Below are positions 1-64,000 of a stretch of DNA of 64,000 nucleotides, in pieces. A model generated the notes under the pieces. The model ran no database searches. It was given only the letters and a program-made list of their open reading frames with translations, and was not told where the DNA came from. Made by a program: the position numbers and the translations under genes. The stretch is from Bombella apis (GTDB lineage Bacteria; Pseudomonadota; Alphaproteobacteria; Acetobacterales; Acetobacteraceae). The stretch lies in contig NZ_JAGJTM010000005.1 of the NCBI RefSeq assembly GCF_018221685.1, positions 69,501-133,500 of the forward strand. The letters are read 5' to 3'. Each line of letters begins with the position of its first letter. The stretch's first letter is position 1.

Positions 1-595
1 CGCCAATCGTTCCGGCAGGGTCAGCCCTTCCACCGCACGTCACGTTCTGGACGAGCTGGAAGGCCGGATTGATGCCGTGCTGGACACGGGGCCCTGTGCC
101 GTCGGGCTGGAAAGCACCGTGCTGGACCTCTCCGGGTCCCACCCCATACTCCGCCGCCCCGGAGGCGTGACGCTGGAAGAGTTGCAGGAAATCTGCGGTC
201 CCATCATTGTGGCCGACCATGCTGGCGCAGCTGATGGCACCAGCCACCCCAACGCCCCGGGGCAGCTCTCATCCCATTATGCACCGTCCCTGCCTGTCAG
301 GCTGGATGCTACCCACGCCCAACCCGATGAGGCCTTCCTGACCTTTGGGGACACACAGGCTGAGACAGTTTCCTCCAGCCTCACCCTCAATCTCAGCCCC
401 GATGGCAATGTGGAAGAAGCTGCCCGCCGCCTGTTTGCCAGCCTGCGCCAGCTGGACCAATCTGCCAGCCGGCAGGGACTGGCCGGCATAGCCGTGGCTC
501 CCCTGCCGGATGCCGGGCTGGGCCGTGCCCTGAAAGACAGGCTGAAACGGGCGGCCGCTCCCCGCCCGACGGATTCTGCCGCTCCCCCAACCTGA
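1..595 (+). CDS. tsaC: Sua5/TsaC threonylcarbamoyl-AMP synthase, 3' part
   Basis: This is the C-terminal 197 residues of a Sua5-type L-threonylcarbamoyladenylate synthase, which makes the TC-AMP intermediate used for the t6A37 modification of ANN-decoding tRNAs. The open frame enters the window at base 2 with no start codon, so the 5' end lies outside. The visible part begins with ANRSGRVSPSTA, a conserved YrdC-domain block, followed by the GPCAVGLESTV motif. After a linker comes SSHYAPSLPVRL, the start of the small C-terminal Sua5 domain that separates Sua5 from the shorter YrdC type. The stop is one base before the lptF start, so it is probably co-transcribed with the LPS-export operon. Family assignment is secure; only the start is unknown. 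Confidence 0.9.
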   Translation, partial: ANRSGRVSPSTARHVLDELEGRIDAVLDTGPCAVGLESTVLDLSGSHPILRRPGGVTLEELQEICGPIIVADHAGAADGTSHPNAPGQLSSHYAPSLPVRLDATHAQPDEAFLTFGDTQAETVSSSLTLNLSPDGNVEEAARRLFASLRQLDQSASRQGLAGIAVAPLPDAGLGRALKDRLKRAAAPRPTDSAAPPT

Positions 596-596
596 C

Positions 597-1772
597 ATGG
601 CCCGGCTCCATGCAGGCAGGGGCGGGCGCCTCATAAAACCCGAAAGGCTCCTCCCCCTGCGGGAACGTTACATCCTCCAGCACCTGCTTCTGGGACTGGC
701 CGCCCTGACGGGCGGAGCCACTGCCCTGATATGGCTGACCCAGTCGCTGCATTTCATCGGCATGATCGTCCAGCACGGTCTCTCCCTGCCAGCCTTCCTG
801 CATCTGACCCTGCTGATGCTCCCCTCCTTCATCACCGTCATTCTGCCGGTGACCTGCTTCCTCGTCATTCTCTGGGTCTATCAGCGGCTGGACAGTGACC
901 GGGAACTGACCATCCTCCAGGCTACCGGTCTGTCCCCTCTACGACTGGCCTGCCCCGGCCTGCTCTGCGCCGGTTTTGCCACTCTGACAGCTTATGGATT
1001 GAGCCTGTGGGGGGCACCTCTCGCCTATCATCACTTCCACCGGTATGAGCTGGAAATCCGCAACCGGGCGGCCGCCTTCCTGCTGGAAGAAGGGGTCTTC
1101 ACCCCCATCTCGAAAGCCATGACCGTTTATGTCCGTGAACGCCGCAGCGATGACAGTTTTGGTGGTATCATGATTGAGGACAACCGGGTTCCGGCCAATC
1201 CCGTGACCATCCTTGCCGAGGATGGGCTGGCAGAGCCGCACGGCAATACGCTGCGCCTGATCCTGCATAACGGCTCCCGCCAGACACTCAACCGCCGGAC
1301 CGGGGAACTGAGTACCCTGCTCTTCCAGCTTGAAACGCTGGATTTCGGCTCCCCACATGACCAGGCCCTCAACCCGGACGTGGCGGAACTGACCATGTCC
1401 CAGCTTTTCCACCCACAGGGCGATCTGTCCCCCCATGCACGCAACAAGCTGCTCATCGAAGGCTGGACACGCCTGACCGGCCCGCTGGCCTGCCTGTCCT
1501 ACGGCATGATCGGGCTGCTCTGCGTGCTGCGGGGGCGTTTCAGCCGCCATGGCAACATCATCCGGCCAACAGTGGCCATCCTGAGCGTCGTGGGGCTGAT
1601 GATCCTGTCCCTGATGCTCAAGAATCTGGCGGAAAGAGACCCATCACTCGTGCCCCTGCTATGGACGGAGGTTCTGCTGCCCATTACCCTCGGGGGAGGG
1701 CTTCTGCTGTGGGATGCCACCCGCCGTTACAGGCTGTCCGCCGCCCCTGTTCCCTCCCCGGCCTCCCGCTAG
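597..1772 (+). CDS. lptF: LPS export ABC transporter permease LptF
   Basis: A 391-residue YjgP/YjgQ-family inner-membrane permease. With LptG and the ATPase LptB it extracts lipopolysaccharide from the inner membrane and passes it to the LptC-A-D bridge. Hydrophobic segments are seen near residues 30-50, 65-90 and 105-130, then a roughly 170-residue soluble periplasmic beta-jellyroll stretch, then three more membrane segments at the C-terminus: the six-helix plan of the family. RLDSDRELTILQATG is the typical cytoplasmic coupling-helix region. The first ATG lies one base after the tsaC stop and adds about 15 residues before the usual family start; no better start codon is visible. It leads an lptF-lptG-lptD-surA-rsmA run. 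Confidence 0.93.
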   Translation: MARLHAGRGGRLIKPERLLPLRERYILQHLLLGLAALTGGATALIWLTQSLHFIGMIVQHGLSLPAFLHLTLLMLPSFITVILPVTCFLVILWVYQRLDSDRELTILQATGLSPLRLACPGLLCAGFATLTAYGLSLWGAPLAYHHFHRYELEIRNRAAAFLLEEGVFTPISKAMTVYVRERRSDDSFGGIMIEDNRVPANPVTILAEDGLAEPHGNTLRLILHNGSRQTLNRRTGELSTLLFQLETLDFGSPHDQALNPDVAELTMSQLFHPQGDLSPHARNKLLIEGWTRLTGPLACLSYGMIGLLCVLRGRFSRHGNIIRPTVAILSVVGLMILSLMLKNLAERDPSLVPLLWTEVLLPITLGGGLLLWDATRRYRLSAAPVPSPASR

Positions 1773-1801
1773 CCCGACACGACAGAGAGCGCTGCGCCCC
1801 C

Positions 1802-2920
1802 ATGGTCCATTCCGGTTTCTCTTTCACTCTTGCCCGTTATGTCGGCCGCCGGTTCGTCATGACAACGTGCCTGACCCTATTGGCCCTGACCGGACTGATC
1901 TCCCTGTTTGACTTCATCGACCTCCTCCGTCGGGCTGCCTCCCATCCAGAGGCTGGCCTCATGCGCGTGCTGGAAATCACCGCCCTGCATGTGCCGTATT
2001 ATGTGATCTATATCCTGCCCTTTGCCATATTGCTGGGGGGTGTGATCTGCTTCTCCCGTCTGGCCCGGTCTTCCGAACTTGTCGTAACCCGGGCAGCGGG
2101 AATATCCGCCTGGCAGGTTCTCACCAGCCCTGCGTTCTGTGCCGCGCTGATGGGACTTGCCGTCAGTGCCGGGCTGTCGCCCCTTTCCTCCTTCAGCTAC
2201 GGGCTGGCGGCCCAGCTGGACAAGACATGGCTGCGGGGCCAGCACGACCATGACGGAACCCGTTTTTCCGATCTATGGATACGGGACCCCGGCAATCCGG
2301 CTGCCCATGGTGATGTCATTTTTCATATCGGCACACTCCAGCAGCAGGGCCGGACCCTGCGCGGGCAGGCCATCACCATCTTCCGGCTGGGTCATGACAT
2401 GACACTCCAGCAGCGGATGGAAGTCTCCGAAGGTCTGCTTGCGGATGGCTTGTGGAGACTCCATGGCGTTCTTGTCCTTTCGGATGGCCATCCCCCACAA
2501 TGGAAAAATGACAGCCTGTTCCCCTCCGGAATCACTGCGGAAACCTTAAAACAGCGCACCCTTCCAGCTGATGCCCTGTCCCTCTGGGCATTGCCCGGAG
2601 TGATTAAACTGTTGCGTCATTCCGGTTTTTCCACGATACCTTATCGTCTCCACTTTCAAGGGCTACTGGCCCTTCCTATGCTGGCCGTCACCATGACGCT
2701 TGTTTCCGCCGGTTTTTCCATGCGCCCAGCCGGGCGGGGCGGGATCATGCGCATGCTGGGCGTTGGTGTCACCGCTGGCTTTGCCCTTTTTGCTGTCTCC
2801 AAAATAGCCGAGCAGCTGGGAAAGTCTGGAGCTCTACCCCCGTTCCCTGCTGCATGGGGTCCGGCGGGTGCCGGTTTGTGTCTTGCCGCAGCCCTGCTGC
2901 TGCACTTGGAGGATGGCTGA
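1802..2920 (+). CDS. lptG: LPS export ABC transporter permease LptG
   Basis: A 372-residue partner of LptF with the same plan: an N-terminal membrane helix (FVMTTCLTLLALTGLISLF), further helices, a periplasmic domain of about 170 residues and three C-terminal helices ending in a Gly/Ala/Leu-rich helix. The segment ARSSELVVTRAAGISAWQVL matches the LptG coupling helix. The open frame extends upstream into lptF, but the ATG at 1802 gives the expected N-terminus (MVHSGFSFTLARYVGRR) 29 bases after the lptF stop. Its TGA overlaps the lptD ATG by one base, implying translational coupling. Only LptF/LptG/LptD of the Lpt machine are encoded here; lptA, lptB and lptC must be elsewhere. Confidence 0.93.
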   Translation: MVHSGFSFTLARYVGRRFVMTTCLTLLALTGLISLFDFIDLLRRAASHPEAGLMRVLEITALHVPYYVIYILPFAILLGGVICFSRLARSSELVVTRAAGISAWQVLTSPAFCAALMGLAVSAGLSPLSSFSYGLAAQLDKTWLRGQHDHDGTRFSDLWIRDPGNPAAHGDVIFHIGTLQQQGRTLRGQAITIFRLGHDMTLQQRMEVSEGLLADGLWRLHGVLVLSDGHPPQWKNDSLFPSGITAETLKQRTLPADALSLWALPGVIKLLRHSGFSTIPYRLHFQGLLALPMLAVTMTLVSAGFSMRPAGRGGIMRMLGVGVTAGFALFAVSKIAEQLGKSGALPPFPAAWGPAGAGLCLAAALLLHLEDG

Positions 2921-5340
2921 TGCCACTGTCTGATGACTTTCCATTCCGCGCTGGAAAGCCCCGGTCACTGCTTAGCCAGGCCCTTGCAGGGACAGCCCTG
3001 GGGGCCCTGCTTCAGGTCATTCCTGCCTCTGCCCAGCCCGCCCCGCAGACCACTCCCGACAGCACGGCAGCCATGGCGGGCACAGCTCCCCGGGCAAAAG
3101 CCCCGAAGAATGCCCGCACTCTGCCCTCCAGCCCGACGACGGACAGTTCAGCAGATGGGCGTGTTTCCAGCTCAGACCCGGTGACGTATCTGGCCGACCA
3201 TGAAAGCTACGATAAAACCGGGCTGCTCATTCTGGAGGGGAATGTCCGCCTCTGGCAGGGCGAGCAGACCCTCCGGGCTGATACGGTCACCTACGACCGG
3301 GCAGCAGGCATCATCAGGGCCATCCATCATGTAGCCCTGACACAGCCTGACGGGACCATCGCCTACGCTGATCATGTCGAGCTGGCCCACGGCATGAAAG
3401 ATGCTGTCGGCTCCTCCATGTATGTCCGCATGCCAGATGAGGCCAAACTCTCCAGCAGCGGCATGCGCCGGAGCAACAGCCGCGTGACGGATTTTGCCAA
3501 CCCCGTCTATACGGCCTGTCCCGTCTGTGCGGCTCACCCCGAGCGCTCACCCGTCTGGGACATCAAGGCCCATGGCATGACGCAGGACAAGGACAACCAG
3601 AACATAGAGTTCGACCGGGCCTGGCTGCATGTCCTTGGTGTGCCGGTCTTCTATTTTCCTTATCTGCCTGTCACGGATCCCAGCTCACAACGCCACAGTG
3701 GCCTGCTGAATTTCAATGTCAAACCCCATGACCATTATCTGGGTACGGTCTTCAGCCTGCCCTATTACTGGGTCATTGACGGACATCAGGACGCCACCTT
3801 CACACCGCTGGTCTCCACCAAATCCGGCCCGCAGCTTTCCACCATCTACCGCAACCGCCTGAACAACGGTTATATCCGTTTTGAGGGCGGGGTGGCTGAT
3901 GACACCCTGCGGGGACGGCCCTTCTACAACGCCTTTGGCGAGCTCAGCAACGGCGGGAAAGAACACGGCGCACAGGCCTATATCGCCAGCCGTGGCGAGT
4001 TCAATCTCTCTCCGCACTGGCGGGTTGGCTTCAATGCCAATCGTGCCACCTCAGCCAACTACATGCGCGACTACAGCCTGCCAGGCTATGGCAACGACAC
4101 GCTCAATTCCAACGCCTATCTGGAAGGCTTCGGGGTCGGCTCCTATCTCCGGCTGGATACGCAGGTCTATCAGGGGCTGAACCAGGGGCTCATCAACAAC
4201 AGGGACCTGCCCTATTCCCTGCCCCGCTTCACCTATGAGTTCCAGGGAGAGCCGGACCGGCTCGGCGGGCGGCTGAGCATCCACACGACCGATTTCGTGG
4301 TCCTGCGCGAGCGTGGTGCCAACGACCAGCGTGGCGAGCTTGCCCTCCAGTGGGACCGCCCATGGACCAACCGTTGGGGACAGCAATGGGTGCTGACCGC
4401 CCGTGTTGACTCCATGCTCTACCACGCCACCCGCATGCATGAGCAGCCGCTCTATGAAAATGCAGGCTCCCATGTCCGGGGGCAGGCCCAGCCGACGGTG
4501 GCTGTCAAGGTCAGCTGGCCCTTTCTCCGCTCCTTTGCCAAAGGGCATGGCACGCAGGTTCTTGAGCCCATCGTGCAGCTGATCGCCGCCCCCAATACCG
4601 GTAATGCCCTGCACAGACAGCTCCCCAATGAAGACAGCTTCGCCTACGAGTTCAACGATACGACGCTGTTCGCGCTGAACCGGTACATGGGCACCGACCG
4701 GCTTGATGGTGGCCTGCGGGCCAATGTCGGCCTGCATCAGAACTGGAGCTGGAATGGCCGCTCCATCGACATGCTGATCGGGGAGAGCTTCATCGAACAC
4801 CCCACCCGTGGTGGTCCGGCCTATCTTGCCTATTCTGGTGTCCAGCACACCTTCTCCGACCCTGTCGGACGGATCCAGATGACACCGTCGCGCTTTTTCG
4901 ACCTGACAGCCCGCGGGCGCTTCAATCCCTACAGCCGGAGCTTCGATTACGGGGAGGGCCTCGTTTCTGCCGGGCTGCCTTTCCTGCGTGTATCGGCCGG
5001 GTATGTCTATGAGCCGATAACATCATATTACTATTACTACACCCCGCATTTCAGACATCTGGACCCCACAATCCTGAACAATCCCTATCTCAGCAAGACA
5101 AGCGAGATCAGCGGGGGCGTCACGGGCCGGTGGAAACATGTCCATTTCGCCTACTACACACGGCGCAGTATTTCCCGTAAGGAATTTGTGGCGAATGGTG
5201 GGGTAATCGGCTACTCTAACGACTGTCTCACAACAAATTTCTATGTCTCCCGTCAGAACACCCGCATTGGGGGACGGCGCCCCAGACTGTCTGTCGGCTT
5301 CAGCATTTCACTCAGATCTCTCGGTACGTTCGGAAAATGA
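2920..5340 (+). CDS. lptD: LPS-assembly outer-membrane protein LptD
   Basis: An 806-residue outer-membrane translocon that inserts LPS in the outer leaflet together with the lipoprotein LptE. The ATG at 2920, overlapping the lptG stop, gives a clear signal peptide (about residues 10-40, cleavage near ASAQPAP). A low-complexity linker follows, then an OstA/LptA-like jellyroll (about residues 90-200: LADHESYDKTGLLILEGNVR) and a long beta-barrel of alternating polar and aromatic strands with many Tyr, Asn and Gly residues. A CPVC pair near residue 204 and one Cys near the C-terminus may form the disulfides LptD needs. The surA ATG overlaps its stop (ATGA), fitting the known dependence of LptD folding on SurA. 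Confidence 0.94.
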   Translation: MPLSDDFPFRAGKPRSLLSQALAGTALGALLQVIPASAQPAPQTTPDSTAAMAGTAPRAKAPKNARTLPSSPTTDSSADGRVSSSDPVTYLADHESYDKTGLLILEGNVRLWQGEQTLRADTVTYDRAAGIIRAIHHVALTQPDGTIAYADHVELAHGMKDAVGSSMYVRMPDEAKLSSSGMRRSNSRVTDFANPVYTACPVCAAHPERSPVWDIKAHGMTQDKDNQNIEFDRAWLHVLGVPVFYFPYLPVTDPSSQRHSGLLNFNVKPHDHYLGTVFSLPYYWVIDGHQDATFTPLVSTKSGPQLSTIYRNRLNNGYIRFEGGVADDTLRGRPFYNAFGELSNGGKEHGAQAYIASRGEFNLSPHWRVGFNANRATSANYMRDYSLPGYGNDTLNSNAYLEGFGVGSYLRLDTQVYQGLNQGLINNRDLPYSLPRFTYEFQGEPDRLGGRLSIHTTDFVVLRERGANDQRGELALQWDRPWTNRWGQQWVLTARVDSMLYHATRMHEQPLYENAGSHVRGQAQPTVAVKVSWPFLRSFAKGHGTQVLEPIVQLIAAPNTGNALHRQLPNEDSFAYEFNDTTLFALNRYMGTDRLDGGLRANVGLHQNWSWNGRSIDMLIGESFIEHPTRGGPAYLAYSGVQHTFSDPVGRIQMTPSRFFDLTARGRFNPYSRSFDYGEGLVSAGLPFLRVSAGYVYEPITSYYYYYTPHFRHLDPTILNNPYLSKTSEISGGVTGRWKHVHFAYYTRRSISRKEFVANGGVIGYSNDCLTTNFYVSRQNTRIGGRRPRLSVGFSISLRSLGTFGK

Positions 5341-6737
5341 TCTTGACCACGTCCTTCTGCTCCCGTCTCTCCCGCTCCACCCTTCTGCCCCTGACAGCCT
5401 GCGCCGCCCTGATGGTCGGCGGTGGCGCCGTGGCCGCCCGCCATGGGCAGGCCCCAGCCCAGAAGCAGGCAGCTGCGACCCCATCAGACCAGGCAGGTTC
5501 TCCCTCTGCCCTGACAGAAGACCAGATCATTGCGATCGTGAACGGGCAGATCCTCACACAGCGTGATGTGGAAGACCGGGCCCGGCTGTTTGCCGTTTCC
5601 ACCGGGCTGCCCCTCACCCCCGAAATCATGGCACGAATGCGCAGCCAGCTCATCAACCAGCTGATTGATGAACGGCTGAAAATGCAGGAAATCCTTGGCC
5701 GGCACATCAATGTCGAGCCTGAGCAGATTGCCGAGGCCATCCACACCATTGAGGCCCGCAATGGCATGCCGGAAAATGCCTTGCGGAACCGCCTGAAAGC
5801 GGATGGCATCTCCCTGACGACCCTGATCGACCAGCTGCGTGTCCAGATCGGCTGGATGCAGGTTCTCCGGGAAGACCTCGGCGTTCGCAGCCGTGTGACC
5901 CCCCTCCAGATCACCCAGCGTGAGCAGGCCCTTCAAAATGAAGCGGGCCGCCCGCAATATTTCATCAGTGAAATCTTCATCCCTGTCATTGATCCCCGTC
6001 ATGATGAGACGGAACTCTCCTTTGTGAAGACCATCATCACACAGCTGCGCAACGGAGCTCCCTTTCCCATCGTGGCAGCCCAGTTCTCACAGGACCAGTC
6101 CGCCCTTCAGGGGGGCTCCCGCGGATGGATGCAGGAAGACAACATCGAGCCGGAAGTGCTTTCCGTCATCAGAAAAATGCCGGAAAATGCCATCTCCAAC
6201 CCCATCAAGGTTCCCGGCGGTTATGCCATTGTCACTGTCCATGCCCGCCGGACCATCGGCAAGCAGATGGGGACACTCCTCAGCATGAGACAGGCTTTCT
6301 TCCCCTTCAGCTCTGCCCTGAATCCAGCTGAACCGACAGACCAGCAGAAGCTCTCCCTCCAGAAAGCTCTTCATGCGTCCCAGACCATCAAAAGCTGCAA
6401 TGAGATGGAGAGCCTGAACACCTCCCTGGGCAATACCCGCCCCAGCAATCCTGGCCTTCAGGTCATGGAGCGTCTTGCGCCGCAGATGCGGCAGGTCGTG
6501 GAGAAAATCCCCACGGGGCATGTCTCCCGCCCGCTTGTGGCACCGGATGGCATTGCGCTCATCATGGTCTGCTCCCGCGAAGAACGCAATCTGGCACAGC
6601 AGACACCCGGCCAGATTGCCGACCAGCTGATGAATGAACGTGTTGAGCAGGCCTCCCAGCAGCTCCAGCGTTCCCTGCGCCGCCACGCCATCATCAAGCT
6701 CCGTCCGGCCGCCAAAACCGTATTGTCCCACGGATGA
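5337..6737 (+). CDS. surA: Periplasmic chaperone/PPIase SurA
   Basis: A 466-residue periplasmic chaperone and peptidyl-prolyl isomerase for outer-membrane proteins. There is a signal peptide at about residues 1-35 and an Ala/Gln-rich linker. The SurA N-terminal domain runs over about residues 60-190 (EDQIIAIVNGQILTQRDVE is the classic beginning). A parvulin-type PPIase domain covers about 205-315 (QYFISEIFIPV, QGGSRGWMQ, GGYAIVTVHARR), and a second, more diverged domain follows. It overlaps lptD by 4 bp (ATGA) and rsmA by 4 bp. In many alphaproteobacteria pdxA lies between surA and rsmA; here it does not. Confidence 0.92.
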   Translation: MILTTSFCSRLSRSTLLPLTACAALMVGGGAVAARHGQAPAQKQAAATPSDQAGSPSALTEDQIIAIVNGQILTQRDVEDRARLFAVSTGLPLTPEIMARMRSQLINQLIDERLKMQEILGRHINVEPEQIAEAIHTIEARNGMPENALRNRLKADGISLTTLIDQLRVQIGWMQVLREDLGVRSRVTPLQITQREQALQNEAGRPQYFISEIFIPVIDPRHDETELSFVKTIITQLRNGAPFPIVAAQFSQDQSALQGGSRGWMQEDNIEPEVLSVIRKMPENAISNPIKVPGGYAIVTVHARRTIGKQMGTLLSMRQAFFPFSSALNPAEPTDQQKLSLQKALHASQTIKSCNEMESLNTSLGNTRPSNPGLQVMERLAPQMRQVVEKIPTGHVSRPLVAPDGIALIMVCSREERNLAQQTPGQIADQLMNERVEQASQQLQRSLRRHAIIKLRPAAKTVLSHG

Positions 6738-7585
6738 CACCCGAGACTGCCCTGCCCCCCCTTCCTTCCCTGCGGGAGAGCATCCGGGCGCATGGGCTGG
6801 ACGCCCTCAAGACACTCGGCCAGCACTTCCTGCTGGACCCCACGCTCTGCATGCGCATTGCCGCTCTGGGCGGCAATCTGACCGACAGTCACGTCGTGGA
6901 GATCGGTCCCGGGCCGGGGGGGCTGACCCGGGCCCTGCTGCAATCCAATGCCAGAAGCGTTCATGCTGTTGAAATTGACCGACGGGCCTGGCCTCTCCTT
7001 GAAGAGCTTCAGACCCATTATCCAGACCAGCTGCACATCGTCCGCCAGGATGCGCTGAAGCTGGATGCGGCCCAGCTCGCCCCCGCCCCCCGACAGATCA
7101 TCGCCAATCTGCCCTATAATGTCGCCACCCCTCTTCTTGTAGGCTGGCTACGACAGGCCGACCAATGGTCCCGCATGGCTCTGATGTTCCAGAAAGAGGT
7201 GGCTGAACGGGTCTGCGCCGCCCCCGGCACCTCCGCTTACGGGCGGCTGGCCGTTCTTTCACAATGGTGCGCTGACTGCTCCATCGCCTTGACCCTGCCA
7301 CCGGGGGCCTTCTCACCACCACCCAAGGTCCACTCAGCTGTGGCGCTCATCATCCCTCATGCTGAGCAGCCTTCTCCGGCCTTGTTCAAGGCCATGGAAC
7401 AGGTCACGGCAGCCGCCTTCGGGCAGCGCCGCAAGATGCTGCGGGCTGCGCTAAAACCCATCAAGGGGGCCATACTGCTGGAAGAAACCGGCATCGACCC
7501 GACCAGACGGGCAGAGACGCTCTCCATTGCCGAATTTGACAGCCTCGCCCGCTGTCATCTCCAGCAAAAGCAGAACGATACATAA
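6734..7585 (+). CDS. rsmA: 16S rRNA dimethyladenosine transferase RsmA (KsgA)
   Basis: A 283-residue S-adenosylmethionine-dependent enzyme that dimethylates two adjacent adenosines (A1518/A1519, E. coli numbering) in the 3' hairpin of 16S rRNA, a late step in small-subunit assembly. Diagnostic pieces are GQHFLLDP near the N-terminus, the SAM loop VVEIGPGPGGLTRALLQ, the NLPYNV active-site motif and the C-terminal FGQRRKMLRAAL. The start ATG overlaps the surA TGA by 4 bp, so translation is coupled. A strong terminator directly follows the stop, closing the operon that starts at or before tsaC. Confidence 0.95.
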   Translation: MTPETALPPLPSLRESIRAHGLDALKTLGQHFLLDPTLCMRIAALGGNLTDSHVVEIGPGPGGLTRALLQSNARSVHAVEIDRRAWPLLEELQTHYPDQLHIVRQDALKLDAAQLAPAPRQIIANLPYNVATPLLVGWLRQADQWSRMALMFQKEVAERVCAAPGTSAYGRLAVLSQWCADCSIALTLPPGAFSPPPKVHSAVALIIPHAEQPSPALFKAMEQVTAAAFGQRRKMLRAALKPIKGAILLEETGIDPTRRAETLSIAEFDSLARCHLQQKQNDT

Positions 7586-7587
7586 AC

Positions 7588-7625
7588 AGAAAGCCCCCCA
7601 TCATTTATCTGGGGGGCTTTCTTCT
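7588..7625. terminator. Bidirectional terminator rsmA / cfa
   Basis: A perfect inverted repeat (arms 7589-7600 and 7610-7621, six consecutive G:C pairs flanked by A:T pairs) with a 9-nt loop starts 3 bases after the rsmA stop. The arms end in AAA on one side and TTTCTTCTT on the other, so it can work as an intrinsic terminator for rsmA (+) and for the convergent cfa (-). Confidence 0.88.
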
Positions 7626-7645
7626 TCACGGACCTATCGACAGGC

Positions 7646-8887
7646 TCAACCTCCCGTCTTCGCTCTGTCTTTTTCCCGCTGGGCATTTTCAGCCTCAAAC
7701 ATGTAATCACGAGTCAACGGTACTGCTTCAATGCCCCGGGTGATCTGAAGCTGGAAGTTCATATGCCCCTGAATACGGAAGGCCAGCTCACTGGCCAGCA
7801 GATAAAGCTCGAACATCCGCACGAAACGGTCATCATACAGGGCCCGTATCTTTTCCCTGTTCCCATCAAAACGCTTCCGCCAGTGTGCCAGTGTCTTGGC
7901 GTAATGCAGGCGCCAGACCTCGCAATCCGTCAACCACAGACCTGTCTGCTCCAGTGCAGCCAGTGTCTCGCTCAGGGCCGGAGAATAACCGCCGGGGAAA
8001 ATATATTTCGAAATCCACGGATTGGTCATGCCCGGCCCATCCATCCGCCCGATGGAATGAATGACCGCCACGCCATCCGGTTTCAGAAGCCGCTTGATGT
8101 GGTTGAAGAAGGTCTCATACTGCCGCACCCCGACATGCTCGAACATGCCGACAGACACGATACGGTCGAACTGCTTTTTCAGCGTCCGGTAATCCAGCAG
8201 CTCAAATGACACAAGATGATCCAGCTTCTCATCCTGTGCCCTCTTACGGGCCACCTGAAGCTGTTCAACGGACAGGGTAATACCCGTCACCTTTGCACCG
8301 TAATCCCGGGCAAGCGTCAGGGCCATGCCACCCCAGCCACAGCCAATATCCAGAACCTCCAGCCCCGGCTGATTCAGGTTCAGCTTGGCAGCAATGTGCC
8401 GCTTCTTGGCACGCTGAGCATCATCAAGCGACATGCCATCATGCTCGAAATAGGCGCAGGAATACTGTCTGTCCTTATCGAGAAACAGCTCATACAGGCT
8501 GCCATTGAGGTCATAATGATGAGCGACATTGCTGCGGGAACGCTTGAGCGAGTTCAGAGGGCGCAGCACACGGCTGACATAACGCAGCCTGCCGCTGATA
8601 TCCTCACTCAACAGCCCTCCACGCTCCACATTGGGTATGATGACCCACAGGACGTCCTCCAGCGAACAGCCATCAGGCACGACCGTGCCGTTCATATATT
8701 CTTCACCGAAGGCAAGCGCTGGTTTGAGAGCCAGTGCCCTCTCCGCTGCGGCTGTAAGGATCCGGACAGCAGCCCTGCGCCCCGGCCTTTCTCCCTGATA
8801 CTGTCGCACCGTGCCGTCGCTATAGGTCACGGACAGGCTACCAAAATAAATGAAGCGCTTCAGCAGAGCATCAAGAACCGATTTCAT
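7646..8887 (-). CDS. cfa: Cyclopropane-fatty-acyl-phospholipid synthase
   Basis: A 413-residue SAM-dependent enzyme that methylenates cis double bonds of membrane phospholipid acyl chains; the product is linked to acid and ethanol tolerance. The N-terminal 110 residues form the CFA-specific lipid-binding region. SNVAHHYDLNGSLYELFLD and QYSCAYF (about 119-147) are signature blocks, the SAM loop is VLDIGCGWGG (178-187), and MFEHVGVRQYETFF and YIFPGGY follow in family order. Length is close to the usual 380-420. The start ATG has a plausible upstream AGGATGG. It is a single gene between two terminators, so it has its own promoter within 8888-9050. Confidence 0.93.
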   Translation of the reverse strand: MKSVLDALLKRFIYFGSLSVTYSDGTVRQYQGERPGRRAAVRILTAAAERALALKPALAFGEEYMNGTVVPDGCSLEDVLWVIIPNVERGGLLSEDISGRLRYVSRVLRPLNSLKRSRSNVAHHYDLNGSLYELFLDKDRQYSCAYFEHDGMSLDDAQRAKKRHIAAKLNLNQPGLEVLDIGCGWGGMALTLARDYGAKVTGITLSVEQLQVARKRAQDEKLDHLVSFELLDYRTLKKQFDRIVSVGMFEHVGVRQYETFFNHIKRLLKPDGVAVIHSIGRMDGPGMTNPWISKYIFPGGYSPALSETLAALEQTGLWLTDCEVWRLHYAKTLAHWRKRFDGNREKIRALYDDRFVRMFELYLLASELAFRIQGHMNFQLQITRGIEAVPLTRDYMFEAENAQREKDRAKTGG

Positions 8888-9049
8888 GCGTTATTCCATC
8901 CTGATTCGGAACGAAACAGGTCTGTTGCTACCAACCCCCTGCTTCAACTGCTTTTTCAGACTTTGGCATAGTCCAGCAATATGGCAAGCCCCCCAGCGTA
9001 CTGGAAAAACGTCATCAGCTGAAAGGCGTCACTTTCTTCCCGCCCCCAA

Positions 9050-9086
9050 AAAGAAAAAACCCGGCAGGCGCCTTGCCTGCCGGGTT
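9050..9086 (-). terminator. Terminator of rpsF-rpsR-rplI
   Basis: A perfect 12-bp stem (arms 9058-9069 and 9075-9086) with a 5-nt loop, 34 bases after the rplI stop. On the minus strand it is followed by a T-rich tract (A-run at 9054-9059 on the plus strand), as expected for rho-independent termination of the ribosomal operon before cfa. Confidence 0.9.
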
Positions 9087-9120
9087 CTTCTGGACGATGT
9101 CCGAAAGGAATGATCGAAGA

Positions 9121-9741
9121 TCAGCCCTCGTGACCAGCGCCTTCAGCAACTTCGCCTTCAGCTGCCAGAGCAGCGGACTCAGCCGCAGCCTCTTCAGCAG
9201 CCTGCTCGGCATGAAGCTCACCGAGGATATTGTCCTCTTCCTCTTCATGACCGACGGCCTCACCACGGGCCTGACGCTCGGCCTCTTCCTCAGAACGGGC
9301 CACATTGACCGTGATCTGGATGGAGACTTCCGGGTGCAGGATGATGCGGGCTTCCACAAGGCCAAGAACCTTGATCGGCTCATCCAGCACAACCTGCTGG
9401 CGGGCCACTGTCAGGCCAGCAGCCGTAGCAGCGGCAGCGATGTCACGCGGTGTCACGGAGCCATAGAGGCTGCCGCTGTCACCAGCCTGACGGATCAACG
9501 TCACGCTCAGGCCATGCATACGCTCGGAAAGACGCTCAGCCTCTTCACGCTTGCGGATGTTCTGGGCTTCCAGCTGGGCGCGCTCGTTATCAAAACGGGC
9601 ACGGTTTGCAGCCGTGGCACGCAGGGCCTTGCCCTTGGGCAGGAGGAAGTTGCGGGCATAACCCGGCTTCACACGGACGACGTCGCCCATCTGGCCGAGA
9701 TTTTCCACACGCTGAAGCAGAATCAGTGATGTCTGGGACAT
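9121..9741 (-). CDS. rplI: Ribosomal protein bL9 with acidic tail
   Basis: Large-subunit protein bL9, 206 residues. The N-terminal rRNA-binding domain is clear ([20 protein letters not shown], then [12 protein letters not shown]), followed by the long connecting helix and the C-terminal domain (to about residue 150). After this the protein carries about 55 extra residues that are almost entirely Glu, Ala and Gly, an acidic low-complexity tail absent from the roughly 150-residue E. coli protein. Acidic extensions of bL9 occur in alphaproteobacteria; their role is not established. It is the last gene of rpsF-rpsR-rplI. Confidence 0.95.
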
Positions 9742-9751
9742 GTCGTGCTCC

Positions 9752-10036
9752 TCAGTTTACAACGTAAGGGAGCAGGGCGAGGAAGCGGGCGCGCTTGATC
9801 GCCTGCGCCAGTTCACGCTGCTTTTTGGCCGACACTGCCGTGATGCGGCTGGGGACGATCTTGCCACGCTCGGACAGGAAACGGCTCAGAAGACGCACGT
9901 CCTTGTAGTCGATCTTCGGAGCGTTCGCACCGGAGAACGGGCAGGATTTCCGACGGCGGTAGAAGGGACGACGTGCCCCAACAGCCAGACGGCGGGAGGC
10001 AGGGTTGACTGCCGGTGTCGTGTTTGTGTCTGACAT
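9752..10036 (-). CDS. rpsR: Ribosomal protein bS18
   Basis: Small-subunit protein bS18, 94 residues, which binds the central domain of 16S rRNA as a heterodimer with bS6. [15 protein letters not shown] and [19 protein letters not shown] are the family signature, and RAIKRAR-like basic residues close the fold. The protein has about 15 extra N-terminal residues compared with E. coli. It sits between rpsF (6 bp away) and rplI (10 bp away), the standard arrangement. Confidence 0.96.
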
Positions 10037-10042
10037 GGTTTC

Positions 10043-10492
10043 TTACTCCGCTGCAGCCGCGTTGTGATCGCGCGTCTCTGAGGAATCGTTATGACGACGG
10101 CCGCCACGACCGCTCTCATAACGCCCACCGCTGCGAGCCCCACCACGGGACCCACGGTCACCACGATCATCCTTGCGGGACAGGATCGGGGACGGTGTCT
10201 CATCGATCTCATCAACACGGAGTGTCAGCAGACGCAGGACATCGTCATGCAGGCCCATCTGACGGCTCATCTCGTTCATGGCCTCGACCGGGGCTTCAAT
10301 CCCCAGCAGGACATAATGGCCCTTGCGGTTCTTCTTGATGCGGTAAGCAAGGGTACGCAGACCCCAGAACTCACGCTTGCGGATGGTCCCGCCGTGCTCG
10401 CCAAGAATACCGGAGATGTTCTCGACCAGGGTTTCAACCTGAGCCTGAGAGACATCGTTACGTGCAATCAGCACGGTCTCATAAAGTGGCAT
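10043..10492 (-). CDS. rpsF: Ribosomal protein bS6
   Basis: Small-subunit protein bS6, 149 residues, partner of bS18. MPLYETVLIARNDVS starts the ferredoxin-like fold, which runs to about residue 105. After that comes an Arg/Gly/Asp-rich disordered tail (RGDRGSRGGARSGGR and similar), longer than in most bS6 proteins; E. coli bS6 has an acidic, glutamylated tail in this position. The GAAGGGAG-like sequence just upstream of the ATG is a good ribosome-binding site. It is the first gene of the rpsF-rpsR-rplI operon and is preceded by a structured leader at 10517-10573. Confidence 0.95.
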   Translation of the reverse strand: MPLYETVLIARNDVSQAQVETLVENISGILGEHGGTIRKREFWGLRTLAYRIKKNRKGHYVLLGIEAPVEAMNEMSRQMGLHDDVLRLLTLRVDEIDETPSPILSRKDDRGDRGSRGGARSGGRYESGRGGRRHNDSSETRDHNAAAAE

Positions 10493-10516
10493 GAAAACTC
10501 CCTTCGGATAAGGTCA

Positions 10517-10573
10517 ACCCGGACCAGCCCAGTGCTGGCCTGACCGCACTCCCCCAATGAAGGAGTGCCGGGT
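10517..10573 (-). promoter_or_regulatory. Structured rpsF mRNA leader (three-stem junction)
   Basis: On the minus strand, 25 nt before the rpsF start, an outer helix (10568-10573 with 10517-10522) encloses two hairpins: a 7-bp stem (10562-10568 with 10546-10552) and a 5-bp stem (10534-10538 with 10524-10528). The arms of the outer and first inner stems share one base, so the exact junction is uncertain. The position before rpsF is where bS6:bS18 feedback leaders lie in many bacteria, but the known binding-loop consensus was not recognised here. Function is inferred from position only. Confidence 0.42.
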
Positions 10574-10641
10574 ATAGCCGTTGCGCCGCCATAGCGCACG
10601 GCAGGGAAAGCGGCCTTTAAGCACAAAAACGACCCAAAGGC

Positions 10642-10676
10642 AAGGAAAACCGGCAGGGCCCGAGGCCCTTACCGGC
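10642..10676 (-). terminator. Terminator of rpoD
   Basis: Minus-strand hairpin 9 bases after the rpoD stop: CCGG, a 2-nt/1-nt internal bulge, then a 6-bp G+C stem with a 3-nt loop, returning through CCGG and followed by TTTTCC. It separates dnaG-rpoD from the rpsF operon. Confidence 0.75.
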
Positions 10677-10684
10677 AAAGCGGA

Positions 10685-12628
<1,944 letters not shown>

Positions 12629-12675
12629 GCGTCTCTCCGTCAACTTTACTCGAAAGCCAGTAATGGGGCAGCTTG

Positions 12676-12704
12676 GAATTGGTTAATCCAGCCCTCCAAG
12701 TCAA
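12676..12704 (-). promoter_or_regulatory. Possible internal promoter for rpoD
   Basis: In the 147-bp dnaG-rpoD gap the minus strand reads TTGACT (12704-12699), a 17-nt spacer and CAATTC (12681-12676), about 48 bp before the rpoD ATG. The -35 is good and the -10 is weak. An internal rpoD promoter is common in this operon in other bacteria. Confidence 0.3.
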
Positions 12705-12775
12705 GGACCGGGGCACCAGAAAGTTGCGATTGCGTGCTTTATCCCGGGCATCGGGCTCAACGTCCATCCGCCACT

Positions 12776-14629
12776 TCAGCCGTCTTCCGGCTCCAGCTGC
12801 GGGCTTTCTCCCCGGCGGAGGGCAAACAGCACGTTCTGCTTGGCCTGCATCGCCGCCAGTAATGTCCGCTTCGTTGCCTCATCCGATTCGGAGGAAGAAT
12901 TCAGAAGCTGCTCCACTGTCTGGCGCACCTCTTCTTCCACTGTTTCCTGAAGTGTCCTGAGATTTTCCAGCGCATAGAAATGCCACCAGAGCTTCATGAC
13001 CGCCTGCATGCGGTCCTCACCATCCTCCACCCGCACCTGCCGGGGCATGGAACTGCTGCACAGTGCTGCCACCGCATCTGCCAGCCCCTGCCCGGCCATC
13101 CACTCCCGGCAGCTTTCCGCCGTCAGGGCACCGGTACATTCATCAGCCCAGCTCAACAGGGCCGTACGGATGTCGGCGAGAGAGCCCGACAGGGCCAGCG
13201 CATTATATTCCCGGTCAATACCCGGCAATATGTCCGGATGCTGGAGCAGGATGGCCGTGAGAATGTTCAGCCGTTCACCACTGCCCTCCTCTACGGTGCG
13301 CTCCGCTGAGACCGGAATGACAGAGGCGGTCATGCTGTCCTGCTGCCCACGCCTCCCCCATCCCGGCTTCTGACGGCGATAGCGGGCGAAGAACATATCG
13401 TTCAACGTGCTGCGATATTCACCAGCCAGCACCTTGTCCGGAATCATCCGGGCCAGGGCATTGAGTTTCTCCCGCAAGGCCGCCCGCCGCTCGGGCGTCG
13501 GGTCACGCTCCTGCGCTGTCAGCAGGCCGAACAGCTCTTCTTCCATCGGGCGGGCAGCCGCAAGACGGCGCTCCATGCCCTGTACGCCCTCCCGCCGGAG
13601 AAGGGAATCAGGGTCATCTCCACCATCCAGACGACAGAACCGCAGGCTGCGCCCGACCTTCAGCAATGGCAGGGCAACCTCACAGGACCGCAGGGCCGCA
13701 CGCTGCCCGGCGCCATCACCATCAAAACAGATGATGGGCGTGTCCGTCATCCGCCAGAGCAGTTCCAGCTGCTCATCGCCCAGAGCCGTACCCAATGGCG
13801 CCACAGCCCCGGCAAAACCTGCCTGAGCCATGGCAATGACATCCATGTACCCTTCCACCACCACGGCCTTTGCGCCCTTGTGGATGGCCTGCCGTGCCAG
13901 ATCGATATTGAAGAGTGTCCGTCTTTTGGAAAAGATTTCTGTCTCTGGCCCATTCAGATATTTGGGCTGGCCATCCCCCAGAACACGCCCGCCGAAAGAG
14001 ATGATCCGCCCCTTCCTGTCCCGGATCGGAAACATGACCCGGTTGAAGAACAGCTCGCCCTTGGGATGCCCATTTTCATCGGTCCGCATCAGCCCGACCT
14101 GAACCAGCGTCGCCGCTGTAATGTTTTTCCCTTCCAGCGCCTTCAGCAGGGAGCGCCCGTCACCAGACCAGCCGAGCCCGAAACGCTCCAGCGTCTCTTC
14201 ACTCAGGCCACGCTTCTGCAGGTAATCCAGCCCGGCACGACCTTCCGGCTGGTAGAGCCTGCTGCGATAGATGGCCTGGACCTCATCCATGACATCATGC
14301 AGGGTCTGCCGGACACGGGCCTTCTCGACCTGCCGCGGGTCATCAGCCGGAACCTCCATCCCGGCTTCCGACGCAAGCCGCTCGACAGCCTCACGGAACC
14401 CGGCCCCCTCACTCTGCATGATGTAGCTGATCGCATCACCATGTGCGCCACAGCCAAAGCAGTGATAGTGATCATCATAGATGTAAAGCGAAGGCGTCTT
14501 TTCCCCATGAAAGGGGCAGCAGACTTTCCAGTTCCGGCCGGACCGGACCAGCTTGTTCCGCCGGCCGAACAGGGATGTAAGGGATGTCCGCTGGCGCAGT
14601 TCATCAAGAAACGCAGTGTCTATGGCCAT
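12776..14629 (-). CDS. dnaG: DNA primase DnaG
   Basis: A 617-residue primase that makes RNA primers at the replication fork together with DnaB. It has an N-terminal CHC2 zinc ribbon (VCCPFHGEKTPS and HYHCFGCGAHGD, about residues 37-64), the RNA-polymerase core with ILGDGQPKYLNGPET-type blocks, and a TOPRIM domain (VVVEGYMDVIAMAQAGF; ICFDGDGAGQRAA with the acidic DGD). A variable C-terminal DnaB-interacting region of about 200 residues ends the protein. The frame stays open for 258 bases further upstream, but MAIDTAFLDELRQR is the usual N-terminus. A GTG two codons earlier has better spacing to GGGGGAGAG and cannot be excluded. Confidence 0.95.
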   Translation of the reverse strand: MAIDTAFLDELRQRTSLTSLFGRRNKLVRSGRNWKVCCPFHGEKTPSLYIYDDHYHCFGCGAHGDAISYIMQSEGAGFREAVERLASEAGMEVPADDPRQVEKARVRQTLHDVMDEVQAIYRSRLYQPEGRAGLDYLQKRGLSEETLERFGLGWSGDGRSLLKALEGKNITAATLVQVGLMRTDENGHPKGELFFNRVMFPIRDRKGRIISFGGRVLGDGQPKYLNGPETEIFSKRRTLFNIDLARQAIHKGAKAVVVEGYMDVIAMAQAGFAGAVAPLGTALGDEQLELLWRMTDTPIICFDGDGAGQRAALRSCEVALPLLKVGRSLRFCRLDGGDDPDSLLRREGVQGMERRLAAARPMEEELFGLLTAQERDPTPERRAALREKLNALARMIPDKVLAGEYRSTLNDMFFARYRRQKPGWGRRGQQDSMTASVIPVSAERTVEEGSGERLNILTAILLQHPDILPGIDREYNALALSGSLADIRTALLSWADECTGALTAESCREWMAGQGLADAVAALCSSSMPRQVRVEDGEDRMQAVMKLWWHFYALENLRTLQETVEEEVRQTVEQLLNSSSESDEATKRTLLAAMQAKQNVLFALRRGESPQLEPEDG

Positions 14630-14756
14630 GCACACACTGTGACACTCTCCCCCCCAAAAAGGAAGATGCTCCCGATTCCCCCTTGACGAAAGAGCCCCAA
14701 ACTTCAACACACGACAGGTCACACCCTCCATTCCAGAGCAGAGAGCGGGCCTTTTC

Positions 14757-15695
14757 ATGACACGTTCCACCTTCACCGGCATTGCCTGCGGCGCCGCAGC
14801 AGGAGCATTGTGGGGACTGTCCCTCCTCGCTCCGGAGCTGATCGGCCCCTTCGCACCATTGCAGCTCGCGTCTGTCCGGTTCGTCACCTATGGGGTCATC
14901 GCCCTGCTGCTGCTCGCCCCGAAGCTGAAGACACTCCTTCCCCATCTGGGTGCTGCCGAATGGTGGGGCCTGCTGGGGCTCAGCCTGATGGGCAACATCA
15001 TCTATTACAGCCTGCTCAGCACGGCCGTGCAGCTCTGTGGCGTAGCCATGCCCTCGCTGATCGTCGGTTTCATCCCTGTCACGGTGACCCTCGTGGGAGC
15101 ACTGCGGCATGATTCCACCCTGCATGTCCGCCAGCTTGTCCCTTCCATGCTGCTCAGTGCAGGCGGCATTGTCTGCATCGCCTGGCAGAATTTTCACAAT
15201 GCCTCTCCCCAGCATCAGGGCGGCCTCTGGGTCCAGCTGGCCGGGCTGCTCATGGCGGCCTGTGCCCTGCTCAGCTGGACAGGCTTTGTCGTCAAGAACG
15301 CCAACTGGCTACGGCGGCTTGACCACATCACCCACAATGACTGGAACCTGCTGACAGGCCTCGTCACCGGGGCTCTCGCCCTGCTCATGCTGCCTCTGGC
15401 CTTCCTGCTGCCGCAGCATCTGCCCGCCACGGGCTGGGCGCATTTCCTCATGGTTGCCTGCGGGATGGGCCTGCTGGCCTCGGTCGTGGCCAATGCGTTC
15501 TGGAACAGCATGACACGCCTGCTGCCCCTGACGATGGTCGGGCAGATGATCCTGTTCGAGACGCTCTTCTCCCTGTTCTACGGCTTCCTCTGGGAGCAGC
15601 GTTTTCCCCGGCCTCTGGAGGCCTGCGCCATCGTTCTGGCCATCAGTGGGGTCATCTCCTGCGTCCGTGCCCATGGTCCGGCGAAGCACGACTGA
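14757..15695 (+). CDS. EamA-family (DMT) transporter, copy 1
   Basis: A 312-residue integral membrane protein with about ten hydrophobic helices arranged as two similar halves, the drug/metabolite transporter (EamA) pattern. The protein starts immediately with a helix containing GAAAGALWGLSLLAPEL. Short conserved blocks include AMPSLIVGFIPVTVTL in the first half and LLPLTMVGQMILFETLFSL in the second. The substrate cannot be told from sequence; members export amino acids, sugars or nucleobase-related compounds. It is clearly paralogous to the next gene (same length, most positions alike). It is divergent from dnaG, which lies on the other strand 127 bp away. Confidence 0.85.
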   Translation: MTRSTFTGIACGAAAGALWGLSLLAPELIGPFAPLQLASVRFVTYGVIALLLLAPKLKTLLPHLGAAEWWGLLGLSLMGNIIYYSLLSTAVQLCGVAMPSLIVGFIPVTVTLVGALRHDSTLHVRQLVPSMLLSAGGIVCIAWQNFHNASPQHQGGLWVQLAGLLMAACALLSWTGFVVKNANWLRRLDHITHNDWNLLTGLVTGALALLMLPLAFLLPQHLPATGWAHFLMVACGMGLLASVVANAFWNSMTRLLPLTMVGQMILFETLFSLFYGFLWEQRFPRPLEACAIVLAISGVISCVRAHGPAKHD

Positions 15696-15777
15696 ACACT
15701 CTTCCCTCTTGACGCAGGCACCATTACCTACAACACAGGCCCATATCGCATAATTAACAATTCAAGAATGAGCCTGC

Positions 15778-16731
15778 ATGACACGTTCCATCCTCATGGG
15801 CACCGCTTATGGTGCCATGGCGGGAGCATTCTGGGGGATAACATTTCTCGCCCCGGAGCTTGTCGCCCCGTTCACGCCTTTTCAGCTGGCAACGCTGCGC
15901 TATCTGACCTTCGGGATCGTCTCCCTTCTCATCCTTCTCCCACGCCTGAAAACGCTGCTGCCACACCTTACCTTCAAGGCATTCCGGGCGCTCGTACTTC
16001 TCGCCATACTGGGCAGCGTGGGCTATTATAGCATGATGGGCGTGGCCATCCAGCTGAGCGGCGTAGCCATGCCATCCCTCATCATCGGCTTCATCCCCGT
16101 CACGGTGACACTGGCTGGCATCTGTCGCCATAATGCCGTTGTCACATTCCGCCAGCTCATCCCGTCCATCCTGCTCAGCACGGCGGGCATCCTCTGCATC
16201 TCCTGGCAGAATTTCTTTGTCGGCTCCGCCCTGCATCATACCGGCCCGCTGTTACAGGCCGTCGGCCTGCTGATGGCCATCGGGTCCCTGCTGGGCTGGA
16301 CACTGTTCAATGTCATCAACTCTGACTGGCTGAAAAAGCTGGATCACATCACGAGCGATGAATGGAACCTGCTGACGGGCGTCATGGCCGGTATCCTGTC
16401 GCTGGTCATTCTCCTGCCAGCCGCCTTCTTCTGGCCGGCGCACCTGCCCACGACCGGCTGGACACGCTTCATCCTCATTTCCTGCGGTGTGGGGCTGTTC
16501 TCCTCCACCATCGCCAATGCGTTCTGGAACCGCATGACCCATCTTCTGCCCCTGACGATGGTCGGGCAGATGATCCTGTTCGAAACGCTCTTCTCGCTGA
16601 TCTACGGCTTCCTCTGGGAGCAGCGCCTGCCCACCATATGGGAAGCTGCTGCCTTCCTGCTCTCCGTCAGCGGCGTTCTGGCCTGTGTCCGGGCCCACAA
16701 GAACAACGAAGCCTCCCACTCCTACCACTGA
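15778..16731 (+). CDS. EamA-family (DMT) transporter, copy 2
   Basis: A 317-residue paralogue of the preceding gene, with the same ten-helix plan and near-identical blocks (AMPSLIIGFIPVTVTLAG, LLPLTMVGQMILFETLFSL, YGFLWEQRLP). The N-terminus MTRSILMGTAYGAMAGAFWG aligns with MTRSTFTGIACGAAAGALWG of copy 1. The two are 82 bp apart and in the same direction, so they look like a local duplication that has diverged mainly in the central loop and last helix. A terminator follows 3 bp after the stop. EamA proteins can act alone or as dimers; a paired function is possible but not shown. Confidence 0.85.
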   Translation: MTRSILMGTAYGAMAGAFWGITFLAPELVAPFTPFQLATLRYLTFGIVSLLILLPRLKTLLPHLTFKAFRALVLLAILGSVGYYSMMGVAIQLSGVAMPSLIIGFIPVTVTLAGICRHNAVVTFRQLIPSILLSTAGILCISWQNFFVGSALHHTGPLLQAVGLLMAIGSLLGWTLFNVINSDWLKKLDHITSDEWNLLTGVMAGILSLVILLPAAFFWPAHLPTTGWTRFILISCGVGLFSSTIANAFWNRMTHLLPLTMVGQMILFETLFSLIYGFLWEQRLPTIWEAAAFLLSVSGVLACVRAHKNNEASHSYH

Positions 16732-16734
16732 CAC

Positions 16735-16768
16735 GAAAACCCCTCCTGTTTCATCAGGCGGGGTTTTC
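16735..16768. terminator. Terminator after EamA pair / yqeY
   Basis: Inverted repeat AAAACCCC...GGGGTTTT (16736-16743 with 16760-16767), extended by a CCTG/CAGG pair, directly after the second EamA stop. The T-run on both strands lets it serve the converging yqeY transcript too. Confidence 0.82.
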
Positions 16769-16797
16769 ACACTCCGGTCCGCAAAGCGGAAAAACCG

Positions 16798-17250
16798 TCA
16801 GCCAAGATGGGCCTTGACGAGACCGCTGGCCCGTCCGGCATCCAGTGCCGCACCGAAGCGACCTTTCAGCACACCCATCACCTTGCCCATGTCCTTCATG
16901 CCCTCGGCACCTGTTTCCTTCACGGCCTCGGCAATGGCTTCTTTCAGGGCATCTTCGGACAGTTCCGCCGGGAGATAGTTGCGGATGGTCTCGATTTCCG
17001 CCTCTTCCTTAGCGGCCAGTTCGGGCCGGTTGCCCTGATGGTACATGGCCGCAGACTCCGTGCGTGTCTTGATCATGGAACGCAGGGCCAAAAGGATATC
17101 ATCCTCACTCACCTCCCCACTCTTGGCCCGGGCAGCGACATCAAGGTCCTTGATCTTTGCGGAAATGGCACGGATCTGCGCCACACGGTCAGACTGACCG
17201 GCCTTCATGGCTGCCTTGAGATCATCCATGATACGGGTACGGAGTGACAT
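16798..17250 (-). CDS. yqeY: GatB/YqeY domain protein
   Basis: A 150-residue stand-alone GatB/YqeY-type protein, related to the tRNA-binding tail of the GatB subunit of amidotransferase. It begins MSLRTRIMDDLKAAMKAGQSDRV, the family start, and ends with MGKVMGVLKGRFGAALDAGRAS, matching the conserved C-terminal helix. The whole molecule is helical with many Lys, Glu and Ala residues. The ATG at 17250 is preferred to upstream in-frame codons because AAGAGAGAG precedes it. Its exact biochemical role is not known; in alphaproteobacteria it typically lies between carA and dnaG, as here apart from the EamA insertion. Confidence 0.9.
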   Translation of the reverse strand: MSLRTRIMDDLKAAMKAGQSDRVAQIRAISAKIKDLDVAARAKSGEVSEDDILLALRSMIKTRTESAAMYHQGNRPELAAKEEAEIETIRNYLPAELSEDALKEAIAEAVKETGAEGMKDMGKVMGVLKGRFGAALDAGRASGLVKAHLG

Positions 17251-17365
17251 GATGGTTCTCTCTCTTAATGATGAGTTTATAAGTTCCATAAAGGAGCGTA
17301 AGAGGTACCAGCCCTGCACTATCCTGTCGATATTGCAGGAGTCCACAGGGAGCAGTCACAGATGC

Positions 17366-17380
17366 GGGAAAAAACTTCCC
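17366..17380. promoter_or_regulatory. Inverted repeat, copy A, upstream of carA
   Basis: GGGAAAAAACTTCCC, a 5-bp inverted repeat around a 5-nt centre, in the yqeY/carA divergent region. An identical 15-bp copy lies exactly 50 bp downstream (17416-17430). Such identical spaced palindromes usually mark operators. No regulator is known for this sequence to me. Confidence 0.55.
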
Positions 17381-17413
17381 ACCATTGCTTGTATTCCGGC
17401 ACCCTCCCTCCAT

Positions 17414-17432
17414 ATGGGAAAAAACTTCCCAT
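17414..17432. promoter_or_regulatory. Inverted repeat, copy B, upstream of carA
   Basis: Same 15-bp core as copy A, but here the palindrome extends to 7-bp arms (ATGGGAA...TTCCCAT). It ends 78 bp before the long carA start codon and 270 bp before the short one. Confidence 0.55.
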
Positions 17433-17510
17433 CACGCTCTGGCTGCCCTATGAAGGGACAGGCCCATCCGGGTTCAGAACAGACAGGGCACGAGGCAGAG
17501 CAGCAGACAG

Positions 17511-18890
17511 ATGAACGTCGATTCACTCATCAAGAAAGCAGGCGGTGCGGCTGAAATCGCCCAGCTTACCGGTGTCAGCACCGAGGCCGTGCGCAAGTGG
17601 CGGCAGGCTGGTATGATACCCACAAAACACTGGCCTGCCCTGCTTCATGTGCCGGGGATCACCCTGGCCGACCTGAACGAGACGTCAGAGGAGACATCCG
17701 CCATGACCCACCCTACCGATGACATGCCCCCCAAAGGCGCAACGGCCGTCCTCGTGCTGGCGGATGGCTCCCATTTCTGGGGCCGTGGTTTCGGGGCCTT
17801 CAATGACGGTGCCGCAGGCGAGCTCTGCTTCTCCACCGGCATGACGGGCTATCAGGAAACACTGACAGACCCTTCCTTCGCCGGACAGATCATCACCTTC
17901 ACCTTCCCCCATATCGGCAATGTCGGCACCAACGGGGATGATGACGAGGCCCCCACCATGGCGGCCCTCGGCCTCGTGGTGAAAGAAGATGTCACCGCCC
18001 CGGCCAGCTGGCGGTCCATCCAGCCACTGCAGGACTGGCTGAAAGCCCACGGGCGGGCCGGCATCAGCGGTGTGGATACACGGGGCATCACCCGCCTGCT
18101 GCGGGACAAGGGGCCGCAGAACGCCCTGCTTTTCTACCCGAAAGATGGCCGCTTCGACCTCGCCGCCCTGCGCCAGAAGGCCGCAGAATGGCCCGGTCTG
18201 GAAGGGATGGACCTCGTGAAGGAGGTTGCCCAGCCCGCCCGCAGCTGGACGAAAACCACATGGCACAACACCCGCCCCGAGCGGGCCGTGAAACGCCGTG
18301 TCGTGGCTCTGGATTACGGAGCAAAAGACAACATCCTCCGCAGTCTCGTTGCCGCTGGCTGTGAGGTGCATGTCCTCCCCGGCACCGCCACGGGTGAAGA
18401 GATCCTCGCCCTGAAGCCGGAAGGCGTCTTCCTCTCCAACGGTCCGGCCGACCCCGCCGCCACGGCCGTCTATGCTGTCCCGGCCATCCAGGCCGTCATG
18501 GAGGCGGACATTCCGGTCTTCGGCATCTGCCTCGGCCACCAGCTTCTGGCCCGGGCACTGGGCGGCACAACCTACAAGCTGGACCGTGGCCACCGTGGGG
18601 CCAACCAGCCGGTGAAGGACCTCACGACGGGCCGGGTGGAAATCACCAGCCAGAATCACGGCTTCGCCGTGGATGAGAAGTCCCTGCCCGATACCGTCAG
18701 GGTGACGCATGTCAGCCTGTTTGACGGCTCGAACGAAGGACTGGCCTCCACCGTGAAGGAAGCCTTCTCCGTCCAGTACCATCCGGAAGCCAGCCCCGGC
18801 CCGACCGACAGTTTCTACCTCTTCGAGCGGTTTGTCGCCGTGATGGACCGCCGCGCCGCAGCCCGCACAACCAGCAAGGCAGGAGCCTGA
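17511..18890 (+). CDS. carA: Carbamoyl-phosphate synthase small subunit with N-terminal HTH
   Basis: From about residue 65 (ATG at 17703) this is a normal 395-residue CarA, the glutaminase subunit that feeds ammonia to CarB for carbamoyl phosphate used in pyrimidine and arginine synthesis. The class I amidotransferase part carries FGICLGHQLLARALGG (nucleophile Cys340 of the long form) and VQYHPEASPGP. The same frame opens 64 codons earlier with an ATG at 17511, and these residues are not random. AAEIAQLTGVSTEAVRKWRQ, then MIPTKHWPALL, is a Cro/YdaS-like helix-turn-helix. So either an HTH-CarA fusion of 459 residues is made, or two forms start at 17511 and 17703. The second start has the better ribosome-binding site. 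carB follows 3 bp later. Confidence 0.9.
   Translation: MNVDSLIKKAGGAAEIAQLTGVSTEAVRKWRQAGMIPTKHWPALLHVPGITLADLNETSEETSAMTHPTDDMPPKGATAVLVLADGSHFWGRGFGAFNDGAAGELCFSTGMTGYQETLTDPSFAGQIITFTFPHIGNVGTNGDDDEAPTMAALGLVVKEDVTAPASWRSIQPLQDWLKAHGRAGISGVDTRGITRLLRDKGPQNALLFYPKDGRFDLAALRQKAAEWPGLEGMDLVKEVAQPARSWTKTTWHNTRPERAVKRRVVALDYGAKDNILRSLVAAGCEVHVLPGTATGEEILALKPEGVFLSNGPADPAATAVYAVPAIQAVMEADIPVFGICLGHQLLARALGGTTYKLDRGHRGANQPVKDLTTGRVEITSQNHGFAVDEKSLPDTVRVTHVSLFDGSNEGLASTVKEAFSVQYHPEASPGPTDSFYLFERFVAVMDRRAAARTTSKAGA
17687..17705 (+). promoter_or_regulatory. Internal Shine-Dalgarno and second carA start
   Basis: AGAGGAG (17687-17693) lies 9 bases before the in-frame ATG at 17703, the conventional carA start. 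The upstream ATG at 17511 has only a weak GAGG 18 bases away. Both starts may be used, giving CarA with and without the HTH segment. Confidence 0.6.
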
Positions 18891-18893
18891 CCC

Positions 18894-22148
<3,255 letters not shown>

Positions 22149-22159
22149 GAGAAGGCTTG

Positions 22160-22178
22160 CAGCACGCATGGCGTGCTG
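22160..22178 (+). other. Perfect hairpin just after carB
   Basis: An 8-bp perfect stem (22160-22167 with 22171-22178) and 3-nt loop begins 11 bases after the carB stop. No T-run follows, so it is not a standard intrinsic terminator; it may stabilise the 3' end or act with the larger hairpin at 22204-22246. Confidence 0.45.
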
Positions 22179-22203
22179 GTTATCCTGTCCGCCACAGCGT
22201 ATG

Positions 22204-22246
22204 CCGCCCCGCCCTTTTCCGCTCCATGTGGAAGGGGGCGGGGCGG
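22204..22246 (+). other. Strong 17-bp hairpin between carB and greA
   Basis: Arms 22204-22220 and 22230-22246 pair over 17 consecutive positions (two of them G:U) around a 9-nt loop; 13 of the pairs are G:C. It ends 41 bp before the greA start and lacks a following U-run. It could be an atypical terminator, an RNA processing site, or a 5' structure controlling greA. Confidence 0.55.
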
Positions 22247-22287
22247 TGTGCCATTCATCTCTTTGTACCAGTGCGAGGATTCCCTCC

Positions 22288-22761
22288 ATGCAGAAAAGCC
22301 CCATGACCGCCCAAGGACTGAAACGCCTTGAGGATGAGCTGCGCCAGCTCAAATCAGAGGAACGCCCCGCCGTCATCCGGGCCATTGCAGAAGCCCGCTC
22401 CCACGGGGACCTCTCCGAGAATGCGGAATACCACGCCGCCCGGGAGCGTCAGTCCTTCATCGAGGGGCGGGTGCTGGAGCTGGAGAGCCTGATCTCCACG
22501 GCCGAGGTGATCGACCCCACGACCCTCTCCGGCAGCCGCATCCAGTTCGGTGCCACGGTCGAGCTGGTGGATGAGGAAACCGACAAGGAAAGCACCTACC
22601 AGATCGTCGGCGCTCACGAAGCTGACATCAAGCAGCACCGCATTTCCATCTCCTCCCCCCTTGCCAAAGCCCTCATCGGGAAGGAAGCTGGGGACAGCGT
22701 TTCCGTCCCGGCACCGGGCGGAGACCGTACCTATGAAGTTCTGAAAGTGATCTACAGATAA
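22288..22761 (+). CDS. greA: Transcription elongation factor GreA
   Basis: A 157-residue secondary-channel factor that rescues backtracked RNA polymerase by stimulating transcript cleavage. The N-terminal coiled-coil has [13 protein letters not shown] and, at its tip, [16 protein letters not shown], which holds the catalytic acidic pair (D and E of GDLSENAEY). The FKBP-like C-terminal domain ends [16 protein letters not shown]. The ATG at 22288 follows GCGAGG; the frame is open upstream but without similarity. The stop overlaps the ilvA start (TAATG). The carB-greA neighbourhood is common in alphaproteobacteria. Confidence 0.95.
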
Positions 22762-23981
22762 TGCCGGACTCTGCTTCCAAGACCAGCCTGACCTTCAACG
22801 ACGTCAAAGACGCCCAGAAGCGCATTGCCGCCACCATTGCCCGCACACCCACGATCAGCAATGTGGCCCTTTCCCGGCTGACGGAAGCAGAGATTATCAT
22901 CAAGCTGGAAAATCTTCAGGCCATTGGCTCCTTCAAGGAGCGTGGAGCGGCCAACCGCATGGCCCTGCTCACGCCCGAGGAACGCAAACGGGGTGTCATC
23001 ACCGTCTCGGCAGGCAACCATGCCCAGGGCGTGGGGCGGCAGGCCAGCCTTCTGGGCGTGGAAGCTACCATCGTCATGCCCCGTTTCACCCCCGCCACCA
23101 AGGTGGCCGCCACCCAGAGCTGGGGGGCCCGGGTCGTTCTGGCGGGCGAGAATTTCGACGAGGCCGTGAAAACGGCCGAAAAAATCCGTCAGGAAGAAGG
23201 CCAGACCCTCATCCACCCCTTCAATGATCCTGCCGTCATCGCCGGACAGGGCACCTGCGCTCTGGAAATGATCGAGGATGCGCCCGATCTGGATGCCATC
23301 GTGGTGCCGATCGGTGGAGGTGGCCTCATGGCCGGTTTCGTCACGGTACTGAAAGAACTCAGCCCGAAGACGAAGCTCTATGGCGTGCAGGTGGAGGGCT
23401 ATTCCCCACTGGGAGCCTATCCTGAACCGCTCCGCTCCGTTCCCGGCGGGTCAACCATTGCCGAGGGCATCGCCGTCGTCCAGCCGGGCCATCACTGCTT
23501 GGATGTCATTGGCAGGAACCTTGATGGCGTGTTCGTCGTCAACGAACTCCAGGTCGAAAGTGCCATCACGACGCTGGCCGAGAAGGCCCGTCAGGTGGGC
23601 GAAGGGGCCGGAGCCACGCCACTGGCCGCCATTCTGGCCAATCATGACCTCTTCAGGGGCAAGAAGGTGGGCTTTCCCATCTCCGGCGGCAACATCAATG
23701 CCCGCATCCTTGCCCATGTCATCCTCCGCTCCCTGCTGAGAGAAGGACGCATCCTGCGGCTGATCTTCCAGATTCCCGACCGCCCCGGCCTGCTGGCCGC
23801 CATCTCCGAGAAGATTGGCAGCTATGGTGGCAACATCATCGAGGTCTCCCATCACCGCCTCTTCGCCGCCCCTTCCGTGCAGACGGCAGAGCTGGTGGTG
23901 ATGATCGAAGCCCGTGACACGGAACATGCCTTGGAAATCGAGCGGGAACTCTCCCGCCATTACCACGTCGAACGGGACTGA
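22761..23981 (+). CDS. ilvA: Threonine ammonia-lyase with ACT domain
   Basis: A 406-residue PLP enzyme that deaminates threonine to 2-oxobutyrate, the entry to isoleucine synthesis. The PLP lysine lies in GSFKERGAANR (Lys59), the substrate loop is SAGNHAQG, and the phosphate-binding GGGGL is at 185-189. A single C-terminal ACT domain (about 335-406, FQIPDRPGLLAAISEKIG) replaces the two ACT-like domains of long E. coli IlvA. The form resembles the TdcB-plus-ACT type, so both biosynthetic and catabolic roles are possible. It overlaps greA by one base. No other ilv gene is near. Confidence 0.9.
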   Translation: MPDSASKTSLTFNDVKDAQKRIAATIARTPTISNVALSRLTEAEIIIKLENLQAIGSFKERGAANRMALLTPEERKRGVITVSAGNHAQGVGRQASLLGVEATIVMPRFTPATKVAATQSWGARVVLAGENFDEAVKTAEKIRQEEGQTLIHPFNDPAVIAGQGTCALEMIEDAPDLDAIVVPIGGGGLMAGFVTVLKELSPKTKLYGVQVEGYSPLGAYPEPLRSVPGGSTIAEGIAVVQPGHHCLDVIGRNLDGVFVVNELQVESAITTLAEKARQVGEGAGATPLAAILANHDLFRGKKVGFPISGGNINARILAHVILRSLLREGRILRLIFQIPDRPGLLAAISEKIGSYGGNIIEVSHHRLFAAPSVQTAELVVMIEARDTEHALEIERELSRHYHVERD

Positions 23982-24007
23982 CCCCCGGAACGTCCTCTGA
24001 AGCAGAA

Positions 24008-24046
24008 GGGAGTGGTCCTGCCCGTGTGAAACGGGGCCACCCCCTT
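24008..24046 (+). terminator. Terminator of greA-ilvA
   Basis: An 11-position stem with one mismatch (24008-24018 with 24034-24044 region) followed by CCTTTTT, 27 bases after the ilvA stop and just before the converging msrB end. Confidence 0.65.
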
Positions 24047-24053
24047 TTTCCGT

Positions 24054-24461
24054 TCAGGCTCCCTCTTCGTCCGGGACGAAATGAAGGGCCAGACCATTGG
24101 TGCAGTAACGCAGCCCCGTGGGCGGGGGGCCATCAGGGAAGACATGCCCCAGATGACCATGACAGCCTGCGCAATGTATCTCCACCCGCACCATGCCGAG
24201 ACTGCGGTCCTCACGCTCGCCCACCGCCCCGGGCACAGCCCGGAAGAAAGACGGCCAGCCTGATCCGCTCTCATATTTCGCCGTCGAGCTGAACAGCCTC
24301 TTCCCGCAGGCGGCACAGTCGTAATGACCGGGCCGTTTCTCACCATTCAGCGGGCTGGAACCCGGCGGCTCGGTCCCATGACCATGCAGGACATGCTTCT
24401 GCGCTTCACTGAGCGGCCCACAGCCACAGACGGGTGCTTTTTCAGATGTCTGGTCTTTCAT
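24054..24461 (-). CDS. msrB: Methionine-(R)-sulfoxide reductase MsrB
   Basis: A 135-residue repair enzyme that reduces the R epimer of methionine sulfoxide in proteins. Two CxxC pairs that bind structural zinc are present (HYDCAACGKRLF and EIHCAGCHGHLGH). The catalytic cysteine is in GLRYCTNGLALHF, where most relatives read RYCINSAAL. YESGSGWPSFF is the substrate-pocket signature. The ATG at 24461 is chosen for its GGAGTGGAG ribosome site; an upstream in-frame ATG adds 25 residues that do not fit the family. It is divergent from envC. Confidence 0.93.
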   Translation of the reverse strand: MKDQTSEKAPVCGCGPLSEAQKHVLHGHGTEPPGSSPLNGEKRPGHYDCAACGKRLFSSTAKYESGSGWPSFFRAVPGAVGEREDRSLGMVRVEIHCAGCHGHLGHVFPDGPPPTGLRYCTNGLALHFVPDEEGA

Positions 24462-24664
24462 CTCCACTCCTCTCCGGGGCACCATCCCGCCCCTCCGGCT
24501 GGACAGACAGCCAATTCTCCGCCACAAAAGACACACGAAAACCGATCATCGCATCTGTCCCGCATGTCCCTGTCACTCATTCCTGCCTGACTGATCTCAT
24601 GCTGTCAGATGTGTTTTTCAAGCCCCATACCATCCCACCCGGAAAGGGATTCCCAGGCAGGCTC

Positions 24665-25969
24665 ATGCTCCCGAAACGCACCAGCACATCCCTCGCCCTC
24701 TGCTGGCTGCTGCCTTGCCTGTTGCTGACCTGCCTTGCCGACCAGCATCAGGCCCATGCCGCCCCAGACCAGGCCGGTACTCTGTGGGGATCAAACACGC
24801 CCATTCCCACCACGGAGGCTGGCATCCGCAAGGCACGGGCTGCACGGCGGAATCTTCAGCAGCTTCTGGCCCAGAAAGCCCAGCTGCTCCAGCAGAAGGA
24901 AGAAGAAACCCGCAAGGCTGAAGCCCAGGCGCATCTCAGTGCCCGTCAGCTGGCCCGCCTGCGCCAGAAGCAGGCCAGACTGGCCCGGCAGCACATGCTC
25001 GTGGAACGTCACCTCACAAAGGTTTCAGCTCAGCTGGACCAGCTCAGTACGGGCAATGACCAGCTGAAAGCCGAAGAAAACACCATTCTTCTGGATGAAG
25101 CCACACGTCTTCCTGCCCTCCAGCAGATGAACACCACGCCAGAACTCGCCCTTCTTATGCCACCAGACAATCCAGCCATCAGCCCTGCAGTTCCTTTTGC
25201 CCTTCTCGCCCTGCGCCACCAGCAGAACCGGGACGCCATGGCAGACAACATCCAGCGGCAGACCCATCTCCAGAGAGAGCAGATGCGGCTGACAGACCAG
25301 AGCCGTACCATCACAGCACAGGAAACCCGCCTCCAGACCAGCCAGAACGAGGCAGAAAGCCGGGCCGAGCAGGCGGCCATAAAATCGGAACAGGCCCAGC
25401 AGACCCTGCTGAAGCAGCAGGCTCTACTGACACAGGCCCGCCAGAGCACGGAGGCCCTAACAGCCATCATCACCGTCCTGGCCCGGCAGGAAGCTGAAAC
25501 ACGCCGCCGCCTGCGGGCCCAGAAGGCCCGGTTCCACAAGCTGCACCAGCGCCACAAGGAACAGGAAGTGGAGCAGCAGGACCGCAGCTTCAACCCCGGC
25601 AAAGGGCTGATGCGGGGCTCTGCACGGGCCCCTGTGCAGGGGCGCATCGTCACACGCTGGGCACAGCCTACCGAGGCTGGCCCCGCCACGGGGCTGACCT
25701 ACCAGACGGCTCCTTCCGCCCCTGTGACCGCCCCCTGCACGGGCCGCCTGCTCTTCAGCGGGGCCTTCCGCTCCTTCGGCCCCATGGTGATTCTGGACTG
25801 CGGGCAGAAACAGCGACTTGTTCTGGCCGGTCTTGGCACGCTCCAGCTACAGAGCGGCCAGTCCGTCCAGCAAGGGGGCGTGATCGGCCAGATGCCCACC
25901 CGGGACCCTCTCCTCTTCGTACAGCTGCGGCAGGGAACAAAGCTCATGGATCCGGCCCATTTCTTCTGA
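24665..25969 (+). CDS. envC: Murein hydrolase activator EnvC-like protein
   Basis: A 434-residue periplasmic protein. It has a signal peptide (about residues 1-32), a very long Gln/Arg/Glu/Ala-rich coiled coil (about 45-320) and a C-terminal LytM/M23-like domain (about 335-434). EnvC proteins do not cut peptidoglycan themselves but switch on amidases at the division site. Fitting this, the LytM domain has lost the metal-binding histidines: where a peptidase would read HG and HxH it reads ILDCGQK and LFVQLRQG. The ATG at 24665 begins the signal peptide; an in-frame ATG 66 bases upstream is possible. It is followed by ctpA and rppH. Confidence 0.85.
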   Translation: MLPKRTSTSLALCWLLPCLLLTCLADQHQAHAAPDQAGTLWGSNTPIPTTEAGIRKARAARRNLQQLLAQKAQLLQQKEEETRKAEAQAHLSARQLARLRQKQARLARQHMLVERHLTKVSAQLDQLSTGNDQLKAEENTILLDEATRLPALQQMNTTPELALLMPPDNPAISPAVPFALLALRHQQNRDAMADNIQRQTHLQREQMRLTDQSRTITAQETRLQTSQNEAESRAEQAAIKSEQAQQTLLKQQALLTQARQSTEALTAIITVLARQEAETRRRLRAQKARFHKLHQRHKEQEVEQQDRSFNPGKGLMRGSARAPVQGRIVTRWAQPTEAGPATGLTYQTAPSAPVTAPCTGRLLFSGAFRSFGPMVILDCGQKQRLVLAGLGTLQLQSGQSVQQGGVIGQMPTRDPLLFVQLRQGTKLMDPAHFF

Positions 25970-26108
25970 GGCCATGCTGAGTCCTGCCGGGAGTTTCACC
26001 CGTGCCGAAAACACTGTAAGCTGCCTCCATCATGTCTCCGGGCCAGGGCCCTCTCATATTGATCGCAGCGAACCGCCTGTCTTCTAAATGTTAAGGAATA
26101 GACCGACC

Positions 26109-27623
26109 ATGAACTTCCGCACTGGCCTTATGCTGGGTCTTGCCTGTTCAGCCATGGGTGTTGCCTCTGGTGCCTTTTTTGCCAGTCGCCCGTCACTCGT
26201 CCCCCCCGCCTGGGCGCAGGAGATCACACACAAGGACAGCAACACGCCGGCCAACAGCAGCGACAGCAACAATGCTGAAACCGTCCGTATGCTGACACTG
26301 CTGGGCACGGTGATGGACATTGCCCATTCGGAATATGTCTCTCCCCTTCCCAACAAGAAGCTCATCCGCAATGCCATTGACGGAATGATCAGCAATCTGG
26401 ACCCTCACTCTTCCTTCATGGATGCCCAGCAGCTCAAGGACATGCAGGATGAGATGTCCGGCCAGTTTGGTGGGCTTGGGCTACAGGTGCAGGGCGATGC
26501 CGGGCATGTACGGGTCGTCTCCCCCATTGATGGCACACCGGCCGCCAAAGCGGGCATCCAGTCCGGCGATGTCATCACCATGGTGGACAACAAGAGCATC
26601 GCCAACCTCACGCTGGATCAGGCCGTCCGCAAGATGCGGGGCAAGCCGGGAACGCAGATCACCCTGACCATCCTGCGCCCAAAAACTGGCAAGCAGCAGA
26701 ACCTGACCCTGATACGGGAGATCATCCATGTGCAGATCGTCCGTTCCGCCCTCTATGGGCAGACGGGCTATATCCGCCTGAGTGAATTTGATGATTCGCT
26801 GGAAAAGGAGATGCGCAAGGCTTACGGCAAGCTGGTCCAGTCCGTCGCCAAGACGCCCGGCAAGACACTGAACGGCCTCGTGCTGGACCTCCGCTCCGAC
26901 CCCGGCGGGAAGCTGGACCAGGCCATCGCCGTGGCCCGTGACTTCATCAAGGATGGAGAGATCGTCTCCATCCGTGGCCGCCACCCCGAGGGCAACCAGC
27001 ATTGGGATGGTGTCGGCAAGGACATCACCCACGGCCTGCCCATCATCGTCCTGACCAACGCCGGCTCGGCCTCTGCCAGCGAGATCGTGGCCGGTGCGCT
27101 GAAGGACCATCGCCGGGCCATCATCATGGGAGACCGGACCTTCGGCAAGGGGTCCGTCCAGACGATCATCCCCATTGCCGACCAGGGGGCCATCCGGCTG
27201 ACAACCGCCCGTTATTACACGCCGTCGGGCCGGTCCATCCAGGGGCTGGGCATCACGCCAGATGTGCCTGTTCTGGCCAGCCGGGATGATGACAGCCTCT
27301 TTACATACCATGAGGCCGACCTCGCCCACACCATCACCAACACGGATGGCAAACTGCCCAAGGAGGCCCCACGGACGGACCTGCCCGCTTTCGCCAAGAC
27401 CGTGGAACGTCTGCCCCCTGCCAAATGGCCTGCCTTCGACCCCACGAAGCCGGAAACGGACTTCCAGCTCCAACAGGCCCTGCATTTCATCAATGCCCAG
27501 ACTGGCGGGGCTGATGCAGCCCATGAGGCCGCCCTGCTCGCCCATCCACAACTGCCGCCACAGTCCCACGACACGGCCCCTGATGAGGCCAAGGACGACA
27601 GTGCAGCAAAGACGAAGAAATAA
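26109..27623 (+). CDS. ctpA: Carboxy-terminal processing peptidase CtpA (S41)
   Basis: A 504-residue exported serine protease of family S41 that trims envelope proteins. A signal peptide covers about residues 1-37 (cleavage near PAWAQ). A PDZ domain is at about 120-195 (GGLGLQV, AAKAGIQSGDVITMVD). The catalytic part has NAGSASASEIVAGALKDHR and DRTFGKGSVQTI, giving Ser322 and Lys347 as the dyad by comparison with Tsp. A Pro/Ala/Asp tail ends the protein. The start at 26109 has AAGGA upstream; the in-frame ATG at 26088 has none. Partners of CtpA-type proteases include peptidoglycan hydrolase systems, in line with the envC neighbour. Confidence 0.92.
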   Translation: MNFRTGLMLGLACSAMGVASGAFFASRPSLVPPAWAQEITHKDSNTPANSSDSNNAETVRMLTLLGTVMDIAHSEYVSPLPNKKLIRNAIDGMISNLDPHSSFMDAQQLKDMQDEMSGQFGGLGLQVQGDAGHVRVVSPIDGTPAAKAGIQSGDVITMVDNKSIANLTLDQAVRKMRGKPGTQITLTILRPKTGKQQNLTLIREIIHVQIVRSALYGQTGYIRLSEFDDSLEKEMRKAYGKLVQSVAKTPGKTLNGLVLDLRSDPGGKLDQAIAVARDFIKDGEIVSIRGRHPEGNQHWDGVGKDITHGLPIIVLTNAGSASASEIVAGALKDHRRAIIMGDRTFGKGSVQTIIPIADQGAIRLTTARYYTPSGRSIQGLGITPDVPVLASRDDDSLFTYHEADLAHTITNTDGKLPKEAPRTDLPAFAKTVERLPPAKWPAFDPTKPETDFQLQQALHFINAQTGGADAAHEAALLAHPQLPPQSHDTAPDEAKDDSAAKTKK

Positions 27624-27627
27624 GCCC

Positions 27628-28125
27628 ATGTCCCTGCGTGAAACACTGGCCTACCGCCCCAATGTCGGCATCGTCCTCTTCAATGGGAAAGGCGAAATCT
27701 TCATGGCCCGCCGTGCGGACCTGCCGGGGGACATCTGGCAGTTTCCGCAGGGCGGCATTGATGAGGGCGAAGAGCCGGAACAGGCCGTCTGGCGGGAAAT
27801 GAAAGAAGAGATTGGCACAAACAACGCCACCATGATCGGTAAGCGGGATGGCTGGTTTCTCTACGACCTGCCGGACCACCTTATCGGCAAGGCCCTGCAC
27901 GGGAAGTATCGGGGGCAGAAACAGCAGTGGTTCCTCTTCCGCTTCACCGGCCAGGACAGCGACATCAGGTTGGACACGTTTGAGGAAATCGAGTTCACCA
28001 CATGGCGTTGGGTGCCGCCGGAGGATGTCCTGAGCGGCAGGTACAATCTGGGCTTCAAGAAGGACGTCTACGAACGGCTCCTGCCCGACATTCTTGCCAT
28101 CTACCGGGCGGCGTCCAGAGCCTGA
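27628..28125 (+). CDS. rppH: RNA pyrophosphohydrolase RppH
   Basis: A 165-residue Nudix hydrolase that removes pyrophosphate from the 5' end of mRNA and so starts RNase E-dependent decay. The Nudix box is complete at about 42-64 (GGIDEGEEPEQAVWREMKEE), preceded by IWQFPQ. The blocks KQQWFLFRF and WRWVPPEDV are typical of the RppH/YgdP group. It begins 4 bp after ctpA, so the two are co-transcribed. Its last 25 bases overlap the 3' end of the convergent ABC transporter gene. Confidence 0.93.
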   Translation: MSLRETLAYRPNVGIVLFNGKGEIFMARRADLPGDIWQFPQGGIDEGEEPEQAVWREMKEEIGTNNATMIGKRDGWFLYDLPDHLIGKALHGKYRGQKQQWFLFRFTGQDSDIRLDTFEEIEFTTWRWVPPEDVLSGRYNLGFKKDVYERLLPDILAIYRAASRA

Positions 28126-29879
28126 GCCTTCACCAGCCGGGCGTAAAGTCCGGCCCTGGCCATGAGCTGGGCATGGGTGCCCGTCTCGACAATCTGGCCC
28201 TGATCCAGAACCACGATGTGATCGGCACTCTGTACGGTGGAAAGCCGATGCGCCACGATGAGCGTCGTCCGTCCCTGCCGGAGCTGGGCCAGAGCCTCCT
28301 GCACACGGGCCTCGTTTTCTGAATCCAGCGCACTCGTGGCCTCATCCAGCAGCAGCAGGCGGGGGTTACGCAGCAGGGCACGGGCCAGCATGATGCGCTG
28401 CCTCTGTCCACCCGAGAGCCTCTGCCCACCGGGACCGATGATGGTTTCCAGCCCTTCCGGCAGATCATGCACGAAATCCAGTGCCGCCATCCGGCAGAGT
28501 GCCTCCACCTCCTCCCGTGTCGCAGAAGGACGGCCAAGATGGATGTTCTCCCGCACGCTCATGTCGAACAGGGCCGTTTCCTGACTGACATAGGCCAGAT
28601 GATCCCGCAGGCTGGCCAGCGTGAGGGACCGTATGTCCACCCCCTCCAGCGTGATCGTCCCTTCCGTCACGTCAAAAAGACGGGGGATCAGGGCCAGCAT
28701 GGTAGATTTCCCTGCCCCGCTCGGCCCGACCAGAGCCACGCTCTGCCCCGGCCTCACATCCAGAGATATATTTTTCAGGGCATGATGCCCATCCTGAAAA
28801 CGATAGGATACATCCCTGAACACAAGGTGCCCCGGCCCTTCCGGCAGGGGCCGGGCCTCCGGCTGTTCCTGCACGCTGGCCGGTTCATCAATCACGGCAA
28901 AAATGCGTCCCAGCCCGGCCAGTCCTTCCTGCATGGAGGTGTTGAGCGACCCCAGGGCACGCAGAGGACGTGAGGCCGCAAACAGGGCGGCAATGAAGGC
29001 CGTGAAGTCCCCCAGCGTGGCCCCGCCCGTGGCGGCACGCCAGCCCGCAAACCCCAGCACGAAAGCGATCGCCACACCACCGATGACCTCCAGCATCGGG
29101 TCCAGACGGGCACGGTTGCTGGCAATACGGAAGAACATGTCATGCAGCCTGTCGAGAGCCGAACCGATGCGGTGATGCTCATGCTCCTCCATCCGGTAGA
29201 TGCGTATCTGCCGGGACAGGAAGAAGCTTTCCGTCAGCAGGGCCGAGGCTTCCCCGACCTGCTCCTGCATCCCGCCGGAGGCCCGGCGCACCCGCCGCCC
29301 GAGCTTCTGCACGGGAATGATGGCCAGGGGATACAGCACGACCGCAATCAGGCTCAGTTCCCAGTCCGTCCAGATCATGGAGGCGACAAGCCCGATGATG
29401 GTGATGACGTCCCCCAGCGCATTGACCGAACGTGTCAGGGCTTCCCTCATGGCGAGGGCATCCGTGGTGAAGCGTGCCGCCCAGCGGGCGGGAGCCTCTC
29501 TTTCAATCCGGGCCACATCCGCCTTCAGGGCATGGGTGAACATGCGTTCCTGAAGACGCCGCACGACCTGAAGGACCAGTGCCTGCACGCAGACATTCTG
29601 CCCATACTGGGCCAGAGCCTTGGCCCCCGTCACGACCACAACCAGCAGGGGAATCTGATACAGGATGCGGGGATCATGTGCCGTGAACATGTCGATCGCC
29701 CGCTTGATGACAAGCGGATAGGCCGCCGTCAGCAGGGCCATGACGACCGTCAGCACGAACACGGCCAGCAGCATGAGCCGGTGCCGGGCAATGTCCTCCC
29801 GCCAGAGCCTCCGCATCAGGGGGAAGGTTGCCTCATACGCTGCCCTGTCCGCAGGGTGCCTGCCTGTCTGCTTTGTCAT
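28101..29879 (-). CDS. MsbA-like ABC exporter (membrane-ATPase fusion)
   Basis: A 592-residue half-transporter. Six membrane helices lie in about residues 35-330, followed by an ATPase domain with Walker A GPSGAGKST (385-393), LSGGQRQR (488-495), Walker B LLLLDEATSALD and the H-loop VAHRLS. It resembles the MsbA/lipid-A-exporter or subtilin-type multidrug subfamily; homodimers are usual. The substrate cannot be fixed from sequence, and given the Lpt genes in the window a lipid substrate is plausible but unproven. The stop lies inside the end of rppH on the other strand. cca starts 21 bp upstream, in the same direction. Confidence 0.88.
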   Translation of the reverse strand: MTKQTGRHPADRAAYEATFPLMRRLWREDIARHRLMLLAVFVLTVVMALLTAAYPLVIKRAIDMFTAHDPRILYQIPLLVVVVTGAKALAQYGQNVCVQALVLQVVRRLQERMFTHALKADVARIEREAPARWAARFTTDALAMREALTRSVNALGDVITIIGLVASMIWTDWELSLIAVVLYPLAIIPVQKLGRRVRRASGGMQEQVGEASALLTESFFLSRQIRIYRMEEHEHHRIGSALDRLHDMFFRIASNRARLDPMLEVIGGVAIAFVLGFAGWRAATGGATLGDFTAFIAALFAASRPLRALGSLNTSMQEGLAGLGRIFAVIDEPASVQEQPEARPLPEGPGHLVFRDVSYRFQDGHHALKNISLDVRPGQSVALVGPSGAGKSTMLALIPRLFDVTEGTITLEGVDIRSLTLASLRDHLAYVSQETALFDMSVRENIHLGRPSATREEVEALCRMAALDFVHDLPEGLETIIGPGGQRLSGGQRQRIMLARALLRNPRLLLLDEATSALDSENEARVQEALAQLRQGRTTLIVAHRLSTVQSADHIVVLDQGQIVETGTHAQLMARAGLYARLVKAQALDAAR

Positions 29880-29900
29880 GCAGACCTTCTAGCAGCCCCC

Positions 29901-31148
29901 TCAGGAAGGGGAAAGCTGGTGGCTCACCCAGTCCCGACATGCCCCGGCATCGGGACGGCAACCCTGTGTGAGCCACCAGTGCTGCGTCTGTTTCAGCCAC
30001 CGCCCCATTTCCGGCCCCGGTTTCACACCCAGAGCAATCAGGTCCCGCCCCGCCAGATGGAAAACGGGCTGCTCCACGGTTTCCAGCCGGTGCCGCAACT
30101 CATTCCAGCTCCCATCAGGCCGTCCCAGCTCCTGCGCCTGCACCAGCCAGCTTCGCAGCAGCAGGATGGACCTGTCCTGCTGGAAAAGAACCCGCCGGAT
30201 ACCGTCATCATCCAGCGTGACCGCCAGTTCCGGCCCGAATCTGGCAAAAGCGGCCAGCATGTCCCGGCTCTCATTGGAGAGTTTCAGATGGGCACCGACA
30301 TCCGCCATGCCCTGCCCGTCCCCTCCGCCGGGTGGATACAGAACGGCAAGACGATGCAGCGGCTCGGCAGGATCACCACAGGCCAGAAGACGCCCCAGAC
30401 CAGACAGGGGCGCATGATGCGGCAGCAGCACGGCAAGGGTGCCCGTTTCCTCCATCAGTTCCAGCGTTCGCAGAAGCTGCGGGCCTGACAGGATTTTCAG
30501 CAGCTCCATCGCCACACGCTCGACTGAAAGACGGGTCATCGTCTCCCGCAGGCGGATGATGGCCTGACAGGCCTCGCCATCCGGTTCGCCACGGCCATAA
30601 CGGGCAAAAAAGCGGAAAAACCGCAGGCACCGCAGGGCATCCTCCTCGATGCGCCGTGCCGCCTGCCCGACAAACCGTACCTTCCCGGCCCGGAGATCAT
30701 CCAGTCCGCCGAAATAATCATGCAGCTGCCCATCCTGATCCAGCGACATGGCGTTGATCGTGAAGTCCCGCCGCTGCGCATCTTCCTCCCAGTCATCCGT
30801 CCAGGCGACGACAGCATGGCGGCCATCGGTACTGACATCACGCCGCAGGGTGGTGATTTCATAAGGGTGATGGTCAATCACCGCCGTGATGGTTCCATGC
30901 TCAAGGCCGGTCGGTATCACCCTGGCACCGACCTCTTCCAGCCGCCGCTGGGCTTCTTCCGGTGGAACCGGGCTGGCCAGGTCAAGATCATGCACGTCGC
31001 GACTACAGAGCAGGTCCCGCACGCAGCCTCCCACCAGCCGGGCCTCCGGCAGGGCCTGCCAGATACGGGCCAGCCCGGCGTGACCGGGCACATCGGACAG
31101 GGCTGCCAGAAGGGCGGCCGGAGATGGTGTCCTGATGGTCACACGCAC
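29901..31148 (-). CDS. cca: CCA tRNA nucleotidyltransferase / poly(A) polymerase family
   Basis: A 415-residue class II nucleotidyltransferase that completes or repairs the 3' CCA of tRNA. The catalytic head has LVGGCVRDLL and the DLDLA acidic pair. ITTLRRD, WEEDAQRRDFTINAM and RIEEDALRCLRFFRFFARYG are the following signature blocks. The C-terminal half is all helical with no HD phosphohydrolase motif. Two GTG codons compete as start: 31148, or 31142, which makes a GTGA overlap with the DUF1285 stop. Alphaproteobacteria commonly pair a DUF1285 gene with cca, as here. The poly(A) polymerase alternative is less likely because only one such gene is seen. Confidence 0.9.
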   Translation of the reverse strand: MRVTIRTPSPAALLAALSDVPGHAGLARIWQALPEARLVGGCVRDLLCSRDVHDLDLASPVPPEEAQRRLEEVGARVIPTGLEHGTITAVIDHHPYEITTLRRDVSTDGRHAVVAWTDDWEEDAQRRDFTINAMSLDQDGQLHDYFGGLDDLRAGKVRFVGQAARRIEEDALRCLRFFRFFARYGRGEPDGEACQAIIRLRETMTRLSVERVAMELLKILSGPQLLRTLELMEETGTLAVLLPHHAPLSGLGRLLACGDPAEPLHRLAVLYPPGGGDGQGMADVGAHLKLSNESRDMLAAFARFGPELAVTLDDDGIRRVLFQQDRSILLLRSWLVQAQELGRPDGSWNELRHRLETVEQPVFHLAGRDLIALGVKPGPEMGRWLKQTQHWWLTQGCRPDAGACRDWVSHQLSPS

Positions 31149-31747
31149 AGCTCCTCAAGGTCGTCCACGGTCTCATCCGGCAGGCGGGACAGCGGGAAGA
31201 ACATCCCGTGGCTCCAGACTCCCATGCAGGGTTCACCCCCCACGCAGCCCGGAACGGCCAGAGCCGCCAGCTCGAAAAGGACCGCCCGGCTGATGCGGGC
31301 CAGAATGGGCTTCCCTCCTGCTCCGGTCCTCATGTGGATGTAGGGCACGGTCGCTCCATCAGCCGGGCGGTCCCAGTCACACAGAAGGGGATGCTCCGCA
31401 TCCACACAGAAGACCTCATCCAGATTGGTCCGCAGGCACAATGTCTGCGTCTTTTCCGAACAGCCTCTGAAATCCAGCTCCACCGCCAGAAAGGGAACGT
31501 CATCCACCTGTATGACGCCAGCCTCGGTCGGCGTCCGCAGCCAGTAACGTCCCTGGCGGTCCCGGTCGAGGCAGGAGGCGAACAGGCAGAGCATGGCCTT
31601 GCGCCGGATGGGCGTCCCCCGGTACAGCCATGTCCCGTCCCGCCGGATATGGAAAGGCAGGTGCAGGACCATCTCGTCCTCGGACATCACGGCCTCATCC
31701 GGCCCCTCCAGCGGGGGCACCGGTCTCTCATAAGGCTTGATGCTCAT
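31139..31747 (-). CDS. DUF1285 domain protein
   Basis: A 202-residue cytoplasmic protein of the DUF1285 family; no biochemical role is established. It starts MSIKPYERPVPPLEGPDE, then HIRRDGTWLYRGTPIRRKAM, a conserved block, and a beta-rich core (YWLRTPTEAGVIQVDDVPF). Nine cysteines are scattered in the sequence without a metal-binding spacing. The ATG at 31747 has an excellent AAGGGAGGAG ribosome site; the longer frame from 31789 does not. It overlaps cca, so the two proteins are probably made together. It is divergent from the moxR operon. Confidence 0.82.
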   Translation of the reverse strand: MSIKPYERPVPPLEGPDEAVMSEDEMVLHLPFHIRRDGTWLYRGTPIRRKAMLCLFASCLDRDRQGRYWLRTPTEAGVIQVDDVPFLAVELDFRGCSEKTQTLCLRTNLDEVFCVDAEHPLLCDWDRPADGATVPYIHMRTGAGGKPILARISRAVLFELAALAVPGCVGGEPCMGVWSHGMFFPLSRLPDETVDDLEELCV

Positions 31748-31920
31748 GATCTCCTCCCTTTCCGTCCTTCCATCACGATGGACCTGCATGATGGTGTGCC
31801 ACTTTCCTGCGACCCTCTCTTTTTAAAAGGGCCTCTTACATGGTAGCTTACCGCCTGCCCCAGAGTTGGGAATGATCCCGGCCTGTTAAAACCCCCCTAC
31901 CCTCTGTTTCCGAATCTGTA

Positions 31921-32961
<1,041 letters not shown>

Positions 32962-32995
32962 GCCGGGCTCCCAGGGCGGTTCCCAGAGTACGGAC

Positions 32996-33916
32996 ATGGC
33001 CAGCTCACCCTCCTTCTTCCAGCGGTTTTTTGGCACTCGCAAAGGGCGTGATGCCGCCCCGCAGCCTGTCTCCCTGCCGGAGCTGGTTCTCTCAGCCCGA
33101 GGGCTGGCAAAGCAGCTGCGCAATGGCCCTCACGGCAACCGCAGAGCCGGGGACGGACATGAATTCTGGCAGTTCCGTCCCCATCAGCCAACAGAACCAG
33201 CCTCCCTGATCGACTGGAAACAGTCTGCCCGCTCGCCGGAACCAAACCTGCTCTGGGTTCGGGAGCGGGAGCAGCATGCCCCCCGGCCACTTTTCATCTG
33301 GGTTGACCCCTCTGCCTCCATGCGCTGGCGATCTGCCAACAGCCTGCCCAGCAAACATGACACCGCTCTGGCTGATGCCCTGGCCCTTGGCCAGGCAGCC
33401 CTGCTGGGCGGTGAGGATGTGGGCATTCCTGGCTTCCGGTCCCGTTTTTCCGGTCATCAGGCCTTGCCCCGTCTCGCCCATGCTCTCATGCAGCTTCCTC
33501 CCCGTGACGATACTGGCAGGGATGCGGTCCTGCCCAGCCTGACAGCTGTTCCCCCTCATGCAGCTCTGCTGCTCGTCAGTGACTTCCTTTGGAAAGAGGC
33601 CACCATGCAGCATTGCCTGGCGCCGCTGGCCACCCATCCCGGCCGCATCGCCCTGCTGGCCGTGCTGGACCCACAGGAGCATCGCCTGCCCTTCAGCGGG
33701 TCTGTCCAGTTTACCAGCTGCGAGGCTGAACCGGACCTGACACTCCCGGCCACGGAGAACCTGCATGAGGCCTATCAGGCCCGATTGACCGAACATTTCA
33801 GCCAGCTTGAAAAGATCGGAAAGGGACAGGCGCCCTTCTTCCGCCTCCATGTCACCGACCATCCTGCCCTGCCTGTCTTGGCGGACTGCCACACCTTCCT
33901 GCGGGGGCGGGCATGA
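32996..33916 (+). CDS. DUF58 (VWA-like) protein
   Basis: A 306-residue DUF58 protein, the standard partner of MoxR ATPases. The conserved region DGHEFWQFRPHQPTEPASLI (about 53-73) stands for the usual DxxEFRxYxxGDxxRxIDW motif, and IDWKQSARS continues it. A von Willebrand A-like fold follows, with FIWVDPSASMRW, a DxSxS-type metal site, at about 100. The first third has no membrane helices, unlike longer DUF58 proteins that are anchored. It overlaps the next gene by 4 bp (ATGA). Confidence 0.88.
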   Translation: MASSPSFFQRFFGTRKGRDAAPQPVSLPELVLSARGLAKQLRNGPHGNRRAGDGHEFWQFRPHQPTEPASLIDWKQSARSPEPNLLWVREREQHAPRPLFIWVDPSASMRWRSANSLPSKHDTALADALALGQAALLGGEDVGIPGFRSRFSGHQALPRLAHALMQLPPRDDTGRDAVLPSLTAVPPHAALLLVSDFLWKEATMQHCLAPLATHPGRIALLAVLDPQEHRLPFSGSVQFTSCEAEPDLTLPATENLHEAYQARLTEHFSQLEKIGKGQAPFFRLHVTDHPALPVLADCHTFLRGRA

Positions 33917-36669
33917 TCCTTCTCTCCCCTTACCTGCTGCTGTTCCTGCTCCTCCTGCCTGCCCTGTGGTGGCTGGTCCGGGCCATTCCTCCCCACCCCC
34001 GGCAACAGCGTTTCCCCTCTCTCATCCTGCTCCGCAGGCTCTCGCCTGTCCGACAGGATGCCGCACGCACGCCGCTCTGGCTCCTGCTCCTGCGCATGGT
34101 TGCCCTAGCTCTGCTTGTTCTGGCCTTTGCCCGGCCACTCCATCTCCCCGGACAGGACCAGCAGACCCCGCAGAAACTGGTTCTCATTCTGGATGATGAC
34201 TGGGCAGCCACCCCACACTGGGATGACCGCAGGAAAAATGCCCTCGCTCTGGGAGAAGCCACACTCCGCTCCGGCGGGCGGGTGACCCTGCTGCTGAACA
34301 CGCCAGAGGCGGACGGCCACATGCCTCGCCCCTTCCAGCCCGGTGACCGCACTGCCCTGCAACAGTTTCTTGCCGGTCTGTCTCCCCACACATGGCCTGG
34401 GGACCGGCAGACCCTCGCCCGCCAGCTTCAGGCGCTCGCCCCGGACCTGCATGGAGCAACGGTCATCGCACTTTCCAATGGCCTGGCACAGCCGGGGGAT
34501 GAGGCCCTGCGTGCCGCCCTTCAGCCTGCCCACCGGACCGAAGATGTACGCTGGCCCCGCTGCGACCTCATCCGTCTTTCCATCCGGCAGGAAAGCCAGC
34601 TGACGGCACAGGCGGAAACACTCCCCGACTGCCCGGAGCAGACACGCCGCCTGCTGGGCATGACGCTGGAAAAAGACGGACATTTCGCCGTCCTGGCCGA
34701 TACGCCACTTCCCACCGGAACCTGGCGTACCCTGCCTGACCCGGACCATTTCGATGCCTTCAGCCTGCCATCCGTTTCCGGTCCGGCAGGCATGGTGCTT
34801 CTACCCGGCAGGATGGACCAGCACCGGGTTGGCCTTCTGCACATCAATGGTGATGATACACCGCTGACAGGTAGCGGCTTCTACCTGACCCGTGCCCTGC
34901 AGGCTGTCATCCCCTATCAGGAGGGCACTGTGGACAGTCTCCTGCCCCGCCACCCGGACATCATCATCGCCACGGATGGCACACTCTCCGATGCGGGGCT
35001 GAGCGACATACTCGGCTGGGTCCGCAAAGGGGGCATCCTGATCCGCTTCGCAGGGCCGGAACTGGCCCGCCAGAGCCAGCAGACCATGAAAGACGATGAC
35101 GCTGCTCTTCTGCCCGTGCCCCTCCTCTCCGGCATGAGGCAACTGGGGGGCCCCATGTCGTGGGGCAGCCCGCAGAAACTGGCTCCCTTCCCGGCAGACA
35201 CCCCTTTCGCCGGGCTGACCATCCCCGAAGACGCCACCGTATCCCGTCAACTTCTGGCCCAGCCCACGGATGACCTGTCCCGGCATGTCTGGGCCACGCT
35301 GACCGATGGCACCCCCCTCGTAACTGCCCGGCAGGAAGGCGGCGGCCTGATCGTCTTCTTCCACATCACCCCGACGGCAGACTGGTCCAGCCTGCCACTC
35401 TCCGGCCTTTTCCCCCAGATGATGGAACGTCTCATCACCCGTACTCCCATCATGCAGACAAAGACAGGCACCAATCACACCACTTCGGACGCCCTGGCGC
35501 CATGGCGGGTCCTGACTCTCGACAAGACCCTCGTACCGCCATCCCCCGCCATCCGCCCGCTGCCCAGCACGACAGAACAGCCTGTCGATGCCCTCCATCA
35601 GGCCGGATTCTACGGAGGGGCTGCCCAGCATCACCCACTCAATCTGGCAGACCATCAGCCCCCTATGGCAGATGAAGCCGCTCTCGGTCCGATCAGGGCA
35701 GCAGGGCAGGCCACGCCAGAACAGCCCCTCTGGCCACCCCTCATGCTGCTAGCCCTCGGGCTGATCCTGCTGGACCTCTACCTCTCCCTCGGTCGGGCCG
35801 GACTGTTCCGCATGGCCCGCAACGCCACTCTTTCCCTGGGAGCCGGGCTGCTCATCGTGACGCAGTTGCAGGCCGCTACGACGGGGCAACCAGCCTCGGC
35901 CCCGCAGGCTCCTGTTCCTCCTGCGGCTCTGGCTATCCGTCTGGCCCATATCCAGACCGGTAACGCAGACACGGATGAGGCAGTCCAACAGGGGCTTGAA
36001 GGGCTGACGCACTTCCTCAACCAGCGCAGCACCACACATCTGGACAGTCCCGTAGGGGTCGTGCCGGGACAGGATGATCTGGCCTTCTATCCTCTCCTCT
36101 ACTGGCCTGTCATACCCGGCACCCATCTGTATCCAGCCGGGAAAACAGCGCTTGCCCATTACCTGCAGCACAATGGCATGATCCTGATTGATGAGATGGG
36201 CGCAGGCAGCGCCATGGACGGTACGGATGGCCACGCTACCCGCACCGCCCTCAGACAGGCCATGGAGGGACTGCCCACCCCACCGCTTGCCAGACTGACC
36301 GACCAGCACACCCTCTCCCATACCTTCTATCTGCTGCACGATTTTCCCGGTCGCATTGCTGGACAGCCCGTCTATGTCGCCCGGCAGGGGAACAATGATG
36401 ACAGCGAAACCGTAAGCCCTGTCATCATCGGCAATGCAGACTGGGCCCATGCCTGGGCCATTGACCAGAATGGAGAGCACCCTTTCGCCGTCATTCCTGA
36501 TGGCGAAAATCAGCGGACACTGGCCTACCGCTTTGGTTTCAACACCATCATCTATGCCCTTACCGGCAACTACAAGAACGACCAGCGCCATTATCCAGAG
36601 ATGCTGAAACGTCTCAGGAACGGGGATGATGACAGCCCTGATGACGCTGATGAAAGTGAGGCTCCATGA
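33913..36669 (+). CDS. BatA / DUF4159 membrane protein
   Basis: A 918-residue membrane protein. The N-terminus (SPYLLLFLLLLPALWWLVR, then RQQRFPSLILLRRL) is the BatA aerotolerance-regulator helix. A second helix at about 55-75 leads to a large VWA-like soluble part. Near residues 610-660 two more helices precede a Pro/Ala-rich linker, and the last 230 residues form a DUF4159 domain (ALAIRLAHIQTGN, LYWPVIPGTHLYPAG, MILIDEMGAGSA, FGFNTIIYALTGNYKNDQ). DUF4159 is related to class I amidotransferase folds without catalytic residues. Function is unknown. It overlaps both neighbours by 4 bp. Confidence 0.85.
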   Translation: MILLSPYLLLFLLLLPALWWLVRAIPPHPRQQRFPSLILLRRLSPVRQDAARTPLWLLLLRMVALALLVLAFARPLHLPGQDQQTPQKLVLILDDDWAATPHWDDRRKNALALGEATLRSGGRVTLLLNTPEADGHMPRPFQPGDRTALQQFLAGLSPHTWPGDRQTLARQLQALAPDLHGATVIALSNGLAQPGDEALRAALQPAHRTEDVRWPRCDLIRLSIRQESQLTAQAETLPDCPEQTRRLLGMTLEKDGHFAVLADTPLPTGTWRTLPDPDHFDAFSLPSVSGPAGMVLLPGRMDQHRVGLLHINGDDTPLTGSGFYLTRALQAVIPYQEGTVDSLLPRHPDIIIATDGTLSDAGLSDILGWVRKGGILIRFAGPELARQSQQTMKDDDAALLPVPLLSGMRQLGGPMSWGSPQKLAPFPADTPFAGLTIPEDATVSRQLLAQPTDDLSRHVWATLTDGTPLVTARQEGGGLIVFFHITPTADWSSLPLSGLFPQMMERLITRTPIMQTKTGTNHTTSDALAPWRVLTLDKTLVPPSPAIRPLPSTTEQPVDALHQAGFYGGAAQHHPLNLADHQPPMADEAALGPIRAAGQATPEQPLWPPLMLLALGLILLDLYLSLGRAGLFRMARNATLSLGAGLLIVTQLQAATTGQPASAPQAPVPPAALAIRLAHIQTGNADTDEAVQQGLEGLTHFLNQRSTTHLDSPVGVVPGQDDLAFYPLLYWPVIPGTHLYPAGKTALAHYLQHNGMILIDEMGAGSAMDGTDGHATRTALRQAMEGLPTPPLARLTDQHTLSHTFYLLHDFPGRIAGQPVYVARQGNNDDSETVSPVIIGNADWAHAWAIDQNGEHPFAVIPDGENQRTLAYRFGFNTIIYALTGNYKNDQRHYPEMLKRLRNGDDDSPDDADESEAP

Positions 36670-38771
36670 CGGACGCCCTGTCTTCCATCATCTGGGCACC
36701 ATTCCTGCCCCCTTGGCTGCTTGCAGCACTGGCGGGCCTATGCCTGCTCCCTGGTCTCTATGGTGCCCTGCGCGGAAGGCGGGATGTCCTCTGGCGGGTG
36801 GGTGCCATCCTGCTGGGGCTGCTCTGGCTGGCCAACCCCCGGCAGATACACCCCCACATGCAGACCCAGCCACAGGATGCCCTCCTCGTGGTGGATGTTT
36901 CCCCTTCCATGGACATCGGGCAACGGAAAGCCCTCGTCCAGCAGGCTCGTGCCCAACTGCTGCACCAGGGCCGGGCACTGCATGACCTGACAATCCATGA
37001 GCTGGAAGTTTCTGGCGGGCATGGCCAGGGCACACGCCTTTTCGACGCCATGGACCATGCCGCCCTCTCCCTGAACAATCCGGCAGGCACCTTCCTGCTC
37101 ACGGACGGAATGGATCACGACATTCCCGACCAGCTTCCCCCGTCCCTCAAGGACATGACAGGCCGCATCATTCCCCTGCATCTCCTGCTTTCCGCCAGAG
37201 GGGAGGAAACGGACCGGCGGCTGCGGGTTCTCAGTGCCCCCCCTTATGTCATCATCGGCCAGACGGCCCATATCCGTGTTCAGGTCGATGATCTGGGAAC
37301 GCCTGGCGGGCAGCCTGTCGATATTCTGGACCATGGCCCTGACGGCCAGACGAACATCCTCGCCCATACGAAGAGCGGCCAGCCCGTGGAGCTGGATGTC
37401 CCCGTCACCCATGCCGGGCTTACCCTGAAGGAGCTCACGGCCTCCCCCCTGCCGGGTGAAGCTTCCCTGCGGAACAACAGTACCATCATCCAGCTTCAGG
37501 GCGTGCGGGACAGGTTGCGTGTCCTGCTTGTTTCCGGTGTACCCAATCAGGGGGCCCGTGTCTGGCGCACCCTGCTGAAGGCCGATCCATCTGTTGATCT
37601 GGTCCACTTCACCATTCTGCGATCCCCCGATACGGAAGATGATACCCCCCTCTCCGACCTCGCCCTGATCCCTTTCCCCACGCATGAACTTTTTGCCCAA
37701 AAGATCAACAGCTTCGACCTCATCATTCTGGATGGCTTCCGCAACCAGAACATTCTGCCGGAGAGTTATCTGGAAAATATTGCCCGCTATGTCCGCAAGG
37801 GCGGTGGGCTGCTTGTGGTTGGTGGCCCGGAAATGACACAGCCGGGCACGTTGCAGGATACACCTGTCGGCGCCATCCTCCCTGCCCATGTCCCCTCTGA
37901 ACAGGGTATCATGACACAGCCCTTCTCCCCCAGACGGACCGCCCTCGGGCTGTCCCATCCCGTCACGCAGGCCCTGCCGGAACAGGGCCCCTGGGGCAAA
38001 GAATGGGGCCCATGGTACAGGGCCCTCCGTACGGACCAGACGCAAGGCCGTACCCTTCTGGCCACACCTTCAGGGGCACCGCTGCTGGTGCTGGACCAGA
38101 AGGGACAGGGGCGTGTGGCCATGCTTCTCTCAGACCAGATCTGGCTCTGGTCCCGTGGGGAAAAAGGTGGAGGACCACAGGCCGAACTGCTGCGCCGCCT
38201 CTCACACTGGCTGATGAAGGAGCCGGAACTGGAAGAAAACCAGCTGGACGCCCATATCGAGCAGGGGCAGCTGCATGTCAGCCGCACCAGTCTGGCTCCT
38301 CTGGCCAATGTTCAGGCTGACATCATCGACCCGGATGGCCATCATGCTGTCCTTCCCCTCTCCCCCGTGCCGGGGCGTGACGGTATCTGGACAGGCAGCC
38401 TGCCCCTGCCATCACGGCCTGAGCAGAATGGCCGGATATGGACCGTCCAGCAGGGCGGGCTGAGCACGACCGTGGCCCTGCCTGAAACCAACCCGCTGGA
38501 AGACCAGGACCTGCGCAGTACCGCCACCAGGATGGCCTCCCTCGTGAGCCGCTCCGGTGGTGGCCTGTTCTGGCTCGGAACAGGGACCATCCCGGAGATC
38601 AGACAGGTCGCCGAAGGCCATCCCCTGCATGGAACAGGCTGGGCAGGGCTGCCCCTGCATCAGTCGGCCCTTGCAGCGGGCGGATCCAGCACGGCTTTTC
38701 TGCCAGGATGGCTGGCCCTCATCCTCATTCTTGCCATGATGGGCCTTGGCTGGTGGCGTGAAGGACGGTAA
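36666..38771 (+). CDS. VWA- and amidotransferase-like membrane protein
   Basis: A 701-residue membrane protein that closes the moxR operon. Two helices (about 14-35 and 42-58) are followed by a VWA-type domain with LLVVDVSPSMDIG as the metal-site motif (about 75-87). A beta-rich domain comes next, then a class I glutamine-amidotransferase-like fold (DLIILDGFRNQNILPES, YVRKGGGLLVVGGPEM, VAMLLSDQIWLW) that lacks an obvious nucleophile Cys. A final helix lies near 680-697. Alphaproteobacteria carry this gene with MoxR, DUF58 and DUF4159 as a set, but the target of the system is not known. The TGA of the previous gene overlaps its ATG. Confidence 0.8.
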   Translation: MTDALSSIIWAPFLPPWLLAALAGLCLLPGLYGALRGRRDVLWRVGAILLGLLWLANPRQIHPHMQTQPQDALLVVDVSPSMDIGQRKALVQQARAQLLHQGRALHDLTIHELEVSGGHGQGTRLFDAMDHAALSLNNPAGTFLLTDGMDHDIPDQLPPSLKDMTGRIIPLHLLLSARGEETDRRLRVLSAPPYVIIGQTAHIRVQVDDLGTPGGQPVDILDHGPDGQTNILAHTKSGQPVELDVPVTHAGLTLKELTASPLPGEASLRNNSTIIQLQGVRDRLRVLLVSGVPNQGARVWRTLLKADPSVDLVHFTILRSPDTEDDTPLSDLALIPFPTHELFAQKINSFDLIILDGFRNQNILPESYLENIARYVRKGGGLLVVGGPEMTQPGTLQDTPVGAILPAHVPSEQGIMTQPFSPRRTALGLSHPVTQALPEQGPWGKEWGPWYRALRTDQTQGRTLLATPSGAPLLVLDQKGQGRVAMLLSDQIWLWSRGEKGGGPQAELLRRLSHWLMKEPELEENQLDAHIEQGQLHVSRTSLAPLANVQADIIDPDGHHAVLPLSPVPGRDGIWTGSLPLPSRPEQNGRIWTVQQGGLSTTVALPETNPLEDQDLRSTATRMASLVSRSGGGLFWLGTGTIPEIRQVAEGHPLHGTGWAGLPLHQSALAAGGSSTAFLPGWLALILILAMMGLGWWREGR

Positions 38772-38812
38772 AACGACAGCAGTCCATGCTGTGGTGCCGT
38801 CACCCTGTGAAA

Positions 38813-38842
38813 TTGACAGGCCCTGCCACTACCTGACATGAT
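38813..38842 (+). promoter_or_regulatory. Promoter of the ankyrin-like gene
   Basis: TTGACA (38813-38818), an 18-nt spacer and CATGAT (38837-38842), 53 bp before the ATG at 38895. The -35 is perfect and the -10 matches four of six. Confidence 0.5.
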
Positions 38843-38894
38843 GCCTGCGGCCTGTCCCCCGTAGCTGGTAGAAAAGAAAGCACTGTTCCCGATC

Positions 38895-39596
38895 ATGCGT
38901 CCATTGAGTTCATTCCTGCCCCGTCTCGCTTTCGCCATCGGTCTTTCGGCTGCCTCCATTGTGGTTCTGCCACACCGGGCCCATGCCCAGTCCGCCGATG
39001 AAGCCGAGGCCGAGCAGGAAGCCATGGACGCCCAGAAACAGGCCGAGGCCCGCAAGGATGCACGACGTGCGGCGCCACCTTCGGCCCTGCCCGGCGCAGA
39101 GACAGACAGCGGCGACAACAGCCATGCCCGGATGGACATCAACCCGACAGCCGCCCTGTTTGATGCCATCAACCGTGGGTCACTCATCGGCGCCAAAGAG
39201 GCCCTCAGCCGTGGTGCTGACATCAATGCCCGCAACGTGCTGGAGCAGACGCCTCTGGACCTTGCCATAGACCTTGGCCGCAATGACATCATGTTCCAGC
39301 TGCTTTCCCTGCGGACCTACAATCCCGATGGCAAGCTCATCACCAGCGCCACGCATGATGAGAGCAGCAGCCATATTACCGTCAATGGCCAGGCCAGCCT
39401 TGCCGCACGTGCTCCTGCGCCTGTTGTGGAAAATCCGGGCCAGCCCGTCCCCTCGGTCGGCTTTCTGGGCTTCGGGGGGCCGGCAGCCCCTCCGGCACGG
39501 ACTGGAACAGCCCATGCCCCACAGCGCAGGCCCCACGCTATCGTGCATCGCACATCCCATCCGCAGAAAGCTCCAGCCCCTCGGACTGCGCCCTGA
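38895..39596 (+). CDS. Periplasmic ankyrin-like repeat protein
   Basis: A 233-residue exported protein. The signal peptide (about 1-32) ends at AHAQSADEA. It is followed by an Ala/Glu/Arg-rich helix, then about two ankyrin-like repeats (about 85-140): AALFDAINRGSLIGAKEALSRGADINARN and EQTPLDLAIDLGRNDIMFQLL. The last 80 residues are Pro/Ala/His-rich and disordered. Ankyrin repeats bind other proteins; a periplasmic partner is likely but unknown. It is a single gene with its own promoter and a strong terminator. Confidence 0.72.
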   Translation: MRPLSSFLPRLAFAIGLSAASIVVLPHRAHAQSADEAEAEQEAMDAQKQAEARKDARRAAPPSALPGAETDSGDNSHARMDINPTAALFDAINRGSLIGAKEALSRGADINARNVLEQTPLDLAIDLGRNDIMFQLLSLRTYNPDGKLITSATHDESSSHITVNGQASLAARAPAPVVENPGQPVPSVGFLGFGGPAAPPARTGTAHAPQRRPHAIVHRTSHPQKAPAPRTAP

Positions 39597-39630
39597 GCCT
39601 CTTCCTTTGTTTTCACAAAGCATGACTGAT

Positions 39631-39679
39631 CATGAAAAAAGCCCTTCCCGTGGTCTGACGGAAAGGGCTTTTTTCATGG
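39631..39679. terminator. Bidirectional terminator
   Basis: Long inverted repeat (CATGAAAAAAGCCCTTCC with GGAAAGGGCTTTTTTCATG, one bulged base) with six A on one side and six T on the other. It can end the ankyrin-like gene (+) and the rnhB-ccrM-small protein transcript (-). Confidence 0.88.
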
Positions 39680-39693
39680 CAGCTGCCGGATGG

Positions 39694-39897
39694 TCACGAT
39701 GAAGCCATTAGCGGCAGAGCGCTATAATAGATGATGGAAATGCCCGCCAGACAGATGAGAAAAATCAGCAGGTCCCAACAGAAACAGACAAAAGCGGACT
39801 TCTTCTGCGGGCGCATGATGATGAAATGAAACAGAATGGCAAAAACCAAAGCTATGACGGCAATGACCAGCCCGGTATGTGTCTCCAGAAAATCCAT
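39694..39897 (-). CDS. Small two-helix membrane protein
   Basis: A 67-residue protein with two predicted membrane helices: TGLVIAVIALVFAILFHFII (about 8-27) and DLLIFLICLAGISIIYYSAL (about 42-61). A short positive loop RPQKKS separates them. GAAGGGACGAC lies before the ATG as a ribosome site. It starts 40 bp after ccrM and the operon terminator follows 15 bp after its stop, so it is probably the last gene of rnhB-ccrM. I do not recognise the family; the fourth and fifth codons (Leu-Glu) show no signal-cleavage pattern. Confidence 0.6.
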   Translation of the reverse strand: MDFLETHTGLVIAVIALVFAILFHFIIMRPQKKSAFVCFCWDLLIFLICLAGISIIYYSALPLMASS

Positions 39898-39936
39898 GCG
39901 TCGTCCCTTCCCTTCACATCTCTGAAAAGCCGTTTT

Positions 39937-41022
39937 TCAGGCAGTTCGGCGCAGCAGATGTGTCTCCTGCCGCAATGTATCAATGGACAGGAACTGCCCG
40001 TCCCGTTCAAAATACCAGAATGTCCAGCCATTGCAGGAGGCCGCATTGGTCAGCAGGGCCCCCAGCTTGTGAATGGATCCCCGATGCTGGCCGGATACCA
40101 GCGTTCCATCCGGTGAGACACGAGCCTTCAGCCGCTTCTGGCGATCATATACCACCGTACCGGCGGGCAGGCTGCCATTCTCCACGAAAGACCCGAACGG
40201 AATGCGGGGCATCTCCCGTTTGGCCGGAGTGATCTCCAGCTGGTCTGCTGGCAGAACTTCCACCCGCTCCAGCCGGGCTTCTGCTGCCTTGATGTAATCC
40301 GGATGCCTCTCAATGGCGAGATAACGGCGCCCCAGCTTTTTGGCCACGGCTGGGGTAGTCCCTGTCCCGCAGAACGGGTCCAGCACCACATCATCTTCTA
40401 CCGTTGCGGCCAGCAGGGTCCGGTGCAACAGACTTTCCGGCTTCTGGGTCGGGTGCAGCTTCAGCCCGTGATCATTCTTCAGCCGTTCATTCCCCGTGCA
40501 GAGAGGCAGGTACCAGTCCGACCGCATCTGGAGGTCCTCATTGAGTGCCTTCATCGCCTGATAGTTGAAACGGTATTTGCTCTCCGGCCCCCGGGCAGCC
40601 CAGATCAGCGTTTCATGGGCATTGGTAAAGCGACGCCCCCGGAAGTTGGGCATGGGGTTCGACTTGCGCCAGATGATGTCATTAAGAATCCAGAACCCCA
40701 GGTCCTGCATGATCGCACCAAGACGGAAAATATTGTGATAGGAGCCGATCACCCAGATGGTTCCGTCCTTGTGCAGCAGACGGCGTGCCTCACCCAGCCA
40801 GGCACGGGTAAATTCATCATAAGCCTCATAGCCCGTGAATTTGTCCCAGTCATCATCCACGCCATCCACCACGCTCTCATCCGGGCGACGAAGCTCTCCC
40901 CGCAACTGAAGGTTGTAGGGAGGGTCAGCAAACACGCAGTTCACGCTGGCATCCGGAAGTGTCTTCATCACCTCCACACATTCCCCGCGTAAAATCCTGT
41001 TCAGGGGCATATCCGCTTTCAT
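39937..41022 (-). CDS. ccrM: Cell-cycle DNA adenine methyltransferase CcrM (GANTC)
   Basis: A 361-residue beta-class N6-adenine methyltransferase. In alphaproteobacteria this orphan enzyme methylates GANTC once per cell cycle and works with GcrA. The catalytic motif DPPYN is at 33-37 and the SAM motif DPFCGTGTT at 215-223, in the order of the beta class. The C-terminal 90 residues (VVYDRQKRLKARVSPDG, GSIHKLGALLTNAASCNGWTFW) are the CcrM-specific DNA-recognition extension. The ATG overlaps the rnhB stop (ATGA); the frame runs further upstream but this start fits the family length of about 358. Confidence 0.96.
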   Translation of the reverse strand: MKADMPLNRILRGECVEVMKTLPDASVNCVFADPPYNLQLRGELRRPDESVVDGVDDDWDKFTGYEAYDEFTRAWLGEARRLLHKDGTIWVIGSYHNIFRLGAIMQDLGFWILNDIIWRKSNPMPNFRGRRFTNAHETLIWAARGPESKYRFNYQAMKALNEDLQMRSDWYLPLCTGNERLKNDHGLKLHPTQKPESLLHRTLLAATVEDDVVLDPFCGTGTTPAVAKKLGRRYLAIERHPDYIKAAEARLERVEVLPADQLEITPAKREMPRIPFGSFVENGSLPAGTVVYDRQKRLKARVSPDGTLVSGQHRGSIHKLGALLTNAASCNGWTFWYFERDGQFLSIDTLRQETHLLRRTA

Positions 41023-41654
41023 GCTGCGTGAACCTTTGCTGCGATCATCTGTCTCACAGGGGCAAAACTGCGCCTGTGATGGAGGGTTATCCCCTCTTCT
41101 TTCAGTCCCGTCAGATGATGTACCGTGCCATAACCAGCATTCCGGTCCCAACCATAATTACCATGGCGCATGGCGAGACGGGTCATCAGCCTGTCCCGCA
41201 CGACCTTCGCCAGGATGGAAGCTGCCGCAATGGACAAACTCCGGCTGTCACCCTTGACGACCGTCTCCACACGGCAAGGCAGGGATGGTGCCCTGTTGCC
41301 ATCAATCAGGGCAACGGCGGGCCATTCTCCCAACGCCTCGGCGAGGCGGACCATGGCCCGCCGCATGGCCAGATGGCAGGCCTGACCAATATTCAGCCGA
41401 TCAATCTCCGGGACGGATGCCGCACCAAGAGCCGCACAGACCGTATCATCCTCCAGCAGAGCGGCATAAGCCTTCTCCCGGCGGCGGGCCGTCAGCTTCT
41501 TTGAGTCATCCAGCAGTCCGGACAGCAGAGGAGATGGTGGCGCACGGAACACAACCGCAGCCGCCACGACCGGCCCAGCCAGAGGGCCACGGCCGACCTC
41601 GTCCACACCGGCTACAAGCCCGTCATACTGTTCTTCCAGGCTGTAATCCGGCAT
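41019..41654 (-). CDS. rnhB: Ribonuclease HII
   Basis: A 211-residue endonuclease that removes RNA primers and single ribonucleotides embedded in DNA. GVDEVGRGPLAGPVVAAAV (16-34) holds the first acidic pair, DDSKKLTARRRE follows, IDGN gives the next acid, and VVKGDSRSLSIAAASILAKV is the conserved helix with the last. It overlaps ccrM by 4 bp; rnhB-ccrM is a common alphaproteobacterial pair. The upstream region contains a cluster of four GANTC sites. Confidence 0.95.
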   Translation of the reverse strand: MPDYSLEEQYDGLVAGVDEVGRGPLAGPVVAAAVVFRAPPSPLLSGLLDDSKKLTARRREKAYAALLEDDTVCAALGAASVPEIDRLNIGQACHLAMRRAMVRLAEALGEWPAVALIDGNRAPSLPCRVETVVKGDSRSLSIAAASILAKVVRDRLMTRLAMRHGNYGWDRNAGYGTVHHLTGLKEEGITLHHRRSFAPVRQMIAAKVHAA

Positions 41655-41703
41655 CGGGTCCTTCTTCCACTCGCCTCACACGGCACATCATCAACGTGAG
41701 GCC

Positions 41704-41758
41704 GATTCTGAATCACTCCGAGTCGAAAGGAAAGACTTTTTTTGAAATAAAATGAGTC
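41704..41758 (-). promoter_or_regulatory. GANTC cluster upstream of rnhB-ccrM
   Basis: Four GANTC sites lie within 55 bp: GATTC at 41704, GAATC at 41710, GAGTC at 41720 and GAGTC at 41754. The expected density is about one per 256 bp. The last overlaps TTGACT (minus strand 41760-41755), a -35-like hexamer with no good -10; a CATAAT with a weak -35 lies slightly further upstream (about 41770). This fits methylation control of the methylase operon. Confidence 0.6.
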
Positions 41759-41809
41759 AATAGGAAAAATTATGCCCCGCTGGCCGGACAGACAGAAGCC
41801 GTCTGGCCA

Positions 41810-42535
41810 TCAGAGCTCCACATGCCCGTTCTGGTCCGGACTTCCATCAGAAGATGCCCCGAACCCTCCATCACCATGAGACGCCTGACCATCCTGCCGG
41901 GGAAGCTCACGAGGGGACGAAGCAACCGGTTTTTCTGCCTGTTTCAGCTTCAGGAGCGGTTCAAAACCCGGTGGAGGATTGGAGAGAAGAATTCCGGCTT
42001 CCAGGAAGCCCAGGAAAAGGCAGGCAGCAAACAGCCCCACCCCACGGCGCAGCACTTTCATGCGGCACCAGAAATAACCCGGCAAGAACAGCCACCACCA
42101 GAAAGAAGGAGGTTTCACCCCAGCCCGGGCCAAGGTCTGGCGGTCCTTTATCAGCGTCAGAAACAGGATGACGTAAATACAGACACCCGTTACCGGCCGG
42201 TCCGGCGTGACCGCCCAATGTGTCCGCTGCCCGACAACGAGAAGAAGCAGGTCAACCAGCCCGGGAACCAGCATCAACCAGGCCCAGACGGACGACACCG
42301 CTCCCGCCACTCCTTCGTCCCGTGTGGATGACCGCCCACCCACGGCGACAAACAGCCGCACACCGGCGGAAGGCGACACAAGCCCAGCCTTGCTGGCCGG
42401 ACGCCACTCATTCCCGAAACCCGGATGCCAGACGAGGGTTTGCGGCCGAATATGACGATGAATGATCAGCCGCACCATCTCGCTCTGCGATACTGGCCCA
42501 ACCTCCCGACCATCCCGTTCGTAATACCAGTGCAT
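41810..42535 (-). CDS. GYF-domain (DUF4339) membrane protein
   Basis: A 241-residue protein. The first 50 residues form a GYF_2 (DUF4339) domain: WYYERDGREVGPVSQSEM, then IRPQTLVWHPGFGNEWRPA. Three or four hydrophobic segments follow (about 83-105, 117-132, 147-160, 167-187), with an aromatic FWWWLFLPGYFWCR loop. The last 45 residues are hydrophilic. Similar GYF-membrane proteins occur in many bacteria; none has a defined role. It is on the same strand as rnhB but 155 bp before it. Confidence 0.7.
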   Translation of the reverse strand: MHWYYERDGREVGPVSQSEMVRLIIHRHIRPQTLVWHPGFGNEWRPASKAGLVSPSAGVRLFVAVGGRSSTRDEGVAGAVSSVWAWLMLVPGLVDLLLLVVGQRTHWAVTPDRPVTGVCIYVILFLTLIKDRQTLARAGVKPPSFWWWLFLPGYFWCRMKVLRRGVGLFAACLFLGFLEAGILLSNPPPGFEPLLKLKQAEKPVASSPRELPRQDGQASHGDGGFGASSDGSPDQNGHVEL

Positions 42536-42564
42536 GAACCCTCTCCGGCCTCCTGTTCCCTGTT

Positions 42565-42852
42565 TCAGCCACGCTTCCTGAAGAAGAGGCGTCCGATCAC
42601 CAGCCCAACAAGGGAAACGATCCCCAGGGCAACGAAAGGACGCTCCTGAATGAAAGCGGCTACAGCCTCCAGGCGGCTTTCATTGGCATCGTAGAGATCC
42701 GCAAATTCATGTTTGGCACGACCACCCAGCTGGTCAATCTTCCCACCGGCCTGCATGGCAGCATCACCAGAGATCGCACCGACCGTGTCCTTCAGCCGAC
42801 CTTTAGCTTCCTGCACGAAACCCTCGGCCTTCATCGACGTTGTATCAACCAT
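42565..42852 (-). CDS. CsbD-like protein with C-terminal helix
   Basis: A 95-residue protein. Residues 5-45 (KAEGFVQEAKGRLKDTVGAI, then GGKIDQLGGRAKHEFADL) match the CsbD stress-protein repeat. A helix linker ends in PFVALGIVSLVGLVIGRLFFRKR, a membrane helix with a positive end as in ElaB/YqjD-type proteins, which anchor ribosomes or envelopes in stationary phase. The ATG at 42852 has GGGAG 9 bases upstream; the longer frame at 42876 is less likely. CsbD-family genes are usually stress induced; the promoter here may share the region with the divergent RND operon. Confidence 0.75.
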   Translation of the reverse strand: MVDTTSMKAEGFVQEAKGRLKDTVGAISGDAAMQAGGKIDQLGGRAKHEFADLYDANESRLEAVAAFIQERPFVALGIVSLVGLVIGRLFFRKRG

Positions 42853-43051
42853 TCCATCGCTCCCAATCAGCGCCATGCATTTCCATGCACCGTTTCACCT
42901 GTGGGCCCCAGTGCACTGCATGACGGGGCCACCCCGCAGATATGTAACCCTCATGGATTTTCTTCAAGAGGGGGACAGCCGTCCTCCTCCCTCAGGAGGA
43001 AGGTATTTTTGTGACTGCCGAATGTTTAGGTGCAATTCTGGCCAAGCATCT

Positions 43052-43104
43052 TTAATATGCGCCGGACTTTCTGACATAATGTCGATGACGTGCATGTCAT
43101 GCAC
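43052..43104 (+). promoter_or_regulatory. RND operon promoter and 15-bp operator palindrome
   Basis: A weak -35 (TTAATA, 43052-43057), a 17-nt spacer and CATAAT (43075-43080) place the transcript start near 43087. GTGCATGTCATGCAC (43090-43104), a perfect palindrome with one central base, begins just after it. A 13-bp stretch CATGCACCGTTTC overlapping this site (43098-43110) recurs at 42884-42896, 32 bp before csbD. Confidence 0.5.
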
Positions 43105-43137
43105 CGTTTCCCCAGCCTACAGGAGTGCCCTGCGACC

Positions 43138-44334
43138 ATGAGCGCCGCCCCAGCTTCAGAAACCCGGCAGCCCGGCAGGGGGAAAAAATGGTGGATCATC
43201 GGGGCTGCCCTGGTCGCCATCCTGCTTTTCCTTGTCCTGCGTCCTCATGCCGGTGGTGGGCAGACCACCATGGCCCATGGCGACGTCGCCCAGGCCGTAG
43301 CCGTGGAGGCTGCCCACCGGGCCGATGTGCCGGTCATTCTCCAGCTGCTCGGTACGGTTGTCCCCATCACCAACGTCACCATCACACCCCGTGTCAGCGG
43401 GCACATACTGGCGGTCTATTATCAGGAAGGGCAGCACGTCCACCGTGGGGATGAGCTGGAACTGATCGACCCCCGCCCCTATGAGGCCACGCTGCACCAG
43501 TACATGGGCACCCTGGCCGCCGACCGTGCGCAGCTGGCCAAGGCCCGTGTGGACAATGCCCGCTACCAGAAGCTGATAAAGCAGAACTCCACATCGGCCA
43601 TGCTGGCACAGGACCAGGCCTTCACCGTCCAGCAGCTTGAAGGGCAGGTCGCTTTTGACGAGGCCAATGTCCGCAATGCCGCACTGAATGTCCTGTACTG
43701 TCACATCGTCGCCCCGGTGGATGGCCGGGTGGGTATCCGTGCCCTGGATGCCGGCAACTATGTCACGGTCGGGCAATCCGGCGGGCTGACAACCCTGACC
43801 CAGATGCAGCCCATTTCCGTCATCTTCACCCTGCCGCAGAACAGCCTGCCGGATGTGCAGGACCAGCTGAACAGCCATCCCAGCCTGACCGTAGAAGCCT
43901 GGAGCAGCGACAACACCCGCCGCCTCGCTACCGGGACGGTCAATGCGCTGGACAGCCAGATTGATACGGCTACGGGGACCGTACGCCTGCGCGGCATCTT
44001 CCCCAACGAAACGGAGCGGCTTTTCCCCAATGAGTTCGTCAATGCCCATCTCCTCGTCCAGACACTGAAAGACGCCCTCGTCGTGCCCGGCAATGCCATA
44101 CAGACAGGCCCTGACGGTGCCTTTGTCTATGCCGTACAGCGGGACATGACCGTGGCCATCCGCCTCGTGAAAACAGGCTATAGCGATGACCACCACACCG
44201 TCATTCTTTCCGGTCTCCAGGAAGGGGACCAGGTCGTGACAGATGGCGTCAACCATCTGCGCCCTGGCAGCAGGGTCACCATTGCTGCCGGGCCCGGTTC
44301 CTCCCCGAACCCTGCCACCACCCAACCGCACTGA
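43138..44334 (+). CDS. RND efflux periplasmic adaptor (MdtA-like)
   Basis: A 398-residue membrane-fusion protein that links the inner-membrane RND pump to the outer-membrane channel. A Lys/Arg-flanked N-terminal anchor (KKWWIIGAALVAILLFLVL, about 16-34) is followed by a biotinyl-lipoyl half (TVVPITNVTITPRVSGHILA), a helical hairpin, the second lipoyl half (IVAPVDGRVGIRALDAGNYV) and the beta-barrel and membrane-proximal domains (ALVVPGNAIQ). The best match by pattern is MdtA. The ATG at 43138 follows AGGAG. The two pump subunits come next. Confidence 0.9.
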   Translation: MSAAPASETRQPGRGKKWWIIGAALVAILLFLVLRPHAGGGQTTMAHGDVAQAVAVEAAHRADVPVILQLLGTVVPITNVTITPRVSGHILAVYYQEGQHVHRGDELELIDPRPYEATLHQYMGTLAADRAQLAKARVDNARYQKLIKQNSTSAMLAQDQAFTVQQLEGQVAFDEANVRNAALNVLYCHIVAPVDGRVGIRALDAGNYVTVGQSGGLTTLTQMQPISVIFTLPQNSLPDVQDQLNSHPSLTVEAWSSDNTRRLATGTVNALDSQIDTATGTVRLRGIFPNETERLFPNEFVNAHLLVQTLKDALVVPGNAIQTGPDGAFVYAVQRDMTVAIRLVKTGYSDDHHTVILSGLQEGDQVVTDGVNHLRPGSRVTIAAGPGSSPNPATTQPH

Positions 44335-44389
44335 TGCCTGCAAGGATGCCCACGCCCCTCTCCTGCCCGCCGACCGGAAGCCCGAGCCC

Positions 44390-47300
44390 GTGAATCCCTC
44401 ACGCATCTTCATCGAACGTCCCGTTGCCACCAGCCTGCTCATGCTGGCCATCATGCTGGCCGGTGTGCTGGGGTACCACTTCCTGCCCATCTCGGCCCTG
44501 CCGGAAGTGGAATATCCCACCATCACGGTCTCCACCTTCTATCCCGGTGCCAGCCCGGACGTGATGAGCACCTCCATCACCGCCCCGCTGGAAACACAGC
44601 TGGGACAGATGGCCGGGCTGGACCAGATGACCTCACAGTCCTCCGGCGGCGCCTCCGTCATCACGTTGCGCTTCGGGCTGAACATGAAGATGGACATTGC
44701 CGAGCAGGAAGTGCAGGCCGCCATCAACAATGTCGGCTCCCTGCTGCCCAGCGACCTGCCTGCACCCCCCATCTATGCCAAGGTCAACCCGGCGGACACG
44801 CCTGTCATGACGCTGGGCATCACCTCCCGCATCATGCCACTGCCGGAGGTGGAGGATTACGTCAACACACGGCTTGTCCAGAAGATCAGCCAGATTTCCG
44901 GCGTCGGGCTGGTGACGCTCTCTGGAGGCAACCGCAAGGCCTACCGGGTGCAGATCAATGTTCCAAAGCTGACCTCCTACGGCATTGCACTGGATACGGT
45001 CCGGACCATCATCGGCACAGTCAACGTCAACTCTCCGACAGGAACCTTCGATGGTCCCCAGCACGCCACCTCCCTGCGGATTGACGGGCAGATACAGTCT
45101 GTCGAACAGCTGATGGACCAGGTCATCGCCTATCAGAACAATGGGCCCATCCGCCTCCGTGATGTCGGGCGCGTGGTGGAGGGCGCAGAAAACAGCCAGC
45201 TTGCCGCCTGGGCCAACAGGACACCGGCTCTCATCCTCAACATCCAGCGGCAGCCCGGTGCCAATGTCATTGCCGTGGCGGACAATGTGCTGGCCATCCT
45301 CCCCCGCCTGAAACAGGAACTGCCACCGGGCATCGACATCATCCCCCTGACCGACCGCACGACCACCATCCGGGCGTCCGTCAAGGATGTGGGGTTCGAG
45401 CTTGTTCTGGCCATGCTGCTCGTCGTGGGGGTCATCTTCGTCTTTCTCTGCAATGTTCCGGCCACCATCATTCCGGGTCTCTCCGTCCCCCTCTCGCTGA
45501 TCGGCACCCTGTCGGCGATGTACATGCTGGGCTTCTCGCTGGACAATCTGTCCCTCATGTCCCTCACCATCGCCTCCGGTTTTGTGGTGGATGATGCCAT
45601 CGTGGTCATCGAGAACATTTCCCGCTTCGTGGAGGCTGGGGACGACCGCTACACTGCGGCCCTGAAGGGCGCAAAGGAAATCGGTTTCACCATCATCTCC
45701 CTGACCGTCTCCCTGATCGCCGTCCTCATTCCCCTGCTCTTCATGAGTGACGTGGTAGGCCGTCTCTTCCACGAATTCGCCATGACGCTGGCCATCACCA
45801 TCACCATCTCGGCCCTGGTCTCCATCACGCTCGTGCCCATGATGTGCGCCCGGATGCTGAGCGAGCATGGCCCCACCAGACATGGCCATACCCGCCGTGA
45901 AGGTCGTCTGGCCATGTTCGCCCGAAAAACCGGCCAGATGATGGACTGGTGCATCCGCCATTATGACCATGCTCTCGGCATCGTCCTGCGGCACCAGCCC
46001 CTGACACTGCTCACCACGCTCGCCAGCCTCATCATTACCGGCCTGCTGGCCTGGTCCATCCCGAAAAGCTTTTTCCCCCCGCAGGATACGGGAGTGATCC
46101 AGGGTATTTCCATCATGCCAGCCAACATCTCTTTTGAAGGCATGAAGAAAAAGCAGGCCGAACTGGGAGCGCTCCTCCTCCAGAACCCGGATATTGTCAG
46201 CCTCTCCTCCTTCATCGGGATTGACGGCCAGAACATGACACTCAATTCCGGCCGTTTCCTCATCAATCTCAAGCCCAAAGAGATGCGGACCCACTCACTG
46301 GCAGAGATACAGGCCGGACTGGAAAAAGCCGCCACGGCCCTGCCGGGAGTTCACCTTTATACCCAACCCGTACAGGACCTCTCACTGGAATCATCCGTTT
46401 CGGCCATGCAGTACCAGTTCCTGCTGGAAACACCCGATTATGATGACTTCTCCCTCTGGGTGCCCCGCTTCCTTGATGCGCTGAAACATGAACCCTCTCT
46501 GGGAGGGGTCACCTCCGACCTTCAGGCGGATGGTCTGACCGCCATGCTGACGCTGGACCGGACCAACGGTGCCCGCTACTCCATCACCCCGCAGACGGTT
46601 GACAACCTGCTCTATGACAGTTTCGGCCAGCGGCAGGTGTCCACAATCTACACGCAGTCCAACCAGTACCGCGTGATTCTGGAGACAGACCCACGCTTCC
46701 AGAAACATGAAAGCAGCCTCTCCCAGCTCTATCTGCCCGGCATCTCTTCGGAGGCCGGAGGCAGCACGAGCGGCCCCAGCCGCCAGCCCACATCGGGACT
46801 GGTCCCGCTCCTCCAGGTCACGAGCCTTTCCCGCATCGTGTCTCCCCTGCTCATCACCCATTACGGGCAGTTCCCCGCCACGACGATCTCCTTCAATGTC
46901 GCACCGCATCATGCGCTGGGGGAGGCCACGACAGCCATTGACCATATCCGCCAGAAGATAGGCCTGCCCGCCACATTCCAGACAGCCTTCCAGGGAACAG
47001 CAGCCGCCTTCCGGAATTCCCTGACCAATGAGCTGGGGCTGGTCGTTGCTGCCATCGTGGCCGTTTATATCGTGCTGGGTGTGCTGTATGAGAGCTTCAT
47101 CCACCCCGTGACGATCCTTTCGACCCTGCCCTCGGCGGCCATCGGTGCCCTGCTCGGGCTGTACGCATTCGGTATGCCGCTGGACATCATGGGCATCATC
47201 GGCATCGTGCTACTCATCGGCATCGTGAAGAAGAACGCCATCATGATGATCGACTTCGCCCTCCAGGCCGAACGTCAGGACGGGCTGGCACCTCCCGAAG

Positions 47301-47578
47301 CCATACGCCAGGCCGCCCTGCTGCGCTTCCGCCCCATCCTCATGACAACCCTTGCTGCCCTCTTTGGGGCGCTGCCGTTACTTCTCAGTGTCGGGACAGG
47401 GGCGGAGCTGCGCCGCCCACTGGGCGTGGCCATCGTCTTCGGGCTGATGCTGTCCCAGCTTCTCACCCTTTTCACCACACCTGTCATCTATCTCTTCATG
47501 AACCAGTGCAGCCTGAGGGTGAAGCGCTTCTTCCGGACCTCAGCCGATGACAGCGGCCTGCCTGCCGATACACCGTGA
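44390..47578 (+). CDS. RND transporter subunit, MdtB-like
   Basis: A 1062-residue inner-membrane proton antiporter with twelve helices and two large periplasmic loops. SRIFIERPVATSLLMLAIML opens the first helix. SLTIASGFVVDDAIVVIENI is helix 4, with the proton-relay Asp-Asp pair. The second half repeats the plan (LLIGIVKKNAIMMIDFA). It is one of two adjacent non-identical RND subunits, the MdtB/MdtC heterotrimer arrangement. The GTG at 44390 with GGAAG upstream gives the usual N-terminus; the ATG at 44243 would overlap the adaptor gene by 92 bp. The next gene starts in its stop codon. Confidence 0.9.
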   Translation: MNPSRIFIERPVATSLLMLAIMLAGVLGYHFLPISALPEVEYPTITVSTFYPGASPDVMSTSITAPLETQLGQMAGLDQMTSQSSGGASVITLRFGLNMKMDIAEQEVQAAINNVGSLLPSDLPAPPIYAKVNPADTPVMTLGITSRIMPLPEVEDYVNTRLVQKISQISGVGLVTLSGGNRKAYRVQINVPKLTSYGIALDTVRTIIGTVNVNSPTGTFDGPQHATSLRIDGQIQSVEQLMDQVIAYQNNGPIRLRDVGRVVEGAENSQLAAWANRTPALILNIQRQPGANVIAVADNVLAILPRLKQELPPGIDIIPLTDRTTTIRASVKDVGFELVLAMLLVVGVIFVFLCNVPATIIPGLSVPLSLIGTLSAMYMLGFSLDNLSLMSLTIASGFVVDDAIVVIENISRFVEAGDDRYTAALKGAKEIGFTIISLTVSLIAVLIPLLFMSDVVGRLFHEFAMTLAITITISALVSITLVPMMCARMLSEHGPTRHGHTRREGRLAMFARKTGQMMDWCIRHYDHALGIVLRHQPLTLLTTLASLIITGLLAWSIPKSFFPPQDTGVIQGISIMPANISFEGMKKKQAELGALLLQNPDIVSLSSFIGIDGQNMTLNSGRFLINLKPKEMRTHSLAEIQAGLEKAATALPGVHLYTQPVQDLSLESSVSAMQYQFLLETPDYDDFSLWVPRFLDALKHEPSLGGVTSDLQADGLTAMLTLDRTNGARYSITPQTVDNLLYDSFGQRQVSTIYTQSNQYRVILETDPRFQKHESSLSQLYLPGISSEAGGSTSGPSRQPTSGLVPLLQVTSLSRIVSPLLITHYGQFPATTISFNVAPHHALGEATTAIDHIRQKIGLPATFQTAFQGTAAAFRNSLTNELGLVVAAIVAVYIVLGVLYESFIHPVTILSTLPSAAIGALLGLYAFGMPLDIMGIIGIVLLIGIVKKNAIMMIDFALQAERQDGLAPPEAIRQAALLRFRPILMTTLAALFGALPLLLSVGTGAELRRPLGVAIVFGLMLSQLLTLFTTPVIYLFMNQCSLRVKRFFRTSADDSGLPADTP

Positions 47579-50500
47579 GTCTGATCCGCCTCTTCGTCAC
47601 CCGGCCTGTCGGCACCATCCTCATGACACTGGCCATGTTCCTTGCAGGCTGCATCGGCTATGTGAACCTGCCTGTCTCCGACCTGCCTGATGTCGATTTT
47701 CCGGTTGTCATGGTCATTGCCAACCAGCCGGGCGGGTCTCCCTCCGAAATCGCCAGCACGATTGCCGAACCACTGGAGCGCCACCTTGGCGCCATCGCTG
47801 GAATCCGGGAGATCACCTCCCAGTCCACCGTGAACCAGACCCGGATTCTTCTCCAGTTCGATCTCTCCCGGGACATTGACGGGGCTGCCCGGGATGTACA
47901 GTCCGCCCTGCGGGCCGCCCGGCAGGACCTGCCCACTACCCTGCGCAGCGACCCGAGCTACATGAAGGCCAACGCAAACGGGCCGCCCATCATGGTCCTT
48001 TCGTTGACTTCACCCACCCGCACGCCGCAGCAGCTCTATGATTTTGCCAACAATGTCATCATGCCCGGCCTCAGCCAGGTCGAAGGGGTAGGCAATGTGG
48101 ACATCCATGGCAGTGCGCTGCCTGCTGTCCGGGTGGAAATCAACCCCCTGCGCCTCTTCCGTTACGGCATCGGCTTTGAGGACATCCGGGCCGCCCTGAC
48201 CTCTGCCAACGCCCATACACCAAAGGGCTTCATAGAGCTTCAGGGGCAGCGCCTCATCCTTGCCACCAACGACCAGGCCACGAAAGCAAGTGCCTACCGG
48301 TCTCTCATCATCGCCTACCGCAACGGCCAGCCTGTGCGTCTCTCCGACGTGGCTGATGTCGTGGACAGTGCAGAGGACCTCCGACAGGCCGGTTATGTCA
48401 ACGGTGAGCCGGACATCATCTGTACCGTCTATCCCCAGAGCGGGGCCAATGTCATCAGAACAACCGATGGACTGAAAGCCCGCCTGCCCCAGCTGCGCAC
48501 GGCCCTGCCGGGCAATACGAAACTGGACCTCCAGCTGGACAGGTCCATCACCATCCGGGCCTCTCTGGCCGATACGCAGCGCACGCTCATCCTGTCCGTC
48601 ATTCTGGTCGTGTTCGTGGTGCTGCTCTTCCTGCGGGACGGTATTGCCGTCCTCATCCCGGCCATTACTGTTCCCGCCTCTATCGTCACCACATTCGCCC
48701 TGATGGATCTCCTTGGTTATCAGCTCGACATCATGTCGCTCATGGCCCTGACTATCGTGACCGGCTTTGTGGTGGATGATGCCATCGTCGTGCTGGAAAA
48801 CATCACCCGCCACCGGGAAATGGGCAAGACAGCCCAGCAGGCTGCCATAGAAGGCACCGGAGAAGTCATTTTCACCGTCATTTCCATCACACTGTCGCTG
48901 ATCGTCGTGTTTGTGCCCATCCTGCTCATGGAAGGGGTATCCGGCCTGTTCTTCCACGAATTTGCCATGACGATCATTCTGGCACTCTGCGTCTCCATGC
49001 TGCTCTCCCTCAGCCTGACCCCCATGCTCGGGGCCCTGCTGCTCGCCCCGGGGGACAGATACCGCCCCAGTCTGGTCCGGCGAGGCCTGCGCTGGTGTGG
49101 GGCCAGGCTGGATGATGGCTTCCGGATGCTGACAGCAGGCTACATGAGGTCACTCCATGCCATCATGCGCCATCCCGTACCCGTACTGCTCTCCCTGCCT
49201 CTCAGCCTGCTGCTGGCAGGCTGGCTCTTCGTCATCCTGCCGAAGGAACTGTTTCCCCAGCAGGATGAAAGCATGCTCATGGGACGGCTGGTAGCTGACC
49301 AGGACATTTCCTTCCATGCCTTGCAGGCCCTGACCATCCGGGTGGAAAAGCGGCTGGCAAAGGACCCGGATGTCGTCAGTGTCATTGGGGGGCCGGGCAA
49401 GCGTTCCGCCAACTCCGTGAATCTCTTCGTCACGCTGAAGCCAAAAGCCGAACGGAACGATGATATTTCCGCCACGGTCAGCCGGCTGAATCACATATTC
49501 CGACACAGGGCCGGTTTTTCCATCAGGTTGCGCCTGCCCAGCATGATCGGCGGGGGGGCACGATCAACAGACGGCGCTTATCAATACAGCCTTCAGGGCG
49601 ACTCTGCGGAGGAGCTGTATCAATGGACACCCCGGGTCGTGACGGCGCTCTCCCACCTGCCCCTGCTCTCGGACGTGACCTCCGACGTGGAGGAGGGTGG
49701 CCGTGGCATCACGCTGGCCATCAACCGGGACATGGAGGCCCGCTACAGCATCACACCACAGCTTGTCAGCAACGCCCTGTACGACGCCTTTGGCCAGCGG
49801 GCTGCCTCCATCATCTATGAGCCCCTCAACCAGTACCGTGTCATCATGGAAGCTGCGCCCGTTTTCTGGGCCGATCCCGCTTTTCTGGAACAGATGCGTG
49901 TCAGTGTTACAGGGGGAACGGCCAACGGGGCCTATGCGTCCAACAACATCCGTGTCCGGGCCAGCAGCCGCCCTGCCACCATGTCGCAGAGCCAGCTTTC
50001 CTATCTGAATTCCGTGGCCAATGCTCTGGCCGGTGGCCGGTCAGCCTCCAATGGTTCGGCTGTTACCACCAGCAGCGAAACCATGGTCCCCCTGCCATTG
50101 CTCGGACCGCTGAAAGCAGTCAATGCGCCGCTTGCTGTCAACCATCAAGGCCAATTTGTCGCCACGACCATCTCCTTCAATCTGGCACCGGGGGCCAGCC
50201 TGGGACCCGCCATACAGGCGGTGGAAGGCACCATGGTCCGCCTTCACCTTCCCCACACCATACAGGGGGGATTCACCGGCAACGCCGCCAGTCTGAAGAA
50301 ATCCGTCAGCCGGGAGCCACTCCTGATCCTCACAGCACTGGTAGCCGTCTATGTCGTGCTGGGCATCCTGTATGAAAGCCTGATCCACCCACTCACGATT
50401 CTCTCCACACTGCCTTCTGCCGGTGTGGGGGCTCTGTTGACCGTTGATCTGTTCGGGCAGCCTTTTTCACTTCTGACCCTGATCGGCGTCATTCTGCTCA

Positions 50501-50832
50501 TCGGCATCGTCAAGAAAAATGCCATCATGCTGATCGACTTTGCCACCCATGCCCGCCATCAGGGCAAGACGGCAGAGGAAGCCATTCTCACAGCCAGCCA
50601 TCTGCGTTTCCGCCCTATCCTCATGACAACGGCAGCCGCTGCCCTCGGAGCCGTTCCACTGCTTGTCGGTGGTGATTATGGCAGTGAAATGCGCCAGCCC
50701 CTTGGCCTCGCCATCCTGGGGGGGCTCTGCCTCAGCCAGCTTCTGACACTCTATACGACACCACTTGTCTATCTGTCACTCGACCGGCTGAGCCACAGGG
50801 TGCAGCGTTCACTCTTCAGGAAACATACATGA
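47575..50832 (+). CDS. RND transporter subunit, MdtC-like
   Basis: A 1085-residue second RND subunit, about as long as MdtC-type proteins plus a loop insertion near the end (SASNGSAVTTSSETMVP). The helices carry SLIRLFVTRPVGTILMTLAM, ALTIVTGFVVDDAIVVLENI with the Asp-Asp relay, and LIGIVKKNAIMLIDFATHAR. The start is a GTG in a GTGA overlap with the previous stop, so the subunits are translated in step. Substrates of MdtBC-type pumps are bile salts, novobiocin and similar compounds; in this organism they are unknown. Confidence 0.9.
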   Translation: MSLIRLFVTRPVGTILMTLAMFLAGCIGYVNLPVSDLPDVDFPVVMVIANQPGGSPSEIASTIAEPLERHLGAIAGIREITSQSTVNQTRILLQFDLSRDIDGAARDVQSALRAARQDLPTTLRSDPSYMKANANGPPIMVLSLTSPTRTPQQLYDFANNVIMPGLSQVEGVGNVDIHGSALPAVRVEINPLRLFRYGIGFEDIRAALTSANAHTPKGFIELQGQRLILATNDQATKASAYRSLIIAYRNGQPVRLSDVADVVDSAEDLRQAGYVNGEPDIICTVYPQSGANVIRTTDGLKARLPQLRTALPGNTKLDLQLDRSITIRASLADTQRTLILSVILVVFVVLLFLRDGIAVLIPAITVPASIVTTFALMDLLGYQLDIMSLMALTIVTGFVVDDAIVVLENITRHREMGKTAQQAAIEGTGEVIFTVISITLSLIVVFVPILLMEGVSGLFFHEFAMTIILALCVSMLLSLSLTPMLGALLLAPGDRYRPSLVRRGLRWCGARLDDGFRMLTAGYMRSLHAIMRHPVPVLLSLPLSLLLAGWLFVILPKELFPQQDESMLMGRLVADQDISFHALQALTIRVEKRLAKDPDVVSVIGGPGKRSANSVNLFVTLKPKAERNDDISATVSRLNHIFRHRAGFSIRLRLPSMIGGGARSTDGAYQYSLQGDSAEELYQWTPRVVTALSHLPLLSDVTSDVEEGGRGITLAINRDMEARYSITPQLVSNALYDAFGQRAASIIYEPLNQYRVIMEAAPVFWADPAFLEQMRVSVTGGTANGAYASNNIRVRASSRPATMSQSQLSYLNSVANALAGGRSASNGSAVTTSSETMVPLPLLGPLKAVNAPLAVNHQGQFVATTISFNLAPGASLGPAIQAVEGTMVRLHLPHTIQGGFTGNAASLKKSVSREPLLILTALVAVYVVLGILYESLIHPLTILSTLPSAGVGALLTVDLFGQPFSLLTLIGVILLIGIVKKNAIMLIDFATHARHQGKTAEEAILTASHLRFRPILMTTAAAALGAVPLLVGGDYGSEMRQPLGLAILGGLCLSQLLTLYTTPLVYLSLDRLSHRVQRSLFRKHT

Positions 50833-51331
50833 CGTAATCTGCCCTCCGTATTGGAAAAACAAAAATCTCCTCCAATACGCCATGACAGATGTGATTGAAT
50901 CATTCTCAGGAGAGAAAATTGCTTCAGAAAGACTGAAATACCTGATGGTTGTATGCATCGTATCTTATTATATTCTTTTTTTGGATCAAACAGATGAAGA
51001 AATCATAAATTCAGCCATGCGTGGGGACCGACAGACCTGTGACGGAAGGAATAGGCATCCACATACAGACCTGTCATCACACCACATTCAGACAGGCTGA
51101 GCCTGTTAAAAATTCTACTGCACATCTTTTGCCATCCTGGCTCAGTCATGCAAAACATCACATCCTGCCTTTCTTTCCCCACAAGATACCGCTAGCACCT
51201 TACCGGGCTTCCCTCAGCTTGCTGATATTCTTTATTCCAAAAACGTAATAATGCTCATGAACATGCCTCCATCTGATATAACACCTCCTCACACAACACA
51301 TTACCTTATCCATCATCACGCCCGGATTTTC
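50833..51331 (+). other. A+T-rich gap between RND pump and outer-membrane gene
   Basis: About 500 bp between the pump and the outer-membrane lipoprotein, visibly richer in A+T than the genes on both sides. It holds one open stretch (50882-51100, 72 codons) with no ribosome site and no recognised family; I do not call it a gene. Three palindromes of the ACAG...CTGT kind lie at 51031-51040, 51065-51074 (both ACAGACCTGT) and 51092-51106 (ACAGGCTGAGCCTGT). Confidence 0.5.
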
Positions 51332-52852
51332 ATGTCGCTTCCCTTTCGTGCCCTTCGCTCTGCCGTTCTGACAACAGGCCTGCTTGCTACACTGGGGGGC
51401 TGCATGGTCGGGCCGGATTATCACCGGCCAAAAGCGATCATCTCCTCACGCTTCAAAGAAGCCCCTCCACCTGAGGGCTGGACAAAAGCCAATCCGGCCA
51501 TGAGCAACATGCCCAAGGGAAACTGGTGGACCGTTTTCAATGATCCCACGCTGAACGGACTGGAAGAGGAAGTCAGCCGTTCCAACCAGAGCCTGAAGCA
51601 GTATGAGGCGCAATACCGCAAAGCACGGGCCATGATCGACTCCGTGCGGGCCAGCCTTTTCCCTACCCTCAACGGCAAATTCGGCTTCAACCGCAATTCC
51701 AGCGGGGGCAGGACCATCAGCGGCCTGAATGCCGAACCCCATACCTTCGTCAACACCACCAACACCTGGACCATGGGGCCCAGTGCCAGCTGGACGATTG
51801 ACGTCTGGGGCATGATCCGGCGGCAGATAGAACAGCAGGTCAGCTCGACACAGTCCAGCGCAGCCCTGCTGGCCAACATGCAGCTCTCCTACCAGCTGGA
51901 GTTGGCCACCGATTATATGAACCTGCGTTATCAGGACAGCCTGATTGACCTCTTCACACGCAATGTCGGCCTGTACCAGCATAATCTGGAGATTCTCAGC
52001 AACCAGCTGGCCGCCGGTGTCGCCGACCCCACCAGTGTGCTACAGGCCAAATACCAGCTGGAATCAACCCAGGCCAGTCTGGCCAACGCCCATGTGGCCC
52101 GTGCCCAATACGAGCATGCCATAGCCGTGCTGATCGGCCGTCCTCCGGCTGACCTGACCATTCCCCATGCACCGCTGCCCTTCACGCTGCCACCCATTCC
52201 ACAGTTCCTTCCCTCCGACCTTTTGCAAAGGCGACCAGACATCGCCCAGGCCGAGCGGGAAATGGAAGGATACAATGCTGAAATCGGGTACGAGATCGGG
52301 GCCTTCTATCCGCAGATCACCCTGTCAGCCAGCTATGGCTACAGCGGAAATCCTATCCAGCATCTGATCCAGCTGGCAACACGCACATGGTCGCTCGGTG
52401 CAGCCGCCAGCGAGACCCTCTTCAATGGTGGGGCCCGTTCCGCTGCCGTACGGGAAGCCGAAGCCGACTACGACAACGCTGTTGCCAATTACAGACAGGT
52501 CGTGCTGAAGGCCCTGCAGGATACGGAGGACCAGCTCTCCAACCTGCATTATCTCGGCGACCAGATGACCTACCAGAATCAGGCTGTAGAGAGCGCACAG
52601 CGGGCCGTGGAAGTCTCCATGAACGAGTATCTGGCCGGAACACAGATATACACCACTGTCATCACGGCGCAGCAGACAGCCCTGCAATATGAAGAATCCC
52701 GCCTTCAGATACAACAGCAGCGCCTCAACAGTGTCATCCGCCTCATCACCGATATTGGTGGCGGCTGGAGCACAGACCAGCTACCCAGCAAGGATTCCCT
52801 CCAGACTGACAATCCCTTCCTGCCCAGCTTCATCCAGAAAGACAAAAATTGA
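51332..52852 (+). CDS. NodT/OprM-family outer-membrane efflux lipoprotein
   Basis: A 506-residue outer-membrane channel that completes the RND pump. A lipoprotein signal with LATLGGC (Cys24 as the lipid site) is followed by MVGPDYHRP, a near-constant start of NodT-type proteins. Two TolC-like helical repeats (about 80-280 and 290-490) contain WWTVFNDPTLNGLEEEV, YLNL-like DYMNLRYQD and LLQRRPDIAQAEREM. The ATG at 51332 gives the signal peptide; the longer frame from 51251 adds 27 unlikely residues. Its own regulatory region lies 225 bp upstream. Confidence 0.92.
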   Translation: MSLPFRALRSAVLTTGLLATLGGCMVGPDYHRPKAIISSRFKEAPPPEGWTKANPAMSNMPKGNWWTVFNDPTLNGLEEEVSRSNQSLKQYEAQYRKARAMIDSVRASLFPTLNGKFGFNRNSSGGRTISGLNAEPHTFVNTTNTWTMGPSASWTIDVWGMIRRQIEQQVSSTQSSAALLANMQLSYQLELATDYMNLRYQDSLIDLFTRNVGLYQHNLEILSNQLAAGVADPTSVLQAKYQLESTQASLANAHVARAQYEHAIAVLIGRPPADLTIPHAPLPFTLPPIPQFLPSDLLQRRPDIAQAEREMEGYNAEIGYEIGAFYPQITLSASYGYSGNPIQHLIQLATRTWSLGAAASETLFNGGARSAAVREAEADYDNAVANYRQVVLKALQDTEDQLSNLHYLGDQMTYQNQAVESAQRAVEVSMNEYLAGTQIYTTVITAQQTALQYEESRLQIQQQRLNSVIRLITDIGGGWSTDQLPSKDSLQTDNPFLPSFIQKDKN

Positions 52853-52856
52853 CCGC

Positions 52857-52900
52857 ATCAAAAAAGGCGCCCTCTCCTCTGGGGAGAGAGACGCCTTTCC
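52857..52900 (-). terminator. Terminator of the 55-aa protein gene
   Basis: Inverted repeat with AAAGGCG/CGCCTTT outer arms and a CT/GA-rich imperfect inner stem. On the minus strand it ends in six T, 28 bases after the stop of the small gene. The weaker T-run on the plus strand could also end the lipoprotein gene. Confidence 0.72.
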
Positions 52901-52927
52901 ACGAGGACATGATTCTGTCCCGTGCCT

Positions 52928-53095
52928 TCAGGAAGGCTGCTGCTCCTGACAAGGCTTCTTCTTTCGGCCCAAAAGTATCCCTACGAAAAAAGCAAATCCA
53001 GTCCATCCCCAAGGATGGTCCATTACCAGATCCTCAATTACGTCCTGCACCATCCCCAGAATCGGGCTGCTTACGTCTTTCAGATTAGAACTCAT
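52928..53095 (-). CDS. Small membrane protein, 55 residues
   Basis: An ORF of 55 codons between two terminators on the minus strand. The product starts MSSNLKDVSSPILGMVQDV, an amphipathic part, followed by HPWGWTGFAFFVGILLGRKK, a membrane helix with a positive end, and a short polar tail. The helix resembles the C-terminal anchor of YqjD/ElaB (DUF883) proteins but the N-terminal repeat is missing. AGGT lies 7 bases before the ATG, and a terminator follows. I do not recognise a family name. The reading frame, ribosome site and terminator agree, so a real gene is likely. Confidence 0.6.
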   Translation of the reverse strand: MSSNLKDVSSPILGMVQDVIEDLVMDHPWGWTGFAFFVGILLGRKKKPCQEQQPS

Positions 53096-53134
53096 GGCAT
53101 TACCTGCTTTTCTATCGGGTACTCTTACCCCGTG

Positions 53135-53167
53135 AAAAAAGGCCGATGCCTGATGGCACCGACCTTT
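53135..53167 (-). terminator. Terminator of the alpha operon
   Basis: Stem of ten positions with two mismatches (53141-53150 with 53155-53164) and a 4-nt loop, followed by six T on the minus strand; 28 bases after the rplQ stop. Confidence 0.8.
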
Positions 53168-53194
53168 CCTTTATTCTCCCATTGGAGAAAAAGC

Positions 53195-53611
53195 TCAAGC
53201 AGCTTCCTGATCTTCTTTCTGAACAGGACCGCTATCTTTGCCCTTGGCCTCGACATCACGCTCGACCAGCTCAATCACGGCCATGTCGGCATTGTCGCCA
53301 TAGCGGACGCCAGCCTTCAGCACACGGCTGTAGCCACCTGCACGGCCTGCATAACGCTTGCTCAGCTCAGAAAAGAGCTTGGTAACGATGGCATCATCAC
53401 GCAGCTGGGCAAAAGCCTGACGGCGTGCATGAAGTGTGCCACGCTTGCCCAGCGTGATCAGCTTCTCGACAACCGGGCGAAGCTCTTTGGCCTTCGGCAG
53501 AGTCGTGGAGATCTGCTCATGCTTGATGAGCGCAACAGCCATGTTGCGGAACATCGCAGCGCGATGAGTGGAGGTGACGCCAAGTTTACGTCCGCTCAGA
53601 TTATGACGCAT
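53195..53611 (-). CDS. rplQ: Ribosomal protein bL17
   Basis: Large-subunit protein bL17, 138 residues, at the polypeptide exit side. It starts [25 protein letters not shown], the family signature, and [22 protein letters not shown] closes the core. The last 20 residues (Lys/Glu/Asp/Gln) are a lineage-specific tail. Last gene of rpsM-rpsK-rpoA-rplQ. Confidence 0.97.
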
Positions 53612-53655
53612 GTTGTTTCCCTAATCCTTCTACCCGAACTTCCCAGCCGGGGTTC

Positions 53656-54681
53656 TTAGAATGTCTCGTCGAGACGCCGGGCCAGATCCTCAATGCTCTC
53701 CGGCGGCCAGGCCGGGACATTCATCCCCAGCGAAAGCCCCATGCCTGTGAGCACTTCCTTGATCTCATTCAGCGACTTACGACCAAAATTCGGAGTCCGC
53801 AGCATTTCCTGCTCGCTCTTCTGCACGAGGTCGCCAATATACACAATATTGTCGTTCTTCAGGCAGTTTGCGCTACGCACGGAAAGCTCAAGCTCATCCA
53901 CCTTACGCAGAAGGTGACGGCTGAACGGCAGATCATCCTGCGGCTCTTCATTCTGAACCGGACGCGGCTCATCGAAATTGATGAAGAGCTGAAGCTGATC
54001 CTGCATGATGCGGGCAGCCAGTGCCAGTGCGTCTTCCGGAGTGACGACTCCGTTTGTCTCGACACTCAACAGCAGCTTGTCATAGTCGGTGACCTGTCCA
54101 ACACGGGTCGGCTCCACCTTGTAAGACACACGCTGCACCGGCGAATAGATCGCATCAATGGGGATCAGCCCGATCGGTGCATCATCCGGACGGTTGGCAG
54201 AAGCAGGGACATAACCCTTGCCCATGTTCACCGTGAATTCCATGCCAAGCTTGACATCATCGTCAAGCGTGCAGATCACCAGCTCCGGATTCATGATCTC
54301 AATGTCATGGCCCGTCTGAATCTGCCCAGCCTTCACTTCTCCCGGCCCTGTTGCCGTGAGAACCATACGCTTCGGGCCCTCACCATGCATGCGCAAAGCA
54401 AGCTGCTTCACATTCAGCACGATGTCGGTCACATCCTCACGCACACCCGCAACGGATGAGAATTCGTGAAGGACCCCGTCAATCTGGATGGCCGTAACAG
54501 CAGCACCCTGAAGGGAGGAAAGAAGAATACGACGCAGGGCGTTGCCCATCGTCAGGCCAAAGCCACGCTCAAGCGGCTCTGCAACGATGGTTGCCATACG
54601 GGAAGGAACCGGGCCAGGCTCGACTTCAAGCTTCTCCGGTTTGATGAGAGACTGCCAATTTTTCTGGAGAACCAAGATCAT
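53656..54681 (-). CDS. rpoA: RNA polymerase alpha subunit
   Basis: A 341-residue alpha subunit that dimerises to nucleate RNA polymerase. The N-terminal domain has [26 protein letters not shown] and [15 protein letters not shown] linker rich in Asn/Glu/Pro/Gln precedes the C-terminal domain, which binds UP elements and activators ([32 protein letters not shown]). The ATG follows GAAAGG. The 136-bp gap to rpsK holds a small GC hairpin (about 54728-54744) that could be an mRNA structure. Confidence 0.98.
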
Positions 54682-54817
54682 GGCCTTTCAAACAACGAAG
54701 CCCGCCACAGGATGGCGGTGCCAGGCCCGCACTGTCGTGCGGTACGAACTCACCAAGGTCAATCTGGCTGCACCATCCATTCGTGACAGCCAGACCTACC
54801 AGATTTTTGCGTCCAGA

Positions 54818-55210
54818 TCAGACGCGGCGACGCTTGCGCGGACGGCAACCGTTATGCGGCACCGGCGTCATGTCGCGGATGGATGTGATCGTGAACCCGA
54901 CAGCCTGAAGGGCACGCAGAGCGCTCTCACGCCCTGAACCAGGACCGGAAACCTCAATCTCCAGCGTTTCCATGCCATGCTCGCGGGCCTTGCGCCCTGC
55001 ATCCTCGGCAGCAACCTGAGCTGCATACGGGGTGGACTTGCGGGAGCCCTTGAAACCCTGTGCGCCGGAGGAGGACCAGGCGATGGCGTTGCCCTGGGCA
55101 TCAGCAATCGTGATCATCGTGTTGTTGAAGGTGGAAAGAACGTGAGCAACACCGGAAATGATGTTTTTACGTTCCTTCTTACGGATACGCGGTGCGGCAG
55201 CCTTGGCCAT
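54818..55210 (-). CDS. rpsK: Ribosomal protein uS11
   Basis: Small-subunit protein uS11, 130 residues, on the platform near the mRNA exit. [24 protein letters not shown] and [22 protein letters not shown] are diagnostic. The C-terminus [18 protein letters not shown] is conserved. It lies between rpsM and rpoA as usual. Confidence 0.98.
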
Positions 55211-55260
55211 AGTATGCTTGTCCTATTAAATCTGCGATAGGGTGAAAGAAGCGGCGCCTA

Positions 55261-55638
55261 TCAGCGCGTTGCCTTCTTCTTACCTGCAATGGCAACAGCC
55301 TTACCCTTGCGGGTACGGGCGTTGGTATGCGTACGCTGACCACGAACCGGCAGACCACGACGATGACGCAGGCCACGATAGCAGCCAAGGTCCATCAGAC
55401 GCTTGATGTTCATCGCCGTCTCACGACGGAGATCACCCTCCACACGATAATCGCTATCGATCAGGTCACGAATCTTCGTCACCTCATCATCAGACAGCTC
55501 ATTCACGCGCTTGGCATTGTCGATACCGAGCTTCTCACAGATAGCCTGTGCGCTCGAAGGACCAATGCCATAAACATAGCGCAGACCGATGACCACCCGT
55601 TTGTTGGTCGGAATGTTTACGCCGGCAATACGTGCCAC
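55261..55638 (-). CDS. rpsM: Ribosomal protein uS13
   Basis: Small-subunit protein uS13, 125 residues, in the head contacting the P-site tRNA. With a GTG start at 55638 the protein begins [15 protein letters not shown], the expected N-terminus, and GGGAG lies 8 bases upstream; the frame opens further but only to a TTG at 55665. [18 protein letters not shown] near the end is the rRNA/tRNA-contacting part. First gene of the alpha operon. Confidence 0.96.
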
Positions 55639-55776
55639 GCCAATTCTCCCATCCACACGGCCCAAAGCCGTGTTTACAAAAATCTTTGTCTGACCGGACC
55701 ATGGCCGCTCACCGGCGTCGGTCCCCAGAACGATTCCAGCCCCACCATCAGGGCCGTACGCTCACCTTATGCTGGG

Positions 55777-55805
55777 CGAATATACTGCCCTGCCAGACAA
55801 GTCAA
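55777..55805 (-). promoter_or_regulatory. Promoter of the alpha operon
   Basis: Minus strand TTGACT (55805-55800) with TATTCG at 17-nt spacing (or TATATT at 15), about 140 bp before rpsM. It lies directly after a hairpin that follows adk, so adk and rpsM appear to be in separate transcripts. Confidence 0.45.
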
Positions 55806-55810
55806 ACCAT

Positions 55811-55831
55811 AAAGATCACTTTTTCGTGATC
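55811..55831 (-). terminator. Weak terminator after adk
   Basis: GATCAC/GTGATC 6-bp stem with a 6-nt loop (55814-55831), 12 bases after the adk stop, followed by TTTATGG. Only partly terminator-like. Confidence 0.45.
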
Positions 55832-55842
55832 AGCTCATTCAT

Positions 55843-56421
55843 TCAGGAGTCTGCCCGATCGAGAATGGCATCAATCGCCCTCCCGACTGTTTCGACATCC
55901 TGCATACCATCAATGCGGTTCAGACGACCGTTCTGCTCATAATAGGGCAGGATGGGGGCCGTCTGCTTCCGGTACATCTCCAGCCGGGCATGGATCACCT
56001 CAGGATGATCATCAGCCCTGCGAGAGCCATCTTCATGCTGCCGTTCAGACAGACGCTTCACCAGCGCTTCCTCACTGACCTCCAGAAGAATGACTGCATC
56101 AATCTTAAGCCCCTGCTCCTTCAGCATGGAGTCCAGAATCTCTGCCTGGCTTTCAGTCCTCGGGAAACCATCAAGGATGACACCCTTTCCACAGTCAGGC
56201 TGAGCGATACGGTTTTCAATCATCTGAACGATGATCGGGTCAGGAACAAAATGCCCCTTCTCCATCAACGCCTTCACCTCCACACCAATCGGTGACTGCG
56301 CCTTCACCTCGGCACGAAGCATGTCCCCTGTTGAGATCTGCTTCATGCCCCGGCTGTCTTCAAGACGTTTTGCCTGTGTCCCTTTGCCCGCACCCGGCGG
56401 GCCAAGAAGAATGATGTTCAC
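55843..56421 (-). CDS. adk: Adenylate kinase
   Basis: A 192-residue kinase that interconverts ATP, AMP and ADP. The P-loop is GPPGAGKGTQ (7-16), the AMP-binding parts ISTGDMLRAEV and LDGFPRTESQA are present, and the LID is of the short kind: RQHEDGSRRADDHPEVI replaces the 25-40-residue LID of the E. coli enzyme. The length fits the short alphaproteobacterial class. It overlaps secY by 4 bp. Confidence 0.96.
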   Translation of the reverse strand: MNIILLGPPGAGKGTQAKRLEDSRGMKQISTGDMLRAEVKAQSPIGVEVKALMEKGHFVPDPIIVQMIENRIAQPDCGKGVILDGFPRTESQAEILDSMLKEQGLKIDAVILLEVSEEALVKRLSERQHEDGSRRADDHPEVIHARLEMYRKQTAPILPYYEQNGRLNRIDGMQDVETVGRAIDAILDRADS

Positions 56422-57794
56422 CGTAAGTTCCTTCTTTCCTTGCCCGCCCGGCCACGGGCTCCCTTCCGGCCACGCTGCTTGCGGATGAGCCCCTGATACT
56501 GATGGGCCACCAGATGGGACTGGACCTGTGTGACCGTATCGATCGTCACGGAGACAATGATGATCAGACTGGTTCCCCCAAAATAGAACGGCACATTATA
56601 TTTGTTGATCAGGAACTGCGGCAGCAGACAGACCAGCACCATGTAGGCGGCACCGATAGTCGTCAGCCTTGAGAGAATCCGGTCAAAATAACGGGCCGTA
56701 TTCGCACCCGGCCGGATACCCGGTACAAAACCACCCTGCTTTCTCAAATTCTCAGCTGTCTCTTCTGGATTGAAGGTTACCGCAGCATAGAAATAGGAGA
56801 AAAAGACGATCATGAAGGCATAGAATGCCATGTAAAGTGGCTGCCCCTGGGAAAGCCACTGCCCGACATGCCCCAGAAATCCACCATTGTTATGCATGAA
56901 GCCTGACAGCGTTGCTGGCACCAGCAGAACGGATGATGCAAAGATCGGCGGGATGACCCCGGCTGTATTGACCTTCAGCGGCATGTGCGTGGAATCGCCA
57001 CCATAAATGCGGTTACCCACCTGCCTCTTGGGATACTGGATCACGACACGCCGTTGTGCCTGCTCCATGAACACGATGAAGGCAATGACAGCCAGCGCCA
57101 GCAGCAGGAAAACCACGACAAAAACCGGAGACAGCGCGCCAGTACGTCCCAGCTCCAGCAGGCTCCCCAGTGCATGAGGCAGGTTGGCCACGATACCCGA
57201 GAAAATGATCAGGGAAATACCGTTCCCGATACCCCTGGAGGTTATCTGCTCACCCAGCCACATCAGGAACAGGGTTCCCGTTACCAGCATCACAACATAA
57301 GAGACGAGGAAAGTCGGACCCGGCGAGATGACAGCACTGAGCCCTGCCTGCGTGTGCATGCTGCTCAGCCCCATGGCAAAGCCATAGGCCTGCACGATGG
57401 CGATCAGCACCGTCAGATAACGGGTATACTGGTTCAGTTTTTTGCGCCCACTCTCCCCTTCTTTCTTCAGCGCTTCCATGGAAGGCAAAGCCGTGGAAAG
57501 AAGCTGGATGATGATGGATGCACTGATGTAGGGCATGATGTTGAGAGCAAAAATGGTCATGCGCCCCAAAGCGCCACCCGTGAACATGTCAAACATGCCC
57601 AGGATGCCACCCTGCTGCTCCCCAACAAGCTGCCCCAGCACAGAGGCATCAATCCCCGGAACCGGGATGAATGTTCCCAGTCGATAAACAATCAACGCAC
57701 CCAGCGTGAACCAGATCCGTTTTTTCAGCTCCGTCGCCTTCGCGAAGGCACCCATATTCAGGTTACCGGCCAGCTGTTCTGCGGCAGAAGCCAT
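56418..57794 (-). CDS. secY: Protein translocase subunit SecY
   Basis: A 458-residue ten-helix channel of the Sec translocon, working with SecE, SecG and SecA. It starts with ELKKRIWFTLGALIVYRLGTFIPVPGID and contains GGALGRMTIFALNIMPYISASIIIQ (helix 2), the plug region and KKEGESGRKKLNQYTRYLT. FVPGIRPGANTARYFDRILSR is in the C-terminal third. The extreme C-terminus is Arg/Gly/Lys-rich. It sits between rplO and adk as in other alphaproteobacteria. Confidence 0.97.
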   Translation of the reverse strand: MASAAEQLAGNLNMGAFAKATELKKRIWFTLGALIVYRLGTFIPVPGIDASVLGQLVGEQQGGILGMFDMFTGGALGRMTIFALNIMPYISASIIIQLLSTALPSMEALKKEGESGRKKLNQYTRYLTVLIAIVQAYGFAMGLSSMHTQAGLSAVISPGPTFLVSYVVMLVTGTLFLMWLGEQITSRGIGNGISLIIFSGIVANLPHALGSLLELGRTGALSPVFVVVFLLLALAVIAFIVFMEQAQRRVVIQYPKRQVGNRIYGGDSTHMPLKVNTAGVIPPIFASSVLLVPATLSGFMHNNGGFLGHVGQWLSQGQPLYMAFYAFMIVFFSYFYAAVTFNPEETAENLRKQGGFVPGIRPGANTARYFDRILSRLTTIGAAYMVLVCLLPQFLINKYNVPFYFGGTSLIIIVSVTIDTVTQVQSHLVAHQYQGLIRKQRGRKGARGRAGKERRNLR

Positions 57795-57888
57795 CTCCCC
57801 GTCCTTTCATGAAAACAGCGCCACCGCACATCGTACGGGACGCTGTTCACTAGTTCACCGTCGTCCCAGCAGGCTGGGCAGGACAGGC

Positions 57889-58377
57889 TCAGGCTTCAGC
57901 CTGAGCATCCTTCTTTGCGGCCAGAACCTTCACAGAGCCACCGGCCTTCTCCACTGCAGCCACAGCAGCAGCAGAGGCACCGGACACTTCAAAGTTCACG
58001 CCTTGAGACAGTTCACCTTTTGCCAGAAGACGCACACCAGCAACCTTGCGGCTACCGACCAGACCAGCCTGGTACAGTGCTTCTTCCGTCACAGGAGCAG
58101 AGGCGGAAAGCTTGCCAGCCTCCAGAGCCTTGCTCACTGCACCGATATTCACCGCAGCATATTCCTTGCGGAAAATGTTGACGAAGCCACGCTTCGGCAT
58201 ACGGCGATAGATCGGCAGCTGACCACCCTCAAAGCCATTGATGGCCACGCCGGAACGTGCCTTCTGACCTTTGTGACCCTTTCCGGAGGTCTTGCCCTTG
58301 CCGGAACCGATACCACGCCCGAGACGCTTCTTGTGATAGCGTGCCCCGGCGTTGTCGCGCAATTCATTCAGGTTCAT
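57889..58377 (-). CDS. rplO: Ribosomal protein uL15
   Basis: Large-subunit protein uL15, 162 residues. It starts [20 protein letters not shown], then [21 protein letters not shown], the Gly/Lys-rich rRNA-binding tail inside 23S r[18 protein letters not shown] is the next conserved block. A short Ala/Lys tail is extra. One base separates it from rpmD. Confidence 0.97.
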
Positions 58378-58378
58378 A

Positions 58379-58570
58379 TCAACCCTCCACCTTCACCAGG
58401 TGGGACACCTTGCGGATCATGCCACGGACAGAAGGGGTATCCTCCAGCTCACGGCTGGAACCGATGCCACGCAGGCCCAGCCCCTTCACCGTTTCCGCCT
58501 GACCCGGTTTGGAACCGATCACAGAAGCGATCTGCGTCACCCGGATTGTCTTGCCTTTTGTCTCAGACAT
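58379..58570 (-). CDS. rpmD: Ribosomal protein uL30
   Basis: Large-subunit protein uL30, 63 residues. [25 protein letters not shown] and [14 protein letters not shown] are the expected halves. The start is ATG 58570, which overlaps the rpsE end by 8 bp; the longer open frame is inside rpsE. Confidence 0.95.
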
Positions 58571-59132
58571 TGGCAGCCTCCGTCTCTGACTGCTCACGAC
58601 GTCCGAACAGCTCGAATGTCTTCTTGCCACGGCGGGCCGCAACCTGACGCGGGCTGCTTGCACGCTCAAGAGCGTTGAAAGCAGCTTTGATCATGTTGTG
58701 CGGGTTCCGGGTCCCGAGGCTCTTGGCAACAACGTCGCTGATGCCCAGGCTCTCGAAGACAGCACGGATCGGACCACCAGCGATGATCCCCGTACCAGCC
58801 TCAGCTGCACGAACGACAACCTCACCAGCACCGAAATGGCCCACTGCATCATGATGCAGAGTCCGGCCTTCTTTCATCGGTACACGGATCATGTTGCGAC
58901 GGGCGCGCTCGGTTGCCTTACGAATGGCTTCCGGCACCTCACGGGCCTTGCCAGCACCGTAACCGACACGACCCTTCTGGTCGCCAACAACGACCAAAGC
59001 CGCGAAGGCGAAACGCCGACCACCCTTAACAACCTTGGCGACACGGTTGATGGTTACCAGCTTATCAACCAGCTCATCACCCTGCTCGCGCTCACGACCA
59101 CCACGGCCGCCTTCTCTTGGCTCACGTGCCAT
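58563..59132 (-). CDS. rpsE: Ribosomal protein uS5
   Basis: Small-subunit protein uS5, 189 residues, a decoding-site protein. [20 protein letters not shown] and [19 protein letters not shown] form the dsRNA-binding half, and [19 protein letters not shown] the second. The N-terminus is Arg/Gly/Glu-rich and the C-terminus has an extra tail of about 15 residues. Confidence 0.97.
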
Positions 59133-59144
59133 GTGTGATCCTCC

Positions 59145-59507
59145 TTAGAAAGACAGCCCGCCCTCACGGGCAGCCTCTGCCAGGGCTTTCACCCGGCCAT
59201 GATAGAGATAGGAGCCACGGTCGAACACGACTTCCTTGACCCCAGCCTTGACAGCGCGCTCGGCAACGAGCTTACCGATAACGGTAGCTGCTGCGATATT
59301 CGCACCCGTTTTACCGGCTTCACGAACACTCTTCTCAAGCGTAGAGGCGCTGGCCAGCGTAATTCCACGGGCATCGTCGATGACCTGGACGTGGATATTC
59401 TTGCTGGAACGGAAGACCGACAAACGCGGCCGGCCGCCGCTCTTGCGACGAAGCTGGAAACGCAGCCGCTTGCGGCGGCGTTCCTGCAATCCTTGCAGCG
59501 ATGCCAT
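59145..59507 (-). CDS. rplR: Ribosomal protein uL18
   Basis: Large-subunit protein uL18, 120 residues, which binds 5S r[25 protein letters not shown] is the basic N-terminal part; [22 protein letters not shown] the C-terminal signature. It shares one base with rplF. Confidence 0.97.
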
Positions 59508-60043
59508 TACTTCTTCTTACCTTCTTTCTGACGCAGAACTTCGGTCTCATACCGGACACCCTTGCCCTTGTAAGGCTCGGGCTTGCGGAAGCTGCGGATA
59601 TCCAGAGCTACCTGACCAACGCGCTGCTTGTCGTTACCTTCAACCAGAATGGCTGTCGGGCGGGGCGTCGTGATTTTCACATCGGACGGGATCGGATAGA
59701 TCACATCGTGAGAGAAACCGAGGTTCATGACCAGATTGGAACCCTGAACAGCAGCACGGAAACCCGTACCCTGGATCTCAAGCCCCTTCTGGAAGCCCTC
59801 AGAGACACCTTTGATCATGTTGGCGAACACCGCGCGGGATGTCCCCCACATCGTCCAGCTCTTGTTGGTACGACCACCCAGCGGAGACACGGTAACCTTG
59901 CCGTCGGCAATCTTCACATCAACATGAGAAGATACCGGCACGCTGAGCTCACCACGTTTACCCTTGACGCAGAACATACCGTCCTTGACAGCTGCTTCCA
60001 CGCCTGCGGGGAGGTCAATAGGATATTTACCTACGCGAGACAT
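59507..60043 (-). CDS. rplF: Ribosomal protein uL6
   Basis: Large-subunit protein uL6, 178 residues, near the factor-binding site. [19 protein letters not shown] starts it; the C-terminal block [20 protein letters not shown] is diagnostic. Confidence 0.97.
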
Positions 60044-60052
60044 ATTCCCTCC

Positions 60053-60451
60053 TTAGAAGACGCGGCAGAGGATCTCGCCACCAACATTGGCAGCCCGAGC
60101 CTCGACGTCTGAAAGAACACCGCGCGGCGTGGAGAGGATGGAAACACCCAGACCAGCATAAACACGCGGCAGCTCTTTGATTTTGGAGTACACACGGCGA
60201 CCCGGACGGGACACGCGATGAATCTCGCGGATCACCGGCTGACCATCTGTGTACTTCAGCTCGATACGGAACTGGGAAATGCCCTTGCGGACTTCCTCGG
60301 TCGTGTAACCGCGGATATATCCTTCGCGTTTCAGTGCTTCAAGAACACTGGCACGCAGCTTGGACGCCGGAGCAACGCAGGCAGCATGGCGGGCACGCTG
60401 AGCGTTACGGACCCGGGTGAGCATATCACCCAAAGGATCAGACATAGACAT
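60053..60451 (-). CDS. rpsH: Ribosomal protein uS8
   Basis: Small-subunit protein uS8, 132 residues, a primary 16S rRNA binder and in E. coli the translational repressor of the spc operon. DPLGDMLTRVRNAQRA and GLGVSILSTPRGVLSDVEA are conserved. ATG 60451 and ATG 60445 are both possible starts; MSMSDP is common in alphaproteobacteria. Confidence 0.97.
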   Translation of the reverse strand: MSMSDPLGDMLTRVRNAQRARHAACVAPASKLRASVLEALKREGYIRGYTTEEVRKGISQFRIELKYTDGQPVIREIHRVSRPGRRVYSKIKELPRVYAGLGVSILSTPRGVLSDVEARAANVGGEILCRVF

Positions 60452-60464
60452 TCAGACTACCCTT

Positions 60465-60770
60465 TTACCAGCTGGACTTGACCATGCCGGGGATCTGCCC
60501 CGTAGAAGCAAGGTCACGCAGAGCAATACGGCACAGTTCAAACTTGCGGTAGTTCCCACGGGGACGACCGGTCAGTTTGCAACGCAGGCGCACACGGGTC
60601 TGGGACCCATTACGCGGCAGCTTGGCCAGTTTAAGTGTCGCTTCGAAGCGCTCCTCCATGGAGAGAGAGCGGTTCTTGATAGTATTTTTGAGAGCGGTCC
60701 GCTTTTCAAGGTCACGCTGCGCCATGGCAGCACGACGATTATTACGGTTCACCGCAGAGACTTTCGCCAT
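60465..60770 (-). CDS. rpsN: Ribosomal protein uS14 (zinc-independent type)
   Basis: Small-subunit protein uS14, 101 residues. It is the long, zinc-free form: there is no CxxC pair, only one isolated cysteine in each of [13 protein letters not shown] and [23 protein letters not shown] is a further signature. Upstream of it is an unusually long 131-bp gap to rplE with a hairpin. Confidence 0.97.
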
Positions 60771-60843
60771 CTCGAATCTTCTCCCGGAACCTGTCAGGCC
60801 TATCCCGACGGTTTTCCAATCACCGGACTTGTAACGGAAACTC

Positions 60844-60862
60844 CCCCCTCATGTGAAGGGGG
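60844..60862 (-). other. Hairpin in the rplE-rpsN gap
   Basis: Stem CCCCCT/AGGGGG (60844-60849 with 60857-60862) and a 7-nt loop, in the 131-bp spacer between rplE and rpsN. These genes usually lie a few bases apart. In E. coli, uS8 binds its own mRNA near rplE; a comparable control element here is possible but the sequence was not matched to the uS8 site. Confidence 0.4.
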
Positions 60863-60901
60863 AAAGTCCATTTTCCCGTGATTGATACGAAAAATTGTCG
60901 C

Positions 60902-61468
60902 TCAGGACACGAACGGCAGATCAAATGCCTTCAGAAGAGCTTTCGCTTCTTCATCGGTTTTTGCCGTTGTCACAAAGATGATGTCCATACCACGGATGGC
61001 ATCAACCCTGTCATAATCAATTTCCGGGAACACGATCTGCTCTTTCAGACCCATGGCAAAATTGCCACGGCCATCAAAGCCCTTGTTCGCCGGAAGACCG
61101 CGGAAGTCACGGATACGCGGCATGGCGATCGTCACCAGACGATCCAGGAACTCGTACATGCGAGCCTTGCGCAGCGTTACCTTACAACCGATCGGCAGCC
61201 CTTCACGAATACGGAAGCCCGCAACAGCCTTGCGTGCCACAGTCTTGACCGGCTTCTGACCAGAGATCAGAGCCATCTCTTCAACAGCGGCATCCAGCTT
61301 CTTCTGGTCAGCAGCAGCCTCACCGACCCCCATGTTCAGGACAATTTTCTCCAGTTTGGGGATCTGCATGTCGCTCTTATACCCGAACTGCTCACGCAGC
61401 TTAGCGCGGAGCCTGTCCTGATATTCCTGCTGCAGACGGGGCAGAACGGCACTCTTGTTATCGCTCAT
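60902..61468 (-). CDS. rplE: Ribosomal protein uL5
   Basis: Large-subunit protein uL5, 188 residues, a 5S rRNA and tRNA-contact protein. [21 protein letters not shown] and [20 protein letters not shown] are diagnostic; [17 protein letters not shown] closes it. Confidence 0.97.
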
Positions 61469-61478
61469 CGTTCGCTCC

Positions 61479-61799
61479 TCAGCCTTCGATCACTTCGCCG
61501 GTCACCTTGGCAACACGGACCTTGCGACCATCTTCCAGAACACGGAAACCAACACGGGTCGGCTTACCACTCTTCGGGTCGATCAGCTTCAGATTGGACA
61601 GATGAACAGGCATCTCACGCTCGATGATGCCGCCACCCTCGCCCATACGGTTCGGCTTGGAGTGGCGCTTGGCAACAGCCACGCCACGCACCACAGCCTT
61701 TTCCACCTTCGGCAGAACGGAAAGGACTTCCCCACGCACACCGCGGGAACGGCCTGTCAGGACCAGAACCTGATCACCTTTTTTGATACGTGCAGCCAT
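61479..61799 (-). CDS. rplX: Ribosomal protein uL24
   Basis: Large-subunit protein uL24, 106 residues, an assembly initiator near the exit tunnel. [21 protein letters not shown] is the KOW motif; [21 protein letters not shown] follows. It shares one base with rplN. Confidence 0.97.
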
Positions 61800-62167
61800 T
61801 ACAGCACCTCCGGAGCCAGGGAGATGATCTTCATGAACTTGCGGGCACGCAGCTCACGAACAACCGGTCCAAAAATACGCGTACCAATCGGCTCCTGCTG
61901 CTTGTTCAGCAGGACAGCAGCGTTCCGGTCAAAGCGGATGGCGGAGCCATCTGCACGACGCACCGGGTAAGATGTGCGAACGATAACAGCCTGATGGACG
62001 TCACCCTTCTTCACCTTCCCGCGGGGAATTGCTTCCTTGACGGATACGACAATGATGTCGCCGACCGAGGCGGTCTTCCTCTTGGAGCCACCCAGCACTT
62101 TGATGCACTGCACCCGACGTGCACCGGAGTTGTCAGCTACGTCAAGGTTGGTCTCGGGATGAATCAT
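61799..62167 (-). CDS. rplN: Ribosomal protein uL14
   Basis: Large-subunit protein uL14, 122 residues. [20 protein letters not shown] and [20 protein letters not shown] are signature blocks; [25 protein letters not shown] ends it, as in all bacteria. Confidence 0.98.
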
Positions 62168-62179
62168 GTGTCTACCCCC

Positions 62180-62455
62180 TTATGCGCCGACAGAAGTCGA
62201 AGCGGCCTCGGCAACATCGACTCCATTACGGGAAACGACCGTCCACGTCTTACGCTTGGAGAGAGGTGCGCACTCAACGATGCGGACCACATCACCAACC
62301 TTGCATGCATTGGCGCCATCATGCGCTGCATACTTCTTGGAACGGCGGATAAACTTTTTATAGAGCGGATGCATGACACGACGATCAACAAGAACGGTCA
62401 CCGTCTTGTCCATCTTGTCACTTGTCACCCGCCCTGTCAGGACGCGCCTGGGCAT
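62180..62455 (-). CDS. rpsQ: Ribosomal protein uS17
   Basis: Small-subunit protein uS17, 91 residues. It starts [19 protein letters not shown] and contains [19 protein letters not shown] and [21 protein letters not shown] 62455 is chosen; the longer frame enters rpmC. Confidence 0.97.
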
Positions 62456-62468
62456 CGTCCGTCTCCTC

Positions 62469-62705
62469 TCAGGACTTGGCGGCGGACGTTTTTGCGCCCG
62501 CACGGTTCTTCGACTGGTTCAGCAGTGTCTTGATGCGGGCGACAGCACGACGCACGATCCTGACACGGCTGGTGTTCTCGGACTGGCCTGTAGCCGCAGA
62601 GAAACGCTGGTTGATCTGCTCACGCTTCAGATCCAGCAGGAGAGCCTTGAGCTCATCCTCGCTCTTTGCGCGCAGCTCGGCAACCTTATAGGTCGTCTCA
62701 GCCAT
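62469..62705 (-). CDS. rpmC: Ribosomal protein uL29
   Basis: Large-subunit protein uL29, 78 residues, at the tunnel exit. [20 protein letters not shown] and [18 protein letters not shown] are the two helices; a short Lys/Ala tail follows. Confidence 0.96.
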
Positions 62706-62707
62706 TC

Positions 62708-63124
62708 TCAAGCCTCCCCGATACGCTGAATGAACTTGGTCTTGATCGGCAGTTTTGCAGCTGCCAAGCTAAGAGCCAAGCGAGCAACCTCCGGCGGCAC
62801 CCCTTCAATTTCGAAGAGGATACGACCCGGCTTCACACGGGCTGCCCAGTACTCGGGGTTACCTTTACCGGAACCCATACGCACTTCTGCCGGCTTTGTC
62901 GAGACCGGAGTGTCAGGAAAAATACGAATCCAGACACGTCCGGCACGCTTCATGGCACGCGTGATGGCACGACGGGATGCCTCGATCTGACGAGCCGTGA
63001 TACGCTCAGGCTCCAGAGCCTTCAGACCATACGCACCGAAATTCAGCTGCGTACCGCCCTTGGCCATCCCATGAATGCGGCCCTTGTGGGCCTTACGAAA
63101 CTTTGTCCGCTTTGGAGAAAGCAT
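62708..63124 (-). CDS. rplP: Ribosomal protein uL16
   Basis: Large-subunit protein uL16, 138 residues, near the peptidyl-transferase centre. [19 protein letters not shown] starts it; [19 protein letters not shown] and [21 protein letters not shown] follow in order. Confidence 0.98.
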
Positions 63125-63182
63125 GATTTTCTATCCTCACATCAAGCACCTCGGATAAAAGACGGGGGAAGCCCCCCGCCCC

Positions 63183-63860
63183 TTAACGCTGAGGAGCCTG
63201 CTCCGCAGCACGACGGTCCTGGGCCATCGGGTCGTGAGCCAGGATCTCACCCTTGAAGATCCAGACCTTCACGCCGCAGGAACCGTAAGTGGTGTGCGCT
63301 GTAGAAGTCCCATAGTCGATGTCGGCACGCAGCGTATGCAGCGGTACACGACCCTCACGATACTGCTCGTCACGAGCGATCTCGGCGCCACCAAGACGTC
63401 CACTGCATGTCACGCGGATACCCTGGGCACCCAGACGCATTGCAGACTGGATGGAGCGCTTCATCGCACGGCGGAAGGCCACACGGCGCTCCAGCTGCTG
63501 GGCGATGTTGTCTGCCACCAGAGTCGCATCGATTTCCGGCTTGCGGATCTCGACAATATTCAAAGCGACATCAGCCTTGGCCATGGCGCTGAGGGTCTTG
63601 CGCAGGGCATCAATGTCCTGACCCTTTTTGCCGATGATCACGCCAGGACGTGCGGCGTAGATCGTCACACGAGGCTTCTTGGCAGGACGTTCGATGACCA
63701 CACGGGAAACACCAGCACCCGAAAGCTTCTTGCGCAGGAAAGAGCGCAGCTTCAGATCCTCATGGAGCAGACGGGCATAATCCCCGCCTGCATACCAGCG
63801 GCTGTCCCATGTACGATTGACACCGAGCCGAAGCCCGATCGGATTAACCTTATGTCCCAT
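63183..63860 (-). CDS. rpsC: Ribosomal protein uS3
   Basis: Small-subunit protein uS3, 225 residues, at the mRNA entry. [20 protein letters not shown] starts it; the KH domain has [20 protein letters not shown], and [22 protein letters not shown] is in the C-terminal domain. A tail rich in Arg/Ala/Gln ends it. Confidence 0.98.
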
Positions 63861-63863
63861 AGA

Positions 63864-64000
63864 TCAGGCTGCCTTCTGCTCTTTTGAGTTCTTGCCGGCC
63901 TTCGGAGCTTCCTCAGCTTCAGCGCGCTCAGCAACAACAATCTTCAGGTGGCTGAAAAACTTCTCAACACGAGCAGAACGACCACGGCCCCGTGCATGGA
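63864..64000 (-). CDS. rplV: Ribosomal protein uL22, 3' end
   Basis: The last 45 codons of rplV enter from the right edge on the minus strand. The visible part HARGRGRSARVEKFFSHLKI is the tunnel-side end of uL22, then a Glu/Ala/Lys tail before the TGA. The start lies outside the window. Its position before rpsC is the standard S10-operon order. Confidence 0.93.
   Translation of the reverse strand, partial: HARGRGRSARVEKFFSHLKIVVAERAEAEEAPKAGKNSKEQKAA

Follow-up and report, generated by a model that had tools for sequence, protein, structure and literature searches.

The window analysed here is a stretch of 64,000 nucleotides of Bombella apis DNA (RefSeq assembly GCF_018221685.1, contig NZ_JAGJTM010000005.1, positions 69,501 to 133,500). 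Within it yqeY and carA are divergent neighbours separated by a 260 bp intergenic region, in which two copies of a short palindrome precede a carA gene that begins with an HTH segment. The features with which we are concerned are given below by their positions in the window; other genomes, genera and loci are cited by our labels (G, g and L).

16798–17250, minus strand: yqeY, the divergent neighbour (Pfam PF09424, 2e-41; the start is the ATG at 17250, within the open reading frame).
17366–17380, no strand assigned: putative distal operator, GGGAAAAAACTTCCC, seen at one mismatch or less in 10 other same-genus loci.
17414–17432 (core 17416–17430), no strand assigned: putative proximal operator, the palindrome ATGGGAA-AAAAC-TTCCCAT, with GGGAAAAAACTTCCC as its core.
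17426–17431, plus strand: inferred -35-like hexamer TTCCCA, the right arm of the proximal operator (layout B, described below; 26 of 27 genomes).
17449–17454, plus strand: inferred -10-like hexamer TATGAA, 17 bp after TTCCCA.
17511–18890, plus strand: HTH-CarA, 459 amino acids, carbamoyl-phosphate synthase (CPSase) small subunit with an N-terminal HTH (Pfam CPSase_sm_chain and GATase; TIGR01368).
17511–17687, plus strand: Cro-like HTH (carph-isopro) of CarA, residues 1–59 (NF046037.1, 62.8 bits, cut-off 38).
18894–22148, plus strand: carB, the CPSase large subunit, the next gene on the same strand, named by sequence and position.

The preliminary description had placed two identical copies of a palindrome between yqeY and carA, 50 bp or about five helical turns apart, with the second copy extended to arms of 7 bp. 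The location is right, with yqeY on the minus strand and the HTH in frame at the start of carA, and both copies of GGGAAAAAACTTCCC were located, at 17366–17380 and 17416–17430; they begin 145 and 95 bp upstream of the carA ATG at 17511, and the second lies within the 7 bp arms at 17414–17432. The 50 bp spacing, measured from start to start, also holds, but it corresponds to 4.8 turns at 10.5 bp per turn rather than to five. Chance was rightly considered a poor explanation of a 15 bp identity, since none of 5000 dinucleotide shuffles of the intergenic region contained any exact 15-mer repeat. Two fears expressed at that stage proved groundless. The sites are not absent from close relatives, as all ten other same-genus genomes have two at one mismatch or less, and the motif is not abundant at random, as GGGAA-N5-TTCCC occurs at just two places in the 2.04 Mb genome (six contigs), both upstream of carA. 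The suggestion that copies might cluster before pyr or arg genes failed, as carA is the one gene that the exact motif marks in this genome. When a regulon beyond carA was sought in the same genome with TGGGAA-N5-TTCCCA at up to two mismatches, there were 74 matches against 52 in the control, with one non-carA match at one mismatch; we therefore do not claim a regulon outside carA.

Other elements of the neighbourhood deserve mention. The stretch TCCTGTCGATA at 17322–17332 is invariant across the 11 same-genus loci, and on the minus strand is perhaps part of a yqeY promoter, reading TCGACA-N17-TACCTC here, with some 34 bp between it and the distal operator. At 17313–17339 lies another inverted repeat, CCTGCACTATC / GATATTGCAGG, with arms that as a whole vary in the same-genus alignment. 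The open reading frames at 14757–15695 and 15778–16731 are adjacent and similar and by eye resemble EamA-type permease paralogues. A search of the window against Rfam gave no match above gathering scores.

When the 11 same-genus loci are aligned, the two palindromes are conspicuous in an intergenic region that otherwise drifts, the 15 bp proximal core being identical in ten and carrying one mismatch in the remaining one. For a wider survey, 110 family genomes (102 genera) were searched for the HTH family alone; 104 of them (about 96 genera) scored above the HTH cut-off and so were chosen blind to the motif. Outside this set are G019, G039 and G075, with no CarA match at E ≤ 1e-20, G026, where the start lies at a contig edge, G069, where the gene is a fragment, and G029, which is HTH-less. 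In the 250 bp upstream of carA, at least one GGGAA-N5-TTCCC with one mismatch or less is present in 97 of the 104 and at least two in 81. The same regions read backwards gave a site in one of 104, and shuffled regions gave one site in 20 of 2080 cases (1%) and two in none of 2080. The seven genomes without a site show related forms (CGGAA..TTCCG, CGGAG..TTCCG or AGGAA..TTCCG). We also used a set of 164 genomes, comprising the 104 and 60 extra, the latter drawn from 80 chosen because no exact pair had been found in them, with genera g68 and g96 over-represented. By a loose test, GGAA-N5-TTCC with one mismatch or less within 260 bp, all 164 have a site, where about 0.1 is expected per sequence.

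Named genera give the same picture. At 80 named loci, taken from 345 relatives, at least one site was present in 78, at least two in 72 and none in two, and Gluconobacter oxydans, Acetobacter, Komagataeibacter, Asaia and Rhodopila are among those with sites. Exact GGGAA-N5-TTCCC pairs were found in 148 of 397 family genomes, one per genome, against none with the reversed control, and the 30 pair loci that we inspected (L063–L092) all lie directly upstream of an HTH-CarA. On this sequence evidence the twin site is a family-wide element of the Acetobacteraceae. In G002 and G094 (L060 and L193) the carA neighbour resembles, by eye, a GFA-type protein instead of yqeY and the sites are kept; hence they seem to belong to carA and not to yqeY. 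Genus g17 presents a separate observation. Ten of its 13 listed members (e.g. G162, G205, G269, G332 and G361) contain nine to 40 copies of GGGAA-N5-TTCCC against one to seven in the control, and the exact pair occurs at most once in each genome; the excess may represent another repeat or a regulon with a similar palindrome.

The HTH segment of Bombella CarA taken alone scores 68.9 bits against NF046037 (carph-isopro), compared with 62.8 for the whole protein and a cut-off of 38; the profile exceeds its cut-off in 104 of the 110 family genomes, and in the Bombella genome a profile search finds a single carph-isopro domain. The domain is modelled with a mean pLDDT of 91, and helix 24–33 (TEAVRKWRQA) of the model is likely to be the recognition helix. 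Searched against the PDB, the HTH profile finds the Cro proteins of Xfaso 1, N15 and, weakly, P22, and the same proteins are the best matches of the predicted fold in Foldseek, with E-values of 0.02 or worse. The Pfam scores for the HTH alone fall below the gathering cut-offs (YdaS_toxin 28.6 against 30, P22_Cro 21.6 against 30.2), as does a weak match to MerR. The HTH may work like Cro, though by score it falls outside the Pfam families YdaS_toxin and P22_Cro.

The enzyme part is complete by sequence, with full CPSase_sm_chain and GATase domains, and the stretches GICLGHQ and YHPE, which we take to be functional parts of the CarA glutaminase, are invariant across 21 CarA sequences. At 60 loci the HTH is in frame with the CarA start, which places the DNA-binding domain and the enzyme in one predicted chain. 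Alignment with solved CarA chains of 382 residues begins at residue 78 of the Bombella protein. The system argues for a true CarA start, in these genomes, that takes in the HTH.

The carph-isopro domain is already catalogued by NCBI under NF046037, and we read 'carph' as pointing to carbamoyl phosphate; the open-licence literature yielded no paper that uses the term. A second enzyme class behind the name was looked for, and none was recognised, as judged by frame length, among the family matches listed. Short open reading frames of 109–125 residues with strong carph-isopro matches occur at G377:C1:1034998-1035147, G158:C25:66495-66629 and G201:C17:27110-27244, and they may be related to the source from which CarA acquired its HTH. 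A second HTH in G038 (L195, G038:C18:265183-265347) proved to belong to a separate open reading frame of 364 residues, the remainder of which is TetR-like by eye.

We then asked how far the HTH and the palindromes share a distribution. When the whole of CarA is compared with 60 relatives, the full-length family matches among those listed start at residues 1–3 and those from other families at residue 54 or beyond. Across 385 genomes of the class, the HTH part is matched, among the matches listed, in five genomes only, all of the same family. Other-family CarA proteins, again among the matches listed (part of those from 296 genomes in the class-wide CarA list), begin to match the profile at position 28 or later, mostly at 48–80. 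No HTH is detected by profile in the N-terminal frames of 31 other-family CarA (the 26 best and five early-starting), and none of the 26 best has a site with one mismatch or less in the 350 bp upstream, one of them having 12 bp only. The exact pair is found in none of the 380 other genomes of the class and in two of 385 overall, both from the same family as Bombella.

Within the family, HTH-less CarA occurs in G029 and G116, which belong to one genus (g30), and in G210; a search of the genus of G029 for further cases returned the two known species only. The order yqeY–carA–carB is kept in G029 and G116. No palindrome is present upstream of carA in any of the three genomes, G210 having an off-pattern AGAAAGCCTCTTCCC 266 bp upstream. 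A quick tree of 87 CarA cores, with nine of the 26 other-family CarA as outgroup, places G210 inside its genus, among members that carry the HTH (support 99), and groups G029 and G116 next to Bombella, G070 and G101 (support 95–100), the two g30 species forming a long branch and one of them having an odd composition. The tree implies three state changes for the HTH, one for the family and two losses. Since both HTH-less placements fall inside HTH-bearing clades and lack sites, the HTH and the sites have been lost together twice. Loci L228 and L229, from species without the HTH and the operators, share the stretch GTAAAAGCAT ... TCTTTTACGAT directly before carA, which is perhaps a replacement control.

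The residue that follows RKWR, Gln32 in Bombella, is Q in 135 of the 164 genomes and S, T, A or H in 29. A perfect GGGAA..TTCCC is missing from 28 of the 29 non-Q genomes against 19 of the 135 Q genomes (Fisher, uncorrected, 6e-18), and C..G outer bases are found in 21 of 29 against eight of 135 (Fisher, uncorrected, 7e-14). A quick tree of 69 of these genomes, partly fetched for being non-Q and with G065 left out for lack of a full-length CarA, reduces the association to about four changes among 69 rows, with one independent pair on well-supported branches; with so few changes, clumped on the tree, no significant sign test is possible. Counter-examples are G065, with S and a perfect site, and eight Q genomes with a C..G site (e.g. 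G080 and G156). A change at residue 32 tends to go with a change of the outer operator base, and we use this as supporting evidence only.

A scan for the sigma-70 consensus did not find the carA promoter, which was instead inferred from alignment logos of the site pairs; these were scored, leniently, in 99 of the 104 genomes and include at least one doubtful proximal site (G056). In 65 of the 99 (layout A) the 17 bp proximal operator is itself the spacer between -35 and -10, with TTG at -35 in 57 of 65 and A at the second -10 place in 58. From -10 to the ATG there are 6 or 7 nt in 61 of these 65, so that the carA mRNA should be leaderless; Rhodopila globiformis is one of the species with this layout. 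The hexamers agree with the promoter defined by RNA-seq in Gluconobacter oxydans, given as -35 ttGnnn and -10 nAtnnn in an account that also puts leaderless mRNAs at 5% (PMC5756330). In a further 27 (layout B; Bombella, Gluconobacter and relatives) the right arm TTCCC occupies the -35 place in 26, and the TA of -10 comes 17 bp later in 18 genomes and 18 bp later in three, other offsets from 12 to 25 giving zero to eight. The remaining seven of 99 follow neither layout. The distance between distal and proximal sites is 38–40 bp in 67 of 99, 42–44 bp in seven and 48–50 bp in nine, and is 50 bp here. Conservation of the distal core comes close to that of the proximal core, with its low point at a single A (79% against 98%), and the distal site has no conserved hexamer beside it. 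Periods of 9.5–12 bp were tried for helical phasing of the spacing and none stood out, 10.5 bp included, so that looping can be no more than a candidate arrangement.

The preliminary description had also read the palindromes as operators for one dimeric regulator and named the HTH of the adjacent gene as the candidate. Both ideas find support in the comparisons: sites are conserved before HTH-CarA in almost every genus sampled, they are absent where CarA is HTH-less, they were lost jointly with the HTH in two nested lineages, and operator and recognition helix tend to vary together. We consider it probable that HTH-CarA of Bombella and of most sampled Acetobacteraceae is a trigger enzyme that represses its own carA–carB operon. 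Pairs of HTHs would bind the two palindromes, consensus TGGGAA-N5-TTCCCA and core GGAA-N5-TTCC, and when HTH-CarA is ample the operon would be repressed. Occupancy of the proximal site would block the promoter, in most genomes by filling the spacer and, in Bombella and Gluconobacter with their relatives, by covering the -35; it is above all the layout A arrangement of this site that suggests repression. The consensus has the character of a lambda-type operator, being 17 bp long, as lambda operators are, with the centres of the GGGAA and TTCCC arms 10 bp apart, and such a palindrome with arms one turn apart fits a presumed pair of Cro-like HTHs. The distal site would allow cooperative binding, possibly through the CPSase oligomer, and the simplest guess for the signal is feedback on enzyme abundance, modulated by CPSase effectors.

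In Escherichia coli, as described in PMC6245113, effectors control the assembly of CPSase into (alpha-beta)2 and (alpha-beta)4 species, with ornithine and MgATP favouring the tetramer and UMP the heterodimer. These effects have the wrong sign for simple repression by a pyrimidine end product, and feedback on abundance is therefore favoured. By analogy the holoenzyme could offer two or four HTHs. A bolder proposal, which we put forward tentatively and think less likely than not, is that the CPSase holoenzyme is both sensor and repressor, an (alpha-beta)4 assembly whose four HTHs would engage the four half-sites through a small loop and tie expression to the allosteric state (UMP, ornithine, IMP) without a separate regulator. 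If so, the enzyme that supplies both pyrimidine and arginine synthesis would directly set the expression of its own operon.

The architecture also gives some encouragement to the idea that HTH-CarA activates, or does both, the distal site activating at low protein and the proximal site repressing at high protein in the manner of lambda repressor. With the ATG taken as +1, the centre of the distal site in layout A would by arithmetic lie near -60, a usual place for an activator, and activators of the MerR type, to which the HTH has its weak sub-cut-off match, bind the stretch that separates the -35 from the -10. The -35 hexamer overlapped by the operator in layout B, TTCCCA, is weak and lacks the G that is conserved in that of Gluconobacter. 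Against this, the 17 bp spacer and the TTG in 57 of 65 make activation seemingly unneeded in layout A, where bound protein would block polymerase, and a biosynthetic enzyme that activates itself would tend to run away. Activation or dual control is on balance unlikely, but two features keep some weight behind it, the poor -35 in layout B and, in layout A, a distal site near -60.

It is less likely still that a separate dimeric regulator acts on the palindromes while the HTH of CarA serves another role. The link between HTH-CarA and operator DNA is a comparative one, and the regulators of carAB listed for E. coli (ArgR, PurR, RutR, IHF, PepA and PyrH; PMC6245113) are all other proteins. Confinement of the exact pair to a family with HTH-bearing CarA, the double joint loss and the tendency of the sites to vary with the CarA recognition helix argue the other way; moreover, no other gene is marked in this genome, and a separate regulator would often mark its own gene too. 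It is highly improbable that the palindromes act in RNA as hairpins or an attenuator, or that they represent a small mobile repeat in two copies, although as intergenic inverted repeats they can be written as stems of 5–7 bp. In layout A both sites precede the predicted start of transcription and would be missing from carA mRNA, and there is neither an Rfam match in the window nor an exact copy elsewhere in the genome.

CPSase is a textbook enzyme, and in E. coli its expression is controlled by many separate proteins; the Acetobacteraceae as a family seem to have joined a repressor domain of phage type to the enzyme itself and to have matching sites in the promoter. If self-repression by HTH-CarA is correct, the system would be a plain example from nature of one chain serving as enzyme and transcription factor, complete with natural losses and specificity variants, and a feedback part of one gene and one promoter from industrial hosts (Gluconobacter, Komagataeibacter and Acetobacter). 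In the open-licence literature, the scope of our search (subscription papers lay outside it), no paper on HTH-CarA or the twin operators was found.

Trigger enzymes as a kind are already known; what seems new is CPSase itself as the carrier, the twin operator and the family-wide spread. The DNA-binding domain of PutA, the E. coli proline dehydrogenase, is a ribbon–helix–helix and not a Cro-like HTH, and PutA further differs in being another enzyme, in a catabolic pathway, that also controls putP. As proposed for CarA, PutA represses its own gene through intergenic operators and is classed as a single-target trigger enzyme in PMC8249747, which names BirA, NadR, PepA, PutA and PyrH among those of E. 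coli. NadR likewise joins an enzyme to a repressor of its own pathway (PMC8249747), but it has several target genes and is recorded among Proteobacteria only in Enterobacteriales, in the account given in PMC5343134. The biotin ligase BirA, with an N-terminal DNA-binding domain, offers a parallel to the HTH-less CarA, as its regulon seems to be absent where the domain has been lost (PMC5343134); BirA controls the biotin synthesis genes, whereas the only target seen for CarA is its own operon. The Cro proteins of phages N15 and P22 and of prophage Xfaso 1, the best sequence and fold matches to the CarA HTH (N15 Cro on its operator being, by title, PDB entry 6on0), are stand-alone proteins, whereas the CarA HTH is fused to a metabolic enzyme. 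The same operon is under elaborate promoter control in E. coli, which as described in PMC6245113 includes the trigger enzymes PepA and PyrH; there the regulators of carAB are other proteins, unlike the self-control that we propose for HTH-CarA.
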